56,619 nucleotides of DNA from Candidatus Moraniibacteriota bacterium (GTDB lineage: Bacteria; Patescibacteriota; Minisyncoccia; Moranbacterales; UBA1568), in contig JAHBAT020000010.1 of NCBI GenBank assembly GCA_018499985.2, positions 1 through 56,619 on the forward strand. Direction: 5' to 3'. Positions within the stretch are counted from its first letter, which is position 1; each line of letters begins with the position of its first letter. Shown piece by piece: positions 1 through 56,619 of the stretch. Below the pieces are notes generated by a model. The model saw only the letters and a list, made by a program, of their open reading frames with translations, had not been told where the DNA came from and searched no databases. Position numbers and translations under genes: made by a program.

Positions 1-2058
1 AAAAATACATACCTCAAGAAGCTTTTTCTAACCATTATTCTTGGAGGAGCCTTCCTTCTACCTCAGGTGGTGGAGGGGAAGAGTGTGAGTTGGAGTACGA
101 CAAGTATCCCAGAACTTTATTATGTCTGGTCATGGAATGTGGATCTCGAGGCTAATCCAAGCGCCAACTATGGATGGGCACCAGGGCTTAAACCAAATGC
201 CAATGCTACGGTCACTTATATTGCTGATATAAGGAACGCTGATACGGGCGCTGCTATTAATGATGGAGATACTTTGGCCGTGGGAACAAGGGTAACTTTT
301 GATATTCCACTTGATAATTCTCAAATTTCTTGGAATGGCACAGGAGATTCGGGGGATTCTCCTAACGGCCATTGGACTAATAATGCTGCTTATCCGACAG
401 ATTCAACGTTAGGCGATCTTGTTGCCACGGGTGTTATGACAGGAGGAAGTTGTGGCGGAGAGATAGTCACCCTTCCTCAAATGGTAGATGTGTATGTACC
501 ACTCTCAGTCAATCCTCCAAATATTCAAATTGTTCCCAGCGGTACTGCTACCGTAGTACAGGAAAATAGTACTACTTTTAGAGTGACTGGATCAGGTAGT
601 CTTGGTTTTTCTGTAAACTATCCAGCTACTTCAGGAAAGTTTTACTACATGTATAACAATGATATTTTCTGTGGCTTTTCTTCAGATAATCGCATAGCCA
701 TGGCTGACAAGGGAGTGCTTCAATGGGATTCTTGTGGATACAAATCTTTTGACGGTAAGACTTGCTATGGATCATACAGTAAGGCTCTTAATCCCTACAA
801 TTCTACACCCAAGCACCTATTAAATGTTCCAGCTCAGCAGATTGTTTTTAATCTCACAGTTCCATCAAATAACAACAACCCAAACCCACCATCTCTCACC
901 GGCCCAACCTCAGGTTCTACCAGTACCAGTTATCCTTTCAATACCCAAGCTACTGATCCTGATTCTGATACTCTCCATTACGGCATGGACTGGGATAACA
1001 ACAACACCGTAGATGAATGGATGCCAGCTTCAGGCTATGTCCCTTCTAACACTACTCAAACTTTCAATCACCAATGGGCTACCCCAGGAACATATACCAT
1101 AAAAGCCTTAGCACAAGATAGCAAAGGAGGAACCAGTGGCTGGAGCATCCCTCTTACCATTACGATTAGTACCATAGTCAACGGAGTCTGTGGATCAGCC
1201 AATGCTTTCCCAACCACTAATCCTCCTACCATAGGACTCTGTTTTCAAGGTGCCAATACCCCAGTCACCCCAGGAGCAGCTCCAGGTCCATACTCATGGA
1301 CTTGTCAGGGGAGTGGAGGGGGAACTAATGCATCCTGTAGTGCCCCATACCTTCCACCAGCTCCAGACTTCAATTTCCAAATCAATGGAGTAGTCGCGAA
1401 TGGAAGTCTTACTGTAGCCAGAAACGCTAACCTAAACATTATCTGGAACAATGTCACAAATGCCACCAGTTGTTCAGGTACCGGTAACAGCTGGGCAGGA
1501 GGCAAAGCTACCATAGGAGGGAATGACAATATCCAAGCTACCGCAGCCTCTCTCTACCAGCTCTCATGTACTGGCCCAGGAGGAACTACCACCAAACAAA
1601 TCTCAGTCACCCTCCAACCAACCTTAAAAATCTGTCAAAACTCTTGTTCAGGATCTATCGAACCACCAGCAAGCTTCAGTATGAACAGATATGACACTAA
1701 AAACCTCGTCGCTTGCTTCAATGACGCAGCCAGCTGTACAGACTCTACAGGAGACGTCACCACCAGTGCTACCTGGAGTGAAGGAGGAGGTAATCCAATC
1801 TCAATCTCTGGAGGCAGTCCAAAGACTCTTACAGCAGATAACGTAGGAACAGAATCATTCCAAGCTTCATACAATTCAAATACAGTCACCAGATCAGTCA
1901 CAGTTACCTGTACTGATGCAGGAGCTTGTCAAAGAGACTCGAGAAGTCAATCCCTCTGTCAAAAAGACACCTTCACCATCACAGACAACTGTGGAGTAAC
2001 CCAGAACTGTACCGGAGAAAAGACTTGTGATTACAATTGGAAGGAAGTGGCTCCTTAG
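1..2058 (+). CDS. Secreted PKD/Ig-like surface protein, 5' end missing
   Basis: The frame is open from base 1. Bases 1-66 encode a basic start (KNTYLKK) followed by a hydrophobic stretch (LFLTIILGGAFLL), which is a signal peptide, so the real start lies just upstream of the window and the GTG at 67 is internal. After a beta-rich N-terminal region, bases about 870-1170 encode a PKD-like domain (D-S-D near DPDSDTLHYGMDWD, then TPGTYTIKALAQD). It is followed by a Cys-containing module (GVCGSA ... SWTCQG ... CSAPY, about 1180-1350), one or two Ig-like repeats, and a Cys-rich C-terminus. Such modules mediate adhesion or cell-surface contact. No LPXTG or membrane anchor is visible. Codon choice is richer in CC/CA than in the housekeeping genes. 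The exact function and binding partner are unknown. Confidence 0.75.
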   Translation, partial: KNTYLKKLFLTIILGGAFLLPQVVEGKSVSWSTTSIPELYYVWSWNVDLEANPSANYGWAPGLKPNANATVTYIADIRNADTGAAINDGDTLAVGTRVTFDIPLDNSQISWNGTGDSGDSPNGHWTNNAAYPTDSTLGDLVATGVMTGGSCGGEIVTLPQMVDVYVPLSVNPPNIQIVPSGTATVVQENSTTFRVTGSGSLGFSVNYPATSGKFYYMYNNDIFCGFSSDNRIAMADKGVLQWDSCGYKSFDGKTCYGSYSKALNPYNSTPKHLLNVPAQQIVFNLTVPSNNNNPNPPSLTGPTSGSTSTSYPFNTQATDPDSDTLHYGMDWDNNNTVDEWMPASGYVPSNTTQTFNHQWATPGTYTIKALAQDSKGGTSGWSIPLTITISTIVNGVCGSANAFPTTNPPTIGLCFQGANTPVTPGAAPGPYSWTCQGSGGGTNASCSAPYLPPAPDFNFQINGVVANGSLTVARNANLNIIWNNVTNATSCSGTGNSWAGGKATIGGNDNIQATAASLYQLSCTGPGGTTTKQISVTLQPTLKICQNSCSGSIEPPASFSMNRYDTKNLVACFNDAASCTDSTGDVTTSATWSEGGGNPISISGGSPKTLTADNVGTESFQASYNSNTVTRSVTVTCTDAGACQRDSRSQSLCQKDTFTITDNCGVTQNCTGEKTCDYNWKEVAP

Positions 2059-2086
2059 CCCTTCGAGAGACTTAGGATAGAAAAGC

Positions 2087-2111
2087 AAAACCACCCTCAA
2101 GGGGTGGTTTT
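2087..2111 (+). terminator. Intrinsic terminator after surface protein gene
   Basis: A 10-bp perfect stem (AAAACCACCC at 2087-2096 with GGGTGGTTTT at 2102-2111) with a 5-nt loop, followed by T-rich sequence. It closes the surface protein gene. Confidence 0.85.
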
Positions 2112-2120
2112 GTCTTACCC

Positions 2121-2149
2121 TTGCCAAAAGGGGTTTTCTCTGGTAGACT
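2121..2149 (+). promoter_or_regulatory. Promoter for rpsF-ssb-rpsR-efp
   Basis: TTGCCA (2121-2126), a 17-bp spacer and TAGACT (2144-2149). It lies between the upstream terminator and rpsF and gives a leader of about 125 nt. Confidence 0.65.
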
Positions 2150-2280
2150 TTGGAAACAACTGAGAAAGTCCGACGTTTTCCCGCCCCGAGCCTGTCGAGG
2201 GGACCAGGAAGACACCTACCGCTTGTAGCAGGATTTCTCTTTGTACAGCGGTTTTTAAATATCTAAATACGTATATTAGT
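2150..2280 (+). promoter_or_regulatory. rpsF leader with candidate S6:S18-binding hairpin
   Basis: The leader folds into a CTGGT/ACCAG-closed domain holding GACTTT/AAAGTC and CCCC/GGGG hairpins. It is followed at 2213-2232 by a small hairpin: CCT, a three-base bulge ACC, GCT, loop TGT, AGC, AGG. A bulged hairpin presenting a CCG trinucleotide before rpsF is the described binding motif by which the S6:S18 complex represses its own mRNA. Location and bulge match, but the assignment is by eye. The start codon itself has no Shine-Dalgarno site. Confidence 0.5.
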
Positions 2281-2778
2281 ATGGTTGAATACGAACTTTT
2301 TTACCTTGTAGGTGAAACAAAGGAAGCGGAGCTTCCTCGTATTAAAGAAGTAGTGGCTAAAATAGTGACTGATGAGGGCGGAGTTTTTCTTGCTCCTGAA
2401 ACAGAGGAGAAGCGTAAGCTGGCTTATATGGTTAAGAAAGAAACTCGGGGTATCTATATTGCTCGTCGCTTCACTCTTCCTGATCACGACGAACAAGATC
2501 AGGAAACAGTAGAAGTTCATCCAATGAACAAAATTAATCGTGCATTGATGCTTTCTAAGGATGTCCTTCGCTTCCTTATCTTGCGTGCCGATGAGCTCCC
2601 TGAACTTAAGGCTATCCCGCGAGTAGAAAAGCCGAAGACTGAAGGAAAGAATAATCGTTATGAGCGTCGTGGTGCTATGCGCGCAATGCCAGAAGCTCCT
2701 GTGACTAAAGATGAGGGCAATAAAGCAGTTTCTAGCGAACAAATTGATCAGCAACTTAAAACCAAGCTTGATATCTAA
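2281..2778 (+). CDS. rpsF: 30S ribosomal protein bS6
   Basis: bS6 binds the central domain of 16S rRNA together with bS18. Residues 1-100 show the ferredoxin-like S6 fold (YELFYLVGE strand at the start, RGIYIARRF in the middle, LRFLIL near 95). The last 65 residues are a basic and polar extension beyond the usual 95-135 aa. It is first in an operon with ssb and rpsR, the classical bacterial order. The ATG at 2281 has no Shine-Dalgarno site; it follows an AT-rich stretch. The leader probably carries autoregulation. Confidence 0.95.
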   Translation: MVEYELFYLVGETKEAELPRIKEVVAKIVTDEGGVFLAPETEEKRKLAYMVKKETRGIYIARRFTLPDHDEQDQETVEVHPMNKINRALMLSKDVLRFLILRADELPELKAIPRVEKPKTEGKNNRYERRGAMRAMPEAPVTKDEGNKAVSSEQIDQQLKTKLDI

Positions 2779-2800
2779 TCAAACTAAATAACATACGTCT

Positions 2801-3295
2801 ATGAACGTAAATAAAGTTATTCTCGTAGGGCGCTTGACTCGTGATCCAGAAATCCGCACTACTCCAGGCGGTCAGTCAGTAGCCACTATTAGTATGGCGA
2901 CTAACAGCTTTTGGACTGACAAGAGTGGCCAGAAACAAGATAAGACTGAGTATCATAATGTCGTTCTTTGGGGGAGGCAGGCGGAAATTGCCTCACAATA
3001 TCTCACCAAGGGACAGGAGTGCTTTATCGAAGGAAGGTTACAGACGAGAGCTTATACAGGTAAGGATGGCGTAGAACGTCGTACGACCGAAGTAATTGGA
3101 GAAACGATGCAGCTTGGAAGTCGCGCTCAGGGCGGATCTGCTCAACAAGGTGGCGGTAGCACTCCAAGGACGTACAATAGTGCTCCTGCAAGTGCTCCAA
3201 GAAAAACAGAAAGTCAGCTTGAAGAGGAAAGTATCCCCACTATCAATCTCGATGATGAAGTTGATGAAATTCGTATCGAAGATGTCCCATTTTAA
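2801..3295 (+). CDS. ssb: Single-stranded DNA-binding protein
   Basis: SSB coats single-stranded DNA during replication, repair and recombination. The N-terminal 110 residues form the OB fold (MNVNKVILVGRLTRDPEIR, then FIEGRLQTRAYTGKDG). A Gly/Gln/Ser-rich linker follows, then an acidic tip ending EDVPF, the variant of DDDIPF that recruits partner proteins. The length of 164 aa is normal. It lies 22 bp after rpsF and 28 bp before rpsR. The start context has no Shine-Dalgarno site. Confidence 0.96.
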   Translation: MNVNKVILVGRLTRDPEIRTTPGGQSVATISMATNSFWTDKSGQKQDKTEYHNVVLWGRQAEIASQYLTKGQECFIEGRLQTRAYTGKDGVERRTTEVIGETMQLGSRAQGGSAQQGGGSTPRTYNSAPASAPRKTESQLEEESIPTINLDDEVDEIRIEDVPF

Positions 3296-3323
3296 ATCAT
3301 TTGTTTATTAAAAGTGCACCACT

Positions 3324-3518
3324 ATGGATGTAGCAATGTCAAAAAAATTACAGAACCTCGATTATAAAGATGCTTATTTCTTGCGTCGTTTTTTGAACTC
3401 ACAAGGAAAGATGTATCCTCCAAAACGTCATGGACTTACTGCTAAAGAGCAGCGTAAATTGGCTCAGGCAGTAAAGCGCGCTCGTTTTATGGCTTTGGTA
3501 CCATACGTCATCAACTAA
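3324..3518 (+). CDS. rpsR: 30S ribosomal protein bS18
   Basis: bS18 pairs with bS6 on the platform of the small subunit. The family core is plain (YKDAYFLRRFLNSQGKMYPP, then AKEQRKLAQAVKRARFMALVPY). The start may be the ATG at 3324 or the one at 3336 (MSKKLQ); 3324 was kept because it sits in the CTATG context used by many genes here. In most bacteria rplI (bL9) follows; here efp follows after 10 bp and no bL9 gene is present, as reported for many CPR lineages. Confidence 0.93.
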   Translation: MDVAMSKKLQNLDYKDAYFLRRFLNSQGKMYPPKRHGLTAKEQRKLAQAVKRARFMALVPYVIN

Positions 3519-3528
3519 CACCAGTCCC

Positions 3529-4086
3529 ATGTTAGGAATAACAGAAATCAAAAACGGCAAAAAAATTGTCTGGAACAATGAGCCCTACGAAGTAGTAGAT
3601 TATCTACACTCTAAGACGGGGCGAGCTGGAGCGGTCCTTCGTACCAAACTTCGAAACTTGATGACAGGAGCTATGCTCGACTGTACCTTTCAGGGCGGAG
3701 ATAAACTAGAGGAGGCCAATATAGCCAAAGCGCATGCTCAGTATCTCTATGCCACAGGTGATGAGTATGAATTCATGGACAATGAGACCTTTGAGCAGTT
3801 CGCTCTTTCAGAGGCCATGCTTGGTAATGCTAAGGGTTATCTAGTCGAGGGGACGGAGGTCATTTTGCTTACCTGGAATGGAACACCTTTGACGGTTGAA
3901 TTGCCAGCCAAGGTGACTCTTCTTGTTACGGATGCACCTCCTGGGCTCAAAGGAGACACTGCTTCTGGTGGAGATAAGGTGGTAACAGTAGAAACTGGGA
4001 TGCAGGTAACGACGCCGTTATTTGTCAAAACAGGTGATCGTATTATTATCAATACTGACCGCGGAACATACGTCTCAAGAGCATAA
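3529..4086 (+). CDS. efp: Translation elongation factor P
   Basis: EF-P relieves ribosome stalling at polyproline runs by binding between the P and E sites. The protein is 185 aa with the three beta-barrel domains and the C-terminal signature (TGDRIIINTDRGTYVSR). The domain I tip, which is post-translationally modified in many bacteria, reads SKTGRAGA with Arg at position 32, where E. coli has the lysine modified by EpmA. Arg32 is the residue rhamnosylated by EarP in Pseudomonas and Neisseria. No modification enzyme is visible in the window. It is the last gene of the rpsF operon and is closed by a strong terminator. Confidence 0.95.
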   Translation: MLGITEIKNGKKIVWNNEPYEVVDYLHSKTGRAGAVLRTKLRNLMTGAMLDCTFQGGDKLEEANIAKAHAQYLYATGDEYEFMDNETFEQFALSEAMLGNAKGYLVEGTEVILLTWNGTPLTVELPAKVTLLVTDAPPGLKGDTASGGDKVVTVETGMQVTTPLFVKTGDRIIINTDRGTYVSRA

Positions 4087-4105
4087 TTAAGGCTCAAATA
4101 AAGTG

Positions 4106-4137
4106 AAAAAGGGCAATTTAGACAGTTGCCCTTTTTT
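4106..4137 (+). terminator. Intrinsic terminator after efp
   Basis: An 11-bp stem (AAAAAGGGCAA / TTGCCCTTTTT) with a 9-nt loop and a following T-run. Confidence 0.9.
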
Positions 4138-4189
4138 GTTTTTTCCGCTATTATTAAGGAGGTTATTGCTTAAAAAAGAGGTATTCTCT

Positions 4190-4576
4190 ATGTCACTACG
4201 AGCTTTCCAAATAGGTGTCTTTCTTTGTACTCTTTTGGCGCTCGGTTCATTTGTAGGGGTTATTTTAAAGGTAGATCCTGACACCGGAGGAGTTTTGGGA
4301 AAAGGCTTATTTTTTAGTAGCCTTTTTGCTTTTACTCTAGGAGTTATCATGGAAATTATGATAATGGTGTACAAAAAAGGTCTTGGCGAAGAAAGGGCGG
4401 CAAAGCATATTGGAGGAGCTTTGCGTCAGGCGTTTCTTTTGAATTTACTCGTCCTTATTAATACCCTTCTTCTCTATCGAGATATCTGGGTATGGTGGCT
4501 GGCGCTTCTTTTTTTCGCATTCATTTTGCTTTTGGAATTTACAGCACGTAATTTTCACAAAGGTGAACAGCAGTAA
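4190..4576 (+). CDS. Small four-helix membrane protein, function unknown
   Basis: The ATG at 4190 was chosen because an upstream in-frame start would translate through the efp terminator; AGAGG at 4178-4182 is a plausible ribosome binding site. The 128-aa protein has four hydrophobic helices (about residues 6-26, 40-62, 82-98, 101-119) and a short polar tail ending KGEQQ. The loop between helices 2 and 3 (KKGLGEERAAKHIGG) is the most polar region. No family is recognised. It lies 39 bp before gyrB on the same strand, which may be co-transcription but says little about its job. Confidence 0.7.
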   Translation: MSLRAFQIGVFLCTLLALGSFVGVILKVDPDTGGVLGKGLFFSSLFAFTLGVIMEIMIMVYKKGLGEERAAKHIGGALRQAFLLNLLVLINTLLLYRDIWVWWLALLFFAFILLLEFTARNFHKGEQQ

Positions 4577-4582
4577 TGATAA

Positions 4583-6655
<2,073 letters not shown>

Positions 6656-6664
6656 GCCTTTTTC

Positions 6665-6693
6665 TTGACGTTTTGAGGTAAAGCTGGTAGAAT
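6665..6693 (+). promoter_or_regulatory. Promoter for zinc-ribbon gene and rplY
   Basis: TTGACG (6665-6670), a 17-bp spacer and TAGAAT (6688-6693), directly after gyrB. Confidence 0.7.
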
Positions 6694-6752
6694 CGAAAAA
6701 CCTTTAGGCTATCTTTAAGAAGGGCTTAAATGACGTTTTACAATAAAGAACT

Positions 6753-7079
6753 ATGAAGTTTCCTCTTGAGAATCTACAAGCACTTGTTCGATGTATCGCT
6801 TGCAATCAAAGTAAGTCAGCGAGAAAGATTGTTGTTTTAGATGAACAAGAGAAAAAAACCACCTTGCATGTTGTTTGCGATCAGTGTGGAGGAGCATCTC
6901 TTGTGCATCTCTCTTTGGGGCAAATGGGAATTGTGAGCTTGGGAGTAATGACTGATCTTGAGCAAAGTGAAGCCAAAAGACTCTACCAAGGAGCACCTAT
7001 CTCAGCGGAAGATGTCTTCAAAACACATCAGTACCTAAAAGAGTACCAGGGTGATATAAAGGATTTGATTGCTTCATAA
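6753..7079 (+). CDS. Small zinc-ribbon protein, function unknown
   Basis: The 108-aa protein has two Cys pairs, CIAC (about residues 14-17) and CDQC (about 42-45), spaced as in a zinc ribbon. The C-terminal half is helical and charged (SAEDVFKTHQYLKEYQGDIKDL). No enzyme motif is seen. It has its own consensus promoter and is followed after 30 bp by rplY. Regulatory or RNA-binding roles are typical of such small ribbons but are not shown here. Confidence 0.65.
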   Translation: MKFPLENLQALVRCIACNQSKSARKIVVLDEQEKKTTLHVVCDQCGGASLVHLSLGQMGIVSLGVMTDLEQSEAKRLYQGAPISAEDVFKTHQYLKEYQGDIKDLIAS

Positions 7080-7109
7080 GTAAATAAGTACTATTAATGA
7101 TAATAATGT

Positions 7110-7757
7110 ATGAGCAAAGGGCTTAACCTCGCTGTTACCAAGCGTGAAAAACAATCAACGAAAGAAATAGTAGCTGAGAGAAAGCTTGGAAAAATTCCAG
7201 CAGTTCTTTACAGTCATGGACAAGAAGCAGAAATGCTTTGGATTGACTATATTACTTTTTCGAAGGTATACAAAGTTGCCGGACACAGTAGTGTGGTTAC
7301 TTTGGAGGGTGCCAAAAAGAATCTGGGTGTTATCATTCAGGAAATACAGCTCCATCCTCTTTCAGGACGCTTCTCTCATGTAGACCTCTATCAGGTGCAT
7401 ATGGACGAAGCTTTGGAGGCTCAGATTCCATTGGTATTCACTGGAACAGCTGCCGCGGTGCGTGAGCTTGGCGGTATGCTCGTAAAGACACTTGAAGAAG
7501 TAGAGGTGAGCTGTCTTCCAAAGGACCTGCCGCATGAAATTGAAGTAGATATCCAAACGTTGGCTACTTTTGAAGACAATATCAAAATTAAAGATATTAA
7601 GCTGCCTAAGGGAGTAACAATGCTTGTTGATGCTGAAACAGTAGTAGCCCTTGTGGAAGCTCCTCGTAGTGAAGAGGAAATGGCTGCTCTTGATGAAAAA
7701 GTAACAGCTGATGTTACTAAGGTAGAGGGTGTTACCAAGGAGGCTGATAAAGCATAG
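7110..7757 (+). CDS. rplY: 50S ribosomal protein bL25 (general stress protein CTC type)
   Basis: bL25 binds 5S rRNA in the large subunit. The N-terminal domain (residues 1-95) contains GKIPAVLYSHG and HPLSGRFSHVDLYQV. The C-terminal TL5/CTC domain (about 96-185) contains the ELGGMLVKTLEEVEVSCLP region and a V-D-A-E-T-V-V strand. The acidic tail is common in the long CTC form, and 215 aa is normal for it. It is the last gene before a terminator that separates it from the convergent pth gene. Confidence 0.93.
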   Translation: MSKGLNLAVTKREKQSTKEIVAERKLGKIPAVLYSHGQEAEMLWIDYITFSKVYKVAGHSSVVTLEGAKKNLGVIIQEIQLHPLSGRFSHVDLYQVHMDEALEAQIPLVFTGTAAAVRELGGMLVKTLEEVEVSCLPKDLPHEIEVDIQTLATFEDNIKIKDIKLPKGVTMLVDAETVVALVEAPRSEEEMAALDEKVTADVTKVEGVTKEADKA

Positions 7758-7782
7758 TTATTGACCTGGTAGCATTCACCGT

Positions 7783-7826
7783 AAAGCTCTTTGGTCAAAA
7801 CGTCAGTTGACAAAAAAGAGCTTTTT
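7783..7826 (+). terminator. Terminator after rplY
   Basis: The stem is AAAGCTCTTT with AAAGAGCTTT, plus an inner GTCAA/TTGAC pair, followed by T-rich sequence. Confidence 0.75.
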
Positions 7827-7861
7827 CGCTAAAGTAGTATTTCCTGTTCTTTAGAAAATAT

Positions 7862-7977
7862 CTTTTCGACTCAATTCTGATTACAGGGTGAAAGAAGACA
7901 TCCCTCCTAGTCTTTTTTCGCTGAAATGAAATAAAACCTCGGTTTTTTTCGGCTGTAGTCAGAATTGAGTCGAAAAG
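7862..7977. repeat. 116-bp element with 24-bp terminal inverted repeats
   Basis: The left arm 7862-7885 and right arm 7954-7977 are reverse complements with one mismatch in 24. The 68 bp between them hold no ORF. The element sits between the rplY terminator and the pth terminator, so it is not needed for either. Size and ends suggest a MITE-like insertion or a long-hairpin RNA. The TCAGAATTGA decamer in its right arm also begins the elements at 12861 and 41846. Confidence 0.6.
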
Positions 7978-7978
7978 G

Positions 7979-8010
7979 AAAAGCCCCCGCTATGCGGGGG
8001 CTTTTGTTTT
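7979..8010. terminator. Bidirectional terminator between rplY and pth
   Basis: A 12-bp stem (AAAAGCCCCCGC / GCGGGGGCTTTT) with loop TAT. A-run and T-run on both sides fit use from both strands, mainly for pth. Confidence 0.85.
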
Positions 8011-8022
8011 TCTAAAGATACT

Positions 8023-8562
8023 TTATTCAATAAAGGTAGGCGTACTAAAAGTTTTCTCAAAGAGTGCTTGCAGAAGCTCTTCTTCAGGTGGAGTAAAGTT
8101 TTCGAGAACGTAATTGTGAGATGGTTCACAGTAGCCAAGGGTATCACTTGGCCTTCCAATGCCAATACGGATACGCTTAAAATCTTGTGTCCTTAAATGA
8201 TCGATAATGCTTTGGACGCCATTATTGCCAGCAGCTCGAGAGGAAAGGGTAAGTTTTACTTTTCCTGAAGGTATATCCATATCATCATGGATAACAATAA
8301 TTTTGTTGAGGGTAAGTTTGTAGTAATGAATGATCTTAGCTACTGCTAGGCCAGAGTTATTCATGAGAGTAGCAGGTTTAAAAAGGAGTACTTTTTGTGT
8401 ACCTAGAGTGCCCTTGGAGACAAAGCCTGAAAGATTTTTTTCTTCGGTCCATGCGTCACACTGGTGGGTGTGATGAATATAATCAAGTGCCAAAAAACCA
8501 GCATTGTGACGGGTGCGTTCGTACTTTTTGCCAATATTACCAAGACCAATAATGAGAAGCAT
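8023..8562 (-). CDS. pth: Peptidyl-tRNA hydrolase
   Basis: Pth frees tRNA from prematurely released peptidyl-tRNA. The 179-aa product starts LLIIGLGNIGKKYERTRHN with the catalytic His19 in RHNAGF, and has the HDDMDIPSGKVKL and GGHNG-like SRAAGNNGVQSI regions and RIGIGRP near the C-terminus. The start at 8562 matches the family N-terminus; the longer frame upstream overlaps the LCP gene and was rejected. It begins 4 bp after the LCP stop codon, so the two genes form a minus-strand operon. Confidence 0.95.
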   Translation of the reverse strand: MLLIIGLGNIGKKYERTRHNAGFLALDYIHHTHQCDAWTEEKNLSGFVSKGTLGTQKVLLFKPATLMNNSGLAVAKIIHYYKLTLNKIIVIHDDMDIPSGKVKLTLSSRAAGNNGVQSIIDHLRTQDFKRIRIGIGRPSDTLGYCEPSHNYVLENFTPPEEELLQALFEKTFSTPTFIE

Positions 8563-8566
8563 AGAT

Positions 8567-10159
8567 TTAGGGGTTGTTTTCAATAATGAGAGGCTCTCCT
8601 TCTTTTGTATCAGATGAGAGAGAATCTTCAAAGAATTCTTCTCTCGGGAGTTCAGTAGTCTTTGCCCCAACGAGGAGAATGAAATCACCAGAGGTGTTTT
8701 CGGGTATCTCTATGGGTAGTGAGTCAACTTTCTCAAGAGAAAGTTTCTTCATAAGTGTGTCGAGTGACCAGGGTTTTTTTAGGGTAGTCCTATCTAGAAG
8801 CATACTCTGTTCTGGCCACGAATCATAGTCACGAAGAGAAATGAGTTCAATATTTTGAGGAAAAAATTCATCAAAAAGGTTTTTTGTATTTACGGCCTGT
8901 AGACGTTTTTCGGATGGATAAAGAATGGCAAGAGAGGCTTGTTCTTTTGTGAGCTCTTCCTTGCGCTTCTGGAAGAGTTCTCGAGAAAAGATGGACTGAC
9001 TAACTTCCTTGGTTTCTTGCCAGTTACCGGAACGAGGCACAAGAATAAAAGCACTTACACCACCAAGTGGAACATGGGAAACACGAAGAAGGCTTTCTTT
9101 TTTCCAGGCATCAATAACTAGGGTCTCTATGTTTTGCGTGTCCACTCGTTTTGATAGAGCAAAAAAGCTTTCCATTTCAGCTAGGGTAGCATCTGTTTTG
9201 ACGCTCTCGCCAAGAATATCAAGAAGTTTAAGCATGGTATCAAAATTATAGAGAAAACTATTAGAAAAAGCTTTTTCCTTGAGTGCCGAAATAACTTGTT
9301 GTTGACGCTTGGCACGGCCAAAATCTCCCTCAGGATCATCATGTCGCTCTCTTACGTACTTGAGAGCGGTTTTGCCATCAAGAGTTTGCCAACCTTTTTT
9401 GAGCTCAAAGGTTTCGTAGCTGTAGTTTTTACCAGGATAGCGTTCATCATAAATATCACGCATTACTTCTACATTGATACCGCCAAAAGTATCGATAATT
9501 TTTTCGAAACCATCAAAGTCAAGAATAAAAGTATAGTGGATGGGTTCACCAGTTATTTCAGAAGTAGCTTTTTTGATGATGTCTGTGCTTTGATTTTGGT
9601 TGAGACCGTACTGGTAGAGGGAATTTATTTTAGCAGAAACCCGTTCATCATCTAGTGTGATATAGAGATCTCTTGGAAGTGAAATAAGCCCCACCTTATG
9701 CTTTTCGGTATCAATACTCGCAAGCATGATAGTGTCGGTGAGGTTTTTCCCGGGGTAGCTTTCACCAGCTCTTCCAAGAAGAAGAATATTTATTCTTCCG
9801 TCATCAGTTTTTTTGAGTCGATCGCTTGGGTTGTCTCGAAAAACTTGCGTTAGTGATCCAACCTGAGAGAGGAAAGAGGGGCTCTCTTGGTTTTTGAGCT
9901 GTATGGTACTCAGAGTCCCCAAAAGGCGTACGCCAAAAATAATGATCAAAAGAGTAAGTATGCCTAAAATAATCAGCCCAAAACGGAGGAGATTCTTTTT
10001 TAGATAGGGGCGACGTTTGGTAAAGAGTTTTGTTTTTGGGGGGATGGCCTCGAGAGTGGGTTTTTGGGGTTTTACGGGAGGGTGCTGTGTCAAAGCAGGC
10101 TTAGCGAGAGGCATGGCAGGAGGGTGATTTTTTGGCTGTGCTCGTCTGACGCTATCCAT
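8567..10159 (-). CDS. LytR-CpsA-Psr (LCP) family cell-wall ligase
   Basis: LCP proteins transfer lipid-linked glycopolymers to peptidoglycan outside the membrane. The protein has a Pro/Lys-rich cytoplasmic N-terminus, one membrane helix at residues 59-80, and then the LCP domain with its signatures (RINILLLGRAGE, NLTDTIMLASID, LISLPRDLYI, RERHDDPEGDFGRAKRQQQ). A C-terminal region of about 190 residues resembles a LytR_C-type domain. At 530 aa it is at the long end of the family. Glycosyltransferases at 52646 and 54140 could supply a substrate, but this is inference. Confidence 0.88.
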   Translation of the reverse strand: MDSVRRAQPKNHPPAMPLAKPALTQHPPVKPQKPTLEAIPPKTKLFTKRRPYLKKNLLRFGLIILGILTLLIIIFGVRLLGTLSTIQLKNQESPSFLSQVGSLTQVFRDNPSDRLKKTDDGRINILLLGRAGESYPGKNLTDTIMLASIDTEKHKVGLISLPRDLYITLDDERVSAKINSLYQYGLNQNQSTDIIKKATSEITGEPIHYTFILDFDGFEKIIDTFGGINVEVMRDIYDERYPGKNYSYETFELKKGWQTLDGKTALKYVRERHDDPEGDFGRAKRQQQVISALKEKAFSNSFLYNFDTMLKLLDILGESVKTDATLAEMESFFALSKRVDTQNIETLVIDAWKKESLLRVSHVPLGGVSAFILVPRSGNWQETKEVSQSIFSRELFQKRKEELTKEQASLAILYPSEKRLQAVNTKNLFDEFFPQNIELISLRDYDSWPEQSMLLDRTTLKKPWSLDTLMKKLSLEKVDSLPIEIPENTSGDFILLVGAKTTELPREEFFEDSLSSDTKEGEPLIIENNP

Positions 10160-10307
10160 TGTTTTGAAATAAGGCGATTTTGACCCTTGCTTTCGGACTT
10201 AAAGTATGAGATGATGTCAGTGTTTCGTTGCCCGTATAAGCAGATATTGGCTTTATTAGAGCCAATAAAAAGAGGTTATACGTCTCTCGCAAAAATGCAT
10301 CTTTACT

Positions 10308-10934
10308 ATGAACCAAGAAAAAAACGAAGAATCATTAGGTATCAAAGCTTTGCTTATAGAAATGGTAAAAGTTTTTTCCTTAGCCGTAGTCATTATTATA
10401 CCTGTTCGTATCTTTTTGTTCCAACCTTTCTTTGTGCAGGGCTCAAGCATGGAGCCAAATTTTCAGGATGGACAGTACTTGATTATTAGTGAGTTTGGCT
10501 ACAAACAGATTCGCGCAAGTATCCCATTTTTATTGGGCTGGGATCCGAATAGACCTTTGATATTACCAGATTTTCGCACCTTTGCGCGTCAAGAGTCGGT
10601 CGTTTTTCGCTATCCGAAAAAATTTAAACAGTTTTTTATTAAAAGACTGATTGCATTGCCAGGAGAATCTATCGAGATTAAAAATAATCGAGTGTGGATT
10701 TATAATGAAGAAAAACCAGAGGGCTTTGTGCTTGATGAAAGCGCTTATCGTCATGAGAACTCTACGCTTGAGGATATGCCAAAACAAAAGATGGGTCTCG
10801 ATGAGTACTTTGTAATGGGTGATAATCGAGATGCTAGCTATGATTCACGTTTTTTTGGTCCGGTGAAGAAAGAATTTATGATAGGAAGGGTGTTGGTGCG
10901 AGCACTGCCTCTTTCTCGAGCAAGTATATATTAA
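10308..10934 (+). CDS. lepB: Signal peptidase I
   Basis: SPase I removes signal peptides of secreted proteins at the outer membrane face. The sequence shows one N-terminal membrane helix (about residues 18-38), the catalytic serine region GSSMEPN (Ser47), the general-base lysine in KRLIALPGE (Lys112), and the MGDNRDASYDSR box. The length of 208 aa fits a compact bacterial form. It is divergent from the LCP gene. The 148-bp spacer holds a 7-bp ATTGGCT/AGCCAAT hairpin around 10250 but no clear ribosome binding site. hisS follows after 36 bp. Confidence 0.94.
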   Translation: MNQEKNEESLGIKALLIEMVKVFSLAVVIIIPVRIFLFQPFFVQGSSMEPNFQDGQYLIISEFGYKQIRASIPFLLGWDPNRPLILPDFRTFARQESVVFRYPKKFKQFFIKRLIALPGESIEIKNNRVWIYNEEKPEGFVLDESAYRHENSTLEDMPKQKMGLDEYFVMGDNRDASYDSRFFGPVKKEFMIGRVLVRALPLSRASIY

Positions 10935-10970
10935 GATAAGCAAGTGTAATTGGTGTAAGATAATCTACCT

Positions 10971-12443
10971 ATGGCAATTAATAAGAAAACCATGCAAGCA
11001 AAGAAAAAAACAGCTGTGAAAGCTACAAAAAGTACGCCGGTTAAAAAGGCAGTAGCAAAAAAAGTTACTCAGCCAGCTAAGCAAAAGCAGGTGGAGGAAG
11101 AAATGCTTCTTCAGGCTTTGCGTGGGATGCGAGATATCTTACCAGATGAACAGCCTTACTGGGAGCGTGCTAGACGGGTACTCACACATGCTGCTACAGA
11201 GTATGGTTTTAGTCGTATTGATTTGCCTACCGTAGAATTTGCTCATCTCTACTTGCGAAGTATTGGTGACGGTACAGATATTATCGACAAAGAAATGTAT
11301 CTTTTCAATACACGTGGTGGAGATAAAGTGGCGCTCCGTCCCGAGATGACAGCGGGTCTTTGTCGGGCCTATATCGAGCATGGCATGGGAGTGCTTCCAA
11401 AACCAATTAAGCTTTTTTCTACGGGACCAGTTTTTCGTTATGATCGTCCACAGGAGGGACGTTATCGAGAACACTACCAGGCTAACTTCGATATGTTTGG
11501 TGAAAGTGATGCTATCTTGGATGCACAGACCGTACAACTTGCCTTCCGTGTGGTACAGCAGCTCGGACTAAAGAATATTGAGTTTCAAGTTAACTCTATT
11601 GGGACACCAGAGACTCGCAAGGACTACGAGAAAGCCCTTGTGCGTTACCTTGAGTCTCAAAAGCAAAAGCTTTGCCTAAAGTGCCGTGAGCGTCTTCTGG
11701 CTAATCCAATGCGTATTTTGGACTGCAAAGAAGATAAGTGTATTCAGTTGACAGCGCATGCACCGCAATCACTTGATTATCTAGACCCAGATTCAAGAGA
11801 ACACTTCAAGAAGTTTTTGGAGTACCTTGATGAACTTGAATTGCCATATTCTATCAATACTCGTCTTGTACGCGGTCTTGATTACTATACCCGCACAGTA
11901 TTTGAAATCCGCTCAACGGATAAAGACGGCAAAAATTACTCTCTTGGCGGCGGCGGACGCTATGATCGTCTGATCGAAGGTCTCGGAGGAGAAAGTACTC
12001 CAGCTATTGGATTTGCTCTTGGTCTAGATCGTATTGTCCTTGAGATGAAGCGCACTCAGGTAAAGCCGTATCACCCGCCACAACCAAAGGTTTTCTTGGC
12101 ACAGCTTGGCGAAATGGCCAAGAAAAAGAGTCTTAGACTTTTCTCAGATCTTGAGAAAAACGGAGTACTTTTGGCTGAGAGTTTTGGTCGCGGAAGTTTG
12201 AAGAGTCAGCTCCGTGTAGCCAATCGTCTTGGAGTAGAAATTACGATTATTATCGGACAAAAGGAGGCTCTAGATGAGACAGCTATTATCAAGGATATGA
12301 TTTCTGGTACTCAGGAAACAGTCACTCAAGAAAAGCTCGTCGAGAGCGTCAAGAAGCTTCTCAAGGCTAATCAGGTGCTCACCATTAAGGACGGCCCAAG
12401 AGAGAATCGTTTCAGTGCTGCTGATCAAGAAGATGAAGATTAG
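10971..12443 (+). CDS. hisS: Histidyl-tRNA synthetase
   Basis: This class II synthetase charges tRNA-His. The core starts near residue 45 (LRGMRDILPDEQPYWERA). Motif 2 is FRYDRPQEGRYREHYQ, the histidine-binding LVRGLDYYTRTVFEI lies in the middle, and motif 3 is GIGFALGLDRI-like (AIGFALGLDRIVLEM). The anticodon-binding domain follows. The first 44 residues are a Lys/Ala/Thr-rich tail not found in typical HisRS, and about 25 charged residues extend the C-terminus. The HIT gene starts 1 bp after the stop. Confidence 0.95.
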   Translation: MAINKKTMQAKKKTAVKATKSTPVKKAVAKKVTQPAKQKQVEEEMLLQALRGMRDILPDEQPYWERARRVLTHAATEYGFSRIDLPTVEFAHLYLRSIGDGTDIIDKEMYLFNTRGGDKVALRPEMTAGLCRAYIEHGMGVLPKPIKLFSTGPVFRYDRPQEGRYREHYQANFDMFGESDAILDAQTVQLAFRVVQQLGLKNIEFQVNSIGTPETRKDYEKALVRYLESQKQKLCLKCRERLLANPMRILDCKEDKCIQLTAHAPQSLDYLDPDSREHFKKFLEYLDELELPYSINTRLVRGLDYYTRTVFEIRSTDKDGKNYSLGGGGRYDRLIEGLGGESTPAIGFALGLDRIVLEMKRTQVKPYHPPQPKVFLAQLGEMAKKKSLRLFSDLEKNGVLLAESFGRGSLKSQLRVANRLGVEITIIIGQKEALDETAIIKDMISGTQETVTQEKLVESVKKLLKANQVLTIKDGPRENRFSAADQEDED

Positions 12444-12444
12444 T

Positions 12445-12792
12445 ATGGAAGAGACGATTTTTCACAAAATGGCAAAGGGCGAAATAGTACCCAAAGATGT
12501 CGTTTATGAAGATGATAGAGTGCTGGCATTTCGAGATATTCATCCGGTAGCTCCAGTGCATATAGTGATTATTCCTAAAAAAGAAATCGCTTCAGTGGCA
12601 GGTATGGTAGAGGAAGACAAAGAAGTGCTTGGGCATATCATCTGGGTGACACACGTCTTGGCAGAGCAGGAAGGAATAGCCGAAAGCGGCTACCGTATCG
12701 TGACCAATAGTGGAGAGGATAGTACTCGTGAAGTAGAGTATCTCCACTTCCATCTCATTGGAGGCAAACGCTTAGGGAGTAAAATTGGTTAG
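12445..12792 (+). CDS. HIT-family (HINT-like) nucleotide hydrolase with altered triad
   Basis: HINT proteins cleave phosphoramidates of purine nucleotides. The 115-aa protein has the family strands (TIFHKMAKGEIVPKDVVYED, FRDIHPVAPVHIVIIPK) and a C-terminal EYLHFHLIGGK. The usual His-x-His-x-His reads Tyr99-Leu-His101-Phe-His103. The middle nucleophilic histidine is kept, but the first histidine is a tyrosine. The ATG at 12445 is used because the frame upstream lies inside hisS. A terminator follows directly. Confidence 0.88.
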   Translation: MEETIFHKMAKGEIVPKDVVYEDDRVLAFRDIHPVAPVHIVIIPKKEIASVAGMVEEDKEVLGHIIWVTHVLAEQEGIAESGYRIVTNSGEDSTREVEYLHFHLIGGKRLGSKIG

Positions 12793-12795
12793 AGT

Positions 12796-12828
12796 AAAAA
12801 GAGCTCTTTAGAGGGCTCTTTTTATTTT
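12796..12828 (+). terminator. Terminator after HIT gene
   Basis: AAAAAGAGC/GCTCTTTTT stem of 9 bp, then TTATTTT. Confidence 0.88.
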
Positions 12829-12860
12829 GCTGGCGGTGTTTATTTAAAAAAAATTCCTCA

Positions 12861-12990
12861 ACCTTTTTCAGAATTGACTCCTTTAAGACCTATGCGTCAA
12901 GAATGTCTGCTCACGGGCCACGAGTATCCAGGCTTGCATGCATTCTAGTGACGCTTCAGTCCTAGAGTACTTACAATTCCTCAAGCGGTT
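12861..12990. repeat. Structured repeat, copy 1 (left flank of DGR island)
   Basis: This 130-bp element matches 41846-41976. The 51-nt core 12899-12949 differs from its partner at two positions, while the flanking helices differ but still pair. Here CGTC (12895-12898) pairs with GACG (12950-12953) where copy 2 has CGCC/GGCG. AGAATG (12900-12905) pairs with CATTCT (12941-12946). Outer pairs GAATTG/CAATTC, ACTC/GAGT and GAC/GTC follow. Compensatory changes point to selection on an RNA or DNA hairpin. The intergenic stretch 12829-13056 holds nothing else recognisable. Confidence 0.75.
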
Positions 12991-13056
12991 TCAGAAATTG
13001 TTTTTTAAAGAATTCAGAGAGGGATGATTCCAAGATATTGAACCATAACAGAACTA

Positions 13057-13085
13057 TTGACTTTTTAGAGAAATAAGAGTATAAT
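13057..13085 (+). promoter_or_regulatory. Near-consensus promoter of the DGR target gene
   Basis: TTGACT (13057-13062), a 17-bp spacer and TATAAT (13080-13085). This is the best promoter in the window by eye and predicts a leader of about 185 nt. Confidence 0.85.
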
Positions 13086-13108
13086 AACATATTGAACATT
13101 AACAATCA

Positions 13109-13237
13109 GGTTTACCGGAGCCATCACTTTTTTAGTCTTTCTTAGGTCAGTCTCTCTATTTAGAAGCTAAGCCTCTAAGTGCTTGGAGGTTGAACTCCAA
13201 GTTAGGGGGGGTAGAAGAGTGGTGGCTGTGGTAAACC
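13109..13237 (+). promoter_or_regulatory. Long structured leader of the DGR target mRNA
   Basis: GGTTTACC and AGCCATCAC (13109-13127) pair with GTGGTGGCT and GGTAAACC (13219-13237), 17 of 19 positions. The enclosed part holds a second helix (CCTCTAA/TTAGGGG, then CTTGGAG/CTCCAAG, 13172-13208). AAGGTG at 13266-13271 is a ribosome binding site for the ATG at 13279. A riboswitch-like or stability role is possible; no known class was recognised. Confidence 0.6.
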
Positions 13238-13278
13238 GAAATCCCTCGGAGCCAAGCATAGTCATAAGGTGACAGACC

Positions 13279-14007
13279 ATGGTGAATGGAACAAAACCCG
13301 CGACCGCCAAACAAGTGGTGGCAATCCAACAGATGCTCGGACAGGGTGTCTATGGAAGCGATCTGAGCTTTGATGAGGCGCAAGCGCTCATCACTGACAA
13401 ACGCGCTCAGCAAGCGCTGCTCCGAGATGTGCTCACAGCCTGGAAGCTGAAGCGTCTCATCAACCCTTATGTCGAAGAGCAGGCCTGGTGCCTGAACTTC
13501 CTTCAGGGTGCCGGCGTACTGACGACTGGTCTCGATGAGGCCGTCGTGCCCGAACGCCCGAGTGGCACTGCCTGGCTCATTCCACTCCCCGCAGGAGTCG
13601 GATGCAACCATATCTTCGATAATCTTTGGAACTTCGCCAAGTGGCGCTGGACGGATGATCTCGATGGCCAGCTGGCCAAGCAGGATCTTTCGGCGAGGTG
13701 GATCTGGGTCGAACCCAACCTGCCTGACCTCGAGCCGGATAAGGCCACACTTGGACAATCAGCCAACCAGGCTGACCCAGAGCAACAGAGCATCCAGCTC
13801 CGTGAGGGAATGATGTTCTATGCTGTGGCCTACCAGAAGACTGGTCGGGTGCCGGACAAGAAGGGTTATACTCTCTGCGGTGGCTCCCGCTATCGCGATG
13901 GCAATGTCCCGCGCCTCTACCTCAACGACAATGGCGAGGCGTACGTGGACAGGTACGGTCCTGACAAGGCGGTCGGCGCGCACGGAGTGCGTCAAGCAGT
14001 TCGGTAA
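13279..14007 (+). CDS. DGR target (variable) protein
   Basis: A 242-aa protein whose last 38 codons (residues 202-239) are the variable repeat of a diversity-generating retroelement. The N-terminal part (residues 1-60) is helical (AIQQMLGQGVYGSDLSFDEA); the middle is Trp-rich (NLWNFAKWRWTDDLDG, ARWIWVEPNL). The C-terminal GGSRYRDG...GVRQ fits the C-type-lectin-like fold of DGR targets. No signal peptide or membrane helix is seen, so the product may be cytoplasmic or exported by other means. Base composition is richer in G+C than the neighbours (sampled lines about 55% against 45%), which suggests transfer. Start chosen from AAGGTG seven bases upstream. Confidence 0.82.
   Translation: MVNGTKPATAKQVVAIQQMLGQGVYGSDLSFDEAQALITDKRAQQALLRDVLTAWKLKRLINPYVEEQAWCLNFLQGAGVLTTGLDEAVVPERPSGTAWLIPLPAGVGCNHIFDNLWNFAKWRWTDDLDGQLAKQDLSARWIWVEPNLPDLEPDKATLGQSANQADPEQQSIQLREGMMFYAVAYQKTGRVPDKKGYTLCGGSRYRDGNVPRLYLNDNGEAYVDRYGPDKAVGAHGVRQAVR
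13882..13994 (+). repeat. DGR variable repeat (VR)
   Basis: Ungapped 113-bp partner of the template repeat 14268-14380. Thirteen positions differ; twelve are A in the template and G, C or T here. The thirteenth (T to G) lies in the terminal GGAGTKCGTCA, the expected initiation-of-mutagenic-homing position. Ten codons are hit, nine with amino acid change: R212, D217, E220, Y222, D224, G227, V232, G233, H235 (A231 is silent). Confidence 0.93.
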
Positions 14008-14034
14008 CGCTTGAACCTTGTACCTTGGAACCTA

Positions 14035-14061
14035 GACCCGTTGCACAGCGTGCAACGGGTC
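14035..14061 (+). terminator. 12-bp hairpin just after the VR gene
   Basis: GACCCGTTGCAC / GTGCAACGGGTC, perfect, loop AGC, followed by AAAACTTTTT. It lies 28 bp after the stop codon. It can terminate the target mRNA, and it also has the position of the DNA hairpin that stimulates homing downstream of the VR in studied DGRs. Confidence 0.7.
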
Positions 14062-14091
14062 AAAACTTTTTATACGGTATTTATTTTTTGC

Positions 14092-14267
14092 TATACTGAC
14101 AATGGTTATGAAGCTGGTCTATTGATTAATAGATGACAGTTTACCACTCTATAAAACTGCCTGTCTCTCTATAGGTATTTTGATACCACTCATTGCTCAC
14201 TACTGTGCGATAACGCAGAACGATTTGGCGACAGGCGTTCGGTGCTCTAGACGTAGAGAGATAGTAA
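14092..14267 (+). ncRNA. Promoter element and structured leader of the template RNA
   Basis: A TATACT box (14092-14097), with a poor -35, precedes 170 nt without a gene. Local pairs are GGTAT/ATACC, TGCG/CGCA, CTCTA/TAGAG and CCTGTC/GACAGG. The sequence runs straight into the template repeat, so it is probably the 5' part of the template RNA. GTTTACC and GTCTCTCTAT occur in the same order in the target-gene leader, which may be chance. Confidence 0.45.
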
Positions 14268-14380
14268 GGCTCCCGCTATCGCGATGGCAATGTCCCGAAC
14301 CTCTACCTCAACAACAATGGCAAGGCGAACGTGAACAGGTACAATCCTGACAAGGCAGACGACGCGAACGGAGTTCGTCA
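14268..14380 (+). repeat. DGR template repeat (TR)
   Basis: Non-coding 113-bp donor repeat. In the target frame it reads as an Asn-rich series of AAY codons (PNLYLNNNGKANVNRYNPDK), the hallmark of template repeats in which adenines are mutated during reverse transcription. Of about 33 adenines, 12 are changed in the VR; of about 80 other bases, one is. It lies 273 bp downstream of the VR in the same orientation. Confidence 0.93.
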
Positions 14381-14395
14381 GAAGTTTTAGCAGAG

Positions 14396-14432
14396 ACTCA
14401 CTTTTCTAGAAGAGTGAGTTTATAGAATCTTT
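14396..14432 (+). terminator. Hairpin ending the template RNA
   Basis: ACTCACTTTT/AAGAGTGAGT stem (14396-14405, 14410-14419) with loop CTAG, followed by T-rich sequence to 14436. Confidence 0.6.
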
Positions 14433-14436
14433 TTTG

Positions 14437-14580
14437 TTTCCGAACACCGTTATGTATGATTGACCAGTTTTGAGACGAAAGCGTTGTAAGAAAATATGCG
14501 CACCCAAAGTATTTTTTGCGGAAGCAGCTTTTCTCGGCGCTGAGTCCAGGGGGTTTCAATCAGTAGGATAGGTGAGAAGG
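14437..14580. repeat. Second repeated element, copy 1 (right flank of DGR island)
   Basis: Matches 42038-42142 in two blocks: about 21 of 29 positions at the left (TTTCYGAAYACCRTT...) and a long ungapped right block from GCGG to ATAGGTRAGAAG. Most differences are transitions. This copy has about 39 extra bases in the middle. No ORF. 14581-14619 holds nothing recognisable. Confidence 0.6.
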
Positions 14581-14619
14581 AATGAAAAAGATGGATATGC
14601 AGCCTAGATACTGTGAGGG

Positions 14620-14648
14620 TTGCAGAAATTGAGAAATCGTGTTACACT
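14620..14648 (+). promoter_or_regulatory. Promoter for rpsU
   Basis: TTGCAG (14620-14625), 17-bp spacer, TACACT (14643-14648). Confidence 0.65.
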
Positions 14649-14684
14649 AGGTCCATCCAAAATTACTAGAAGGAGGAGTCCAAT

Positions 14685-14939
14685 ATGATACAAGTAAAGA
14701 AGAAAGAGAAAGAAACGCCCGAAAGCCTTATCCGTCGTTTTACACGTCGTGTGCAGCAGAGCGGTGTCCTTCGTAAAGTACGCAAGCAGCGTTTTCATCA
14801 GCCGGTGAAAAGCAAGACCAAGCGTAGAGAAGAAGCTCTTTATAAGGTAGATATCCGTAAGGAAATCAATCGTATGAAGAAACTTGGTAAGTTTGATGAA
14901 GAAGCACTTCGAGAAATTAAGAAAAAAATGACTCGTTAG
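14685..14939 (+). CDS. rpsU: 30S ribosomal protein bS21
   Basis: bS21 is a small basic protein at the anti-Shine-Dalgarno end of 16S rRNA. The 84-aa product has the family start (ETPESLIRRFTRRVQQSGVL) and a basic middle (KRREEALYK). The C-terminal half (residues 56-84, charged helix) is longer than in E. coli. This is one of the few genes with a full Shine-Dalgarno site (AGGAGG at 14671-14677). It has its own promoter and terminator. Confidence 0.88.
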   Translation: MIQVKKKEKETPESLIRRFTRRVQQSGVLRKVRKQRFHQPVKSKTKRREEALYKVDIRKEINRMKKLGKFDEEALREIKKKMTR

Positions 14940-14946
14940 TACTCAA

Positions 14947-14978
14947 AAACTCTCCGCTTGTAAGCGGAGAGTTTTTTT
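14947..14978 (+). terminator. Terminator after rpsU
   Basis: AACTCTCCGCTT / AAGCGGAGAGTT stem and T7 run. Confidence 0.92.
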
Positions 14979-15007
14979 GTGCTATGCTTAGAAATATAAA
15001 GAGTTAA

Positions 15008-15469
15008 ATGATAATGACTATGACATACGGAGATATTATGGAAGAGCTCAAGGGAGCAATGCGAGCAGGTGAGACAGAAAAACGTGATACGCTACGTCTT
15101 CTTCAGAGCGCTTTGAAAAATCATGCTATTGATGCACGCACGCCAGTAGAGGAGCTTGCTTCAGAAGAAGTAGAAGGAGTAATCAAAAAACTCGTTAAGC
15201 AACGTAAGGACAGTATCGCTCAGTTTCAGACTGGTGGCCGTGCTGATTTGGCAGAGCAAGAAGAAAAAGAGATGGCTATTCTCGCAGCTTATCTTCCAGC
15301 TGAGATGAGCGATGAGGAGTTATTGAAATTGGTAAAGACTGCTATTGCCGAAGGTGGTTTTAGTAGTAAGGCTGACCTAGGTAAGGCAACTGGTGCAGTG
15401 ATGAAGCTCGCAGGTGGAGCTGCCAGCGGAGACCGCGTACGTGAGATGCTTGCTTCTGAGTTGGTGTAA
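15008..15469 (+). CDS. GatB/YqeY domain protein
   Basis: YqeY-type proteins share the tRNA-binding domain of GatB, the amidotransferase subunit; their own role is poorly known. The 153-aa sequence covers the full family: KRDTLRLLQSALKNHAID, ELASEEVEGVIKKLVKQRKD, EEKEMAILAAYLPAEMSDEE and the C-terminal GKATGAVMKLAGGAASGDRV. Three ATGs occur in the first five codons; the first is listed. ybeY follows after 5 bp. rpsU-yqeY linkage is common in bacteria. Confidence 0.9.
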   Translation: MIMTMTYGDIMEELKGAMRAGETEKRDTLRLLQSALKNHAIDARTPVEELASEEVEGVIKKLVKQRKDSIAQFQTGGRADLAEQEEKEMAILAAYLPAEMSDEELLKLVKTAIAEGGFSSKADLGKATGAVMKLAGGAASGDRVREMLASELV

Positions 15470-15474
15470 AGAAT

Positions 15475-15933
15475 ATGAGAGTCACCCTGTCACAAGAAAA
15501 AGAAGTAGCAACACCTTTTGATGATGATTTTCTTCGACATGTGGCAGAAGTAACTCTTAGTAAGATTGACCTTCTGGGTCTGAAAGACAAAGAAGTGCAA
15601 TTAGGAGTGGCAGCTGTAAGCGAAGAAAAAATTCAGACACTCAACAAAGAGTATCGCGGAAAAGACAAGGAGACAGATATTCTTTCTTTTGGAGAAGAGG
15701 TTAATTTTATCGAAACAGGTAGGCTACCAGAGGGGGAAGAGCTCATACTAGGAGACCTTATTTATAGCCCAGATTTTATTACTCGCGCAGCCTTAGAGGA
15801 TGGTATTAGCGAAGAACATGAGATGGTGTATATTTTTTCGCATGGAGTACTCCATCTTCTCGGGTATGATCATAGCGATGAGATGTTTGCTATCCAAGAT
15901 GAAGTTACTGAAGAAATAGTCAAATCAATATAA
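15475..15933 (+). CDS. ybeY: Endoribonuclease YbeY
   Basis: YbeY is a zinc-dependent RNase needed for 16S rRNA 3' maturation and ribosome quality control. The zinc motif HGVLHLLGYDH carries His123, His127 and His133. DILSFGEE and LGDLIYSP are the other conserved parts. The length of 152 aa is typical. It sits in a tight run yqeY-ybeY-dgkA with 5-bp gaps. Confidence 0.94.
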   Translation: MRVTLSQEKEVATPFDDDFLRHVAEVTLSKIDLLGLKDKEVQLGVAAVSEEKIQTLNKEYRGKDKETDILSFGEEVNFIETGRLPEGEELILGDLIYSPDFITRAALEDGISEEHEMVYIFSHGVLHLLGYDHSDEMFAIQDEVTEEIVKSI

Positions 15934-15938
15934 AGATT

Positions 15939-16292
15939 ATGAGAAGACTCAAAAAAAGTGTTACCTATGCTTGGCATGGTCTCGTCTATACCTTTAAGCA
16001 TGAGCGTAATTTTCAGATTCATTGCTTAGTAGCGGTCGGAGTTTTACTTTTGGCGGTAGCGCTTGAACTGAGTCCAATTGAAAAAAGTATCTTATTTCTT
16101 GTGATAGCTCTCGTACTTGGCATGGAGCTTACCAACACAGCCTTTGAAAGGGTGATTGATATGCTGAAGCCACGAGTGCATCCATATGCTCGAATAGTAA
16201 AAGATGTTATGGCGGGAGCTGTGCTCATGACAGCTGTTTTGGCTATTGCGATAGGTATTTTGGTTTTCTTGCCACATCTTCTTTCTTTGTAG
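15939..16292 (+). CDS. dgkA: Diacylglycerol/undecaprenol kinase
   Basis: This small integral membrane kinase phosphorylates undecaprenol (Gram-positive type) or diacylglycerol and recycles the lipid carrier for wall synthesis. The 117-aa protein has three membrane helices (about 30-45, 50-66, 90-112) and the signature GMELTNTAFERVID followed by a cytosolic ARIVKDVMAGAVL helix. The N-terminal amphipathic region RNFQIH is typical. ybeY-dgkA adjacency is common. Confidence 0.92.
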   Translation: MRRLKKSVTYAWHGLVYTFKHERNFQIHCLVAVGVLLLAVALELSPIEKSILFLVIALVLGMELTNTAFERVIDMLKPRVHPYARIVKDVMAGAVLMTAVLAIAIGILVFLPHLLSL

Positions 16293-16305
16293 AACCAGGT
16301 AGGGT

Positions 16306-16334
16306 TTGGTTCTGACAAAAAATCAGGGTATAAT
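16306..16334 (+). promoter_or_regulatory. Promoter for ftsA
   Basis: TTGGTT (16306-16311), 17-bp spacer, TATAAT (16329-16334). Confidence 0.7.
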
Positions 16335-16393
16335 AGTGATTATAGGGGAGACTCTTTTTTCTTGAGTCGCTATTTTTTACTTGGGTATCTTGT

Positions 16394-17653
16394 ATGGCTA
16401 AAGGAAATTACTATGTAGGACTAGATATCGGATCTTCGACTGTGAGAGCAGTGATTGCTGAGAGTCGTGGTGAAGATGAGGTGCTTCGAGTTATTGGCGT
16501 TGGTAAGACGCCTTCTTTTGGTATGCGCCGAGGATCAGTGGTGGATATAGAAGCGGTGGCTAAGGCTGTAAATGTTGCGTTAGAGCAGGCCGAGCGTATG
16601 GCTGGTCATGCTGCTGAGCGTGCAGCGGTAAGTGTGAGTGGCGCAGATCTTCTTTGTCAGGAGGCTTTGGGAGTTGTGGCTGTTGGGCGTGCTGACGGTG
16701 AAGTGACCGAAGATGATACAACTCGTGTTCTTGGTGAAGTAGAAGCTCGTCTGACCATGCCACTCAATCGTGAAATCATGCATGTGGAGCCGAGAGATTA
16801 CCGTCTGGACGATATCAAAAATATCAAAGATCCTATCGGTATGCGTGGAGTGCGTCTAGAAATGAATGCCCTGGTAGTAAGTGGTAGTGCCTCACACCTT
16901 AAAAATATCGAAAGAAGTCTTGATCATGCTGGTACGACGCCGACACATCTAGTAGCAGAGCCTATTGCTTCTGCGGAAGCTGCACTTACTTTAAAACAAA
17001 AAGAATTAGGTACTGTCCTGGTGAATCTTGGTGGCAGTACTACATCTATTGCTGTCTATGAAGATGGTGATTTACTTCACTTGGCAGTGCTTCCTGTGGG
17101 CGCAAGTCATATTACCAATGACATTGCTATCGGCCTTCGTACTTCTATCGAAATTGCAGAGGCAGTGAAGCTTCAGTACGGAACAGCTGTTGCTAAAGAA
17201 GTTTCTAAAAAAGAAGAAATTGATCTTAGCCTCTTTGATTCTCAAGAAGAGGATATGGTCAGTCGTCATCATGTAGCAGAAATTATCGAAGCGCGACTTG
17301 AAGAGATTCTTGATTTTGTAAATGAAGAGTTGCGTAAAATAGGTCGTGAAGGACTATTGCCCGGTGGAGCTATTTTGACCGGTGGTGGAGCGATGCTTCC
17401 AGGTGCTGTGGAGGTAGCAAAGCACATCTTGCGTTTACCGGTGCATGTCGGTTATCCAAAATCATTAGGGGGCATCCTCGATGAAGTGGATAATCCAGAA
17501 TTTGCTACGGTTATCGGGTTGATATTGTATGCTGAGAAATCCGGACCAGGCAGCAGTGGTTTTCCGGCAGGAAGAGTGTGGGATAAGTTGCCGGATGGTA
17601 TGCAGGGGGTGGCAGAGAAAATTAAATTTTTGTCGCGTAAGTTCTTGCCGTAA
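16394..17653 (+). CDS. ftsA: Cell division protein FtsA
   Basis: This actin-like protein tethers FtsZ to the membrane and recruits later division proteins. The phosphate 1 motif GLDIGSSTVRAVIAE opens the protein. The SHS2 (1C) subdomain follows, VNLGGSTTSIAVYEDG is the phosphate 2 loop, and LTGGGAMLPG the adenosine motif. The C-terminal amphipathic helix (VAEKIKFLSRKFLP) is the membrane-targeting sequence. At 419 aa it is complete. ftsZ follows 206 bp later with its own promoter. Confidence 0.95.
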   Translation: MAKGNYYVGLDIGSSTVRAVIAESRGEDEVLRVIGVGKTPSFGMRRGSVVDIEAVAKAVNVALEQAERMAGHAAERAAVSVSGADLLCQEALGVVAVGRADGEVTEDDTTRVLGEVEARLTMPLNREIMHVEPRDYRLDDIKNIKDPIGMRGVRLEMNALVVSGSASHLKNIERSLDHAGTTPTHLVAEPIASAEAALTLKQKELGTVLVNLGGSTTSIAVYEDGDLLHLAVLPVGASHITNDIAIGLRTSIEIAEAVKLQYGTAVAKEVSKKEEIDLSLFDSQEEDMVSRHHVAEIIEARLEEILDFVNEELRKIGREGLLPGGAILTGGGAMLPGAVEVAKHILRLPVHVGYPKSLGGILDEVDNPEFATVIGLILYAEKSGPGSSGFPAGRVWDKLPDGMQGVAEKIKFLSRKFLP

Positions 17654-17672
17654 AAGGGCTTACTCGAGGCAC

Positions 17673-17697
17673 AAAAGGCATTAGAAAGCCTTTTATT
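17673..17697 (+). terminator. Terminator after ftsA
   Basis: AAAAGGC/GCCTTTT stem, loop of 8 nt, then ATTAA. Short T-run, so efficiency is uncertain. Confidence 0.6.
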
Positions 17698-17723
17698 AAG
17701 AGAAGGATGGCTTATATCTTATC

Positions 17724-17753
17724 TTGACATTAGCCCTTCTCCTATGCTAAATT
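17724..17753 (+). promoter_or_regulatory. Promoter for ftsZ
   Basis: TTGACA (17724-17729), 18-bp spacer, TAAATT (17748-17753) with an extended TG upstream. The leader is about 100 nt. Confidence 0.6.
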
Positions 17754-17859
17754 TGAACTTCAAGTACAAAACCCTTACTTGGAAACAGTAAAACAAAAAT
17801 ATAGTTTTTTCGTTACATCGTAAATTGTTTTTACTAAATACCTAAAAAGGGGATCTATT

Positions 17860-19137
17860 ATGGCCGAAATCAAACCAGACATTGAAACTTTTGCCAAAAT
17901 TAAAGTCGTGGGAGTGGGAGGATCAGGAGGAAACGCTATCTCACGCATGATTGACGCTAAAATTAAAGGAGTAGAGTTTGTGGCTATCAATACGGATGCC
18001 CAGGCTTTGCATCACTCAAAGGCTCAGGAAAAAGTGCATGTTGGGAAAAACCTGACTAAGGGACTAGGAGCTGGTATGAATCCTGAAGTGGGTCGTCAGG
18101 CCGCTGAAGAAAATCGTGATGAAATTCAAGAAGTACTCAAGGGCTCAGATATGGTGTTTGTAGCCTGTGGTCTTGGTGGAGGAACTGGAAGTGGTGCTGC
18201 TCCTATTGTGGCTGAGACAGCCAAAGAGCTTGGTGCCCTAACCGTAGGTGTAGTGACAAAGCCGTTTGCCTTTGAAGGATCACAACGTCGTGCTATCGCT
18301 GAAGAAGCTTTGGAAAATCTCAAAGACCGCGTAGATACATTGATTACTATTCCTAATGATCGCTTACTTTCAGTTATTGATCGAAAGACAACTCTAGTTA
18401 ATGCCTTTCGTATTGTAGATGATGTCCTAAGGCAAGGTGTGCAGGGTATTTCAGATTTGATTACCCGACCAGGAGAAGTCAATGTCGACTTTGCTGACGT
18501 GCGAGCTATTATGGAAGATAGTGGAAGTGCCCTTATGGGTATTGGTATCGCCTCTGGTGAAAATCGCGCCACAGAAGCTGCTCGTGCAGCTATCAATAGT
18601 CCACTTTTGGAACTTTCTATCGACGGAGCCAAAGGAGTCCTTTTCAATATTTCTGGATCTTCAGATATCGGCATGCTTGAAATCAATGAAGCTGCCAATA
18701 TCATTACTGAAACTATTGATCCAAATGCCAAAGTTATCTTTGGTGCTGTAACTGATGATCAAATCCGTAAGGGTGAAATTCAGATTACAGTGGTAGCCAC
18801 TGGTTTTGATCTTCCTCGCACCAAGGATGCTTTGCCTGGTCTAGTGACACGTGTTCAGAGCAATACCACTAATCTACAAAGAGCTCGTGCTGAAGAGCGT
18901 GTACGTGAGACAGTGATGCCGACTATTACAGCTACCCCTGAGGAACCAAAGGCAGTAGTATACGAAGAAGAGGATGATATCTTCGCCTTCTCAAGTCGTA
19001 AGATGGAGCAGCCAGTAATGATTATTGATGAAAAAATTCCGACTCGTTCCACCATGGGTAGACCAGAGTCAAAAGATCTTTCAGAAGAAGATGATTTGGA
19101 GATACCAGCTTTTATTCGTCGCAAGATGAAGAAATAA
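17860..19137 (+). CDS. ftsZ: Cell division protein FtsZ
   Basis: This tubulin-like GTPase forms the division ring. The signature loop GGGTGSG is at residues 106-112, preceded by the GTP-binding start [13 protein letters not shown]. The T7 loop region [11 protein letters not shown] activates hydrolysis. The variable linker (about 330-405) is followed by the conserved C-terminal peptide IPAFIRRK that binds FtsA. At 425 aa it is complete. AAAGGGG upstream is a good ribosome binding site, unusual in this window. Confidence 0.97.
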
Positions 19138-19149
19138 GAGTGAGGAAAG

Positions 19150-19180
19150 AGCCGCCTCTTCTAGGGAGGCGGTTTTTTTA
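19150..19180 (+). terminator. Terminator after ftsZ
   Basis: CCGCCTC/GAGGCGG stem with T7 run. Confidence 0.92.
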
Positions 19181-19221
19181 TCGGTTTGGTATATACTAAA
19201 AGTGATAAAAGAAATACATGT

Positions 19222-19665
19222 ATGCTTTGTCCATTTTGTAATCACATAGAAACAAAAGTAGTTGACTCTCGAGATACTCAGGAGAACAAGGCTATTCGCC
19301 GTCGTCGTGAGTGTGAGTCATGCGAAAAGCGTTTTAGTACCTACGAAACATACGAGGGCTTTCAGACCTTGATTGTGAAAAAAAATGGCGTTAAGGAACC
19401 CTATGATCGTACGAAGATTGAAAGAGGGCTAAGGAGAGCATTTGAGAAAAGGCCTGGCGCAGAGACAAGTATCGAAAATATTCTCGGTGAGCTAGAAAAC
19501 TATATTCAAAATCAGCAAAAGCACGAGATGACGAGTAGAGAGCTTGGAGATACAGTATTGAGACTTATCAAGGAAGAGGATCCGGTAGCGTATGTACGTT
19601 TTGCTAGTGTCTATAAGTCATTTGGTAGCCTTGAGCGTTTCCGTAAATTTCTTGAGCAAGTCTGA
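19222..19665 (+). CDS. nrdR: Transcriptional repressor NrdR
   Basis: NrdR represses ribonucleotide reductase genes according to the ATP/dATP balance. The zinc ribbon opens the protein (CPFC at residues 3-6, then CESC about 31-34), and the ATP-cone follows (LIVKKNGVKEPYDRTKIERG). The 147-aa length is standard. The ATG at 19222 matches the family start MxCPFC. No ribonucleotide reductase gene or NrdR box was found here. comEC follows after 8 bp; the gene ends in TGA. Confidence 0.95.
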   Translation: MLCPFCNHIETKVVDSRDTQENKAIRRRRECESCEKRFSTYETYEGFQTLIVKKNGVKEPYDRTKIERGLRRAFEKRPGAETSIENILGELENYIQNQQKHEMTSRELGDTVLRLIKEEDPVAYVRFASVYKSFGSLERFRKFLEQV

Positions 19666-19673
19666 TTCGTAGT

Positions 19674-21155
19674 ATGAGGACGCACTTCTTGTTTCTTACA
19701 GTGGTGTGGAGTTTTCTTGGGAGTGCTCTTGTGCTCTTTGGGCCATTATCAGTAGATATTGGCCTCTTTCTTTTTTTGGGTGCCTTATTTATAAGTCTTG
19801 GTTTTCTTTGGGCGCCAAAAAAATATTGGCCATATATCGGATGTATTTTTCTGGGGGCATCTCTTGCTTCGGTGACCATACAGACACATAACAAAAACTG
19901 GCAAGCGCTTCCGGAAGAATATGAAGTACGAGCTTTACCAGTAGAAGTGATCCGATATCCTGAAGAAAAAAGTTTTTATCAAGAAGTTATTTTGAGTAGG
20001 CGTACATGTGAAGAGAACTGTCAAAAAATTCTTTGGAAAGCACCTCTAGAAGAAATAGTGCAGGTAGGAGAAAGTTTTTTATTTTCATGTAAGCCTAAGA
20101 GGATAGAAAATTTTAGTCAGGATTTTGATTATAGGAAGTATCTTGAAAAAGAGGGAGTGGGTTTTGAGTGTGCTTTTGGTCAGCGGGGTGAAGTCTTACC
20201 AAGAACGGTAAAGGGATATTTTTTTGGAGTCCTTGGCAAGGCAAGGAGTTTTACAGAAAAGGCACTTGCCAGAGCTTTACCAGAACCCGAGCTTGGTCTC
20301 GCTAAGGGTCTTATCTTGGGAGGGAGTGGGTATCTCAGTGAATCACTCGAAGATGACTTTAAACGTGTAGGGATGACCCATATAGTAGCAGTCTCGGGTT
20401 ATAACATACTTTTGGTAGCAGGCTTTCTCTTATTTTTTGCTACTATGTTTGGTTTTTGGAGAAAGTGGTCCCTCTTAAGTGCTTTTTTGGGAGTAGCTAT
20501 CTTTGTTATTTTTGTTGGAGCTCCAGCCTCTGCGGTACGCGCAGGAAGCATGGCAGGGCTTTCTTTTCTGGCACTTCTTGGAGGTAGACGAAGTATGGGA
20601 TTTGTTGTTTTGTCAGTAGCTGCCTTTGGAATGCTTTTGATAAATCCGCTTCTCTTATTTTATGATATAGGTTTCGAACTTTCTTTTTTGGCTCTTGTAG
20701 GTATTTTATTTGCTCTCCCAGAAGAGACTCTTAAAGAGGGTATGATTTGGAAAATAGGAGCTGCTCTCAAAACGACACTCTGGGTCGAGGCTTTTATCCT
20801 ACCGCTTATCTTGTACTATTTCGGAGTATTTTCATGGTTTTCTCTTATTGCCAATATGGTTTTGATACCGTTTGTTCCGCTGGCTATGCTTGGATCAGCA
20901 GCTCTTGTGGTGATAGGATCTTGGATGCCTATGTCGATACTCGTGATCATAACCTTTCCGGTGTACGGAGTACTTTTGGGGGTTATTTCTTTTGTGGAAT
21001 ACTTTGGAAGGATACCGGGCATTGCTATAGAACATCTTTCTTTTCCGATAGAATTTCTTTTTGTTTGGTACGGCGCACTGACTATAGTCGGGGTGCTACA
21101 ATTACAAAGTAATAAGAAAAAATGGTATGCAAAAGCCTTTGTGGTTAGTCGTTGA
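19674..21155 (+). CDS. comEC: ComEC/Rec2 membrane channel part
   Basis: ComEC carries single-stranded DNA across the cytoplasmic membrane during natural transformation. This 493-aa product holds the N-terminal membrane part, the OB-like region (DUF4131-type, about 60-170) and the Competence domain (GLAKGLILGGSG..., THIVAVSGYNILLVAG, ASAVRAGSMAGLSFLALLGGRR), with about ten membrane helices. In many bacteria the metallo-beta-lactamase domain is fused at the C-terminus; here it is the next gene, which overlaps by 29 bp. CPR cells are thought to need nucleic-acid uptake. Confidence 0.92.
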   Translation: MRTHFLFLTVVWSFLGSALVLFGPLSVDIGLFLFLGALFISLGFLWAPKKYWPYIGCIFLGASLASVTIQTHNKNWQALPEEYEVRALPVEVIRYPEEKSFYQEVILSRRTCEENCQKILWKAPLEEIVQVGESFLFSCKPKRIENFSQDFDYRKYLEKEGVGFECAFGQRGEVLPRTVKGYFFGVLGKARSFTEKALARALPEPELGLAKGLILGGSGYLSESLEDDFKRVGMTHIVAVSGYNILLVAGFLLFFATMFGFWRKWSLLSAFLGVAIFVIFVGAPASAVRAGSMAGLSFLALLGGRRSMGFVVLSVAAFGMLLINPLLLFYDIGFELSFLALVGILFALPEETLKEGMIWKIGAALKTTLWVEAFILPLILYYFGVFSWFSLIANMVLIPFVPLAMLGSAALVVIGSWMPMSILVIITFPVYGVLLGVISFVEYFGRIPGIAIEHLSFPIEFLFVWYGALTIVGVLQLQSNKKKWYAKAFVVSR

Positions 21156-21975
21156 GCTGATTCTTCTGGTACTCATATTTTTTGGAGGCAGCCTCTACTT
21201 TTGGAAGCAAAATAAACAGGATTCATTTGAGGTAGTTTTTTTGAATGTGGGTCAAGGTGACGCCATTCTTATTCAGGATGGAGAGTTGCAGGTGCTTATT
21301 GACGGTGGAAGAGACGGAAAAGTGCTTTTGGATCGACTAGGGCGCTATGTGCCTTTTTGGGATAGAGTTCTCGAAGTAGTAGTGGCTACTCACCCAGATA
21401 GTGATCATATTGGTGGATTACCAGCTGTGCTTAAGAATTATCAGGTAGAAATGGTAATGACTAATGGACATACGAGTGACACAGAAACGTCGAGACTTTT
21501 TGAAAAACTAGCTATCGAAAAGGCAGGGCAGAGAAAAGAAATAGCCCTTGGAACAGAAATCCTTTTTCCGAGTGAAGCGAAACTAAATTTTCTTTACCCA
21601 CTTTTACCTTTACCAAATAAGAGCGTTGTCGAGACCAATGAGGGAAGTCTTGTGGCAAGGCTTGACGTGATGGATACCTCGTTTCTCTTTACGGGAGATT
21701 TACCACGGGAGGAATTTGCCCTCATGAGTATTGAGCCGGTGGACGTACTTAAGGTAGCTCATCATGGATCAAAGTATTCTTCGAGCGGAGTTTTTCTGGA
21801 TAAGGTAAAGCCACGTGATGCCGTAATATCGGTAGGACAAAATAGTTATGGTCATCCAGCAGGTGAAGTGCTTAAAAATTTAGAAGAAAGAAAGATTCAG
21901 ATATATCGTACTGATGAAGAGGGAGATATAGTCTATCGATGTGAAAAGGCGACCAGGCAGTGTGTAAAGAAGTAG
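21127..21975 (+). CDS. ComEC metallo-beta-lactamase part as a separate gene
   Basis: A 282-aa protein with one N-terminal membrane helix (residues 7-26) and a metallo-beta-lactamase fold like the C-terminal domain of ComEC. It has FLNVGQGDAILIQ, the metal motif ATHPDSDHIGG, FTGDL and the AHHGSKYSS motif. It may degrade the non-transported DNA strand outside the membrane. The 29-bp overlap with the channel gene in another frame suggests translational coupling. Confidence 0.9.
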   Translation: MQKPLWLVVELILLVLIFFGGSLYFWKQNKQDSFEVVFLNVGQGDAILIQDGELQVLIDGGRDGKVLLDRLGRYVPFWDRVLEVVVATHPDSDHIGGLPAVLKNYQVEMVMTNGHTSDTETSRLFEKLAIEKAGQRKEIALGTEILFPSEAKLNFLYPLLPLPNKSVVETNEGSLVARLDVMDTSFLFTGDLPREEFALMSIEPVDVLKVAHHGSKYSSSGVFLDKVKPRDAVISVGQNSYGHPAGEVLKNLEERKIQIYRTDEEGDIVYRCEKATRQCVKK

Positions 21976-22098
21976 CATAAGAATTTACCCTGTTAGAATA
22001 GAGAGATAAAAATCAGGGAATGTAGATATATGTAAGCCGAAGGCGAAAGAGATAAAGAAATAAGTAAAGGAAGAAATGAGAGAAATTCTAATAGGGAC

Positions 22099-22127
22099 TT
22101 GCCTCGGACGTCAATACGTGTTATACT
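22099..22127 (+). promoter_or_regulatory. Promoter for ndk
   Basis: TTGCCT (22099-22104), 17-bp spacer, TATACT (22122-22127). Confidence 0.7.
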
Positions 22128-22158
22128 TATCTTTGTTAAGAATTAGCATATAAAATAT

Positions 22159-22767
22159 ATGGCTGACATGCATCCAAAAAAAGAGCGTACACTTGTCATC
22201 GTGAAACCAGACGGAGTACAACGAGGACTTATCGGAGAAATCTTAAAGCGCTTTGAGCGTACTGGACTCAAATTTGTGGCTATGAAGTTTATGTTGCCGC
22301 AAGCTGAACAGTGCTGGAAGCATTACAATAAGGATGAGGCATGGTTTATGCTTAAGGGGAACCGTATTGTAGAAGATCGCAAAAACCAAGGTCTTTCTAT
22401 CGACAAAGAACCCCTTGAATACGGCAAGGATATTATTCAGTCAAATGTAGACTTTTTTACCTCAGGACCAGTACTCGCCTTTATCATTGAGGGTAATCAG
22501 TCAGTAGCTATTGTAAAGAAATTGGTAGGTGGAACGGAGCCAACTACTTCAGACGTGGGGACTATTCGTGGAGATTTCACAGTAGATTCATATGCTCTTT
22601 CAAGTATCGATAATCGTGCTGTACGTAACTTGGTGCATTGTTCAGATAGTCCAGAAGAAGCTGAGCGTGAGATCCCGCTTTGGTTTGATGAGAGTGACCC
22701 TGTGTCATATCGTCTTATTCAGGAGCAGGTGTTATACGATGTAAATCTTGACGGCATCCTTGAGTAG
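22159..22767 (+). CDS. ndk: Nucleoside diphosphate kinase, enlarged
   Basis: NDK moves the gamma phosphate between nucleoside triphosphates through a phosphohistidine. The start RTLVIVKPDGVQRGL, the SGPVLAFIIEG strand and the active site NLVHCSDSPEEAEREI (His160) are present; the usual HGSDS is HCSDS. At 202 aa it is about 60 longer than normal. Extra residues lie between the alpha-2 region and SGPV (about 57-97), before the active site and at the C-terminus. It is transcribed alone from a good promoter. Confidence 0.92.
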   Translation: MADMHPKKERTLVIVKPDGVQRGLIGEILKRFERTGLKFVAMKFMLPQAEQCWKHYNKDEAWFMLKGNRIVEDRKNQGLSIDKEPLEYGKDIIQSNVDFFTSGPVLAFIIEGNQSVAIVKKLVGGTEPTTSDVGTIRGDFTVDSYALSSIDNRAVRNLVHCSDSPEEAEREIPLWFDESDPVSYRLIQEQVLYDVNLDGILE

Positions 22768-22784
22768 CAACTTTCGTTTTTGGC

Positions 22785-22869
22785 GCAGTTCATCGTTTTG
22801 GTCTTTGATACTCGACGCTGTATATCATTAATACAGCTTACTCCGTTTCTCGACCATGCCTTGAACTGC
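22785..22869 (+). ncRNA. Candidate structured RNA or hairpin element after ndk
   Basis: An 85-nt extended hairpin: GCAGTTCA/TGAACTGC outer stem, GGTC/GACC middle stem and GCTGTAT/ATACAGC apical stem, separated by two internal loops. It sits between ndk and a terminator. No sequence match to a known class was recognised; an ndk 3' UTR or a small RNA are both possible. Confidence 0.4.
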
Positions 22870-22901
22870 ATTCAAAAACAAATGTTTTATTCTAGATTTA
22901 G

Positions 22902-22926
22902 AACTCCGCGTTATGCGGAGTTTTTC
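22902..22926. terminator. Terminator after ndk / hairpin RNA
   Basis: AACTCCGC/GCGGAGTT stem with T6. Confidence 0.85.
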
Positions 22927-22952
22927 TTTGAGAAGAAGTGTTTCATTTAAGC

Positions 22953-22979
22953 AAAAAACCTCCCAAGATGGGAGGTTTT
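22953..22979 (-). terminator. Terminator of rpmB
   Basis: AAAACCTCCC/GGGAGGTTTT stem; the run of A on the plus strand gives a T-run for the minus-strand rpmB transcript. Confidence 0.85.
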
Positions 22980-23000
22980 GTGGTTGAATCAGAAAGTCTT

Positions 23001-23177
23001 TTACTTGGCAGCCTTGGTAAGGGTGCGGATAGCGCGGGTAGAAAGCTTCAGTTTCATGCCACCAAGACGCTTGGTCTGGAGGTTGATCTTGAAGGTACGA
23101 CGGGTAGCAATGTTAGAGTGACTACGAGAGTTCCCTGTTTGGGTTCCACGTCCTGTCATTTGGCAAACTCGGCTCAT
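23001..23177 (-). CDS. rpmB: 50S ribosomal protein bL28
   Basis: A 58-aa ORF read on the minus strand, starting [16 protein letters not shown] and continuing [42 protein letters not shown]. This is the bL28 pattern (xCxxTGKGxxxGNxxSHSxxxTRRxFxPN). It is shorter than the usual 60-78 aa and keeps only Cys5 of the zinc-form cysteines. The longer ORF on the opposite strand is its shadow. It is alone on the minus strand with its own terminator. Confidence 0.93.
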
Positions 23178-23285
23178 AGAGATAAATACAAAGATTGAAT
23201 ACTTGTAGGTTTCAGAGTATCATAGATATATTACTTTGACAAGAGTCAAAGAATTCCAAATTTAAAAATCCCTTTTTTAAGCCCT

Positions 23286-24008
23286 ATGCCTCAAGAAATA
23301 GTCCTGATTGCCTTCTATATCGCTACTCTTATATATTCTGTTATTGTCCATGAAATCTCTCACGGAGTAGTGGCATTGTGGCTAGGAGATATGACTGCCA
23401 AGTATGCTGGAAGATTGACCCTAAACCCAATGAAGCATATTGACCCCTTTGGCTCGGTTATCTTACCGGCACTGCTTATTTTCAGTACAGGCTTTGCTTT
23501 TGGCTGGGCCAAGCCAGTTCCGTATAATCCATACAATCTCCGTAATCAGAAATGGGGACCAGTACTAGTGGCTCTCGCTGGGCCAGCCACAAACTTCCTT
23601 ATTGCTCTGGGAGCTACGCTTATAGCCCTTTTGATGCCTATAGGAAGCCTGGCTAAGGCGGATATCATTAGTCGTTTTTATGCGGTAATCGGTGGCAGGG
23701 GGAGCTTTATGGAGAGTTTTCAGCTTTTTGGTGAAGCTCTTTCGGGTTCGTTTGGAGCGGTAATTTTTGGCTTGTTGTTGCTGATTATCTTCTGGAATGT
23801 GATCTTGGGCTGTTTTAATCTCTTGCCTATCCCGCCTCTGGATGGGTCAAAACTCCTGTATATGCTGTTTCGTATTCCGGAGCGCATAGAGCTCCTTCTT
23901 GAGCAGTATGGCCTTTTTCTTCTTTTTATTATTATTTTCTTTTTTTCTTATCCAATAAGCCTTTTTATCTATACCACACTGGGATTTTTTATTGGAATCT
24001 TGGTTTAG
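23286..24008 (+). CDS. Site-2 protease family (M50B) membrane metalloprotease
   Basis: S2P-like proteases cut within membrane segments. The zinc motif HEISH (His22, Glu23, His26) lies in the first helix, and the third ligand is in NLLPIPPLDGSK. AGRLTLNPMKHIDPFGS is also typical. About six membrane helices fill 240 aa, and no PDZ domain is present, as in the minimal M50B group. The substrate is unknown. A TTGACA at 23236-23241 lies 45 bp upstream in the spacer shared with rpmB. Confidence 0.9.
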   Translation: MPQEIVLIAFYIATLIYSVIVHEISHGVVALWLGDMTAKYAGRLTLNPMKHIDPFGSVILPALLIFSTGFAFGWAKPVPYNPYNLRNQKWGPVLVALAGPATNFLIALGATLIALLMPIGSLAKADIISRFYAVIGGRGSFMESFQLFGEALSGSFGAVIFGLLLLIIFWNVILGCFNLLPIPPLDGSKLLYMLFRIPERIELLLEQYGLFLLFIIIFFFSYPISLFIYTTLGFFIGILV

Positions 24009-24063
24009 GGAGTGCTTTTTGAATAAAAGGCTTATATATGAAGCTTTTCTCTTATTTTTGAGA

Positions 24064-24180
24064 GATAGAGGGTTGACCCCGTTAGAAGTAGTTATGAGTA
24101 AAACTTTCCTCGAGTTGATAAGTGATTGCCAAGCCGTATTATTGCCCTCTATCCTTAAACCCCTTCTACTTCTAACGGGG
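24064..24180. repeat. Interleaved inverted repeats upstream of the str promoter
   Basis: CCCCGTTAGAAGTAG (24077-24091) is a perfect inverted repeat of 24166-24180. GATAGAGGG (24064-24072) pairs with CCCTCTATC (24145-24153). The two pairs interleave, so they are either alternatives or a pseudoknot. The right arm touches the -35 box of the rpsL promoter. It could be a DNA operator or the 3' UTR of the M50 mRNA. No gene in 24009-24288. Confidence 0.55.
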
Positions 24181-24209
24181 TTGACAATATCCAAAGCATT
24201 CCCTATTAT
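24181..24209 (+). promoter_or_regulatory. Promoter for rpsL-rpsG
   Basis: TTGACA (24181-24186), 17-bp spacer, TATTAT (24204-24209). Confidence 0.85.
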
Positions 24210-24222
24210 AGGGATTACACGG

Positions 24223-24241
24223 AAAAGCCTCTGGCTTTTTT
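24223..24241 (+). terminator. Terminator-like hairpin in the rpsL leader
   Basis: AAAAGCC/GGCTTTT stem with loop TCT and T-run, between the promoter and the rpsL start. Placement suggests attenuation; it might also end leftover transcription from upstream. Confidence 0.55.
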
Positions 24242-24288
24242 CATTTGAATTAAAATATTGTAATTAGTAGACCTTACGTAACTGTCCT

Positions 24289-24705
24289 GTGGCAACTATC
24301 AATCAACTCATCAAAAAACCTCGTAAGCCCTTGGTAAAGAAGACGAAGTCTCCTGCCATGGCGTATTCTTTGAATACCCTCCGTAATCGTGATACTAAGC
24401 ACGAAAGTCCTTTCAAGCGTGGAGTGTGTCTTAAGGTTTCTACTACTACTCCTAAAAAGCCTAACTCAGCCCTTCGTAAGATTGCTCGTGTGCGTCTCAC
24501 TAACGGAATGGAAGTAACTGCCTATATTCCAGGAGAGGGACATAACCTCCAGGAACACTCAATCGTTATGATTCGAGGAGGACGTGTGAAAGATCTTCCG
24601 GGTGTACGTTATCACGTAGTGCGCGGAGTCTTTGACTCAGCTGGTGTGAAGCGTATGCAGAGCCGTAGTAAGTACGGAGCCAAGAAGGAAAAGAAAAAAG
24701 ACTAG
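24289..24705 (+). CDS. rpsL: 30S ribosomal protein uS12
   Basis: uS12 lies at the decoding centre. The 138-aa sequence is canonical ([13 protein letters not shown] at the start, [46 protein letters not shown]). The lysines linked to streptomycin sensitivity (in TPKKPNS and GRVKDLPG) are wild type. The start is GTG, giving the usual second residue Ala. rpsG follows. Confidence 0.97.
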
Positions 24706-24752
24706 TTTTTAGAAACACGTATATATAAATTTGCATTTTGATTAGCTAACGT

Positions 24753-25220
24753 ATGCCACGAAGAAAGCGACAATTTAAACGAGAATGGAAGCCAGACACC
24801 ATGTATGGCAACCCTTTGGTAGGTCATTTCATCGGAATGATCATGTGGGATGGTAAGAAAAGTACAGCAGAAAGAATTATCTACGATGCTTTTGATATCA
24901 TTCATGATCGTACCAAAAAAGGTGGACTAAACACCTTTGAGCAAGCTATCAAGAATGTTGCCCCTCTTCTTCAGCTTAAGAGCCGTCGAGTAGGTGGTGC
25001 CAACTATCAGGTGCCAGTACCTGTTTCAGGAGAGCGCCGTCAGGTACTCGCTATGCGTTGGTTGCGAGATGCTTGCCGCAATAAGAAAGGTAAGGGTATG
25101 GCTGAAAAGCTTGCTGACGAACTTATCGATGCTTCAAATAAGGTAGGTACTGCTATGAAGAAGCGCGAAGACACTCACCGTATGGCTGAAGCCAACAAAG
25201 CTTTTGCTCACTTTGCCTAG
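24753..25220 (+). CDS. rpsG: 30S ribosomal protein uS7
   Basis: uS7 starts assembly of the 30S head and contacts E-site tRNA. The 155-aa product shows MPRRKRQFKREWKPD, LINxxM-like NPLVGHFIGMIMWDGKKSTAE and GGANYQVPVPVSGERRQVLAMRWL. Part of the rpsL-rpsG-fusA-tuf order of the str operon. A terminator directly after the stop separates it from fusA. Confidence 0.96.
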   Translation: MPRRKRQFKREWKPDTMYGNPLVGHFIGMIMWDGKKSTAERIIYDAFDIIHDRTKKGGLNTFEQAIKNVAPLLQLKSRRVGGANYQVPVPVSGERRQVLAMRWLRDACRNKKGKGMAEKLADELIDASNKVGTAMKKREDTHRMAEANKAFAHFA

Positions 25221-25241
25221 AGCTTCTTTCGAGAAGCTTTT
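25221..25241 (+). terminator. Terminator between rpsG and fusA
   Basis: AGCTTCT/AGAAGCT with a TTCG loop and T5. fusA has no separate consensus promoter that stands out, so readthrough is likely. Confidence 0.7.
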
Positions 25242-25297
25242 TGCTTTAAGAAGATTCCATTATTATTTATCCAGATATAAAATACTAAATTTTTTGT

Positions 25298-27400
25298 ATG
25301 GCCAAGAAAACACCTCTCGAGCAGTTTCGTAACATCGGTATTATTGCTCATATCGACGCTGGTAAAACGACAACCACAGAACGTGTGTTGTTTTATACCG
25401 GTATTACCCACAAGATTGGAGAAGTACATGAGGGTGAAGCTACTATGGACTGGATGGAGCAAGAACGTGAGCGTGGTATTACAATTACTTCAGCTGCCAC
25501 GACTTGTTACTGGAAGGATCACCAGATCAATATCATTGATACCCCGGGTCACGTGGATTTTACGGTAGAAGTAGAGCGCTCTCTTCGTGTGCTTGATGGT
25601 GGTGTAGTAGTCTTTGATGGTAAGGAAGGTGTAGAACCGCAGTCTGAGACCGTGTGGCGTCAGGCTGATAAATACAACGTGCCTCGTATCTGTTTTATTA
25701 ACAAAATCGACAAAGAAGGAGCTGACTTTGAAACAGCCCTTAGTTCTATCTGGAACCGTCTTACCCCAAATGCAGTAGCAGTACAGCTTCCTATGGGTGA
25801 GCGTGGAGATTTCTACGGTGTGATTGATTTGATGAAAATGAAGTCATACACCTTTAGTGGTTCTATGGGTGAAATTATCACTGAGTCTGAAATTCCTGCA
25901 GAACTTCTTGATAACGCTAAAGTCTGGCGTGAAAAGATGGTAGAAAAAATTTCTGAGACCGATGATGCTTTGACTGAGAAGTACTTGGGGGGTGAAGAAA
26001 TTTCTGTTGAAGAATTGAAGAAGGCTTTGCGTCAGGCAGTGGTAGAGGTGCGTCTTATCCCAGTATTCACTGGTACCGCTCTCCGCAACAAGGGTGTGCA
26101 GTTGGTATTGGATGCAGTAGTAGACTACCTCCCATCTCCACTGGATATTCCTCCGGTAGTAGCTATTGATGCTAAGACTGAACAGTCAGTTGAGCGTAAG
26201 ACTGATGATAACGAAAAGTTCTCTGCTTTGGCTTTCAAGGTAGCTACTGATCCTTTTGTAGGACAGCTTACTTTCTTCCGTGTGTACTCTGGTACTATCA
26301 AGGCTGGTTCATATGTGTTCAACTCAACAAAGGGTGAAAAGGAGCGTATCGGACGTATTCTTCGTATGCACTCAAACTCACGAGAAGAAATTGAGGAGCT
26401 TACCGCTGGTGATATCGGTGCTTTGGTGGGTATGAAAGTAACGACTACTGGAGACACTCTTTGTGATATGGAACATCCAGTTATCCTTGAGTCTATTATT
26501 TTCCCAGAGCCAGTGATCGATATTTCTGTGGAACCAAAGACCAAGGCTGACCAAGAAAAAATGGGTGTAGCATTGAAGAAATTGATGGAAGAAGATCCTA
26601 CTTTCCGTGTCCGTACAGATGTAGAGACAGGTCAGACTATTCTTTCTGGTATGGGTGAGCTTCATCTTGATATCTTGGTAGACCGTATGAAGCGTGAGTT
26701 CAAGGTAGAAGTAAACGTTGGTCGTCCTCAGGTAGCCTACCGTGAAACTATCCGCATGAAGTCAGAAGCTGAAGGAAAGTTTGTGCGTCAGTCTGGTGGA
26801 CGTGGACAGTATGGTCATTGTTGGCTTCGTCTCGAGCCACAAGAAGCTGGTGTGGGGTATGAGTTTGCTGATGAAATTAAGGGAGGTGCTATTCCTCAGG
26901 AATTTATCAAGCCTATCGATAAGGGTATCCAAGAGGCGATGGAGACCGGTGTACTTGCGGGATACCCAACCGTAGATATCAAGGCAACTGTATTTGATGG
27001 ATCATATCATGATGTGGACTCTTCAGAAGCAGCTTTCCGTGTCGCTGGTTCTCTCGCATTCAAAGAGGCTGCTAAGAAAGCCAAGCCAGTTATCCTTGAA
27101 CCAGTGATGAAGGTAGTGGTGACTACCCCAGAGCAATTCATGGGTGATATGGTAGGCGATCTTTCATCAAAGCGTGGTATTATCAAGGAAATGATTCCTC
27201 GTGGAGAAGGAGCAGCTGCTGTTAAGGAAATTCATGCTGAAGTGCCGCTTTCATCTATGTTTGGCTACGCTACCCAGATGCGTTCTATGAGTCAGGGACG
27301 TGCAAGCTACGCTATGGAGTTTAGCCACTATGCTGAAGTGCCATCAAATGTAGCTCAAGAAATTATCGGTACTCGTACTGCTGGTAAGGCCTCAGAATAA
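25298..27400 (+). CDS. fusA: Elongation factor G
   Basis: EF-G is the translocase GTPase that moves tRNA and mRNA through the ribosome and helps in recycling. The G1 motif is [13 protein letters not shown]2 [13 protein letters not shown]3 DTPGHVDF, G4 NKIDKEGAD. Domains II to V follow to 700 aa, with SGGRGQYGH in domain IV. Everything is of normal length. The gene ends with a strong terminator, so tuf is a separate unit here. Confidence 0.97.
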
Positions 27401-27413
27401 AGTCTTGAAATTA

Positions 27414-27440
27414 AAAAAAGCCGTCTCGTAAGAGGCGGTT
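27414..27440 (+). terminator. Terminator after fusA
   Basis: AGCCGTCTC/GAGGCGGTT stem, GTAA loop, T6 run. Confidence 0.88.
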
Positions 27441-27470
27441 TTTTCTTTTCTCAGATGGGAGTGTGTGATA

Positions 27471-27604
27471 CTCTCACAATTTTCTTTCGGGACACTCAAA
27501 TTTTCCTGCGAAATTTTCGTTCTATTTTTTCCTTAAAATTATTATCAGAGAGATAATAAGCCAAGCTTTTAAGAAAAAAAGCGCCCTCTCGAAAATCATG
27601 AGAG
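27471..27604. repeat. Structured element with conserved TCCTGCG loop, copy 1
   Basis: Closing stem CTCTCA/TGAGAG and ATTTTC/GAAAAT, then GGGAC. Hairpin 1 is AAATTT-TCCTGCG-AAATTT (27498-27516). TCTA follows, then long hairpin 2 (TTTTTT and CTTAAAA with TTTTAAG and AAAAAA; apical TTATTATC/GATAATAA) with a 7-nt bulge GCCAAGC (27560-27566) on its 3' side, and last GCGCCC (27581-27586). The copy at 53945 has the same loops and bulge with different stems. The rest of 27401-27715 has only the following gene's promoter candidate (TTGACA at 27620). Confidence 0.72.
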
Positions 27605-27715
27605 CAGTCATTCTTTACGTTGACAATCTGGGTATAAAGGGGTAGTCTGTGAAGTCCAGAAATCTGGGCAAAATTTGTTTGGCCGAAAGACCTTTGAAAG
27701 AGTAGGAGAATTGTC

Positions 27716-27979
27716 ATGCGTCCCGAAGAAATTCAGAAATTCATGGATACCCTGTCAGATGAAGAGCGGGCGCCATTTATTGAAGCAGAATGCTTCGCTG
27801 GCCGAGATAACGGCCATCAGGGTCAGTGGGTGGAAGGGGGTTCCCATATTTGGCTCAAGTGTGACTGTGGCTACAAGACGGGAGCAGGCCACAGTGATGA
27901 TGATGCTCACCTCCAATGGCTGGAGCACATCGTTAAGTCAGGGGTTGTGGTTATATACCCTGAGGTAACAGTGAAGTGA
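27716..27979 (+). CDS. Hypothetical protein between fusA and tuf
   Basis: An 87-aa acidic protein with an N-terminal helix (RPEEIQKFMDTLSDEERAPF), a His/Gly-rich middle and a CDCGYKTGAGHSDDDAH segment that could bind a metal. No family is recognised. It has a TTGACA box with a weak TAGTCT 17 bp later, a good ribosome binding site (TAGGAG, 27702-27707) and its own long terminator, so it is an independent transcription unit inserted into the usual fusA-tuf order. It ends in TGA, and its codon choice is more G+C-rich than tuf, both hinting at acquisition. Confidence 0.6.
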   Translation: MRPEEIQKFMDTLSDEERAPFIEAECFAGRDNGHQGQWVEGGSHIWLKCDCGYKTGAGHSDDDAHLQWLEHIVKSGVVVIYPEVTVK

Positions 27980-27985
27980 GTGGTG

Positions 27986-28030
27986 AGTGCAGGTGGGGAA
28001 ATTGGTCCCTACCTCGCACTTTTTCTTTTA
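27986..28030 (+). terminator. Terminator after hypothetical gene
   Basis: AGTGC/GCACT, GGT/ACC and GGG/CCC helix around an 11-nt loop, then T5CTTTT. Confidence 0.88.
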
Positions 28031-28120
28031 TATGGGGGATTTATATAAGTATAGACAAGGGCTAAATGTGGTTTTTTTGATAAAAGCCCGCCTATAGCTT
28101 CGCAAATAGAGAGGGTAAAC

Positions 28121-28149
28121 TTGACAGTATTCTCATCAGTTGTTATTAT
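28121..28149 (+). promoter_or_regulatory. Promoter for tuf and the S10 cluster
   Basis: TTGACA (28121-28126), 17-bp spacer, TATTAT (28144-28149). The leader of about 160 nt is A/T-rich and has one hairpin (TTTTCTTT/AAAGAAAA near 28275-28295) but no recognised regulator; no Shine-Dalgarno site precedes tuf. Confidence 0.85.
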
Positions 28150-28316
28150 TCTTTGTGACGCTTTTTGAACAAGCTTTTTTCTTTTTCTGAGTAAAAAAGA
28201 CCTTAGAAAAAGGAAAAACAAGAAAAAAGTAAAAATAATTATAAGAACTAATTTTTTAGGAATATACCTGCAAATTTTCTTTATTAGAAAGAAAACTTGT
28301 ATGGTCCACTAAATAT

Positions 28317-29507
28317 ATGGCAGAGCAGTTTCAGCGCACCAAACCCCATGTAAACGTCGGTACTATCGGTCACGTTGACCATGGTAAGACTACTCTTACT
28401 GCAGCTATCTTGCATGTTTTGAGTCAGAAGGGTTTTGCAAAAGAACGTGGTATTGATGAAATTGACAAGGCTCCTGAAGAGCGTGATCGTGGTATTACTA
28501 TTGCTACCGCTCACTGTGAATACGAAAGTGATGCTCGTCACTATGCTCACGTTGACTGTCCTGGTCACGCTGACTATATCAAGAACATGATCACTGGTGC
28601 CGCTCAGATGGACGGTGCTATCATCGTAGTTTCAGCTACTGATGGTCCTATGCCTCAGACTCGCGAGCACATTCTTTTGGCTCGTCAGGTTGGTGTGCCA
28701 GAAATCGTTGTTTTCTTGAACAAGGTAGATATGGTAGATGATCCAGAATTGGTTGACCTTGTAGAAGAAGAAGTACGTGAGCTTCTTTCAAAATACGAAT
28801 TTGATGGTGCTAACGCAGCTGTAGTACGCGGTTCTGCTTTGAAGGCTCTTGAGTCTACTGATCCAGAAAGCGCAGAAGCAAAGCCTATCTGGGACTTGAT
28901 GGCTGCTCTTGATACCAAGATTCCTGAACCAGTTCGTGATACTGAGAAGCCTTTCCTTCTTCCTATCGAAGATATCTTCTCAATCGAAGGTCGTGGTACT
29001 GTAGTTACTGGACGTATCGAGCGTGGTATGATCAGCCTTAACGAAGAAGTAGAAATCGTTGGTCTCCGCGATACTCAGAAGACTGTTGTAACTGGTATTG
29101 AAATGTTCAATAAGTCTCTCGACAAGGGTATGTGTGGTGATAACGCTGGTATCCTTATCCGTGGTATCAAGAAGGAAGATGTAGAACGTGGACAGGTGCT
29201 TGCTAAGACTGGTTCTATCACTCCTCACACTGAATTTGAAGCAGAAGTATATATCCTTTCTAAGGAAGAAGGTGGACGTCACACTCCTTTCTTCAAGGGG
29301 TACAAGCCTCAGTTCTACATCCGTACTACTGACGTAACCGGAGAAGTAGAGCTTCCAGAAGGAACTGAAATGGTAATGCCTGGTGATACAATTAACTTTA
29401 AGGTTAAATTGCTTGCTCCAGTAGCTCTCGAAGACGGATCACGCTTCGCTATTCGTGAAGGTGGACGTACAGTAGGTGCTGGTGTAGTAGTAAAAGTTAT
29501 CAAGTAA
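28317..29507 (+). CDS. tuf: Elongation factor Tu
   Basis: EF-Tu delivers aminoacyl-tRNA to the ribosome as a GTP complex. Motifs: [10 protein letters not shown] (G1), DRGITI (effector), DCPGHADY (G3), NKVDMVDD (G4), and domain II/III signatures [13 protein letters not shown] and MVMPGD. The 396-aa length is standard. A single tuf is seen, leading into rpsJ and the S10 cluster. Confidence 0.97.
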
Positions 29508-29596
29508 ATTTCGAGGTAACTGTGTGGCGGACAATAGAAATATTGTCCCCACCAATGTTCACTTGAAAAGGAACACAAGTATATTTAAAGACTCTC

Positions 29597-29926
29597 ATGA
29601 AAAAAACAGAAGTTGCACAAAATACGCTCCGAGTACGCATTAAGATTAAGGCGTACGATCATAAGATTGTTGATCAATCGGCTCGTAAAATTGTCGAAAC
29701 AGCAGAACGCACCGGAGCCGAGATTACAGGTCCAGTTCCATTACCAACAGAAATCCACAGAATGACTGTCAACAAATCTACTTTTGTTCACAAGAATTCT
29801 CGCGATCAATTTGAAATGCGTGTCCACAAGCGTCTTATCGATATTGTGAACCCATCTGCCAAAACCATTGATAACCTTACCAACCTCGATCTCCCAGCTG
29901 GAGTCGACGTGGAAATAAAAATGTAA
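29597..29926 (+). CDS. rpsJ: 30S ribosomal protein uS10
   Basis: uS10 is part of the 30S head and, as NusE, of transcription antitermination complexes. Canonical text: [21 protein letters not shown] and [17 protein letters not shown], ending in a beta strand ([13 protein letters not shown]). 109 aa. First gene of the S10 cluster, 89 bp after tuf; a GGACAAT/ATTGTCC hairpin lies in that spacer. Confidence 0.96.
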
Positions 29927-29933
29927 TTTAAGA

Positions 29934-30111
29934 GAAGATTTCTTCTCAAAAGCATGTCCCTAGGGATTCGTTCTTGAGAAGAAGTCTTCACCAGTAACTC
30001 GTACGAGTCTAATCCTCAAAAGTAGAGTGTCAGTCTGAGGAAAGGATACTGTATGGGCCAACGTTTCTTTTTTCTAAGAGAAACTGGCTAGTTTAGAAAG
30101 TCAGTTTTTTG
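29934..30111 (+). promoter_or_regulatory. rpsJ-rplC spacer with large hairpin and attenuator
   Basis: GAAGA and TTCTTCTCAA (29934-29949) pair with TTGAGAAGAA and GTCTTC (29974-29989). Downstream, AACTGGCT/AGTCAGTT (30082-30089, 30099-30106) plus T6 is an intrinsic terminator just before rplC. GTTTCT/AGAAAC (30063-30084) overlaps its left arm and could act as an antiterminator. The arrangement fits autoregulation of the S10 cluster. Confidence 0.55.
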
Positions 30112-30135
30112 TTTACTAAATGTAGTTTGAACGAT

Positions 30136-30738
30136 ATGAAATTTCTGATCGGCAAAAAACTTGGAATGACTACTCTTTTCGATGAAGAAAAGGGAGCTTT
30201 AAATGTGACTCTTATTGAGTGTGCCCCAAACAAAGTCAGTCGTAAGTTGACTGAAGAGAAGAATGGCTATTCTGCCATACAGCTTACTACTGAAAAGACA
30301 AGCCGCAAAAACGCAGTATCAGAATTTCGTGTAGATAGAAACAAGAATGAAGAAGCAAAGGGAGTAGCCCTTAAAGAGCTTGAGGCTATCGAAGAAGGCT
30401 CTACTCTTTTTGTGGATCAGTTTAGCGTAGGAGAAAAAGTGCATATTACTGGCACTACAAAGGCTAAGGGTTTTCAGGGTGTAGTAAAGCGCTACAATTT
30501 CCGTGGAGCACCTGCTTCTCATGGACGTAAGCATGATATGCGTAAGCCTGGTTCTATTGGGGCGACATTCCCAGAACACGTTATCAAGGGTCGTCGTATG
30601 GCTGGTCGTATGGGTGGAGATAAAATGACTGTTCAGAATCTTCAGGTAGTCTATGTGAACACAGAAGAAGGTCTTCTTGGTGTTAAGGGTGCTGTACCAG
30701 GAGTCAATGGACGTATTGTTAAGATAGTGGGAGCATAA
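30136..30738 (+). CDS. rplC: 50S ribosomal protein uL3
   Basis: uL3 reaches toward the peptidyl transferase centre and starts 50S assembly. The start KFLIGKKLGMTTLFDE, KAKGFQGVVKRYNFRGAPASHG and GRRMAGRMGGDKMTVQNLQV are canonical. The ATG at 30136 is chosen over 30109 because it matches the family N-terminus. 200 aa. Confidence 0.96.
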   Translation: MKFLIGKKLGMTTLFDEEKGALNVTLIECAPNKVSRKLTEEKNGYSAIQLTTEKTSRKNAVSEFRVDRNKNEEAKGVALKELEAIEEGSTLFVDQFSVGEKVHITGTTKAKGFQGVVKRYNFRGAPASHGRKHDMRKPGSIGATFPEHVIKGRRMAGRMGGDKMTVQNLQVVYVNTEEGLLGVKGAVPGVNGRIVKIVGA

Positions 30739-30750
30739 ACAAAGAATTTT

Positions 30751-31392
30751 ATGATACAAGTAGCCGTCAACAATTTTTCTGGTAAAAAGACTAAAGACAT
30801 TGAGCTTTCAGAAGCAGTGTTTGGTTTGCCATCAAATGATGTATTGCTTCATCAGGTATACGTTGCTTTGACTGCTAATGAGCGTCAAACAATCGCTCAC
30901 ACCAAAGATCGTTCAGAGCGTGCTGGTTCTGGTAAGAAGCCTTGGAAGCAAAAAGGAACTGGACGTGCTCGCGTCGGTGAAGTGCGTAACCCGGTCTGGC
31001 GTAAAGGTGGTGTGGTATTTGGACCACGTAAAGAAGAAAACTACGGTAAGGATACCAATAAGAAGATGCGTCAGAAGGCTGTCATGATCGCTTTGGCTGA
31101 AAAGATTCGCGCAGGTAAACTTGTGCTTCTTGAAACACTCACATTTCCTGAAATGAAGACCAAGTCGTTTGTAGCTACACGCACAGCTCTTGGCATGGAA
31201 AACAAAAGTGTAGTAGTGGCTTTTGCTCAAGATGAATTTGCTTCTGCTCGCGTTGTCCGTAATACCGAGCGCACGAAGAATACATTAGCAGAAAACCTCA
31301 ATGTAGTAGAACTCCTCAATAGTGAATATGTACTTACTTCAGTAGCTGGTATCGAGGCCCTCGCTAAACGTTTTACTGCTTGGGAGAAATAA
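30751..31392 (+). CDS. rplD: 50S ribosomal protein uL4
   Basis: uL4 lines the exit tunnel and in E. coli also represses the S10 operon. The tunnel loop carries GSGKKPWKQKGTGRARVG and WRKGGVVFGP. The C-terminal half (KSVVVAF, LLNSEYVLTSVAGIEAL) is standard. 213 aa. It lies 12 bp after rplC. A role in controlling the attenuator before rplC is possible but not shown. Confidence 0.96.
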   Translation: MIQVAVNNFSGKKTKDIELSEAVFGLPSNDVLLHQVYVALTANERQTIAHTKDRSERAGSGKKPWKQKGTGRARVGEVRNPVWRKGGVVFGPRKEENYGKDTNKKMRQKAVMIALAEKIRAGKLVLLETLTFPEMKTKSFVATRTALGMENKSVVVAFAQDEFASARVVRNTERTKNTLAENLNVVELLNSEYVLTSVAGIEALAKRFTAWEK

Positions 31393-31402
31393 TTTTACGA
31401 CT

Positions 31403-31762
31403 ATGGCAATACTTGCAAAGACAACTACAAAGAAGACCGCAAAGAAATCTACCACTGTCAATCAGACTGGCGTAGCTTTTCATGTGCTCTTGAAGCCACG
31501 TATTACTGAAAAGGCATACGTAGAGGGCGCTAAAGGAAAGTATGTTTTCCATGTAGCAAGCACAGCTACAAAGCTTTCTGTAAAGCGTGCTATCAAGGAA
31601 GTGTACGGTGTAGATGTGGTAGCAGTAAATATAGTAAACCTACCAGGAAAGACAAAGGCCTTTGGTCGCAACCAAACTCCTGGTAAGCAGAAATCTGTAA
31701 AGAAGGCATATGTCACTCTTTCAGAAGGTCAGTCATTAGAACTTTTTAAAGCAGGATTGTAA
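31403..31762 (+). CDS. rplW: 50S ribosomal protein uL23
   Basis: uL23 sits at the tunnel exit and docks trigger factor and SRP. The core (LLKPRITEKAYVEG, VKRAIKEVYGVDVVAVN, PGKQKSVKKAYVTL) is complete. The first 25 residues are a Lys/Thr tail longer than in E. coli. 119 aa, 10 bp after rplD. Confidence 0.95.
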   Translation: MAILAKTTTKKTAKKSTTVNQTGVAFHVLLKPRITEKAYVEGAKGKYVFHVASTATKLSVKRAIKEVYGVDVVAVNIVNLPGKTKAFGRNQTPGKQKSVKKAYVTLSEGQSLELFKAGL

Positions 31763-31783
31763 CATTTTCCGATACAGAACGTT

Positions 31784-32611
31784 ATGGCAATAAAAATCTA
31801 CAAAAGAAATAACGCGGGTCGCCGCAATATGTCTGTGGTCAAACCAGAGGCTGTGACTGACCGTGCTCCAGAGAAGTCTCTTTTGGCTCCTTACAAGAAG
31901 CGTGCAGGACGTTCACATGGTAAGATCTCTGTGCGTCATCAGGGTGGTGGCCATAAGCGTCGTTTCCGTGTCGTTGACTTTCGTCAGGAAAAACTTGATA
32001 TTCCTGGAAAAATTGCCAGTATCGAAAAGGATCCAAATCGCTCAGCTTTGATTGCTTTGGTAAACTACGTAGATGGTGAAAAGCGTTATATCTTGGCTAC
32101 CCAGAAAATGCGTGCCGGTCAAATGGTGGTTTCTGGTGAAGAATCTCCAATCGAAGATGGTAACCGTTTGCCTTTGAAGAATATCCCAACAGGTACCATT
32201 ATTTGTAACATCGAGTTGAAAATAGGTAAGGGTGGACAGATTGTCCGTAGTGCTGGAACACAAGCAACTCTTATGGCTCTTGATGGTCCAATGGCGCAGG
32301 TCAAATTGACTTCTGGAGAAATCCGTTTGGTAAATAAGGATTGTTATGCTACTATCGGCCAAGTAAGTAACTTTGAACACAGTGCTGTTACTATCGGTAA
32401 GGCTGGACGTGCTCGTCATATGAACAAGCGCCCAGCAGTTCGTGGTTCTGCTATGAACCCGGTAGATCATCCACATGGTGGTGGAGAAGGACGCCAGCCG
32501 CTCGGTATGCATCCGAAGACTCCATGGGGTAAGCCAGCGCTTGGTAAGAAGACACGTAAGAAAAAGAACCCAAGTAACAAGTATATTGTCCGTCGTCGTA
32601 GTAGTAAATAA
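31784..32611 (+). CDS. rplB: 50S ribosomal protein uL2
   Basis: uL2 is needed for subunit joining and peptidyl transfer. Signatures: [31 protein letters not shown] and [16 protein letters not shown], which contains the histidine close to the active centre. Length 275 aa is normal. Confidence 0.97.
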
Positions 32612-32622
32612 TTGTAGAATCT

Positions 32623-32964
32623 ATGTCTCGTAGTCTCAAAAAAGGTCCATATGTAGATCCCCGAGTTCTCAAGAAAGTTGAAGGACGCAAGCTTGGTGAT
32701 CGTGAAGTTATTAAAACCTGGTCAAGAGCCTGTGTTATTGCTCCTGAAATGGTAGGTTTTACTTTTGGAGTTCATAATGGAAGAGAGCATATCAGCGTTT
32801 TTGTGACTGAAGAAATGGTAGGTCATCGTCTCGGAGAGTTTTCTCCAACACGTAAGTTCTACCGTCATGGTGGTAAGATGCAGAAAGAACTCGAACAAGC
32901 AGCTAAACAAAGAGAATTGGATGCCGCTAAGGCTGCCAAAGCTTCTCAGAATGCTAAGAAATAG
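32623..32964 (+). CDS. rpsS: 30S ribosomal protein uS19
   Basis: uS19 is a head protein near the A site. [37 protein letters not shown] and [10 protein letters not shown] are canonical. About 20 Ala/Lys/Gln-rich residues extend the C-terminus. 113 aa. Confidence 0.96.
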
Positions 32965-32969
32965 TTTTT

Positions 32970-33470
32970 ATGAAAGTACAAGCCAAACTCAAAAACCTAA
33001 GAATCTCTGCTCGCAAAACGCGTCTTGTTACTCGTGGATTGGTGGGTATTGATGCCAGAGAAGCAGCTATCCAGCTTTCAAAGCAGGTGAAGAAGTCTTC
33101 AGGACCAATTGCTATGCTCTTGAAGAGCGCTGTTGCTAATGCAGTCAATAACTTTGGTTTGGCTGAAGAAAATCTCTACGTAGCTGATATTCAGGTAGGA
33201 GAAGCCGCAACACTTAAGCGTTGGTTGCCACGAGCTTTTGGTCGCGCTACACCTTTGCTTCGACGCGGTTGTCATGTCACTATTATCTTGGATGAAAAAG
33301 TAGAAGGTAAGGGACGTGTAGAACCAAAGAAAAACGAGGCTGTTTCAGAAAGCGTTGCTCCTAAGAAGGTAGCTACCCCTAAGAAGCGTACACTCGCAGA
33401 AGAGAAGGCTGGTTCAGCTCCGACACAGGCTGCTAAAGTGACTAAAGTATTTCAAAGAAAATCAGTATAA
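32970..33470 (+). CDS. rplV: 50S ribosomal protein uL22
   Basis: uL22 spans the exit tunnel with a beta-hairpin. The core (MKVQAKLKNLRISARKTRLV, KSAVANAVNNFGL, PRAFGRATPLLRRGCHVTI) ends near residue 112. A 55-residue Lys/Ala/Pro tail follows, unusual in length. 166 aa; rpsC starts 2 bp after the stop. Confidence 0.95.
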   Translation: MKVQAKLKNLRISARKTRLVTRGLVGIDAREAAIQLSKQVKKSSGPIAMLLKSAVANAVNNFGLAEENLYVADIQVGEAATLKRWLPRAFGRATPLLRRGCHVTIILDEKVEGKGRVEPKKNEAVSESVAPKKVATPKKRTLAEEKAGSAPTQAAKVTKVFQRKSV

Positions 33471-33472
33471 TT

Positions 33473-34141
33473 ATGGGACATAAAGTAAATCCAACAGGGG
33501 TACGTCTTGGAATCACAACGGGCTGGCAGTCACGCTGGTTTGGTGATAAGAAAATGTATCGTGAACAGCTCAAGAAAGACGTAGAAATGCGTGAGTTGAT
33601 CATGAAGAAGTGGAAAGCAGCAGCTATTGCATCTGTCGGAATTGAGCGTTCAGCTAATGCACTCCGTTTGATCATTGAAACTTCTCGTCCAGGTGTACTG
33701 ATTGGTCGTGGAGGTACTGGTATTGAAGACTTGACTCGCGTAGTCAAGAAGCGCTTCTTTGCTGGTAAGAAAATTGATCTTAAGGTAGAAGTACAGGAGG
33801 TCAAGCAAGCAGAAGCAAATGCTATGCTGGTTGCTCAGCAAGTTGCTGAACAGCTTGAGCGTCGTATCCCTTTCCGTCGTATCCTTAAGGGTATGCTCGA
33901 CCAGGTAGAGGCCAATAAGGGAGTAGAGGGAGTGAAGATTGAACTCTCAGGTCGTCTCGGAGGCGCCGAAATGTCTCGTCGAGAATGGCTCTCACGAGGA
34001 AAAATTCCTCTCCATACACTTCGTGCTGATATAGATTTCTCTCGTTACGAAGCAAATACCACTTATGGTGTGATCGGTATTAAAGTCTGGATTTATAAGG
34101 GAGAAAAGTTTAAAGAAGCTCAAAAAGAAGAACAAGTTTAG
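33473..34141 (+). CDS. rpsC: 30S ribosomal protein uS3
   Basis: uS3 guards the mRNA entry and has helicase activity with uS4. MGHKVNPTGVRLGITTGWQS, the KH-domain GVLIGRGGTGIEDL and the C-terminal GRLGGAEMSRREWLSRGKIPLHTLRADID are complete. 222 aa. Confidence 0.97.
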   Translation: MGHKVNPTGVRLGITTGWQSRWFGDKKMYREQLKKDVEMRELIMKKWKAAAIASVGIERSANALRLIIETSRPGVLIGRGGTGIEDLTRVVKKRFFAGKKIDLKVEVQEVKQAEANAMLVAQQVAEQLERRIPFRRILKGMLDQVEANKGVEGVKIELSGRLGGAEMSRREWLSRGKIPLHTLRADIDFSRYEANTTYGVIGIKVWIYKGEKFKEAQKEEQV

Positions 34142-34165
34142 TATTCGCTATACAAAGATACGTCT

Positions 34166-34579
34166 ATGTTACTCCAACCAAGAAAAGTAAAGCATCGAAA
34201 AATCCACCGTGGTGGTTGGTTTAAGTCACCAGCAAACCGTGGTGACAAAGTGAGCTTTGGTAGCTTTGGTCTCAAAGCTACTGAGCAGGGGATTATCTCT
34301 GCTCGTCAGATTGAGGCAGCTCGTCGTGCCATGACTCGCTCTATCCAGCGTGGAGGTAAGGTGTGGATCCGTGTTTTCCCAGATAAGCCAATGACCAAAA
34401 AGGGTGAACAAACTCCGATGGGTAAAGGTAAAGGAAGTGTTGATCACTTTGTGGCCAAGATTCGTTCAGGAAAGGTTTTGTTTGAACTTGATGGAGTAAG
34501 CAAAGAAGCAGCCGCTGAGGCTATGCGTCTTGCAGCCCACAAGCTCGCAGTGAAGACCCGTTTTATTGAGAAACAATAA
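34166..34579 (+). CDS. rplP: 50S ribosomal protein uL16
   Basis: uL16 organises the A-site region of the 50S subunit. [17 protein letters not shown], the [18 protein letters not shown] strand and [15 protein letters not shown] are canonical. 137 aa, standard. Confidence 0.96.
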
Positions 34580-34589
34580 GGAAAAGACT

Positions 34590-34799
34590 ATGAAGGCAAA
34601 AGAATGGTTGGAAAAATCTAAAACGGAACGTGCTCAGGCACTCATCGACCTCAAAGAACAGGCTCGTAAGCTTCGCTTTGATATGGCTACTCGTGAAGCG
34701 AAGAATGTGAGTGATTATAAGAAAATCAAGAAAGATATCGCTCGTATAGAGACTATCGCTCGTCAGGAAGAAGTCTCCCTTGACGTAAATGAGAAATAA
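34590..34799 (+). CDS. rpmC: 50S ribosomal protein uL29
   Basis: uL29 is a small two-helix protein near the tunnel exit. The helix pattern KAKEWLEKSKTERAQALIDL and EQARKLRFDMATREAKN, then DYKKIKKDIARIETIA, is typical. The ATG at 34590 follows the rplP stop by 10 bp; an upstream frame extension overlaps rplP and was rejected. 69 aa. Confidence 0.93.
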   Translation: MKAKEWLEKSKTERAQALIDLKEQARKLRFDMATREAKNVSDYKKIKKDIARIETIARQEEVSLDVNEK

Positions 34800-34831
34800 G
34801 GTTAGACTTTATCTTTACTAAGCAGAAATTT

Positions 34832-35086
34832 ATGGATACAACAAGCACTCAAATCAAAAAGGTACCAACGCACAAAGGTGTGGTTGTGAGTGATGTGATG
34901 GACAAAACCATCGTAGTAAAGGTGAGCACCTTAAAGACTCATGCCAAGTATCGTAAGCAGTACACCTCAAGTAAGCGTTACAAGGTACATGATGAGGAAA
35001 ATGCTTACAAAATAGGAGACACAGTAGTTTTTCAGGAATGTCGTCCATACAGTAAGGACAAGCGTCATCAGGTAGTAAAACAATAG
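34832..35086 (+). CDS. rpsQ: 30S ribosomal protein uS17
   Basis: An OB-fold protein in the 30S body. KGVVVSDVMDKTIVVKV, KYRKQYTSSKRYKVHDEENA and GDTVVFQECRPYSKDKRH are canonical. 84 aa. Confidence 0.95.
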   Translation: MDTTSTQIKKVPTHKGVVVSDVMDKTIVVKVSTLKTHAKYRKQYTSSKRYKVHDEENAYKIGDTVVFQECRPYSKDKRHQVVKQ

Positions 35087-35114
35087 TAATTAATCCCTTA
35101 GGGAATTCAGGTCT

Positions 35115-35486
35115 ATGATTCAGGTAGAAAGCATGCTCAAAATTGCCGATAACAGTGGTGCCAAGCTCATCAAGTGTTTTAAGGTGCTTGGAGGAACTCG
35201 TCGTCGCTATGCACGTGTAGGTGATATTATTGTTGCCTCAGTGAAGTCTGCTGAACCACGAGGATCTGTAAAGAAGGGTGATAAGGTAAAGGCAGTGATT
35301 GTACGTCAGGTACGCGCCTACCGTCGTAAAGATAATTCATACATCCGTTTTGATGAAAATGCTGCTGTTATTCTCGATAGCAACAATAAAGATCCAAAAG
35401 GAACACGTATCTTTGGGCCAGTTGCCCGTGAGCTCCGTGAAAAGGGTTACTCGAAGATTGTATCACTCGCCCCTGAAGTTTTGTAG
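35115..35486 (+). CDS. rplN: 50S ribosomal protein uL14
   Basis: uL14 forms an intersubunit bridge. [30 protein letters not shown] and [20 protein letters not shown] are canonical. 123 aa. It opens the spc part of the cluster. Confidence 0.97.
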
Positions 35487-35507
35487 AAGCTAGATATACC
35501 AAATGTT

Positions 35508-35810
35508 ATGAAGATCAAAAAAGGAGATCAAGTAGAAGTAATAGCCGGAAAAGACCGTGGAAAGCGCGGTGAGGTTCTTCGTGTGTTCCCACACCTCGAA
35601 AAGGTAGTGGTTGCTGGTGCCAATATCATGAAGCGTCATATCAAGCCTACCAATACTACCAAAGGTGAACGTGTAGAAAAAGAAGCTCCTATCCATGTCT
35701 CTAATGTTATGCTGGTGTGTAAGGAGACTGACAAGCCTACTCGTGTAGCCTTTGTCGTGAAGGACGGAGAAAAAACTCGTATTAGTAAACGATCAGGTAA
35801 AGCTATCTAA
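35508..35810 (+). CDS. rplX: 50S ribosomal protein uL24
   Basis: An assembly initiator with a KOW domain (KIKKGDQVEVIAGKDRGKRG). HIKPTNTTKGERVEKEAPIH and VKDGEKTRISKRSG complete the family pattern. 100 aa. Confidence 0.95.
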   Translation: MKIKKGDQVEVIAGKDRGKRGEVLRVFPHLEKVVVAGANIMKRHIKPTNTTKGERVEKEAPIHVSNVMLVCKETDKPTRVAFVVKDGEKTRISKRSGKAI

Positions 35811-35824
35811 GCTCAAAGAGAATT

Positions 35825-36379
35825 ATGAAAACTGCCAATATTAAAGAACGCTATCAGAACGCTCTTCCAGAGCTTAAGAAAAGTCTCGGTATTACCAATC
35901 CGATGGCTTTGCCTAAAGTTTCTAAAGTAGTTGTAAACGTAGGAGTTGGTAAAATTTTGAAAGACTCTAAGCGTGTCGATGAAGTAGTTGCTTCATTGGA
36001 AAAAATTACTGGTCAGAAGGTAGTGATGACACGTGCTCGTAAGGCTATCGCCGGATTCAAAATTCGTGAGGATTTGGAAATTGGTGCTCGCGTTACTCTT
36101 CACGGTGATCGTATGTGGAGTTTCTTGGACCGTCTTTTTACTATCGCTTTACCACGTGTACGTGACTTCCAGGGTCTTCATAAAAATGTGATTGATTCAT
36201 ATGGTAATGCCAATATTGGTATCAAAGAACATGCTGTATTTCCAGAAATTGTACCAGAAACTGTACAGCACTTGTTTAGCTTTCAGGTAAACATAGTCAC
36301 AACCGCAACCAACAAAGAACAGGGTGTCGCATTATTCCGCCTCATCGGACTCCCTTTGCAGAACGAGGAAACTAAATAA
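35825..36379 (+). CDS. rplE: 50S ribosomal protein uL5
   Basis: uL5 binds 5S rRNA and contacts P-site tRNA. MALPKVSKVVVNVGVG, GQKVVMTRARKAIAGFKIRE, RVRDFQGL and GIKEHAVFPEI are canonical. 184 aa. Confidence 0.97.
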   Translation: MKTANIKERYQNALPELKKSLGITNPMALPKVSKVVVNVGVGKILKDSKRVDEVVASLEKITGQKVVMTRARKAIAGFKIREDLEIGARVTLHGDRMWSFLDRLFTIALPRVRDFQGLHKNVIDSYGNANIGIKEHAVFPEIVPETVQHLFSFQVNIVTTATNKEQGVALFRLIGLPLQNEETK

Positions 36380-36397
36380 TAGAAGTAAAGAATTGCT

Positions 36398-36583
36398 ATG
36401 GCAAAAACATCCACCCAAGCGAGAGCACTAAAGACCCCAAAATTTTCGAGCCGTATCGTTCGACGATGTTGGAAGTGCGGTCGTAAGCATGGGTATATGC
36501 GTCGCTTTGACCTCTGTCGTATCTGTTTTCGAGAGCTTGCGCTCTCAGGACTGATTCCTGGAGTAAAGAAGGCTTCCTGGTAA
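36398..36583 (+). CDS. rpsN: 30S ribosomal protein uS14, zinc form
   Basis: uS14 is a head protein. The 61-aa short type binds zinc through Cys24, Cys27, Cys40 and Cys43 (CWKC, CRIC), followed by [18 protein letters not shown]. This is the C+ type usual outside the enterobacteria. Confidence 0.96.
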
Positions 36584-36628
36584 TAACAACACTCACTCAA
36601 TGACGATGTCATTCTAAAGAACAAGAAT

Positions 36629-37033
36629 ATGCTCGATCCAATTGCAGACATGATTACAAGAATTCGTAACGCTCAGGCCGTAGGTCACAAGAGTGTGCGT
36701 ATTCCACTTTCTAAGTTTAAAACTAAAATTGCTGAAGTTCTTCTTCAGGAAGGTTTTATTGAGAAGGTTGAAAAAGAAGGTGAAGGAGCTCAGGCTGTCC
36801 TTGTCCTCGGTCTTCGTTATACTCAGGTTAATCCTACAAAACGCGTACCAGCTATCCAAGAAATTACTCGTGTTAGTACCGAAGGTTGCCGAATCTATGT
36901 GAAGAGTAATGAGGTCAAAAAAGTAAAGAATGGTTACGGTATTGCTATCCTTTCTACATCACAGGGTGTTATGACCGGAGGTAAGGCTTACAGTAAAGGA
37001 TTGGGTGGAGAGTATCTTTGTAAGGTTTGGTAA
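36629..37033 (+). CDS. rpsH: 30S ribosomal protein uS8
   Basis: uS8 binds helix 21 of 16S rRNA and, in E. coli, represses the spc operon. MLDPIADMITRIRNAQ and the C-terminal ILSTSQGVMTGGKAYSKGLGGEYLCKVW are canonical. 134 aa. Confidence 0.96.
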   Translation: MLDPIADMITRIRNAQAVGHKSVRIPLSKFKTKIAEVLLQEGFIEKVEKEGEGAQAVLVLGLRYTQVNPTKRVPAIQEITRVSTEGCRIYVKSNEVKKVKNGYGIAILSTSQGVMTGGKAYSKGLGGEYLCKVW

Positions 37034-37041
37034 ACAAAATT

Positions 37042-37575
37042 ATGAGTAGAATTGGAAAAAAACCTATTAGTATCCCAGCCGGCGTTGAAGTTACTCTTCA
37101 GGCGAATGTGCTGTCTGTAAAAGGTCCAAAAGGAACCCTTACTTTTACTACACGCCGTGAAGTGGCTGTGGTCATTGGTGAGCAGGAAATTACCGTAGAA
37201 AAGAAGGGTAGTACAAAACTAGCCCAGGCTATGTGGGGAACTACAGCTAAGATGATTAGCAATATGATTGAAGGTGTCACCACTGGCTTTCAGAAGCAAT
37301 TGGAACTCAATGGTGTAGGATATCGTATGAATATTGCTGGCAAAAAGATTACTTTTGCTCTTGGATTCTCTCATCCAGTAGAAAGTGTTGTTCCAGAAGG
37401 TTTGGAAGTGACTATCGAAGGAAATGTCATGACTATTAAGGGTATTGATCGTCAGCAGGTAGGGCAGTTTGCAGCTGTTACCCGTAAATTGAAACCAGTT
37501 GAACCATATAAGGGGAAAGGTTTCCGTTATGTTGGTGAAGTAGTAAGACGTAAAGAAGGTAAGAAGGCTTCATAA
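37042..37575 (+). CDS. rplF: 50S ribosomal protein uL6
   Basis: Two-domain protein near the factor-binding centre. MSRIGKKPISIPAGVEV, ELNGVGYRMNIAGKKITFALGFSHP-type core and KPVEPYKGKGFRYVGEVVRRK are canonical. The ATG at 37042 fits the family start; upstream codons overlap rpsH. 177 aa. Confidence 0.96.
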   Translation: MSRIGKKPISIPAGVEVTLQANVLSVKGPKGTLTFTTRREVAVVIGEQEITVEKKGSTKLAQAMWGTTAKMISNMIEGVTTGFQKQLELNGVGYRMNIAGKKITFALGFSHPVESVVPEGLEVTIEGNVMTIKGIDRQQVGQFAAVTRKLKPVEPYKGKGFRYVGEVVRRKEGKKAS

Positions 37576-37586
37576 AAGATTCCCAT

Positions 37587-37943
37587 ATGTTAAAAAGAAT
37601 TAACCGCACTCTCAATCGTATAGCCCGCAAACGTCGTGTTCGTGGTAAGGTTTCTGGTACCGCACTTTGTCCTCGTGTTGCAGTGTATCGTAGCCTTCGT
37701 TCTATCTCCGTTCAGGCTATTGATGATGTAGCTATGAAGACTTTGGCTCAGGCAAATCTTTCTGAAACAGGAAAGGCTCCTAAAAATACAGTAGAAGGTG
37801 CAGAAAAAGTAGGAACCCTTCTCGGAGAACGCCTTAAGGGGCTTGGGATTGAAGCGGTTGTTTTTGATCGAGCAGGATACAAGTATCATGGAAAAGTAAA
37901 AGCCCTTGCTGAAGCTCTCCGTGCCCAAGGTTTACAATTTTAA
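37587..37943 (+). CDS. rplR: 50S ribosomal protein uL18
   Basis: uL18 carries 5S rRNA into the large subunit. RVRGKVSGTALCPRVAVYRS and FDRAGYKYHGKVKALAEALR are canonical. 118 aa. Confidence 0.95.
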   Translation: MLKRINRTLNRIARKRRVRGKVSGTALCPRVAVYRSLRSISVQAIDDVAMKTLAQANLSETGKAPKNTVEGAEKVGTLLGERLKGLGIEAVVFDRAGYKYHGKVKALAEALRAQGLQF

Positions 37944-37978
37944 TAGACTCTTTAGATTAGAAGATTTCACTAAAAATT

Positions 37979-38518
37979 ATGGAAAATAAGCAACGAAAAC
38001 CAGGAAAACAAGGTAAAAGACCTGCTCGCCGTGAAAAGCCTGAATTTGAGCAAAAGCTTTTGAACCTCGCACGTGTTACACGCGTGGTTAAGGGTGGTCG
38101 TCGCTTCCGTTTCCGTGCTACGTTGGTTATTGGCGATCGTAAGGGTCGTGTAGGTGTCGGTGTAGCTAAGGGTGCTGATGTTTCTGATGCTATCCAGAAG
38201 GCCTTCAATGACGCGAAGAAAAATATGATTTCTGTAGTTTTGGTAAACGGTACTATCACTCATGAAATCGATGCTAAACTTGGAAGTGCTAAGGTGCTTC
38301 TTAAGCCAGCTCGTCCTGGACAAGGTGTTATTGCTGGTGGAGCAGTGCGCGCAGTAGTAGATCTTCTTGGAGTAAAGGATATTGTATCTAAGTCTCTCGG
38401 AGCTTCTAACTCGCTCAACGTGGCTCGTGTAACCGTAAAGGCTCTTCTTCGTTTGAAGGCTCCTAAGGAACAAGCAGCTGTAGTTGCCGAGGAAGTGACT
38501 CCTGAGGTAAGCAAATAG
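37979..38518 (+). CDS. rpsE: 30S ribosomal protein uS5
   Basis: uS5 works in mRNA unwinding and accuracy. The double-stranded RNA-binding domain (LARVTRVVKGGRRFRFRATL, DRKGRVGVGVAKG) and the C-terminal RPGQGVIAGGAVRAVVDLLG are complete. 179 aa. In most bacteria rpmD (uL30) follows; here rplO follows after 21 bp, so uL30 is absent, a CPR-wide trait. Confidence 0.97.
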   Translation: MENKQRKPGKQGKRPARREKPEFEQKLLNLARVTRVVKGGRRFRFRATLVIGDRKGRVGVGVAKGADVSDAIQKAFNDAKKNMISVVLVNGTITHEIDAKLGSAKVLLKPARPGQGVIAGGAVRAVVDLLGVKDIVSKSLGASNSLNVARVTVKALLRLKAPKEQAAVVAEEVTPEVSK

Positions 38519-38539
38519 TTATTATACTGAAAAGATTTT

Positions 38540-38962
38540 ATGCAAATTCATCAACTTACACTCCCAGCCAAAAAAAGCCCGAAGCGTATTGGACGTGGAG
38601 GAAAAAGAGGAACTACTTCTGGTAAGGGTACCAAAGGACAGAAGGCTCGTTCTGGAGCATCTGTAGATCCATTGTTTGAAGGTGGACGATCAACCTTTAC
38701 TGAGCGTTTGAAGAAGGTGCGAGGCAAGAAGGCTGTTAACCTCAAAAAGTACACTATTACTATAAAAGCTCTTGATAAAGCCTTTAATGACGGAGAAACA
38801 GTCACGGTAGCTCTTCTTGTTGAAAGAAAGGTAGTGACCAAAAAAGCTATTAAGGCTGGTGTAAAGGTAGTTGCTACTGGGACCACTAAAAAGAAACTTA
38901 CTCTCGGAGGAGGTATTCTCTTTAGTGAGTCTGTAGCTAAAATTCTTGATATTAAAGCCTAG
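38540..38962 (+). CDS. rplO: 50S ribosomal protein uL15
   Basis: uL15 is a late assembly protein. PKRIGRGGKRGTTSGKGTKG and KARSGASVDPLFEGG open the family. The C-terminal domain (VTKKAIKAGVKVVATGTTKK) is standard. 140 aa. Confidence 0.94.
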   Translation: MQIHQLTLPAKKSPKRIGRGGKRGTTSGKGTKGQKARSGASVDPLFEGGRSTFTERLKKVRGKKAVNLKKYTITIKALDKAFNDGETVTVALLVERKVVTKKAIKAGVKVVATGTTKKKLTLGGGILFSESVAKILDIKA

Positions 38963-38998
38963 TCAAAGCCCTTTCGGTAGGTTATACTAGAAGAAGAT

Positions 38999-39022
38999 AA
39001 ATACTCTCAAAAGAGTATTTTT
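38999..39022 (+). terminator. Terminator-like hairpin between rplO and secY
   Basis: AAATACTCT/AGAGTATTT stem (9 bp), loop CAAA, T-run. A TATACT box lies 14 bp upstream (38983-38988, weak -35). It either lowers secY relative to ribosomal proteins or acts as an attenuator. Confidence 0.6.
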
Positions 39023-39051
39023 CTTTATCCGTTCTATATTTACATGCTTGT

Positions 39052-40323
39052 ATGTGGGAAACACTGAATCAGATTTTTCGAGTACCCAGTCTTCGTAACA
39101 AGATTCTTTTTATCTTGGGGCTTTTAGTAATATATCGTTTAGCTGCCAATATCCCTCTTCCAGGAGTAGATGTTTTGGCTTTGAAGAGACTTTTTGAAGA
39201 GAATGCTTTTCTAGGACTGCTCAATGTTTTTTCTGGCGGTGGTTTGAGCAACATCTCTATTGTTCTTTTGGGTGTAGCTCCGTATATTACAGCCTCTATC
39301 ATCATGCAGCTTCTTACAACGCTCGTGCCTTCACTTGAACGTATGTACAAAGAAGAAGGAGAACAGGGACGTCAGAAATTTAATATGATTACACGTTGGC
39401 TTACAGTGCCATTGGCGGGATTGCAGTCATTTAGCATGCTTTCACTTTTGAAATCACAGGGAATTTTGGGTGAGATTGCACCTTTTACACTGGCCGTGAT
39501 TGTTCTTTCAGCTACAGCAGGAACAGTATTTTTGATGTGGCTTGGTGAACTTATCACTGAAAAAGGTCTTGGCAATGGAGTATCGCTTATTATTTTTGCT
39601 GGTATTGTTTCTAGTCTTCCAACGATGATTTCTCGTTTTATTGCCACATGGGATCCATCACAATTTTTTATCTACGTTCTTTTTCTCTTGGTGGCTGCAG
39701 TGACCATTGCAGGAGTCATTCTTGTCAATGAAGGTCAGCGTACTATCCCAGTAGCGTATGCCAAGCGTATTCGAGGTGGGAGTACTATCGGGGGTAGCTC
39801 TACACACCTCCCACTTAAGGTTAATCAAGCAGGAGTGATTCCAATTATCTTTGCTGTTTCATTGATTCTTATTCCGACAATGATTGCTAATTTCCTCGTA
39901 AATAGTAGTAACACCAAGGTAGCCGAAGCAGCTGTCACTCTTTCTGGTTGGCTTCAGAATCAGTTGATTTATGGGCTTATCTATTTCGTCTTGGTGGTAG
40001 TATTTACCTACTTCTACACGGCTGTGGTTTTTGATCCAAATAAGATTTCAGAAAACCTACAGAAGCAGGGTGGGTATATCCCAGGTATTCGTCCTGGCAA
40101 AACTACCGCTGAGTATCTTTACCATATTATGAATCGTATTACTTTGGCAGGAGCCCTTTTCCTGGGCCTTATTGCAGTATTGCCTTTTGTAGTGCAGGGA
40201 CTTACCGGTATTAGTTCTCTTTCTTTGGGAGGAGTGAGTATTTTGATTGTGGTATCAGTAGTCTTGGAAACTATCAAGCAGATACAAAGCCAGATGACTA
40301 TGCGTAGCTACGAAAACCTCTAG
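39052..40323 (+). CDS. secY: Protein translocase subunit SecY
   Basis: SecY is the channel of the general secretion pathway. Ten membrane helices. Signatures: IPLPGVDVLALKRLF (plug region), GVAPYITASIIMQLLT, GNGVSLIIFAGI and GGYIPGIRPGKTTAEYL. 423 aa, normal. It keeps the usual place between rplO and adk. Confidence 0.97.
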   Translation: MWETLNQIFRVPSLRNKILFILGLLVIYRLAANIPLPGVDVLALKRLFEENAFLGLLNVFSGGGLSNISIVLLGVAPYITASIIMQLLTTLVPSLERMYKEEGEQGRQKFNMITRWLTVPLAGLQSFSMLSLLKSQGILGEIAPFTLAVIVLSATAGTVFLMWLGELITEKGLGNGVSLIIFAGIVSSLPTMISRFIATWDPSQFFIYVLFLLVAAVTIAGVILVNEGQRTIPVAYAKRIRGGSTIGGSSTHLPLKVNQAGVIPIIFAVSLILIPTMIANFLVNSSNTKVAEAAVTLSGWLQNQLIYGLIYFVLVVVFTYFYTAVVFDPNKISENLQKQGGYIPGIRPGKTTAEYLYHIMNRITLAGALFLGLIAVLPFVVQGLTGISSLSLGGVSILIVVSVVLETIKQIQSQMTMRSYENL

Positions 40324-40332
40324 GTTGCTTTC

Positions 40333-40992
40333 ATGAACACATCTTTAGAATCAGTAAAAAACTATGTTTTATTGGGGCCGCCAGGAAGCGGTAAAAGTAC
40401 GCAAGCAACTAAGCTAAAAGAAGCTCTTTCTCTTTCTCATGTAGATGTTGGAAGTGAGCTTCGTAAACTTGCTGAGTCAGAGACGGATTTAGGTAAGCGT
40501 ATACATGAGGTGATTAATATTAAAAAAGAACTTGTTTCTGATGGTTTGATTGGTTGCGTGGTGGAGCATGTCATTAAGGGTATTGAATCTGATAGAGGGG
40601 TTCTTATAGACGGTGCTCCACGAAGAATTTCTCAGGTTGATGAAGTAGAAGCTGCTCTAGCATCACATGGAAGGAAAATAGCCAGGGTAATTTTTCTTGA
40701 CCTTTCTCTAGAAGAAGCTGTAAAAAGAATCTCTATTCGTTTTCTTTGCTTAAGCTGCAAGAAGCCGTTTATTAAAAAAGAGGAGATGAGCTTTACCTGC
40801 GATCAGTGTGGCGGAGAAATAGGACAAAGACAGGATGATACTCCAGAGGGTGTAGCGAAGCGTTACGAAGTGTTTATGTCTGAGACACGGCCGGTCATAG
40901 AATACTTTGAAGAACAAAGAATTCTTTTACGTATCGATGCTCGATTACTTCCCGATGAGATTTTTGATATTTTAATGAAGAAAATAGCCTAA
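40333..40992 (+). CDS. adk: Adenylate kinase, zinc-lid type
   Basis: ADK converts ATP plus AMP to two ADP. The P-loop GPPGSGKST is at residues 15-23. The lid has zinc ligands Cys139, Cys142, Cys156 and Cys159. Two motifs deviate: the AMP site DGFPRT reads DGAPRR, and the region usually STGDxLR reads HVDVGSELR. The family is clear from order and lid, but AMP specificity may differ. 219 aa; secY-adk-map order is conserved. Confidence 0.9.
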   Translation: MNTSLESVKNYVLLGPPGSGKSTQATKLKEALSLSHVDVGSELRKLAESETDLGKRIHEVINIKKELVSDGLIGCVVEHVIKGIESDRGVLIDGAPRRISQVDEVEAALASHGRKIARVIFLDLSLEEAVKRISIRFLCLSCKKPFIKKEEMSFTCDQCGGEIGQRQDDTPEGVAKRYEVFMSETRPVIEYFEEQRILLRIDARLLPDEIFDILMKKIA

Positions 40993-40997
40993 ATACA

Positions 40998-41768
40998 ATG
41001 AATCTTTTTATTAAAAATGAACAGGAGATAGCTAGTCTAAGAGAGTCGTGTCGTCATTTGGCGCGCATTCTTGATGAAGTGCTAGCGGAAGCTCGTGCAG
41101 GAGTATCTACTTTAGAATTGGATACTTTGGCTGAAAAGAGAATGCGAGAAGTGGGGGGTGTGCCAATTTTTAAGGGGTACGGAGCGGAAAGCGGAAGACC
41201 TTTTCCTGGTTCTATTTGCAGTTCAATTAATGAAGAAGTAGTCCATGGTATTCCAAGTAAGGATCGTATCTTGAAGGATGGCGATATCCTTAAAATTGAT
41301 ATTGGTATGCGTTATCAGGGCATGGTGTCTGATATGGCAAGAAGCATTGCTATTGGTGAGGTATCAGCTGAGGCAAAGCGCATTATGCAGGTGACAGAAG
41401 AAAGCTTGCTTCGGGGTATTGATACTTTGAAACCAGGCGCAAAGGTGAGTGACTATGCTCGTGCTGTCCAAAACCATGTTGAAAAGAATGGTTTTTCGGT
41501 AGTACGTGATTTAGTAGGGCATAGTGTAGGAAGAGAGCTTCATGAAGATGTGCAGATACCAAACTATGTGACACGAGATGTACCCGATGTGACTTTTGTG
41601 CCGGGCATGACTTTGGCTTTGGAGCCAATGGTGAATGCTGGTACGTATGAGGTAGAGATTGCCCCTGATGATTGGACCTTTATTTCAGCTGATGATAGGT
41701 TGTCGGCTCATTTTGAGGACACGGTACTGATTACAGAAGATGGAGTAGAAATCCTGACTCGTCCATAG
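40998..41768 (+). CDS. map: Methionine aminopeptidase
   Basis: MetAP removes the initiator methionine. The metal ligands are all seen: the two Asp of IDIGMRYQGMVSDMAR, the His of GHSVGRELHE, the Glu of LALEPMVNAG and the Glu of HFEDTVLIT. 256 aa, type I. The cluster stops here: infA, rpmJ, rpsM, rpsK, rpsD, rpoA and rplQ do not follow. Confidence 0.96.
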   Translation: MNLFIKNEQEIASLRESCRHLARILDEVLAEARAGVSTLELDTLAEKRMREVGGVPIFKGYGAESGRPFPGSICSSINEEVVHGIPSKDRILKDGDILKIDIGMRYQGMVSDMARSIAIGEVSAEAKRIMQVTEESLLRGIDTLKPGAKVSDYARAVQNHVEKNGFSVVRDLVGHSVGRELHEDVQIPNYVTRDVPDVTFVPGMTLALEPMVNAGTYEVEIAPDDWTFISADDRLSAHFEDTVLITEDGVEILTRP

Positions 41769-41845
41769 CACTTCTCGTAGTGAGTTGTGCAGGTGAGACC
41801 TTGGCTTTTAGGATTAAATACTACGTTATTAGGTTATTTTTTCTC

Positions 41846-41976
41846 ACCTGTCTCAGAATTGACCGTTATCCATTCTCCTCGCCAAGAATGTCTGCTCACG
41901 GGCCACAAGTGTCCAGGCTTGCATGCATTCTAGTGGCGTTCCGAATGCAGAACGGTTACAATTCTTCAAAACGGTT
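41846..41976. repeat. Structured repeat, copy 2 (upstream of ruvX)
   Basis: Partner of 12861-12990. The 51-nt core is 41884-41934. Helices: AGAATTG/CAATTCT, ACCGTT/AACGGT, CATTC/GAATG, CGCC/GGCG, AGAATG/CATTCT. Where the sequence differs from copy 1 the pairing is kept. A CAGGTGAGA/TCTCACCTG inverted repeat (41790-41798, 41842-41850) lies just before it and may be the map terminator. ORFs drawn over this region are not credible genes. Confidence 0.75.
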
Positions 41977-42037
41977 CTTAAAAATAACACAAATAACTAC
42001 GTCAGGTATAGGGTGAGCAGAAAGAAAAGCTTGTTTA

Positions 42038-42142
42038 TTTCTGAATACCATTGCGGATAATTGCCCGGATAGCATATTCGCGGTAGCAAATTTCCTTAGC
42101 GACGAGCGTAGTAGCCTTCAATTAGAAGAATAGGTAAGAAGA
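42038..42142. repeat. Second repeated element, copy 2
   Basis: Partner of 14437-14580, shorter by about 39 bases in the middle. The right block (GCGG to AGAAG) aligns without gaps. It lies 61 bp after the structured repeat copy 2 and 39 bp before ruvX. Confidence 0.6.
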
Positions 42143-42181
42143 GATAAATAACTTTGATAAATACAATAGATATTTAGATAT

Positions 42182-42571
42182 ATGGAAAACAAAAACTTTT
42201 TAGCCCTTGATTGGGGGCGATCCAAGGTGGGGGTGGCGCTGGCTCATGCGGAGACTCGGATAGCGGTGGCCTATGGGATATGGCCCGTAGATGAGAATCT
42301 ATGGCCTATTCTTAAAAAAATTCTACAGATAGAGGAAATAGGGACCGTAATCCTCGGTGATCCTGAACATCCAGAGGCTGATTTTGCTGAGGAACTTATG
42401 CAGGTGCGTGAAAAGCTCGCCGCACTTGGTGTGGGAGTAGTGATGCAAAATGAAATGTTTACCAGTAAGATGGCTCAAGCCAATAGGCTAGAAGCGGCCA
42501 AAAAGGCTGTTCAGGCACATGATGATGCTGAAGCTGCTCGTATCATGCTTACTGATTGGCTAGAAAAATAG
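42182..42571 (+). CDS. ruvX: RuvX/YqgF-type Holliday junction resolvase-like protein
   Basis: The family has an RNase H fold and works in 16S rRNA 5' processing or Holliday junction resolution. The motifs are ALDWGRSKVGVALA (usually DYGxxRIGVA), VILGDPEHPE, NEMFTSKMAQ (usually DERLTT) and HDDAEAARIML (usually DxxAAxxIL). The catalytic acids are kept. 129 aa. The leader is A/T-rich, with no ribosome binding site. Confidence 0.85.
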   Translation: MENKNFLALDWGRSKVGVALAHAETRIAVAYGIWPVDENLWPILKKILQIEEIGTVILGDPEHPEADFAEELMQVREKLAALGVGVVMQNEMFTSKMAQANRLEAAKKAVQAHDDAEAARIMLTDWLEK

Positions 42572-42583
42572 AAGGCAGAGGAA

Positions 42584-42627
42584 GATGATTGTTTTAGGGT
42601 GATTGGTATGACAATCATCCTTTTTTT
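42584..42627 (+). terminator. Terminator after ruvX
   Basis: GATGATTGT/ACAATCATC stem, 18-nt loop, T7. Confidence 0.85.
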
Positions 42628-42668
42628 ATGCTAAAATAAAGAAAAGATATATCTACTTAATTATTATT

Positions 42669-43436
42669 ATGGAACAACCATTTCTTTCTGTTATCATCCC
42701 ATCTTACAAAGAGGGGGAACGTATTGGGCGCAACTTACTCGAGATCGATAAGCATCTGAAGGGGAAGAATTTTACCTATGAAATCTTGATTATTGTAGAT
42801 GGATCACCTGATAATACAGCTGAAATTTCACGTAACTATGCTCTTCAGGTGCCAAATGTGCGCGTAATTGAAAATCCAGAGAATCATGGTAAGGGATACG
42901 TGGTGCGACAGGGTCTCCTAGAGGCCACTGGGCAGTACCGTCTTTTCCTTGATGCAGATGGCTCTACTTCTATTACTCACCTCGATGCTTTTTTGACTGA
43001 GTTTGAAGCTGGTTATGATGTAGTGATCGGTTCTCGTGATATAGAGGGGGCTTTTATTCAGGTGCATCAGCCAAAACATCGTGAGATCATGGGAGATATG
43101 GGTAATTGGCTCATTCGTATTGTACTTGGGCTTTGGGGTTATCCAGACACACAGTGTGGCTTCAAAATGCTCTCGGCTGAGGCTTCTAGGGAGGTCGCTA
43201 GCCGTATGGTAGTAGATCGTTTTGGCTTTGATTTTGAATTGATTGTGCTTGCACATAAGCTTGGCTTTAAGGTAAAGCAAATGCCAGTACGATGGATGAA
43301 TGAAGAAGGTTCAACTGTGAGCTTGACTGGTAAAAATGGATTTATTCAGGTAATTATTGATCTTTTCAAAACTCGTCTACGACTTTGGTTTGGTCAGTAT
43401 CATATCGGTATTTATAAAAAAAGCAAGAAGGCTTAG
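42669..43436 (+). CDS. Family 2 glycosyltransferase (dolichyl/polyprenyl-phosphate sugar type)
   Basis: GT-A fold enzymes that move a sugar from a nucleotide donor to polyprenyl phosphate or a glycan. LSVIIPSYKEGERIGRNL, IIVDGSPDNT, NHGKGYVVRQGL, FLDADGSTS (DxD-like) and PDTQCGFKML are the DPM1/DPG-synthase pattern. No membrane helix follows the catalytic domain. 255 aa. Next to galT it suggests sugar-nucleotide use for surface glycans. Confidence 0.88.
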   Translation: MEQPFLSVIIPSYKEGERIGRNLLEIDKHLKGKNFTYEILIIVDGSPDNTAEISRNYALQVPNVRVIENPENHGKGYVVRQGLLEATGQYRLFLDADGSTSITHLDAFLTEFEAGYDVVIGSRDIEGAFIQVHQPKHREIMGDMGNWLIRIVLGLWGYPDTQCGFKMLSAEASREVASRMVVDRFGFDFELIVLAHKLGFKVKQMPVRWMNEEGSTVSLTGKNGFIQVIIDLFKTRLRLWFGQYHIGIYKKSKKA

Positions 43437-43463
43437 GTCTCAAAAAAGCTTCAATACAAAAAT

Positions 43464-44486
43464 ATGACTACGAAAAATACAACTGAATCAAAAGAAGGTA
43501 AGTATCCCTCAGAGCTTCGCCAAGATATTATTACTGGCCATTGGGTAGTGATTGCCACTGGTCGCGCTAAGCGTCCAGACGAGTTTGTCTCTCCTTGCGA
43601 AGTAGCGGTTTCTGGTAGTGATCCTTTTGAAAACCCGGAAGAGAGTGGTCAAGAGCCAGATGTGCTTATCTACCGTCAGAATGACAATGACTGGAGTTTG
43701 CGTGTTTTTCCCAATAAATACCCAGCTTTTGTGCATGGACGTACTCCAAAAGAAATAGGTGAGGGGCCATATTATGCTAAGACAGGCGTAGGATACCATG
43801 AGGTGGTAGTGACTCGTGATCCAGTGCATTCTATTGCCGAAATGGAAGTGTGGCGTGTAGCGGAAATTATCGATGCTTATCAAGAGCGCTATTTAGCTCT
43901 CATGAACAAGAAGTCGGTATCGTATATCCAAATTTTTCATAATCATGGTAGAGAGGCTGGAGCTTCTCTTTCGCACCCACATTCGCAGTTGATGGCTATT
44001 CCAGTTGTGCCATCAGAATTAGTAGTTGATCTTGAGGGTTCTAAGCGTTATTTTCAAGCTCATCGACAGAATGTGTTTGATGTTATCTTGGAGCATGAAC
44101 TCAAAACAAAAAAGCGCATTGTTTTTGAAAACGAACACTTTGTAGTTTTTTGCCCGTATGCTTCTCGTAGTGCTTTTGAAGTATGGGTGATGCCAAAGCG
44201 TGACAACGCTTACTTTGAGCGTATCACTGATGAAGAAAAATTTTCTTGTGGCGAGGCTCTAAAAGTGGCTTTGGCAAGCTTATTTAAAGGACTTGAAAAT
44301 CCAGCTTACAACTTCTTTATCCATACTGCTCCTTGTGATGGTCAGGAGTATAAGCATTTTCGTTGGCATATAGAGATCGTGCCTCGCACTACTGTGTGGG
44401 CTGGTTTCGAGCTTTCTACTGGTATTGAGGTTTCTACTATTGAACCAGAGATTGCTGCGCCATTTCTCCGTTCTCAAATTGACTAA
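43464..44486 (+). CDS. galT: Galactose-1-phosphate uridylyltransferase family
   Basis: GalT exchanges UMP between UDP-glucose and galactose-1-phosphate. The active site HPHSQ holds the nucleophile His173, preceded by FHNHGREAGASLSH. Two HIT-like domains are visible (LRQDIITGHWVVIATGRAKRP, then FRWHIEIVPR). 340 aa, normal. Other members of this family are nucleotide adenylyltransferases, so the sugar is not certain. tpiA follows 10 bp downstream. Confidence 0.88.
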   Translation: MTTKNTTESKEGKYPSELRQDIITGHWVVIATGRAKRPDEFVSPCEVAVSGSDPFENPEESGQEPDVLIYRQNDNDWSLRVFPNKYPAFVHGRTPKEIGEGPYYAKTGVGYHEVVVTRDPVHSIAEMEVWRVAEIIDAYQERYLALMNKKSVSYIQIFHNHGREAGASLSHPHSQLMAIPVVPSELVVDLEGSKRYFQAHRQNVFDVILEHELKTKKRIVFENEHFVVFCPYASRSAFEVWVMPKRDNAYFERITDEEKFSCGEALKVALASLFKGLENPAYNFFIHTAPCDGQEYKHFRWHIEIVPRTTVWAGFELSTGIEVSTIEPEIAAPFLRSQID

Positions 44487-44496
44487 TGTTTCGTGT

Positions 44497-45279
44497 ATGA
44501 AAAAGCCTTTTCTTTTAGTTGCCAATTTAAAGATGAATCTTCTTTCTCGAGATGAGGTGAAGCAATATCTTCAGGTATTGCACCGTGAATCAGAGGGCAA
44601 GAGGATTACTCAAGCTGAAGTGATCATGTGCCCACCAATTCTTTGGCTCAATGAGTTCAATCATTTACCAGAAGCTTTTCATAAAGGCGCTCAGAATGTT
44701 TTTTGGGAAAAGAGTGGATCATACACAGGAGAGATTTCACCAGTTATGCTCAAGAATGATGGTATAGAGTATGTATTGATAGGGCATAGTGAAAGAAGGC
44801 TTTATGCTGGAGAGACCAATGATATTGTGCGAACAAAAACTCATAGCGCCTTAAAAAATCTTTTGATGCCTATTGTGTGTATCGGGGAGTCAGAAGAAGA
44901 ACGGCGAAGAGGGATGACTCATAGCGCTTTGGAAATTCAATTAGAGGGTATTTTTTCGGGACTTTCTAAGCTTCAGGCAGAAAAAGTAATTATTGCTTAT
45001 GAGCCACGTTGGGCTATTGGTTCCGATAGAACTCCTACAACAGAAGAAATAAGGGAAGTTAAAAATCTTATTCAAAACTACCTCACAAAACACTTAGATG
45101 AGGGTACGGCAGAGCGGATACGGGTGCTGTATGGGGGATCGGTTAAGAGCGCATATCTTGGGGCAGTTTCTTGGGAGGCAGGTATGGATGGAGTTTTGGT
45201 TGGAAGAGAAAGTTTGTTTCCATACGAGATAGTAAAGATGCTTGGTTTGTATGAGCAGTATCAATTAGCAATTTCATAA
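44497..45279 (+). CDS. tpiA: Triose-phosphate isomerase
   Basis: TIM interconverts dihydroxyacetone phosphate and glyceraldehyde 3-phosphate. The catalytic Lys12 lies in ANLKMN (usual NWKMN, Trp to Leu), the His in IGHSERR, the Glu in AYEPRWAIG, and the phosphate loop in LYGGSVKSA. The ATG at 44497 fits the family start; upstream codons overlap galT. 260 aa, followed by gapA. Confidence 0.95.
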   Translation: MKKPFLLVANLKMNLLSRDEVKQYLQVLHRESEGKRITQAEVIMCPPILWLNEFNHLPEAFHKGAQNVFWEKSGSYTGEISPVMLKNDGIEYVLIGHSERRLYAGETNDIVRTKTHSALKNLLMPIVCIGESEEERRRGMTHSALEIQLEGIFSGLSKLQAEKVIIAYEPRWAIGSDRTPTTEEIREVKNLIQNYLTKHLDEGTAERIRVLYGGSVKSAYLGAVSWEAGMDGVLVGRESLFPYEIVKMLGLYEQYQLAIS

Positions 45280-45296
45280 AAAATGAGAGTAATACT

Positions 45297-46319
45297 ATGG
45301 CAAAAAAAGTACGAGTAGCAATCAATGGTTTTGGGAGAATTGGGCGAGCTGCCTTTAAGATAGCTTTGCAAAAAAGTGAAATAGAGGTGGTGGCTATCAA
45401 TGACCTCACAGAGCCGAGCGTCTTAGCTCATTTGTTAAAATATGATACGGCGTACGGACACTTTCGAGAAGAAGTTTCTGTTACGGATACAGGAATTAAG
45501 GTCGCAGGTAAAGAGTATCCAATGTTTGCTGAGCCAGTACCAGAAAAACTACCTTGGCAAAAACTTGATGTAGATGTGGTTTTGGAGTGTACTGGCCGTT
45601 TTACTGATAAAGAGGGTTCTTCAAAGCATATTACTGCTGGAGCTAAAAAAGTGATTCTCTCAGCTCCTTCTAAGGGAGAAGATGGCTCAGTGCCAACTTT
45701 CTTGATTGGAGTGAATCATGATACTTATAAAGAGGAGACGGTTGTCTCTAATGCCTCTTGTACAACGAATTCACTTGCTCCTATAGCGCAGGTTTTGCAT
45801 GAAAAGTTTGGAATTGAAAAAGCCTTAATGACTACGATACATTCGTACACAGCTGATCAAAATTTACAAGATGGCCCACACAGAGATCTTCGCCGTGCTC
45901 GAGCAGCAGCTCAAAATATAGTGCCTACGACAACAGGTGCAGCTATCGCAGTCACTCAAGTGTTGCCAGAATTGCATGATAAATTTGATGGGCTTTCAGT
46001 GCGCGTCCCTACGATTGTAGTCTCTCTTACGGACTTCACATTTCTTTTGAAGCAAAAGACGACTAAAGAAGAAATTAATCAAGTATTAAGAGAAGTCTCT
46101 CAGTCTTTGCGTTATAAAAACGTCTTAGCAGTGACCGATGAGCCTCTTGTATCATCTGATTTTATCGGTAATCCTTATTCTAGTACAGTAGATCTTTCTA
46201 TGACCGTAGTAGTGGATGGGGACTTTGTAAAGGTTGTTGCTTGGTATGATAATGAGTGGGGTTATTCAAACCGCTTAGTAGAAATGGCTATCCATACAGG
46301 AGGGCTAACTAAAGAGTAA
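45297..46319 (+). CDS. gapA: Glyceraldehyde-3-phosphate dehydrogenase
   Basis: GAPDH oxidises glyceraldehyde 3-phosphate with NAD. The start VRVAINGFGRIGRAAFK, Asp36 in AINDL (fits NAD rather than NADP), the active Cys155 in SNASCTTNSLAP, and the C-terminal WYDNEWGYSNRL are complete. 340 aa. It forms a glycolytic pair with tpiA. Confidence 0.96.
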   Translation: MAKKVRVAINGFGRIGRAAFKIALQKSEIEVVAINDLTEPSVLAHLLKYDTAYGHFREEVSVTDTGIKVAGKEYPMFAEPVPEKLPWQKLDVDVVLECTGRFTDKEGSSKHITAGAKKVILSAPSKGEDGSVPTFLIGVNHDTYKEETVVSNASCTTNSLAPIAQVLHEKFGIEKALMTTIHSYTADQNLQDGPHRDLRRARAAAQNIVPTTTGAAIAVTQVLPELHDKFDGLSVRVPTIVVSLTDFTFLLKQKTTKEEINQVLREVSQSLRYKNVLAVTDEPLVSSDFIGNPYSSTVDLSMTVVVDGDFVKVVAWYDNEWGYSNRLVEMAIHTGGLTKE

Positions 46320-46326
46320 AAGTAAT

Positions 46327-47370
46327 ATGCAGGAGGAACGCAAAGCACTTGAAAAACGCTTAAAAGAGATACAGGCAACGTCTCTTGAGGGTCTTTCTGA
46401 TGAAGCTGTTTTGGAGCTTCTTGCTGAGCGTAAGCATGTAGAAAACACTCTTCTAGAATATATAAAGGCTGAAAAAGAGGCAGAAGCTAAGCAAAGTTCT
46501 CTTATTCAGGAGGAACATGAGGTAGAAGAAAAAATAGATCATCTCAATAAAGAGATTGGACCTGACAAGAAAGATGAAGAACTCTTAGCGCTTATTCAAG
46601 AACGACATCAGTTAGAAGAGGAGTTGTTTAAGATTCACCAAGAATTAAAAGAGCCCTTACCAGCAGCTAAGGAGCTATCTCATAAAAAAGAAGAGGCGCC
46701 TGTCTTGAGTGAGGTTGTTTCTGAGAAACAAGTAAAAGAAGCACTACCAAAGGAGGCGCAAAAACCTGAACCAATAAATGAGAAAATAGAAATTTCCGAA
46801 GAAGATGATAGTAAGAAAAAACTCTTTAAGGAGGATACTTTTGGGAGTGAAGAAATACGCTTTGATAACTTAAAGGAATCAGGTGAGTTTGAAAAGTATG
46901 TACATCAATTAGAATCAAGTCGAGAATCATTGGGAAGCTTTATGCAGACCCTTCCAAGAGAAGCGAGGAGCAATAAAGGATTTATGCTTCGCGTAGCTAC
47001 GATAGACCCAGCCTATGCGATGCACTATGCTTTAGAAGGTCTTCGTCGAGACAAGGGTTTTCATGTGCAAATTGCAAGTATGAAAAATAATCGTAATTCA
47101 GGGAATGCTGTAGCGGAAATGGATCAGGATATGCGCACAGGAGAAGTGGTGCTCGCTGCTACTCGTCAAGATTTTCGTAATGTGCACTATGTTACCGAAG
47201 ATATGCCAGAATATGATGATATTATAGCAGTAGCTAAGAAAGGGGCTTTAGAAAAAATTGGTCAGTTAAAGGAAGCGGTAAGTCTAGATGTTATTGTTCC
47301 AAAGATTCTTCGGAGCGATGAAGAATTTATGAAAAAAGTAAAAGAAGTTTTAGTGAATAAAGGATCTTAG
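46327..47370 (+). CDS. Coiled-coil protein with helical C-terminal domain, function unknown
   Basis: A 347-aa protein. Residues 1-110 are Glu/Lys/Leu-rich coiled coil. Residues 115-185 are a Pro/Glu/Lys-rich linker. The C-terminal 150 residues are a folded helical domain with repeats of a pattern (FMLRVATIDPAYAMHYALEG, then TGEVVLAATRQDFRNVHYV) that recalls DUF4116-type repeats, though this is a weak match by eye. It follows gapA by 7 bp and its stop overlaps the start of the next gene, so it is in that operon. No signal peptide, so cytosolic. Confidence 0.55.
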   Translation: MQEERKALEKRLKEIQATSLEGLSDEAVLELLAERKHVENTLLEYIKAEKEAEAKQSSLIQEEHEVEEKIDHLNKEIGPDKKDEELLALIQERHQLEEELFKIHQELKEPLPAAKELSHKKEEAPVLSEVVSEKQVKEALPKEAQKPEPINEKIEISEEDDSKKKLFKEDTFGSEEIRFDNLKESGEFEKYVHQLESSRESLGSFMQTLPREARSNKGFMLRVATIDPAYAMHYALEGLRRDKGFHVQIASMKNNRNSGNAVAEMDQDMRTGEVVLAATRQDFRNVHYVTEDMPEYDDIIAVAKKGALEKIGQLKEAVSLDVIVPKILRSDEEFMKKVKEVLVNKGS

Positions 47371-48962
47371 TGATGTATGATCTTCTTATAAAAAATGGCA
47401 CCATAATAGATGGCACGGGACGACCAATGTTTCGTGCCGATATTGGTGTACGTGAGGGGGCGGTCTTAGCTATAGGTGATCTTTCGCATGAACGAGGAGA
47501 GAAAGAGGTGGATGCAACAAATAAGTATGTAGCGCCTGGTTTTATAGATGTGAATAATCACGCAGACACATACTGGCAGATTTTCAAGAATCCTTTTCAA
47601 GAAAGTTTGCTTTATCAGGGTGTTACTACAATTATCGGGGGTAACTCTGGCTCTTCTCTTGCTCCATTGGTCAATCCTCAGACCATTCGCTCAATTCAAA
47701 AATGGACAGATGTTCAAAAAATAAATTTCAATTGGCTGAGCATGGCTGAATACTTGGCTGAAATTGAGCGTAAAGGTCTGGGTGTTAATTTCGCAACTCT
47801 TGTTGGACACGGAACGCTTCGTCGTGGTGTCATGCAAGATGTTGCTCGTACCATTACGCCCGAAGACATTGCCATTATGGAAGATCTTCTCAAAAAAGCC
47901 CTAAAGGAAGGGGGAATAGGTCTGTCCACCGGACTTCACTATACACATGCTAGAGATGCTGGAATGCGTGAAATTACCCATCTTGTAAAGGCGGTGGCCC
48001 TCAAAAAAGGGGTGTATGCCACTTATGTACGAGACGAAGAAGCTGGACTCGTGAAAGCTGTTGAAGAGGCTTTATCTGTAGCAAGTGAAACAGGTGTTTC
48101 CCTTCATATATCTCACCTTAAGGCTGTTGGAGAAGCTCATTGGAATCTTCAGTCTGAGGCGTTGAATTTGATTGAGGCAAAGGCTCTTGATGGGGTGGAT
48201 GTGACTTTCGATGTGTATCCTTACACTCAGACGGGTTCTGTTTTATATACTTTGCTTCCAGAATGGATTACAAAAGATGGCCGTCAAATGATGCTTTCTA
48301 AATTGAGAGACCCGCAAACAAAACAGGCAGTTATCCGTGATCTTCGTGCGAAGAATCTTAATTATGATCAGATTCTTATTTCTTCATCAGCACTTTCTCG
48401 CATGCTTTCACGACGAAGAATCTCTGAAATAGCTAAGTTACAGGGAATAAGCCCGGAGGATACATTAATTGAATTCCTATTGGCAAGTGATGGGCAGGCC
48501 ATTGTTTCATTGGAGGTGCTTTCAGGTAAAAATATACGGGATGCAATTCAGCATCCATTTTCGATTATTTCGAGCAATGGTGCTGGGTATAGTGAGGAAC
48601 ATAAGAAGACTGGTGAATTGGTCCATCCACGTAGTTTTGGGACTTTTCCAAAAGTACTTTCTTTGTATGTGCGAGAAGAAAAAATACTCTCTTGGGAGGA
48701 GGCTATTTTCAAGATGACCGGTAAGCCAGCAGATAAGTTTCATCTTGAAAAAAGAGGGAAGCTTATGAAGGGATATGCAGCTGACATCATTGTTTTTAAT
48801 CCAGAAACAATTCAGGATAATGCTACGCTAGAGGACCCATATCAGTATGCTACAGGAATCGACGAGGTTTTTATTGGTGGCGAAAGCGTTCTTTCAAAGG
48901 GAGTGATTCAGCCTCTTAAGCGAGGAAGGGTGCTGACCCCAAAGAGAGGATGGTTTCAATAA
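47370..48962 (+). CDS. D-aminoacylase-family amidohydrolase with lost metal ligands
   Basis: The 530-aa product follows the N-acyl-D-amino-acid deacylase family end to end (LIKNGTIIDGTGRPMFRADI at the start; HPRSFGTFPKVL, YVREEKILSWEEAIFKMTGK and ADIIVFNPE near the end). The residues that bind metal and catalyse in the family are changed: HxH is N62-N-H64, the NCG cysteine is Ser93, the THxR histidine is Tyr219, and the SDG aspartate is Asn403. His64 and His249 remain. It is therefore probably not an ordinary zinc deacylase. It overlaps the upstream gene by 1 bp. Confidence 0.8.
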   Translation: MMYDLLIKNGTIIDGTGRPMFRADIGVREGAVLAIGDLSHERGEKEVDATNKYVAPGFIDVNNHADTYWQIFKNPFQESLLYQGVTTIIGGNSGSSLAPLVNPQTIRSIQKWTDVQKINFNWLSMAEYLAEIERKGLGVNFATLVGHGTLRRGVMQDVARTITPEDIAIMEDLLKKALKEGGIGLSTGLHYTHARDAGMREITHLVKAVALKKGVYATYVRDEEAGLVKAVEEALSVASETGVSLHISHLKAVGEAHWNLQSEALNLIEAKALDGVDVTFDVYPYTQTGSVLYTLLPEWITKDGRQMMLSKLRDPQTKQAVIRDLRAKNLNYDQILISSSALSRMLSRRRISEIAKLQGISPEDTLIEFLLASDGQAIVSLEVLSGKNIRDAIQHPFSIISSNGAGYSEEHKKTGELVHPRSFGTFPKVLSLYVREEKILSWEEAIFKMTGKPADKFHLEKRGKLMKGYAADIIVFNPETIQDNATLEDPYQYATGIDEVFIGGESVLSKGVIQPLKRGRVLTPKRGWFQ

Positions 48963-48967
48963 TAGAT

Positions 48968-48997
48968 AAAATGGCTTTAAAAAGCCATTTTTTTATA
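48968..48997 (+). terminator. Terminator after the amidohydrolase
   Basis: AAAATGGCTT/AAGCCATTTT stem with T-run. Confidence 0.88.
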
Positions 48998-49074
48998 TCT
49001 ATTTTTGTATTGAATGTGATAAAATAGGAAGGTATCTAACATATATCGTATGAGGGGTATGTAGTGGTAGTATG

Positions 49075-49163
49075 CATGACCGAGGCAATTCAAAAAGCCT
49101 ACAGAGTGACTGAATCGGGAGATGTAGCGCTTTTGTCGCACAGGAGCAGTAAGTCTCGGTATG
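49075..49163 (+). ncRNA. Candidate branched structured RNA upstream of trxB
   Basis: In a 334-bp gap without a gene, CATGACCGAG (49075-49084) pairs with CTCGGTATG (49155-49163), enclosing AGGC/GCCT and GACT/AGTC helices, the latter holding TGTaGCG/CGCACA. The layout is that of a small branched RNA. No tRNA, SRP, 6S or RNase P signature was found. No second copy is seen in the window. Confidence 0.35.
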
Positions 49164-49208
49164 TTTCAAGGTGAGTTCGACTGGGGCAAGTAATTTAGAA
49201 TGCGGGTT

Positions 49209-49236
49209 TTGGCTCTAGGGAGTGAAGATGTATAAT
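49209..49236 (+). promoter_or_regulatory. Promoter for trxB
   Basis: TTGGCT (49209-49214), 16-bp spacer, TATAAT (49231-49236). Confidence 0.65.
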
Positions 49237-49296
49237 AAGAAAGCTTTGCAAATAAAATGCTATCAGGCATAAGTATTTATAACTAGAAATGATTTT

Positions 49297-50217
49297 ATGT
49301 ACGACGTTATTATTATTGGAGGTGGTCCTGGAGGGGTAGCTGCGGGAGTGTATGCCGCCCGTAAGCAAATGAAAGCCTTGTTTATCACAGAAAGTTTTGA
49401 GAGTCAGTCGGCGGTATCCGCTGGGATTGAAAACTGGATTGGCACAGAGACTATTACTGGTTGGGATTTTGCACAGTCACTCGAGAAGCATTTGCGTGCA
49501 CAAGAAGGGCTTCTTATTGAGGTGGGTCATCGAGTGAATCACCTGAAGAAAAATGAAGATGGTACATATACGGTCTCTACTGACAAAGCAAGCTATGATA
49601 CCAAAACTGTAATTGTAGCTTCTGGTGGGCGTCACCGCCATCTCGATGTGCCTGGCGAAGATACGTTTAAAGGTAAAGGTGTAGTGTATTGTTCTACTTG
49701 TGACGCACCTTTTTTCCGCAACAAGAAAGTGGCAGTAGTAGGAGGGGGCAATGCCGGTCTTGAGGCAGTAGAAGATCTTCTTCCGTATGCGAGTGAAATA
49801 GTTTTGATTGTTCGCTCTGGCGAACTTAAGGGTGATCAGATCACCCAAGATAAGATTCTTGCTTCAGAGAAAGTCAGTGTTATCTATCACGCTCTTACCC
49901 AAGAGATTCTTGGGGAAAGTGTTGTGACTGGATTAGTGTATAGCGATTTAGAGGGAGGGACCGAAAAGACGCTGGCCTTGGATGGAGTATTTGTGGAAAT
50001 TGGAATGGTACCAAATACTGAATTTGTGGAAGACCTATTGACTCTTAATCAGCGCGGAGAAATTGTGGTAGACGGAAAGACAGCAGCGACATCTCTTCCG
50101 GGCATTTTTGCCACAGGAGATGCTACTGATGTACCGTATAAGCAAAACAATATTTCAGCAGGCTATGGTGTTATCGCTGCGCTCTCAGCTTATGATTACG
50201 TGCGTAAACAAGGGTAG
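49297..50217 (+). CDS. trxB: Thioredoxin reductase-like flavoprotein, AhpF-like cofactor site
   Basis: This FAD enzyme reduces thioredoxin or a similar partner. FAD motif GGGPGGVAAGVYAAR, redox pair Cys132-Ser-Thr-Cys135 (CSTCDAPFF), dinucleotide motif VVGGGNAGLEAV, and GIFATGDATDVPYKQ. The usual NADPH 2'-phosphate motif HRRxxxR is missing; the region reads VRSGELKGDQITQDK, like NADH-dependent AhpF. NADH use is therefore likely. No thioredoxin gene is in the window. 306 aa. Confidence 0.88.
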   Translation: MYDVIIIGGGPGGVAAGVYAARKQMKALFITESFESQSAVSAGIENWIGTETITGWDFAQSLEKHLRAQEGLLIEVGHRVNHLKKNEDGTYTVSTDKASYDTKTVIVASGGRHRHLDVPGEDTFKGKGVVYCSTCDAPFFRNKKVAVVGGGNAGLEAVEDLLPYASEIVLIVRSGELKGDQITQDKILASEKVSVIYHALTQEILGESVVTGLVYSDLEGGTEKTLALDGVFVEIGMVPNTEFVEDLLTLNQRGEIVVDGKTAATSLPGIFATGDATDVPYKQNNISAGYGVIAALSAYDYVRKQG

Positions 50218-50247
50218 GTGATCAAACAAGGTACATAGGGGTTAGTC

Positions 50248-50276
50248 TTGAAAGTTATCTTTTTTTAGGCTATACT
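50248..50276 (+). promoter_or_regulatory. Promoter for murA-mreB
   Basis: TTGAAA (50248-50253), 17-bp spacer, TATACT (50271-50276). Confidence 0.75.
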
Positions 50277-50360
50277 AAGCCCACCTTGCCTTGTCGGAGT
50301 ATTGCAGTAAAAAGGCTTGGTTGTTTAATCTTTTGGCCTTAAAAGGCGTCTTTCTTGGGT

Positions 50361-51623
50361 ATGCATGTTTTTGAAATTACTGGCGGCAAAGTGTTAAAGG
50401 GCAATATTTGTGTTTCTGGATCAAAAAATGCAGCCACGCCTATTCTTGCAGCTACTTTGCTTACACCAACAGCAACGACTCTCCATAATATCCCACGAAT
50501 CGAGGATGTTTTTCGCATGCTTGAAATCCTAGAAAGTATGGGGGTAGAAGTAGAATGGATAGCCTCACATTCAGTGCGTATTACTCCAGGAAAGTACGAT
50601 GTCACCAAACTTGATCAGCATCTTGTAAAAAAACTACGCTCTTCCATTCTTCTTCTCGGAGCCCTCTCAGCTACACAAGATACATTTACTGTCAGTCATC
50701 CGGGAGGGTGTGTGATAGGTGCACGACCTGTAGATACGCATATGGATGCTCTCCGTAAACTTGGTGTACATATAGAAACAACAGAACAAGGATATCAGAT
50801 TGATGCAAGAAATCGTCAGTCGGCCAAGGTGGTACTTCGTGAGTCTTCTGTGACAGCAACAGAGAATGTTTTAATGATAGCTGCTACTCTCTCGGGAGTA
50901 ACTACAGTCAAGCTAGCTGCTTGCGAGCCTCATGTCGAAGATTTGGCTCACTTTCTCGTTTCATTGGGAGTAAATATCGAAGGTATTGGCACTACAACAC
51001 TAACAATAGTAGGCAAAGAAAGCTTGCAAGGGAGTGACTATACTATTATTCCTGATGCCAATGAAGCGGCAACATTTTTGATTCTTGGCGCTGCTACAGG
51101 AAGCGCTATTACAGTAGAAAACGCAAGAGAAGAACATCTAGATGCTGTTTTAGAGAAGCTTCGAGAGTTTGGTGTGGGATTTAAAATAGAAAAAAATAGT
51201 ATTACTGTTATACCTGCTGAAAAAATAGTAGCAGTCAGCAAGGTAGATACACGAGTCTACCCAGGTATCCCGACAGATGTACAGGCACCTTTTGGTATCT
51301 TGGCTACGCAAGCAGAAGGAGAAACTCTCATTCATGATCCGCTTTTTGAAGGAAGATTTAATTATGTACAGGAATTAGAGAAGATGGGTGGGCACGCAAA
51401 GGTTCTCAATCCTCATCAGGTCATTATCCATGGCAAAACGCCGCTCAAGGGAACTCGGATTAAAAGTTATGATTTGCGAGCAGGAGCTGCTTTGATTATT
51501 GCGGCACTTACTTCTTCTGGTACAACAGTGATTGAAGAGATTTATCAGGTAGATCGTGGTTACGAAAGAATAGAAGAGCGACTCCAGCTCATCGGAGCAG
51601 ATATTAAACGTGTAGCAGTATAG
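50361..51623 (+). CDS. murA: UDP-N-acetylglucosamine 1-carboxyvinyltransferase
   Basis: MurA makes the first committed step of peptidoglycan synthesis, adding enolpyruvate to UDP-GlcNAc. The start MHVFEITGGKVLKGNICVSG and SKNAATPILAATLL, the active loop HPGGCVIGARPVDTHM with Cys117 (the fosfomycin target, sensitive form) and the C-terminal DLRAGAALIIAAL are present. The ATG at 50361 is preferred to the TTG at 50355. 420 aa; mreB starts 1 bp after the stop. Confidence 0.96.
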   Translation: MHVFEITGGKVLKGNICVSGSKNAATPILAATLLTPTATTLHNIPRIEDVFRMLEILESMGVEVEWIASHSVRITPGKYDVTKLDQHLVKKLRSSILLLGALSATQDTFTVSHPGGCVIGARPVDTHMDALRKLGVHIETTEQGYQIDARNRQSAKVVLRESSVTATENVLMIAATLSGVTTVKLAACEPHVEDLAHFLVSLGVNIEGIGTTTLTIVGKESLQGSDYTIIPDANEAATFLILGAATGSAITVENAREEHLDAVLEKLREFGVGFKIEKNSITVIPAEKIVAVSKVDTRVYPGIPTDVQAPFGILATQAEGETLIHDPLFEGRFNYVQELEKMGGHAKVLNPHQVIIHGKTPLKGTRIKSYDLRAGAALIIAALTSSGTTVIEEIYQVDRGYERIEERLQLIGADIKRVAV

Positions 51624-51624
51624 T

Positions 51625-52641
51625 ATGAAATCATTTTTTTTACGAAAAATTGGGATTGATCTTGGGACGGCTAATACGTTGGTATTTGTGCCGGGCCAGG
51701 GAATAGTCGTTAATGAACCATCAGTAGTGGCTATTTCTCTTTTGGAAAATAAAGTTTTGGCTGTTGGTAATGAGGCCAAGGAAATGCTTGGACGTACGCC
51801 GGATACAATTGTCGCTAAGCAGCCTCTTCGCGATGGAGCTATTGCAGATTATCGTGTGACAGAGGCCATGATTCGTTATTTTTTGAATAAAGTGAGTGGG
51901 CGAGTGCGTTTCTTTCGTCCGGAAGTAGTGATTTCTATCCCAGCGGGGATTACTTCTACAGAACGACGAGCTGTTATAGATGCAGCCATGAAAGCTGGAG
52001 CTAAGGCTGCTTATGTAGTGAAGGAACCTATATTGGCAGCGATTGGAGCTGGTATTCCTATTCATACTGCTCAGGGCAATATGATTATCAATATTGGAGG
52101 AGGGACTTCGGAGATTGCTATTATCTCTCTTGGAGGAGTGGTAGCTGCTCATAGTGCTCGTGTAGGAGGGAATCGGATTGATCAGGCTATCTCAGACTAC
52201 ATTAAGCGTAAGTACAGCTTGGCTATTGGTGATCGTACCGCTGAAGAAATTAAGGTTCAGATTGGCTCTGCTATGGCCCAAGTCAAAGAAGATTATATGG
52301 AAGTGCGCGGGCGCGACCTTATGGGCGGACTGCCTAAGACAGTCAATCTTTCTTCCAATGAGGTGACAGAGGCTATCCAAGATGAGCTTCGTGAAATTAT
52401 CAATGTTATCAAGCAGGTGCTTCAGGAAACACCACCAGAACTCGCTTCCGATATTATGGATAAAGGTATGGTACTTTCTGGAGGTACCGCGCAACTCCGT
52501 CATCTGGACCAGCTTATCTCTAAGACTATCAATGTACCGTGTTATGTAGCAGACGATGCTGCTTTCTGTGTCGCTAAAGGTACGGGTATTGTATTGGAAA
52601 ATCTTGATGTGTATAAACGTACCATCATGTTGGCTAAATAG
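51625..52641 (+). CDS. mreB: Rod shape-determining protein MreB
   Basis: Actin-like filament that directs lateral wall synthesis. IGIDLGTANTLVFV (phosphate 1), INIGGGTSEIAIISLGG (phosphate 2) and VLSGGTAQLRHLD (adenosine) are canonical. 338 aa. No mreC or mreD follows; a glycosyltransferase does, 4 bp later. Confidence 0.96.
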   Translation: MKSFFLRKIGIDLGTANTLVFVPGQGIVVNEPSVVAISLLENKVLAVGNEAKEMLGRTPDTIVAKQPLRDGAIADYRVTEAMIRYFLNKVSGRVRFFRPEVVISIPAGITSTERRAVIDAAMKAGAKAAYVVKEPILAAIGAGIPIHTAQGNMIINIGGGTSEIAIISLGGVVAAHSARVGGNRIDQAISDYIKRKYSLAIGDRTAEEIKVQIGSAMAQVKEDYMEVRGRDLMGGLPKTVNLSSNEVTEAIQDELREIINVIKQVLQETPPELASDIMDKGMVLSGGTAQLRHLDQLISKTINVPCYVADDAAFCVAKGTGIVLENLDVYKRTIMLAK

Positions 52642-52645
52642 ATTT

Positions 52646-53770
52646 ATGAAAACAATTGGACTTGATGGCTCTCGAGCCTTTCTTACATACCGGACGGGCA
52701 TAGAAGAATATAGTTATCAAGTTATCAAAAACCTTCGACAGGTTATCTCAGAAGAAACAAGAGTTTTTATTTATGTGCGTAAGAGGTTACGTATTCGTAA
52801 AGGAAAATTGACATTTGTATATCCAGTCGTTGACTTTGCTTTGCCACAGAATTGGCAATTAGTCGGTATTTGGGCACCTCGCTTTTGGACGCAGATAGGA
52901 CTTTCTCTTCGAATGGTTTTCTTTCCCGTAGATACACTTTTTGTGCCGGCTCATACCTTGCCAATTATTGGAGGTAGACGAAACGTAGTGACTGTTCATG
53001 GTTTGGAATATGAAGTGAGTCCGGAAAGCTACAGTTTTTTGGAGCGCTTGTATATGCGTTTTTCTATTCGTTATTCATGTTTTGAGGCGGATACAGTTAT
53101 TGCTGTATCTGAAAATACCAAAAAAGATCTTCTAAATTTGTACAATACGCCAGAAGAAAAAATCAAAGTGATTGGGGAAGGTTATGAAGAAAAATATCAG
53201 GTATCAAGTATTGAGTATCAAAAAGGGGGTAAAGGTACCAATCCCTACCTACTCTTTGTTGGAAGAATTGAGGAGCGTAAGAATGTCGCCCGTATTATTG
53301 AGGCCTTTGAATTCTTAAAAAAAGGTAAGCGGCATAGCAACCTTCAACTCGTTCTTGTTGGTAAGCCAGGGTATGGTTATGACAGAATAGCATCAAGAAT
53401 CAAGTATTCAGAATACGGGGAAGATATTCAAGAAATGGGATATGTACACGAAAAAGAGAAGCGAGAGTTGATGCAGAATGCAAAAGCTTTTGTCTTCCCT
53501 TCTCTGTATGAAGGTTTTGGGTTGCCAGTACTTGAAGCACAGGCTCTAGGTACACTAGTAGTGACCAGTAACACATCATCTCTTCCAGAGGTAGGAGGTG
53601 AAGGAGCCTTGTATGTGAATCCGCTTTCAGTAGAAAGTATTACTGAGGGCTTAGAAAAAGCGCTAGCCATGAATGAGCAAGAAAGGGGAGAGCTTGGAGA
53701 AAAAATGCGAGAGAATTTGGAGCGCTTTAGTTGGAAAAAGTGTGTAAGAGAAATTGCGAGTATTTTGTAG
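52646..53770 (+). CDS. Family 4 glycosyltransferase
   Basis: GT-B enzyme, 374 aa. IGLDGSRAFLTYRTGIEEY starts the acceptor domain; VVTVHGLEYEVSPE and VIAVSENTKKDL mark its end. The donor domain has LFVGRIEERKNVARIIEAF and the catalytic pattern VFPSLYEGFGLPVLEAQALG (E-x7-E), then SSLPEVGGEGALYVNP. Likely a mannosyl- or glucosyl-transferase for surface glycans. The ATG at 52646 was chosen since the frame upstream overlaps mreB. Confidence 0.9.
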   Translation: MKTIGLDGSRAFLTYRTGIEEYSYQVIKNLRQVISEETRVFIYVRKRLRIRKGKLTFVYPVVDFALPQNWQLVGIWAPRFWTQIGLSLRMVFFPVDTLFVPAHTLPIIGGRRNVVTVHGLEYEVSPESYSFLERLYMRFSIRYSCFEADTVIAVSENTKKDLLNLYNTPEEKIKVIGEGYEEKYQVSSIEYQKGGKGTNPYLLFVGRIEERKNVARIIEAFEFLKKGKRHSNLQLVLVGKPGYGYDRIASRIKYSEYGEDIQEMGYVHEKEKRELMQNAKAFVFPSLYEGFGLPVLEAQALGTLVVTSNTSSLPEVGGEGALYVNPLSVESITEGLEKALAMNEQERGELGEKMRENLERFSWKKCVREIASIL

Positions 53771-53795
53771 AAATAGGAAGAATGATGGATTTTGG

Positions 53796-53932
53796 GAGAA
53801 TTTTCTTTTTACTGAGACCGCTATTTCTGGAGCGGGCATGGTTCATGAGCGTATACGAATGAGAGCGGAAGAAATAAAGAGAGATTTTCTCGCTGGGAAA
53901 ATCTCGTGTCGAAGAAAAAGAAAATTCTTCTC
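53796..53932. repeat. 137-bp inverted-repeat element after GT4 gene
   Basis: GAGAATTTTCTTTTT (53796-53810) pairs with the A-rich arm 53915-53932. Inside are CCGCT/AGCGG and a perfect GAGATTTTC/GAAAATCTC hairpin near 53881-53905. It precedes the conserved-loop element 53945-54103. A small ORF drawn over it is not credible. Confidence 0.5.
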
Positions 53933-53944
53933 AAATCAATAGGC

Positions 53945-54103
53945 AGGGATTTATTCTAACTAATCTTTCTCGGGACGTTTACTTGCTCCTGCGGCAAGTT
54001 ACACTCTACTTTTTACTCAAAATCATGCTCCGCAAGTCAGCGGACCATGAGCCAAGCTTTTGAGTAAAAAGGCGCCCTTGAGAAGATTGTTAGATAAATC
54101 CCT
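53945..54103. repeat. Structured element with conserved TCCTGCG loop, copy 2
   Basis: A near-continuous closing stem of 27 bp (AGGGATTTA, TCTAAC, AATCTT, CTC, GGG with their complements), broken by bulged T at 53954, 53961 and 53968. Hairpin 1 is ACTTGC-TCCTGCG-GCAAGT (53981-53999). Hairpin 2 has 14 bp (54009-54022 with 54058-54071), a GCCAAGC bulge (54051-54057) and apical TCATG/CATGA, TCCGC/GCGGA. GCGCCC is at 54072-54077. Partner of 27471-27604. Confidence 0.75.
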
Positions 54104-54124
54104 TTAAATTAGACTCACTAGACA

Positions 54125-54133
54125 TGCTATAAT
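54125..54133 (+). promoter_or_regulatory. Extended -10 promoter for the second GT4 gene
   Basis: TGCTATAAT at 54125-54133; -35 region is weak. ATG follows at 54140, so the transcript would be leaderless or nearly so. Confidence 0.5.
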
Positions 54134-54139
54134 GGTGAT

Positions 54140-55246
54140 ATGAATGAAAAAAACTCTCAAAAAATAGCTTTAGTACATGATTTTCTGACTTCTTATGGTG
54201 GAGCAGAGCGAGTACTCCAAAGCATGCGAAAACTCTACCCAGAAGCACCGGTTTTTACCTTGCTTGCGAGCGACAGCATAGTGCAAAAGCACTTTAGTGG
54301 TGCAGAAGTACGCACTTCTTGGCTCGCTAAACTCCCGGGTTTTCTTCGGAGACACCCCAAACTACTTCTCCTGCTCTACCCAGCTGCTATGGAGTCTTTT
54401 GATCTTCGTGAGTATGATTTAGTCATTTCTTCTTCAGGTGCATGGAGTAAGGGTCTAGTAACACGTCTTCATACTCGTCATGTGGCCTATCTTCACTCAC
54501 CTATGCGTTTTGCGTGGGATAAGCACAGGGAGTATCTCAAAGATCTCAATCTCTCCTTCTTTTTTCGTATTCTTGGACGTTTTACTCTCTCATATTTGCG
54601 TATCTGGGATTTTCAGGCAGCTGATCGACCAGATGTATTGCTAGCCAATTCCCGCTTTACCCAAAAGAGAATTGCCAAATACTATCGCAAGGAAAGTCAG
54701 GTGGTGTACCCGGGTGTTTTTATGAGAGAATCTCCCGAGCTTACTGATACAGAGAGAAAATATTTTTTGGTGGTTTCTCGTCTCACAAAAGCAAAAAAGA
54801 TACACTTGGCGATTGAGGCGGCCAATAAGCTTGGTCTTGAACTAAAGATAGTAGGCACTGGTAAGGAAGAAAAAGCCCTTCGTGGTATAGCAAGTAGAGC
54901 AGTAAGTTTTCTTGGTCAGGTCTCCGATGAGGAGCTAGTGACTTTGTATCAAGGGGCGAGGGCACTTATCATTCCTTCAGAAGAAGACTTTGGAATGGTT
55001 GCCGTTGAAGCTCTTTTACATGGAACCCCTGTGATTGCTTATGGAGCAGGTGGGGCGCAGGAGATTGTCACGGATGGTGTGCACGGGCTCTTTTTTCGTG
55101 AACCTATGGCAGAAATTCTCGCCGAAGCACTTATGCGTTTTCGTGAGCAAGAAAAGAATTTTGATAGGAAACTTCTTCAGCTACGAGCACAAGAATTTAG
55201 CGAGCAGCAATTTCTTGAAAGCTTAAAACAGGCACTAGTAGAGTAA
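54140..55246 (+). CDS. Family 4 glycosyltransferase
   Basis: GT-B enzyme, 368 aa, of the group with IALVHDFLTSYGGAERVLQ at the start (WbaZ/mannosyltransferase-like). VAYLHSPMRFAWD and LLANSRFTQKRI follow. The donor domain has FLVVSRLTKAKKIHLAIEAA, FLGQVSDEELVTLYQGA and the catalytic IPSEEDFGMVAVEALLHG. The acceptor is unknown; surface polysaccharide synthesis is likely. The delta' gene starts 4 bp after the stop. Confidence 0.9.
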   Translation: MNEKNSQKIALVHDFLTSYGGAERVLQSMRKLYPEAPVFTLLASDSIVQKHFSGAEVRTSWLAKLPGFLRRHPKLLLLLYPAAMESFDLREYDLVISSSGAWSKGLVTRLHTRHVAYLHSPMRFAWDKHREYLKDLNLSFFFRILGRFTLSYLRIWDFQAADRPDVLLANSRFTQKRIAKYYRKESQVVYPGVFMRESPELTDTERKYFLVVSRLTKAKKIHLAIEAANKLGLELKIVGTGKEEKALRGIASRAVSFLGQVSDEELVTLYQGARALIIPSEEDFGMVAVEALLHGTPVIAYGAGGAQEIVTDGVHGLFFREPMAEILAEALMRFREQEKNFDRKLLQLRAQEFSEQQFLESLKQALVE

Positions 55247-55250
55247 GGCT

Positions 55251-56153
55251 ATGAATATTATTGGACACACGAAAGAGCGCCAGTATTTAGAAAGTATTGT
55301 GCAGAGAAAAAATATTTCCCAGATGTATCTTTTCTTGGGGCCAGAAAGTATCGGTAAAAATAGCGTGGCTTTTGATTTTGCCTGTGCACTTGTAGGTGAG
55401 CCAAGCTTTGAAGCCTCAGCAGAGAAGCCCATGCCTTTGAATGTGCGTGTTTTGGAGCCAGAAATGGTAGTAAGAAGAGGGGTGGCTCGCAAAAAGACAC
55501 TGGGTGTTCTTTTGGTACGAGAAGAATTGCGTATTTTAAAGACATCTCCAGGGACTGGTCGTTATACGGTACTTATAGTAAGAGATGCGCACCTTTTGAC
55601 ACAGGCTGCTCAAAATCTTCTTTTGAAATTTAGCGAAGAGCCCGATGCAACAGCTGTAATTATTTTTGTTACCCATGACCGTAGTAGTTTGCTTGAGACG
55701 CTTTGTTCTCGTTTAGAAGAAATCCGATTTCGGTTTGTAGGAGAAAATATTCTCAAAAAAGAAGGAAAGGAGCACGGTCTTATGATAGGGACTGATATCC
55801 CAGACTTCTTTTTTCAACTCGGCAGACCAGGAATACTTTTTCAGGCCAAAGAAAATCCAAAACGTTTTTTAAAGAAAAAAGAGCAGCTCACAAAGCTTTT
55901 TCGTTTATCTGCTTTATCCTTACGAGAAAGACTGGCTTTAGCTGAGGAGTTGGCAGTTGATGTGCCGAGTAGTATTCAACTACTAGAGTGGTTTATTCCG
56001 GGGCTGTACCAAAAAGCAAAGACGCTTTCGGCAGAAAATCAAGCAAAGCACTTATTATTGGTAGCCTCCATCCAAGAGACTCTTTTTGAGCTTAAGCGTG
56101 CTGACGTACAACCAAGAATGACCTTAGAACATTTATTTCTTTCTTTGCGCTAA
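55251..56153 (+). CDS. holB: DNA polymerase III delta'-like clamp loader subunit
   Basis: An AAA+ protein of the clamp loader. NIIGHTKERQYLESIV, the degenerate Walker A GPESIGKNS, RDAHLLTQAAQNLLLKFSEEP (sensor and DEAD-region analogue) and FVTHDRSSLLETLCSRLE are typical of delta'. No zinc-binding cysteines and no intact ATPase motif, as expected of a structural subunit. 300 aa. The spacing suggests translation coupled to the upstream GT gene. Confidence 0.85.
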   Translation: MNIIGHTKERQYLESIVQRKNISQMYLFLGPESIGKNSVAFDFACALVGEPSFEASAEKPMPLNVRVLEPEMVVRRGVARKKTLGVLLVREELRILKTSPGTGRYTVLIVRDAHLLTQAAQNLLLKFSEEPDATAVIIFVTHDRSSLLETLCSRLEEIRFRFVGENILKKEGKEHGLMIGTDIPDFFFQLGRPGILFQAKENPKRFLKKKEQLTKLFRLSALSLRERLALAEELAVDVPSSIQLLEWFIPGLYQKAKTLSAENQAKHLLLVASIQETLFELKRADVQPRMTLEHLFLSLR

Positions 56154-56157
56154 GTCT

Positions 56158-56600
56158 ATGTTTGCAAGAAAAAAACAAGTATTTCGAGAGGATCTCTATT
56201 TACCAAAACACCAAGTAAAAAAAGTAAAAAGAGGCGATGCCGTAGCTAGTAATAAAAGAACTTTTCCATGGCTGGCTCTTTTTTTGTGGTTTTGTTTTGT
56301 GGGAACCTTTGTGTATATGCTCTTTTTTTCACCAGTTATGAATGTAGAGATATTGCATGTAGAGGGGAATGCACAGGTCGCCCAATCCGACGTGGAAAAA
56401 TACTTTGCCGAGGAAAGAGAGGGTGTGTTGTGGCATATCTTAAAGCGACAAAATTATTTTCTCTTTCGGGCAGATGCTCTTATGAATCGTCTAAAGGGAG
56501 AATTACCAGCTATTGAAAATGTTCGTGTGGAAAAAGTTTTTCCAAATAAAGTAAATATCTTTATAGAAGAAAGGCAGTTGGCGGTTCTTTGGTGTAGTAG
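56158..56600 (+). CDS. ftsQ: FtsQ/DivIB-type division protein, 3' end missing
   Basis: The ATG at 56158 follows the delta' stop by 4 bp. The product has a basic cytosolic N-terminus (about 40 residues), one membrane helix (PWLALFLWFCFVGTFVYMLF) and then a POTRA domain start (VEILHVEGNAQVAQSDVEKYF, ENVRVEKVFPNKVNIFIEER). This is the FtsQ layout; FtsQ links early and late division proteins. The frame is cut at about 56600, where adapter sequence begins. Confidence 0.8.
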
Positions 56601-56619
56601 CTGTCTCTTATACACATCT
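56601..56619. other. Tn5/Nextera mosaic-end adapter, not genomic
   Basis: The last 19 bases equal the reverse complement of the Tn5 transposase mosaic end used in Nextera libraries. It marks untrimmed read-through at the contig end. Confidence 0.95.

Follow-up and report, generated by a model that had tools for sequence, protein, structure and literature searches.

The two repeats that we followed up in the window, by which we mean the whole 56,619-nucleotide stretch of Moraniibacteriota DNA analyzed here, seem to us reasonably probable copies of a small non-coding palindromic element that sits downstream of genes in Moranbacteria, keeps a conserved loop and core, and has its arms rebuilt by self-templated copying. 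A related family in the same genus is dispersed in multiple copies, has near-identical cores at different loci, shows strong covariation in its stems, and lies in sense orientation after genes. In the young copies of that family the outer arms are specific to each locus and pair with each other perfectly, and the lengths of these arms are narrowly distributed, with a mode of 24-25 nt counted from the core and approximately 15-16 nt of locus sequence.

A first-pass annotation of this DNA had described one repeat in two copies, and we recovered both of them on the plus strand, at 12861-12992 and 41846-41977. The 51-nt core in which it counted 49 identities is a sub-stretch of a longer core that is identical at 51 of 53 positions. 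When folded, each copy forms a single long imperfect hairpin of approximately 155-165 nt, and both hairpins reach beyond the repeat as first described through AT-rich outer arms that differ from one copy to the other (TTTAAAAAAAATT/AATTGTTTTTTAAA and TTATTTTT/AAAAATAA). The features of the window that concern us are these.

12843..13009, plus strand: hairpin element copy 1, from sequence and folding, with AT-rich outer arms at 12843-12855 and 12995-13009.
12898..12950, plus strand: core of copy 1, comprising the loop and inner stem, with an AG bulge at TTCT-AG-TGAC; 51/53 identical to the core of copy 2.
41834..41988, plus strand: hairpin element copy 2, with outer arms TTATTTTT and AAAAATAA; DNA folding z = -4.1.
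41883..41935, plus strand: core of copy 2; 51/53 identical to the core of copy 1.
7862..7977 (scored as 7849-7983), no strand assigned: a further long intergenic palindrome with 25-bp arms (24/25) and a 66-nt interior; z = -7.9.

Folded as DNA and compared with shuffled sequences, copy 2 is clearly more stable (z = -4.1), and copy 1 shows no clear stability above the shuffles (z = -1.2). RNAalifold, applied to the two copies, finds 29 pairs, with 4 two-sided changes and 0 broken pairs. The paired arm changes to which attention had been drawn fare differently. The replacement of CGTC/GACG by CGCC/GGCG is genuine, with both sides changed in register. That of ACTC/GAGT by ACCGTT/AACGGT is real as a change, but it is not column-wise covariation, since the 3' partners lie 3 nt out of register, as in a rebuilt helix.

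Copy 2 occupies the spacer between map (40998-41768) and ruvX (42182-42571), and copy 1 lies between a gene for a HIT-family protein (12415-12792) and a DGR target gene cassette. In this cassette, an ORF at 13279-14007 ends in a variable repeat (13882-13994) that differs by inspection from the template repeat (14268-14380) almost exclusively at template adenines. The genome bin yielded no reverse transcriptase, so that of the cassette is either absent from the assembly or lost. In the leader of the DGR target gene there is also a 130-nt near-perfect hairpin (13108-13237, GGTTTACCG..CGGTAAACC type) with a strong promoter-like site just upstream (13057-13085). We set aside a link between copy 1 and this cassette because copy 2 has no such neighbor.

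A BLAST search of the 0.89-Mb genome that carries the window (G000, 98.6% complete) with copy 1 returns copy 2 at E = 7e-20, far beyond chance, and no third copy; BLAST likewise finds no core of the window type in 12 congeners. The first-pass annotation had proposed that a covariance model of both copies be used to find further homologs. A covariance model (CM R1), run with fast filters against genus and family, recovered only the two known copies, as did BLAST. The window core as an exact pattern has 0 matches in viral and genome collections, and blastn against phages and plasmids gave no match to the repeat.

Homologs of the family type surfaced only once we read the orthologous map-ruvX spacers of the 12 congeners. 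Two of them have a diverged long hairpin at the position of copy 2 (L020 in G008 and L010 in G006), so that this spacer is hairpin-occupied in G000, G006 and G008. The L020 element begins 67 nt after map and matches CM R1, with filters off, at an E of approximately 0.003-0.005. Against R1, the window copies read on their reverse strand reach scores similar to that of L020, so this match alone is not strong; in addition to it, the element shares the position and the motif GCC[A/G]AGAA ... TTCT-AG-[T/C]GGC. The L010 element was spotted by eye and then confirmed against L020 at E = 4e-7.

The L020 element opened the way to a larger family. Used as a BLAST query, this element matches several copies in G008, three of them (itself aside) at 94-99% identity, as well as copies in G007, G010 and G003. 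A covariance model built from five of these family elements (CM R2) finds approximately 40 copies, 130-190 nt long, in 10 of 13 genus genomes and in G019, from one other genus, or 11 of 129 order genomes overall; the other 118 genomes searched gave 0 copies. When the family core pattern was compared with 84,980 species, its 9 loci were all in Candidatus Moranbacteria, and there were none in viral contigs.

We tested the significance of covariation, as the first-pass annotation had suggested, on this family. Among 34 distinct forward copies (set A6), 40 of the 46 pairs changed on both sides, in 237 cells, whereas shuffles gave 74 such cells and controls with slid partners no more than 52. The alignment, having been fitted to the model, is biased toward it, but the control values lie far below the observed count. 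In the well-paired columns, 74 G.T and 54 A.C pairs depart from Watson-Crick pairing, and the lack of a clear excess of G.U over A.C gives little sign of RNA-level tolerance of G.U. We dropped a claim about strand drawn from A.C-biased arm mismatches, which overall are 67 A.C and 17 G.T, many of them in a shared element-terminal stretch; mismatches in the significant distal arms are 15 A.C and 7 G.T. A maximum-nesting scan of the folds did not discriminate. With respect to genes, 34 of 43 copies have a same-strand upstream gene, 6 are convergent and 0 divergent, counts that rest on crude ORF calls and on related copies that are not independent.

The sequence kinship of the window copies to this family is only suggestive. 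Neither a family profile HMM nor CM R2 with filters on finds them. With filters off, CM R2 scores copy 2 at 15.6 bits (E of 0.045, window alone) and copy 1 at 9.6 bits, and an unrelated palindrome at 7849-7983 at 16.1 bits. That palindrome scores highest in the window, but equally on its two strands, which makes the score a generic one; it has TCAGAATTGA in common with copies 1 and 2 and is possibly of the same class. A permutation test of kinship to the family gives p = 0.04 and 0.06 for the window copies, and their outer arms, which are short, score 10.5 and 8.0 against a 99% null of 11 and are not significant by themselves. Copy 2 occupies a niche of the family, the map-ruvX spacer, as do the L020 and L010 elements, and by anatomy both window copies fit the class, with a conserved core, paired arm changes, a position after a gene and one shared locus. 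Given this weak kinship and fitting anatomy, we file the window copies as the same kind of thing and not as proven homologs. They are probably old members of the class.

In G008 the outermost stem is perfect inside each copy and differs among copies: for example, AATTTTTCCAGAAGC-ATTCTTTTTTCTTC, GAAAAAACTTACAGAT-ATTCTTTTTTCTTC and TATATTTTCTAAAAC-ATTTCTTTTTCTTC each have their exact inverted complement opposite. The four youngest G008 copies have cores that are 97-100% identical and left distal arms that are 15-50% identical, and their own arm pairs are all 100% complementary over 29-30 nt. By inspection, the locus-specific portion is 15, 15, 15, 15 and 16 nt in five G008 copies. Across 44 copies, the outer arms of 25 score above the 99% cross-copy null, and in 14 of these 25 the arm measures 24-25 nt from the core; the distal arms alone are significant at p<0.01 in 23. 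We saw no direct target duplication by eye at five young G008 copies, and apart from a T/A run the elements lack constant terminal repeats. Nothing in them therefore resembles a canonical transposon end; the first-pass annotation had named a match to a known transposon end as a finding that would count against its reading. We also rejected a MITE of a DDE transposon, given that outer arms differ between near-identical copies and that the five young copies lack a flanking direct repeat.

Two further families in G008, with cores unrelated to that of the main family, have long complementary arms too. Seven copies of family B (AGATGAACC..GGTTCCCTA) were measured, and the cross-copy null overlaps since the inner arm is shared; for family C (GCTTGAA..), with 5 copies measured, there is no overlap.

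At L258:1159, L228:6886, L234:50, L249:10408 and L281:891 of G008, the hairpin cores of families B and C are enclosed by near-perfect stems of 23-31 bp that are particular to each locus.

Several other palindromic sequences came to light in these genomes. G008 (0.77 Mb) holds dozens of copies, up to 98% identical, of a palindromic repeat of approximately 120 nt that we call family D (CCTCTCGGCTGAACG..CGAGCCGAGAGG, e.g. L223:4836-4956). In copies of the main family at L154 (G010), L029 (G004) and L013 (G010), a small palindrome type, CTGTCTGCCGACAGGCAGG, lies within the core or replaces it, giving palindromes nested in palindromes. Inverted repeats at 24076-24181 of the window and on contig 5 of G000 (L067 5902-5983) have a common outer CCCCGTTAGA/TCTAACGGGG and inner arms that differ (AGTAG, GATAT); they are possibly another palindromic element family, and G008 holds ACCC[CA]GCACTA repeats that resemble them. 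Long palindromes are otherwise rare in G000, where 8 have an arm score of at least 16, among them a 5S rRNA processing stem and parS sites as judged by sequence.

Since recent copies have the same core and different perfect arms, we take the arms to be made at or soon after arrival. We propose that a hairpin strand would be attached to a single strand of the target DNA. Its 3' end would then fold back and prime synthesis on the next 15 nt or so of flanking sequence, which would thereby come to be present in an inverted copy as well. Template switching directed by the hairpin could later keep the drifting arms complementary, and the window copies would be older members in which the outer arms have partly decayed. 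The paired arms are more readily understood if one flank is copied as its inverted complement, during insertion or afterward, than as a product of selection on an RNA. The near-uniform arm length argues for a defined step, since random template switching should give broad lengths. A stronger form of this proposal, which we offer tentatively and as more doubtful than the reading given at the outset, is that these are mobile DNA hairpins whose insertion makes an inverted rather than a direct target copy of approximately 15 nt, so that each copy is born in a perfect locus-specific stem, and that the unrelated cores in Moranbacteria share this route, which would imply undescribed structure-recognizing machinery. 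The elements themselves are gene-free. The reverse transcriptase domain RVT_1 is present in 5 of 13 genus genomes and absent from G000, G008, G003 and G010, which does not support reading the elements as retroelement products. SbcD, part of a nuclease that cleaves long hairpins, is below the cut-off in all 13, which would help long hairpins to survive.

The first-pass annotation had taken the paired changes as a sign of selection on structure, which together with a conserved loop it called typical of functional RNAs or hairpin transposon ends. This reading is partly supported. Of its two ideas, that of a dispersed hairpin element is the better, in view of the multicopy, covarying family in the genus. 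Two paralogous structured RNAs, or 3'-UTR elements that stabilize upstream mRNAs, would account for the conserved loop and bulge, the paired arm changes and the sense orientation after genes. We nevertheless consider a functional RNA improbable. The repeat has no match in Rfam 15 at either the gathering or a permissive threshold, no promoter-like site lies directly upstream of copy 1 or copy 2, and copy 1 sits behind an apparent terminator of the HIT gene (12795-12828, by eye). G.U pairs are not clearly above A.C, and this core is found in 0 of 12 congeners. Near-identical cores with unrelated outer arms at different G008 loci are unexpected for an RNA gene; because these arms are still perfectly complementary, paired arm changes need not mean selection on an RNA, and the argument from structure is weakened accordingly.

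The locus-specific arms could instead be older than the insertion if the element entered the center of pre-existing chromosomal palindromes such as terminators, a type of targeting known from IS1272, a member of the IS1182 group (PMC5678879), and one with which the position after genes is consistent. However, compact palindromes with arms of at least 13 nt are rare, numbering 6 in the 0.89 Mb of G000 and approximately 10 in the 0.77 Mb of G008, several of the latter from one repeat family, and are thus not clearly above the number occupied. The young arms are AT-rich, near-uniform in length and not terminator-like, and they persist, whereas IS1272 removes its target stem-loop; we judge this origin to be no more probable than a functional RNA. 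Growth by mutation only, in which any hairpin core would extend and homogenize its arms by template switching after arrival, unrelated to the insertion step, seems to us rather unlikely, if less so than either of these. Template switching does make and maintain perfect hairpins (PMC8794818), nematomorph mitochondrial DNA has long perfect palindromes of no known function (PMC6649704), and arms of this kind on several unrelated core families, in genomes where SbcD falls below the cut-off, are in keeping with it. Growth alone, however, leaves the arrival of near-identical cores at different G008 loci unexplained, and a random process should not yield a mode of 24-25 nt. Least probable, and in our view very unlikely, is that a Y1 HUH transposase mobilized an IS200/IS605-type or REP/RAYT element of which the repeats are the ends or solo remnants. 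REPs are likewise imperfect, intergenic hairpins with a conserved bulge that lie after genes (PMC3733652), but they measure 20-40 nt as compared with 130-190 nt here, and Y1_Tnp (PF01797) is absent both from G000 and from G008 (94% complete), the carriers of the window copies and of the youngest copies, respectively.

Paired changes in a stem are widely read as proof that an RNA is functional, and this Moranbacteria family indicates that covariation can arise at the DNA level. Should a fixed-length inverted copy of the flank arise during insertion, it would constitute a footprint of transposition that lacks a related account in the searched open literature, in which 5.39 million open papers gave nothing related on an inverted target site duplication. 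Such a footprint would further imply, in CPR bacteria whose small genomes lack a recognizable SbcD, an enzyme that is not yet known.

Among known systems, ERIC, Correia and Rickettsia palindromic elements, which are MITE-like elements of bacteria, have constant terminal inverted repeats, and some have direct target duplications. Like the elements described here, they are non-coding, multicopy and hairpin-forming, with lengths of 100-200 nt; the terminal arms here, by contrast, are inverted and specific to each locus. REP/BIME sequences with RAYT (PMC3733652) resemble our elements in being dispersed intergenic imperfect hairpins with conserved unpaired bases, found after genes, with convergent regions favored over divergent ones, but the Moranbacteria elements are much longer, have locus-specific complementary arms of near-fixed length and occur in G000 and G008 without a Y1 gene. 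IS1272 targets palindromes, carries a transposase and deletes the target stem-loop (PMC5678879). Its insertion is similarly associated with inverted-repeat sites and makes no direct target duplication, whereas the element here is non-coding and is flanked by the arms. Finally, template switching can create and maintain stems (PMC8794818), as in the mitochondrial palindromes of nematomorphs (PMC6649704), and such hairpins share with ours perfect stems and concerted arm changes for which selection is not needed; the stems described here differ in that they enclose a conserved, dispersed core and are near-uniform in length.

Follow-up and report, generated by a model that had tools for sequence, protein, structure and literature searches.

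Template and variable repeats of a Patescibacteria-type diversity-generating retroelement in an assembled genome that lacks its reverse transcriptase and avd

In diversity-generating retroelements (DGRs) a reverse transcriptase (RT) and Avd copy a template RNA with errors at adenines, and the cDNA then replaces the variable repeat (VR) at the IMH. In the Bordetella phage BPP-1 a structured spacer located 3′ of the template repeat (TR), before the RT gene, recruits RT-Avd and primes the cDNA (PMC12875486). Incomplete DGR loci have been described in Thiohalocapsa PB-PSB1, where the missing functions can be provided in trans by other DGRs of the genome, which have RT and TR, or the RT is retained in strain variants (PMC10907252). 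DGR surveys start from the RT and loci that keep template and target without the enzyme are therefore invisible to them. Here we analyse a locus of this kind in a stretch of 56,619 nt (the window) from a genome of Candidatus Moraniibacteriota. The locus functions, or once functioned, as DGRs do, with a real template and a real target in an assembly that lacks the enzyme.

The repeat pair and its target gene

The original prediction, made on the DNA letters, was that two ungapped 113-bp repeats on the same strand differ at 13 positions, of which 12 are template adenines changed to G, C or T and the last lies in the terminal homing motif. The alignment of TR and VR (Table 1) bears this out. The repeats are 88% identical and lie 386 nt apart, start to start, and of their mismatches 12 fall on adenines of the TR (8 A>G, 2 A>C and 2 A>T), the remaining one being a T>G change close to the 3′ end; differences outside adenines are thus not many, but one in 13. 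Since no mismatch falls at a position where VR has A, the direction is from TR to VR. The T>G change is located in an IMH-like 3′ region, and repeats that end alike apart from one T/G difference have the form expected of IMH/IMH*. Similarity stops abruptly on the 5′ side and extends a few bases beyond the 3′ end. Before the IMH, none of the 68 non-adenine template sites differs (95% upper bound 4.3%). The assembled genome contains no further copy of the repeat. An origin of the pair by ordinary duplication followed by random divergence would explain that two similar copies exist and nothing more, and is hardly credible: TR contains 33 adenines in 113 positions, so that at least 12 of 13 mismatches would fall on A with a probability of 3.7e-6, none of the changes runs in the other direction, the TR is directly preceded by a template RNA specific to DGRs and homologues sit in complete DGRs.

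VR was also correctly recognized as the 3′ end of an ORF, as it codes for the C-terminus of the target protein. By codon count, the 12 adenine changes are spread over ten codons, nine of which are nonsynonymous, again as predicted. Only two TR codons are able to turn into stops.

Target-gene homologues are present in 45 of the 384 genomes of the class. Searches of Pfam, NCBIfam and PDB sequences with the target protein gave no significant match. An AlphaFold model of the protein (pLDDT 84) was compared with known structures by VIA-align, in which the C-terminal domain aligned with EgtB (Z 8.4), formylglycine-generating enzyme (FGE; Z 7.7) and the DGR proteins Mtd (Z 6.4, 111 residues, 3.4 Å) and TaqVP (Z 4.7). 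Foldseek gave no match for the protein at E <= 0.001 and all support for the fold comes from VIA-align. Known DGR targets have a lectin/FGE-like fold, and the modelled domain agrees with it at moderate strength.

The target gene has a GC content of 58%, compared to 43% for the window, and the target genes of relatives are likewise richer in GC than their surroundings. The hairpin in its leader holds a G7 run and could either be regulatory or derive from a MITE-like insertion. Imperfect direct repeats of 37 nt (73%; 12852-12888 and 12975-13011) are located between hinT and the target gene.

Table 1. Positions of the features of the locus in the window and the evidence for each.
Feature	Position	Strand	Evidence
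Promoter-like site of target gene, TTGACT-17-TATAAT	13057..13085	+	Consensus scan only
Stable leader hairpin upstream of target gene; relatives' leaders lack it	13109..13241	+	Fold z -5.96, inverted repeat, relatives
Target gene, 242 aa, probable lectin/FGE-like C-terminal domain	13279..14007	+	ORF, homologues, structure model, structural alignment
Variable repeat (VR)	13882..13994	+	Repeat alignment, mismatch statistics
12-bp terminator-like hairpin after target gene	14035..14061	+	Inverted repeat and consensus scan
Promoter-like site of template RNA, TTTATA-17-TATACT with TG	14069..14097	+	Consensus scan; -10-like box at same place in relatives
Conserved structured 5′ domain of template RNA	14104..14267	+	Covariance model built without window, 77 bits; covariation
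5′ side of predicted TR-closing stem, UAAAACU	14152..14158	+	Fold, pairing count in relatives
Template repeat (TR)	14268..14380	+	Repeat alignment, mismatch statistics
3′ side of predicted closing stem, AGUUUUA, directly after TR	14383..14389	+	Fold, pairing count in relatives
Hairpin and T-run ending template RNA, likely terminator	14396..14430	+	Palindrome, fold, sequence; not called by consensus scan

Conserved 5′ domain of the template RNA

Directly 5′ of the TR the window contains a conserved structured domain, as do the CPR-type DGRs of its relatives. The domain is about 165 nt long and common to about 28 cassettes; it starts (GGCUAAUACAAUCGG in many) approximately 6-7 nt past the -10-like box and ends at the TR. 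In an alignment of 24 sequences, including the window, RNAalifold placed 32 pairs, 25 of which are changed on both sides. For 31 pairs in three helices, 93.9% of the pairings are standard and the covariation score is 0.62, a value reached by none of 500 shuffles (mean 0.29) and far from the maximum of 0.18 obtained when partners were slid by 1-3 columns. Shuffling leaves relatedness in place, and the alignment scored here is also the one that yielded the structure, so that most weight falls on the slid control and on the independent match in the window. This match was obtained with a covariance model (R1) built from 23 cassettes with the window left out; it covers positions 14103-14275 with an E-value of 3.2e-21, has only standard pairs and ends at the TR start. 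A second R1 match at 27472-27625 (14 bits) was taken as chance. No Rfam family for the template RNA was found with this region and eight related loci, and the few matches in the window were far below gathering scores.

Folding of the window sequence alone (14104-14425, z -2.1) gave the same helices and additionally a UAAAACU/AGUUUUA stem that closes around the TR. For the corresponding GAAACU/AGUUUC stem, all six pairs can form, counting G-U, in 22 of the 28 sequences including the window, against 3.4% by chance, and the window has A-U where the relatives have G-C, which is one compensated case. We regard the predicted closing of the stem around the TR as suggestive, not proven. No account of a 5′ template-RNA domain was found in a literature search that did not include Paul et al. 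(2017), the main paper on CPR DGRs, and as far as searched the domain is new. It provides a covariation-supported candidate for the way in which DGRs of the large CPR group recruit their RT.

Absence of RT and avd from the assembly, and the relatives that carry them

In related cassettes the VR gene is followed by the TR, a terminator-like hairpin, a minus-strand avd and a plus-strand RT, and VR and TR are about 280-520 nt apart, start to start, except in the atypical locus L161. The avd product of the relatives is bAvd (PF22296) and their RT consensus includes LGNLTSQ, which fits (I/L/V)GxxxSQ, the motif typical of DGR RTs. A scan of genome contigs with a single protein gave no match, but an alignment-based scan did find matches.

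In the window, rpsU starts 305 nt past the TR, where relatives carry avd and RT, and the contig is continuous there. No RT was found in the assembled source genome (G000) with PF00078 (RVT_1) or with an RT profile built from ten relatives, and no avd with a profile built from six, in each case at E-values up to 10. As a positive control, both the RT and avd profiles match in G004, G006 and G009, which belong to the same genus. A tblastn search of the window for avd remnants gave nothing credible, and no deletion scar or remnant of avd or RT was found at the locus. Near-identical stretches of 14 nt on either side of the cassette (12987 and 14618) were rejected as an insertion scar, because two-copy repeats as short as these are often due to chance. 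As hinT and rpsU lie near each other across the genus, the unit of VR and TR represents an insertion between these genes. The original prediction missed the absence of the RT and avd genes: its reading as a DGR stands for the TR and VR of a CPR-type element and not for a complete DGR. We therefore class the locus as part of a DGR, comprising TR and VR, since the RT was not found in an assembly that is not closed (892 kb, 24 contigs, 98.6% complete). Moreover, present activity is not to be assumed, since RT and Avd are absent from both the window and the assembled genome.

The R1 model gave 39 copies in 35 of the 384 genomes of the class, and all but the source genome (34 of 35) encode an RT. 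Directly 3′ of the copies, within about 1 kb as read from the coordinates, a same-strand RT is found in 37 of 39 cases. Some copies belong to R1 training loci, which had been selected for target homology and a detectable TR irrespective of the RT. The two copies without such an RT are that of the window and one in G173. The latter (G173:C2:50738-50871) is weak, with 32.7 bits, and has no RT beside it, while the genome has RTs elsewhere; it is possibly a second separated template. The model can be used to find such RT-less loci.

This RT is lacking in 12 of the 45 genomes with target homologues. Among the sampled RT-less loci, the other target homologues are mostly without a detectable TR or are situated at contig ends. 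L152 has TR and avd and stops at the contig edge, L134 has a broken, partial template RNA and no RT, and L131 retains only a short RT fragment. The window is the only contig-interior locus in this sample that has VR and TR and lacks both avd and RT. In L131, L134, L135, L136, L137, L141, L143 and L144 the target homologue is accompanied by neither TR nor avd nor a full RT, and these eight are apparently frozen former DGR targets.

A separate observation concerns the RT genes of the relatives. A G7-G13 tract (mostly 9-11) lies at the start of the RT frame in 61 of 81 distinct DGR-RT loci (for example L071:3130-3139, L132:7587-7595 and L140:6966-6976), and on the opposite strand this tract falls within the N-terminus of avd. 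Some loci have nearby upstream ATGs that share the frame of the RT, whereas in other loci these ATGs are out of frame; in many RT frames the conserved domain is not preceded by any ATG. Judged from these frames, the tract is a candidate phase-variation switch. None of the papers found describes such a poly-G tract in DGRs and as far as searched it is new.

Origin of the locus and comparison with known systems

We propose, with a probability of about 0.58, that the window holds the template-and-target half of a Patescibacteria-type DGR from which avd and RT were recently deleted in this lineage, so that the VR is now frozen. In the intact system, the template RNA would have been about 325 nt long, running from the structured 5′ domain through the TR into a short tail that ends at the terminator. 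The RT of the element, together with Avd, would have copied this RNA with errors at adenines, and by replacing the VR, with which the target gene ends, the cDNA would have varied the probably lectin-like protein. The 5′ domain may be what RT-Avd recognises, and the stem around the TR may position priming. Subsequently, the lineage of the source genome would have lost the stretch with avd and RT that separated the TR terminator from rpsU. Such a loss agrees with the decay seen at related loci, namely L134 and L131. Since no non-adenine difference between TR and VR has accumulated before the IMH, the RT was probably active until recently; together with the fully paired template RNA, the absence of such differences suggests that retrohoming is recent on the scale of sequence drift. 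Against a loss, neither a deletion scar nor an avd or RT remnant is seen, an intact template RNA and a clean match of VR and TR are equally expected of an active element with an unseen RT, and the data do not cleanly separate a recent deletion from an unassembled or strain-variant copy.

The living population could accordingly contain a complete DGR, if avd and RT are on an unassembled contig or if the assembler took a strain variant without them. We consider this possible, with the odds leaning against it. With 24 contigs at 98.6% completeness a missing piece of 1.5 kb is possible, and in several relatives the contig breaks off within the RT or close to it (e.g. L139, L147 and L152), suggesting that the avd-RT segment can assemble badly. 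Template RNA and VR also look freshly used, and strain variants of this type were reported for DGR 7 of Thiohalocapsa PB-PSB1 (PMC10907252). However, the same-strand neighbour within about 1 kb is an RT for nearly all template RNAs, and here this place is taken by rpsU in a continuous contig. It seems very unlikely that an RT is supplied in trans from outside the genome, by another cell, a plasmid or a phage. To our knowledge, no DGR RT acts in trans between cells. The window's template RNA and VR are intact, and trans action inside one genome has been reported for other DGRs (PMC10907252), but the assembly contains no RT and the TR sequence had no match in viral contigs.

A broader model of Patescibacterial DGRs can be drawn up, to which we give an even chance. 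These DGRs would use a different template-RNA architecture, a self-contained transcript in which the conserved 5′ domain takes the place of a 3′ spacer in recruiting RT-Avd and pairs back with the TR end (GAAACU/AGUUUC), setting the cDNA start; RT and Avd may be phase-variable via the shared poly-G, and the window would be a natural RT-less variant that isolates the RNA. The RNA architecture and the poly-G tract of the relatives are the parts most worth follow-up.

The locus resembles the CPR/Patescibacteria DGRs (DGR clade 2; Roux et al., 2021, PMC8144416): the target protein is homologous, and the spacing of VR and TR and the terminator after the TR are alike. The locus differs from them by the lack of avd and RT, which the relatives both carry directly after the TR. 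Like the incomplete loci of Thiohalocapsa PB-PSB1 it is a target locus without RT, but here the TR is still beside the VR and no RT is present anywhere in the assembled genome, so that trans rescue as in that organism is impossible from within the assembly. With the phage BPP-1 it shares the adenine-specific change from TR to VR and a VR at the C-terminus of the variable protein; the 3′ end has an IMH-like form, and the lectin fold of the phage protein (Mtd) is favoured, at moderate strength, for the target protein too. Unlike in BPP-1, the conserved structure of the window is located 5′ of the TR, and the TR is immediately followed by a terminator-like hairpin, as it is in the relatives. Because the position of the 5′ domain differs from that of the structure in BPP-1, the best-studied system, the question of cDNA priming in CPR DGRs becomes directly testable.

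Follow-up and report, generated by a model that had tools for sequence, protein, structure and literature searches.

Short inverted-repeat elements that carry cargo have been described as TIMEs and TIME-COMPs; in the passages of these reports that bear on size, TIMEs measure 262 bp and MITEs 50-500 bp (PMC4133298, PMC13367494). In Thiohalocapsa PB-PSB1, MITE-like stem-loop arrays replaced the reverse transcriptase (RT) of DGRs 4 and 5, for which action in trans was inferred, and the same report, in the part that we draw on, describes transposons as commonly lying alongside DGRs in CPR bacteria (PMC10907252). The movement of DGRs from one site to another, and among the reduced genomes in which many of them reside, is poorly explained.

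Here we describe a unit that is present twice in the genome of a Candidatus Moraniibacteriota bacterium, with both copies in the 56,619 nucleotides that we analysed (the window). Our comparisons established four ends, their homology and orientation, their restriction to two places in the genome, the absence of the left-end element (element 1) in every relative searched, and the lack of an RT. We consider it probable that the two copies represent a non-autonomous unit with hairpin-like inverted ends that moved in trans, the copy upstream of ruvX being empty and the copy upstream of rpsU carrying an RT-less DGR piece.

The loaded unit (unit A; 12852-14594, plus strand, approximately 1743 bp) lies between a HIT-family gene and rpsU, and the 'empty' unit (unit B; 41839-42156, plus strand, approximately 318 bp) lies between map and ruvX; the matches that name HIT, rpsU and ruvX fall below the NCBI cut-offs. 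Unit A begins with its left end, L1 (12852-13000, plus strand), followed by a promoter-like site (TTGACT-17-TATAAT, 13057-13085, plus strand; a consensus match only) and by the DGR target gene (13279-14007, plus strand), which encodes 242 amino acids and contains the VR at its 3' end (13882-13994). A terminator-like hairpin lies 3' of this gene (14035-14061, plus strand; one found versus 1.8 expected in shuffles). The template RNA region (14098-14390, plus strand), with the TR at 14268-14380, precedes the right end, R1 (14435-14594, minus strand). Within the left end of unit A, the outer edge (12852-12888) and the inner edge (12975-13011) form direct repeats (37 nt, 73%), which were not reported for the ruvX unit. 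Upstream of the target gene, the stretch 13101-13245 is very stable (-64.6 kcal/mol per 140 nt, the second-best position in the window), and 13228-13243 shows 81% complementarity with positions 14132-14147 of the leader of the template RNA.

Unit B consists of a left end, L2 (41839-41988, plus strand), which forms an imperfect hairpin (fold z -4.6) with a conserved core at 41883-41935, a spacer (41989-42032) and a shorter right end, R2 (42033-42156, minus strand). A sequence-only model built from L1, R1, L2 and R2 (the four-end model) matched both ends of unit B, at 41833-41985 (plus) and 42037-42155 (minus); the model was itself built from these ends. Unit B is short and contains no ORF of at least 80 amino acids and no transposase gene, as is asked of a MITE. 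The first-pass annotation had located both loci correctly and drawn the units slightly too short. It had also placed the two elements at ruvX 61 bp apart: they are indeed close together, with no DGR between them, but with the revised boundaries the unshared spacer is only about 44-48 bp.

That annotation further held that both elements bounding the DGR island recur upstream of ruvX in the same order and orientation, and our alignments bear this out. For the left ends, 12868-12985 and 41853-41970 aligned without gaps at 88 of 118 identical positions, including 51 of 53 in the core, and the global alignment of L1 with L2 gave z 15.8, a score reached by 0 of 500 shuffles. When the ruvX unit was used as a DNA query against its own genome, it found the rpsU copy at E 1.4e-19; the next match had E 0.12. 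Similarity of the second element, R1 and R2, might have been random. We found instead that a soft local alignment scored 29, whereas the best of 1000 dinucleotide shuffles reached 16; stricter scoring gave 31, which was equalled by 1 of 1000 shuffles, and the global alignment gave z 6.9 (0/500). Right-end homology is weaker than left-end homology, yet it is real.

The left and right ends also resemble one another in inverted orientation. A covariance model of element 1 also matched the whole of R1 when 80,619 bases were searched, the match being to the minus strand (26.8 bits, E 4.8e-4); with filters off, the minus strand again scored 26.8 bits, versus 7.9 bits for the plus strand. Because the left ends are partly palindromic, their own minus strands scored 23.1 and 20.1 bits under this model. 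R2 reached only 1.3 bits and is not recovered by that model alone, because it lacks the middle of the hairpin: the alignment of the ends has a gap in R2 where the hairpin middle of R1 stands. Summed over the four pairs, global alignment of left with inverted right ends gave z 5.0 (0/500 shuffles), compared with z 3.8 in direct orientation, a score that is also raised because each of the four ends is partly self-complementary (self-inverted z 8.1, 9.2, 5.1 and 5.3, of which 9.2 belongs to L2). Pair by pair, the inverted similarity is weak: single pairs gave z 1.8 to 4.2, the L1-R1 score was equalled by 10 of 500 shuffles and the L1-R2 score by 34 of 500, and L1 and R1 did not align significantly when ordinary local alignment was used. 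By these scores, left and right ends are inverted relatives that have diverged, and each unit has two hairpin-like ends in inverted orientation. The terminal inverted repeats that define a MITE are thus found in the summed score and in the strand preference of the model; the repeats are imperfect, and weak in single pairs. The ends are imperfect, hairpin-like and approximately 125-160 bp long, with the outermost repeat around TTCTCACCT. Finally, L1-L2 and R1-R2 are each closer than any left-right pair, which indicates that left and right end already formed one unit before copying.

We assessed the distribution of the ends in this genome and elsewhere. In the 891,858-base genome, the four-end model matched exactly these four places, and thus two units only, with no solo left or right end elsewhere. 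The element-1 model found no copy in 12 other genomes of the genus, 27 of the family, 127 of the order or 382 of the class; filtering was stricter for the order and the class, the class genomes were chosen from a larger group, and the sets have genomes in common. With the four-end model, weak matches (E 0.001-0.05) appeared in 25 of the 382 other class genomes, and we set these aside since about 19 are expected by chance. DNA searches of the relatives added only a short match in another genome (G001, E 0.0057, locus L008), which we likewise dismissed, as it lies in an unrelated stretch. Searches of phages, plasmids and viral contigs yielded no copy of the ends. Among genome contigs, a 47-mer found nothing, and an 18-mer found three places, none of which matched the element-1 model. 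A search of the genome and its relatives had been proposed as a check on whether the two elements always co-occur; the ends proved to be paired, at two places in this genome, and element 1 was in no searched relative, so that the elements are neither widespread nor independent of one another. Two copies in the genome, with none found elsewhere, are few for a transposable element, and this counts against such an origin.

Both sites retain their gene order in relatives, with short gaps between the genes. The gap between the HIT-family gene and rpsU is 24-395 bp (median 84) in 27 of 27 family genomes, versus 1892 bp here in window coordinates, and all 26 relatives measured have map and ruvX -5 to 232 bp apart (median 91), versus 413 bp here; for the latter count, one duplicate fragment of G009 was dropped, and G012 had no ruvX match. 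Subtraction of the units leaves about 149 bp at rpsU and 95 bp at ruvX, values within the ranges of the relatives. As for clean empty sites in related strains, the gaps are short at both places, but the relatives are too diverged (RuvX proteins about 40-50% identical) for base-exact sites. No convincing target-site duplication was found at the flanks of either unit: the rpsU flanks share only an A run, and the ruvX flanks share the 7-mer TAAATAC, possibly by chance.

Other foldback elements lie in corresponding positions. Three genomes of the same genus (G006, G010 and G008, at loci L015, L023 and L027) contain different foldbacks of about 100-200 bp in the map-ruvX gap. Those in G006 and G010 are in part similar to sequences that G011 and G004 have at other loci; the one in G008 is a 187-bp self-inverted repeat (74%). 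In that comparison, none was similar in sequence to the units described here. These elements indicate that small foldbacks occur elsewhere in the genus, and their presence in this gap speaks for a mobile unit here. Within the window there is a further foldback of 115 bp (7862-7977), whose arms are 25 nt long, 96% complementary and 66 nt apart. Its arms contain TCAGAATTGA, the 10-mer that stands on the outer side of both left ends; there are 4 matches to TCAGAATTGA in the window versus 0.21 expected.

Such foldbacks bear on an alternative explanation, namely that the units are composites in which two related whole palindromic foldbacks, in inverted orientation, moved the DNA between them, much like TIMEs in TIME-COMPs. 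The single foldbacks of the three relatives and of the window would fit this idea, as would the fact that every one of the four ends is itself an imperfect palindrome. Yet no solo left or right element exists elsewhere in the genome, and the divergence between left and right ends is far greater than that between L1 and L2, so that left and right were fixed together as one unit before copying took place. We regard a composite origin, with the ruvX copy as a foldback pair that has almost nothing between its members, as unlikely.

The cargo of unit A shows the signature of a DGR. Among the 112 sites compared between VR and TR there are 13 mismatches, and 12 of them fall on TR adenines; at the non-adenine template sites there is a single mismatch in 79, near the 3' end. 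The locus had been called a DGR island, and the TR/VR pair upholds the name; the island is incomplete, however, consisting of target and template without an RT. Sequence 3' of the template runs directly into R1. We found no RT with PF00078 anywhere in the genome, which is 98.6% complete. The same model matched in 3 of 14 control genomes and gave the RT of the same-genus genome G011 a score of 77.6 bits; it can therefore see such RTs. Searches of the window with the RTs of five relatives returned nothing significant. G011 carries a complete DGR (L100, 9061-11753) in the order target, template, RT; in its TR/VR repeat of 123 nt, template adenines account for 17 of the 18 mismatches, and its leader is homologous to the template leader of unit A (local score 27; the highest of 500 shuffles was 14.5). 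Nine loci with relatives of the target gene were taken from other genomes; five of the nine have an open frame with a YCDD motif, these five frames being mutually similar, and the element-1 model matched at none of the nine. Relatives of the target protein occur in 30 of 382 other class genomes, and no Pfam, PHROGs or NCBIfam family matched the protein above its cut-off.

The DGR piece and the ends of the unit also differ in composition. The target gene has a GC3 of 0.66, versus 0.29-0.42 in eight other genes of the window, and the ends have a GC content of 0.42-0.44, versus 0.426 for the host; by this measure, the DGR piece appears to be foreign and the ends host-like. TR and VR agree at all but 1 of 79 non-adenine positions, compared with 30 differences in 118 positions between the left ends. 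This suggests that the duplication of the unit long preceded the last retrohoming, although selection on either could blur the comparison.

Under the reading that we favour, a non-autonomous unit would have spread by transposition, with a putative transposase supplied in trans. One copy would then have captured the DGR piece, that is, the target gene and the template RNA gene, or have received it by insertion. Diversification of the VR may have stopped recently, or may rely on an RT that acts in trans or is missing from the assembly. The first-pass annotation had proposed that the ruvX copy is an internally deleted derivative, and of such a deletion we saw no sign: the best local score between the spacer and the DGR interior was 8.0, equalled by 496 of 500 shuffles, indicating no similarity. 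An empty unit that captured the DGR piece would explain the two loci at least as well. We also sought the direction of change in the spacer and in the inner edges of the units, and neither gave an answer. The lack of any trace of the DGR interior in the ruvX spacer mildly favours a gain of the piece at rpsU over a loss at ruvX.

It is also conceivable, but quite unlikely, that the rpsU unit is a mobile 'DGR satellite', in which a cassette of target and template travels as MITE cargo and is diversified by an RT in trans. That RT might come from, for example, another element or a partner genome. If this explanation were true, the clean TR/VR pair (1/79), set against 30 differences in 118 positions between the left ends, would reflect continuing activity in trans.

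The annotation had left open whether the two elements are a MITE-like derivative or a two-part RNA. The second possibility, a two-part structured or cis-regulatory RNA upstream of two genes with the DGR piece inserted into one copy, finds some support in folding. The whole ruvX unit has a fold z of -2.55, and the left core is nearly invariant, as described above. In addition, L1 and L2 keep their hairpin as its lower stem diverges: both partners have changed in 4 of 29 pairs, and all 58 cells are paired. This covariation, however, was equalled by 36 of 500 shuffles. R2 folds no better than shuffles (z -0.14), and there is no consensus base pair over the four ends. Within the window, the folding energies of the four ends are unexceptional (percentiles 0.19, 0.05, 0.04 and 0.35); many stretches fold better, and we rejected the idea that the ends are specially stable hairpins. 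We likewise rejected a known structured RNA family: Rfam models did not match the units, giving only non-credible matches below the gathering score in the rpsU unit, and a known family was rejected for the loci of six relatives too. To our knowledge, rpsU and ruvX share no pathway, which we count against a common RNA element. Most important is the orientation of the ends. It is in reverse complement that the right end is related to the left end, a relation that an RNA function would not keep, and the inverted relation thus favours a MITE-like mobile unit over a two-part RNA, which we consider very unlikely. A further alternative, in which ordinary recombination duplicated an intergenic stretch and a DGR piece was later inserted at rpsU, with no transposition involved, is very improbable too: the two copies do lie on one contig, with starts about 29 kb apart, and have no clear target duplication, but the similarity between the two loci drops beyond the borders of the units (the outer flanks score -10 and -5.5), no gene sequence is duplicated, and both boundaries coincide with inverted end repeats.

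How, then, does this unit compare with known systems? The searched literature, with most subscription journals outside it, contained no description of empty and DGR-loaded copies of one unit. Among the matches listed for DGRs with terminal or miniature inverted repeats, only PMC10907252 is close; among those listed for MITEs in Patescibacteria, nothing was apparently related, 'mite' being used there in other senses. To the extent that the consulted parts of the reports describe them, TIMEs and TIME-COMPs share several features with the units here: they are short, lack a transposase gene, have inverted terminal repeats and exist in empty and cargo-bearing forms (PMC4133298, PMC13367494). TIMEs, as presented in the same passages, have conserved 38-bp inverted repeats of the Tn3 type, target duplications of 5-6 bp and demonstrated transposition (PMC4133298, PMC13367494), whereas the ends described here are approximately 125-160 bp, diverged and hairpin-like, without a clear duplication or a known parent transposon. 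The locus resembles DGR clade 2 of the Patescibacteria/CPR, as characterized in the excerpted account, in being cell-encoded and having a target protein without recognised domains, and the target-template-RT order of G011 is a further likeness; it differs in that the RT is absent from the genome, and the comparison is one of features rather than of clade placement (PMC8144416).

A close parallel is DGRs 4 and 5 of Thiohalocapsa PB-PSB1, where, according to the relevant part of that report, MITE-like repeats with predicted stem loops likewise adjoin RT-less DGRs; those repeats match the inverted repeats of remote IS elements and lie within larger DGR loci (PMC10907252). Here, in contrast, one unit with two defined ends brackets target and template, and an empty copy is present in the same genome. 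The paired copies offer a concrete and testable picture in which DGR parts can ride non-autonomous elements and are separable from the RT; should natural populations still show variation in the VR, an RT must act in trans. MITE-associated DGRs that have lost their RT are already known; the paired empty and loaded unit is new.
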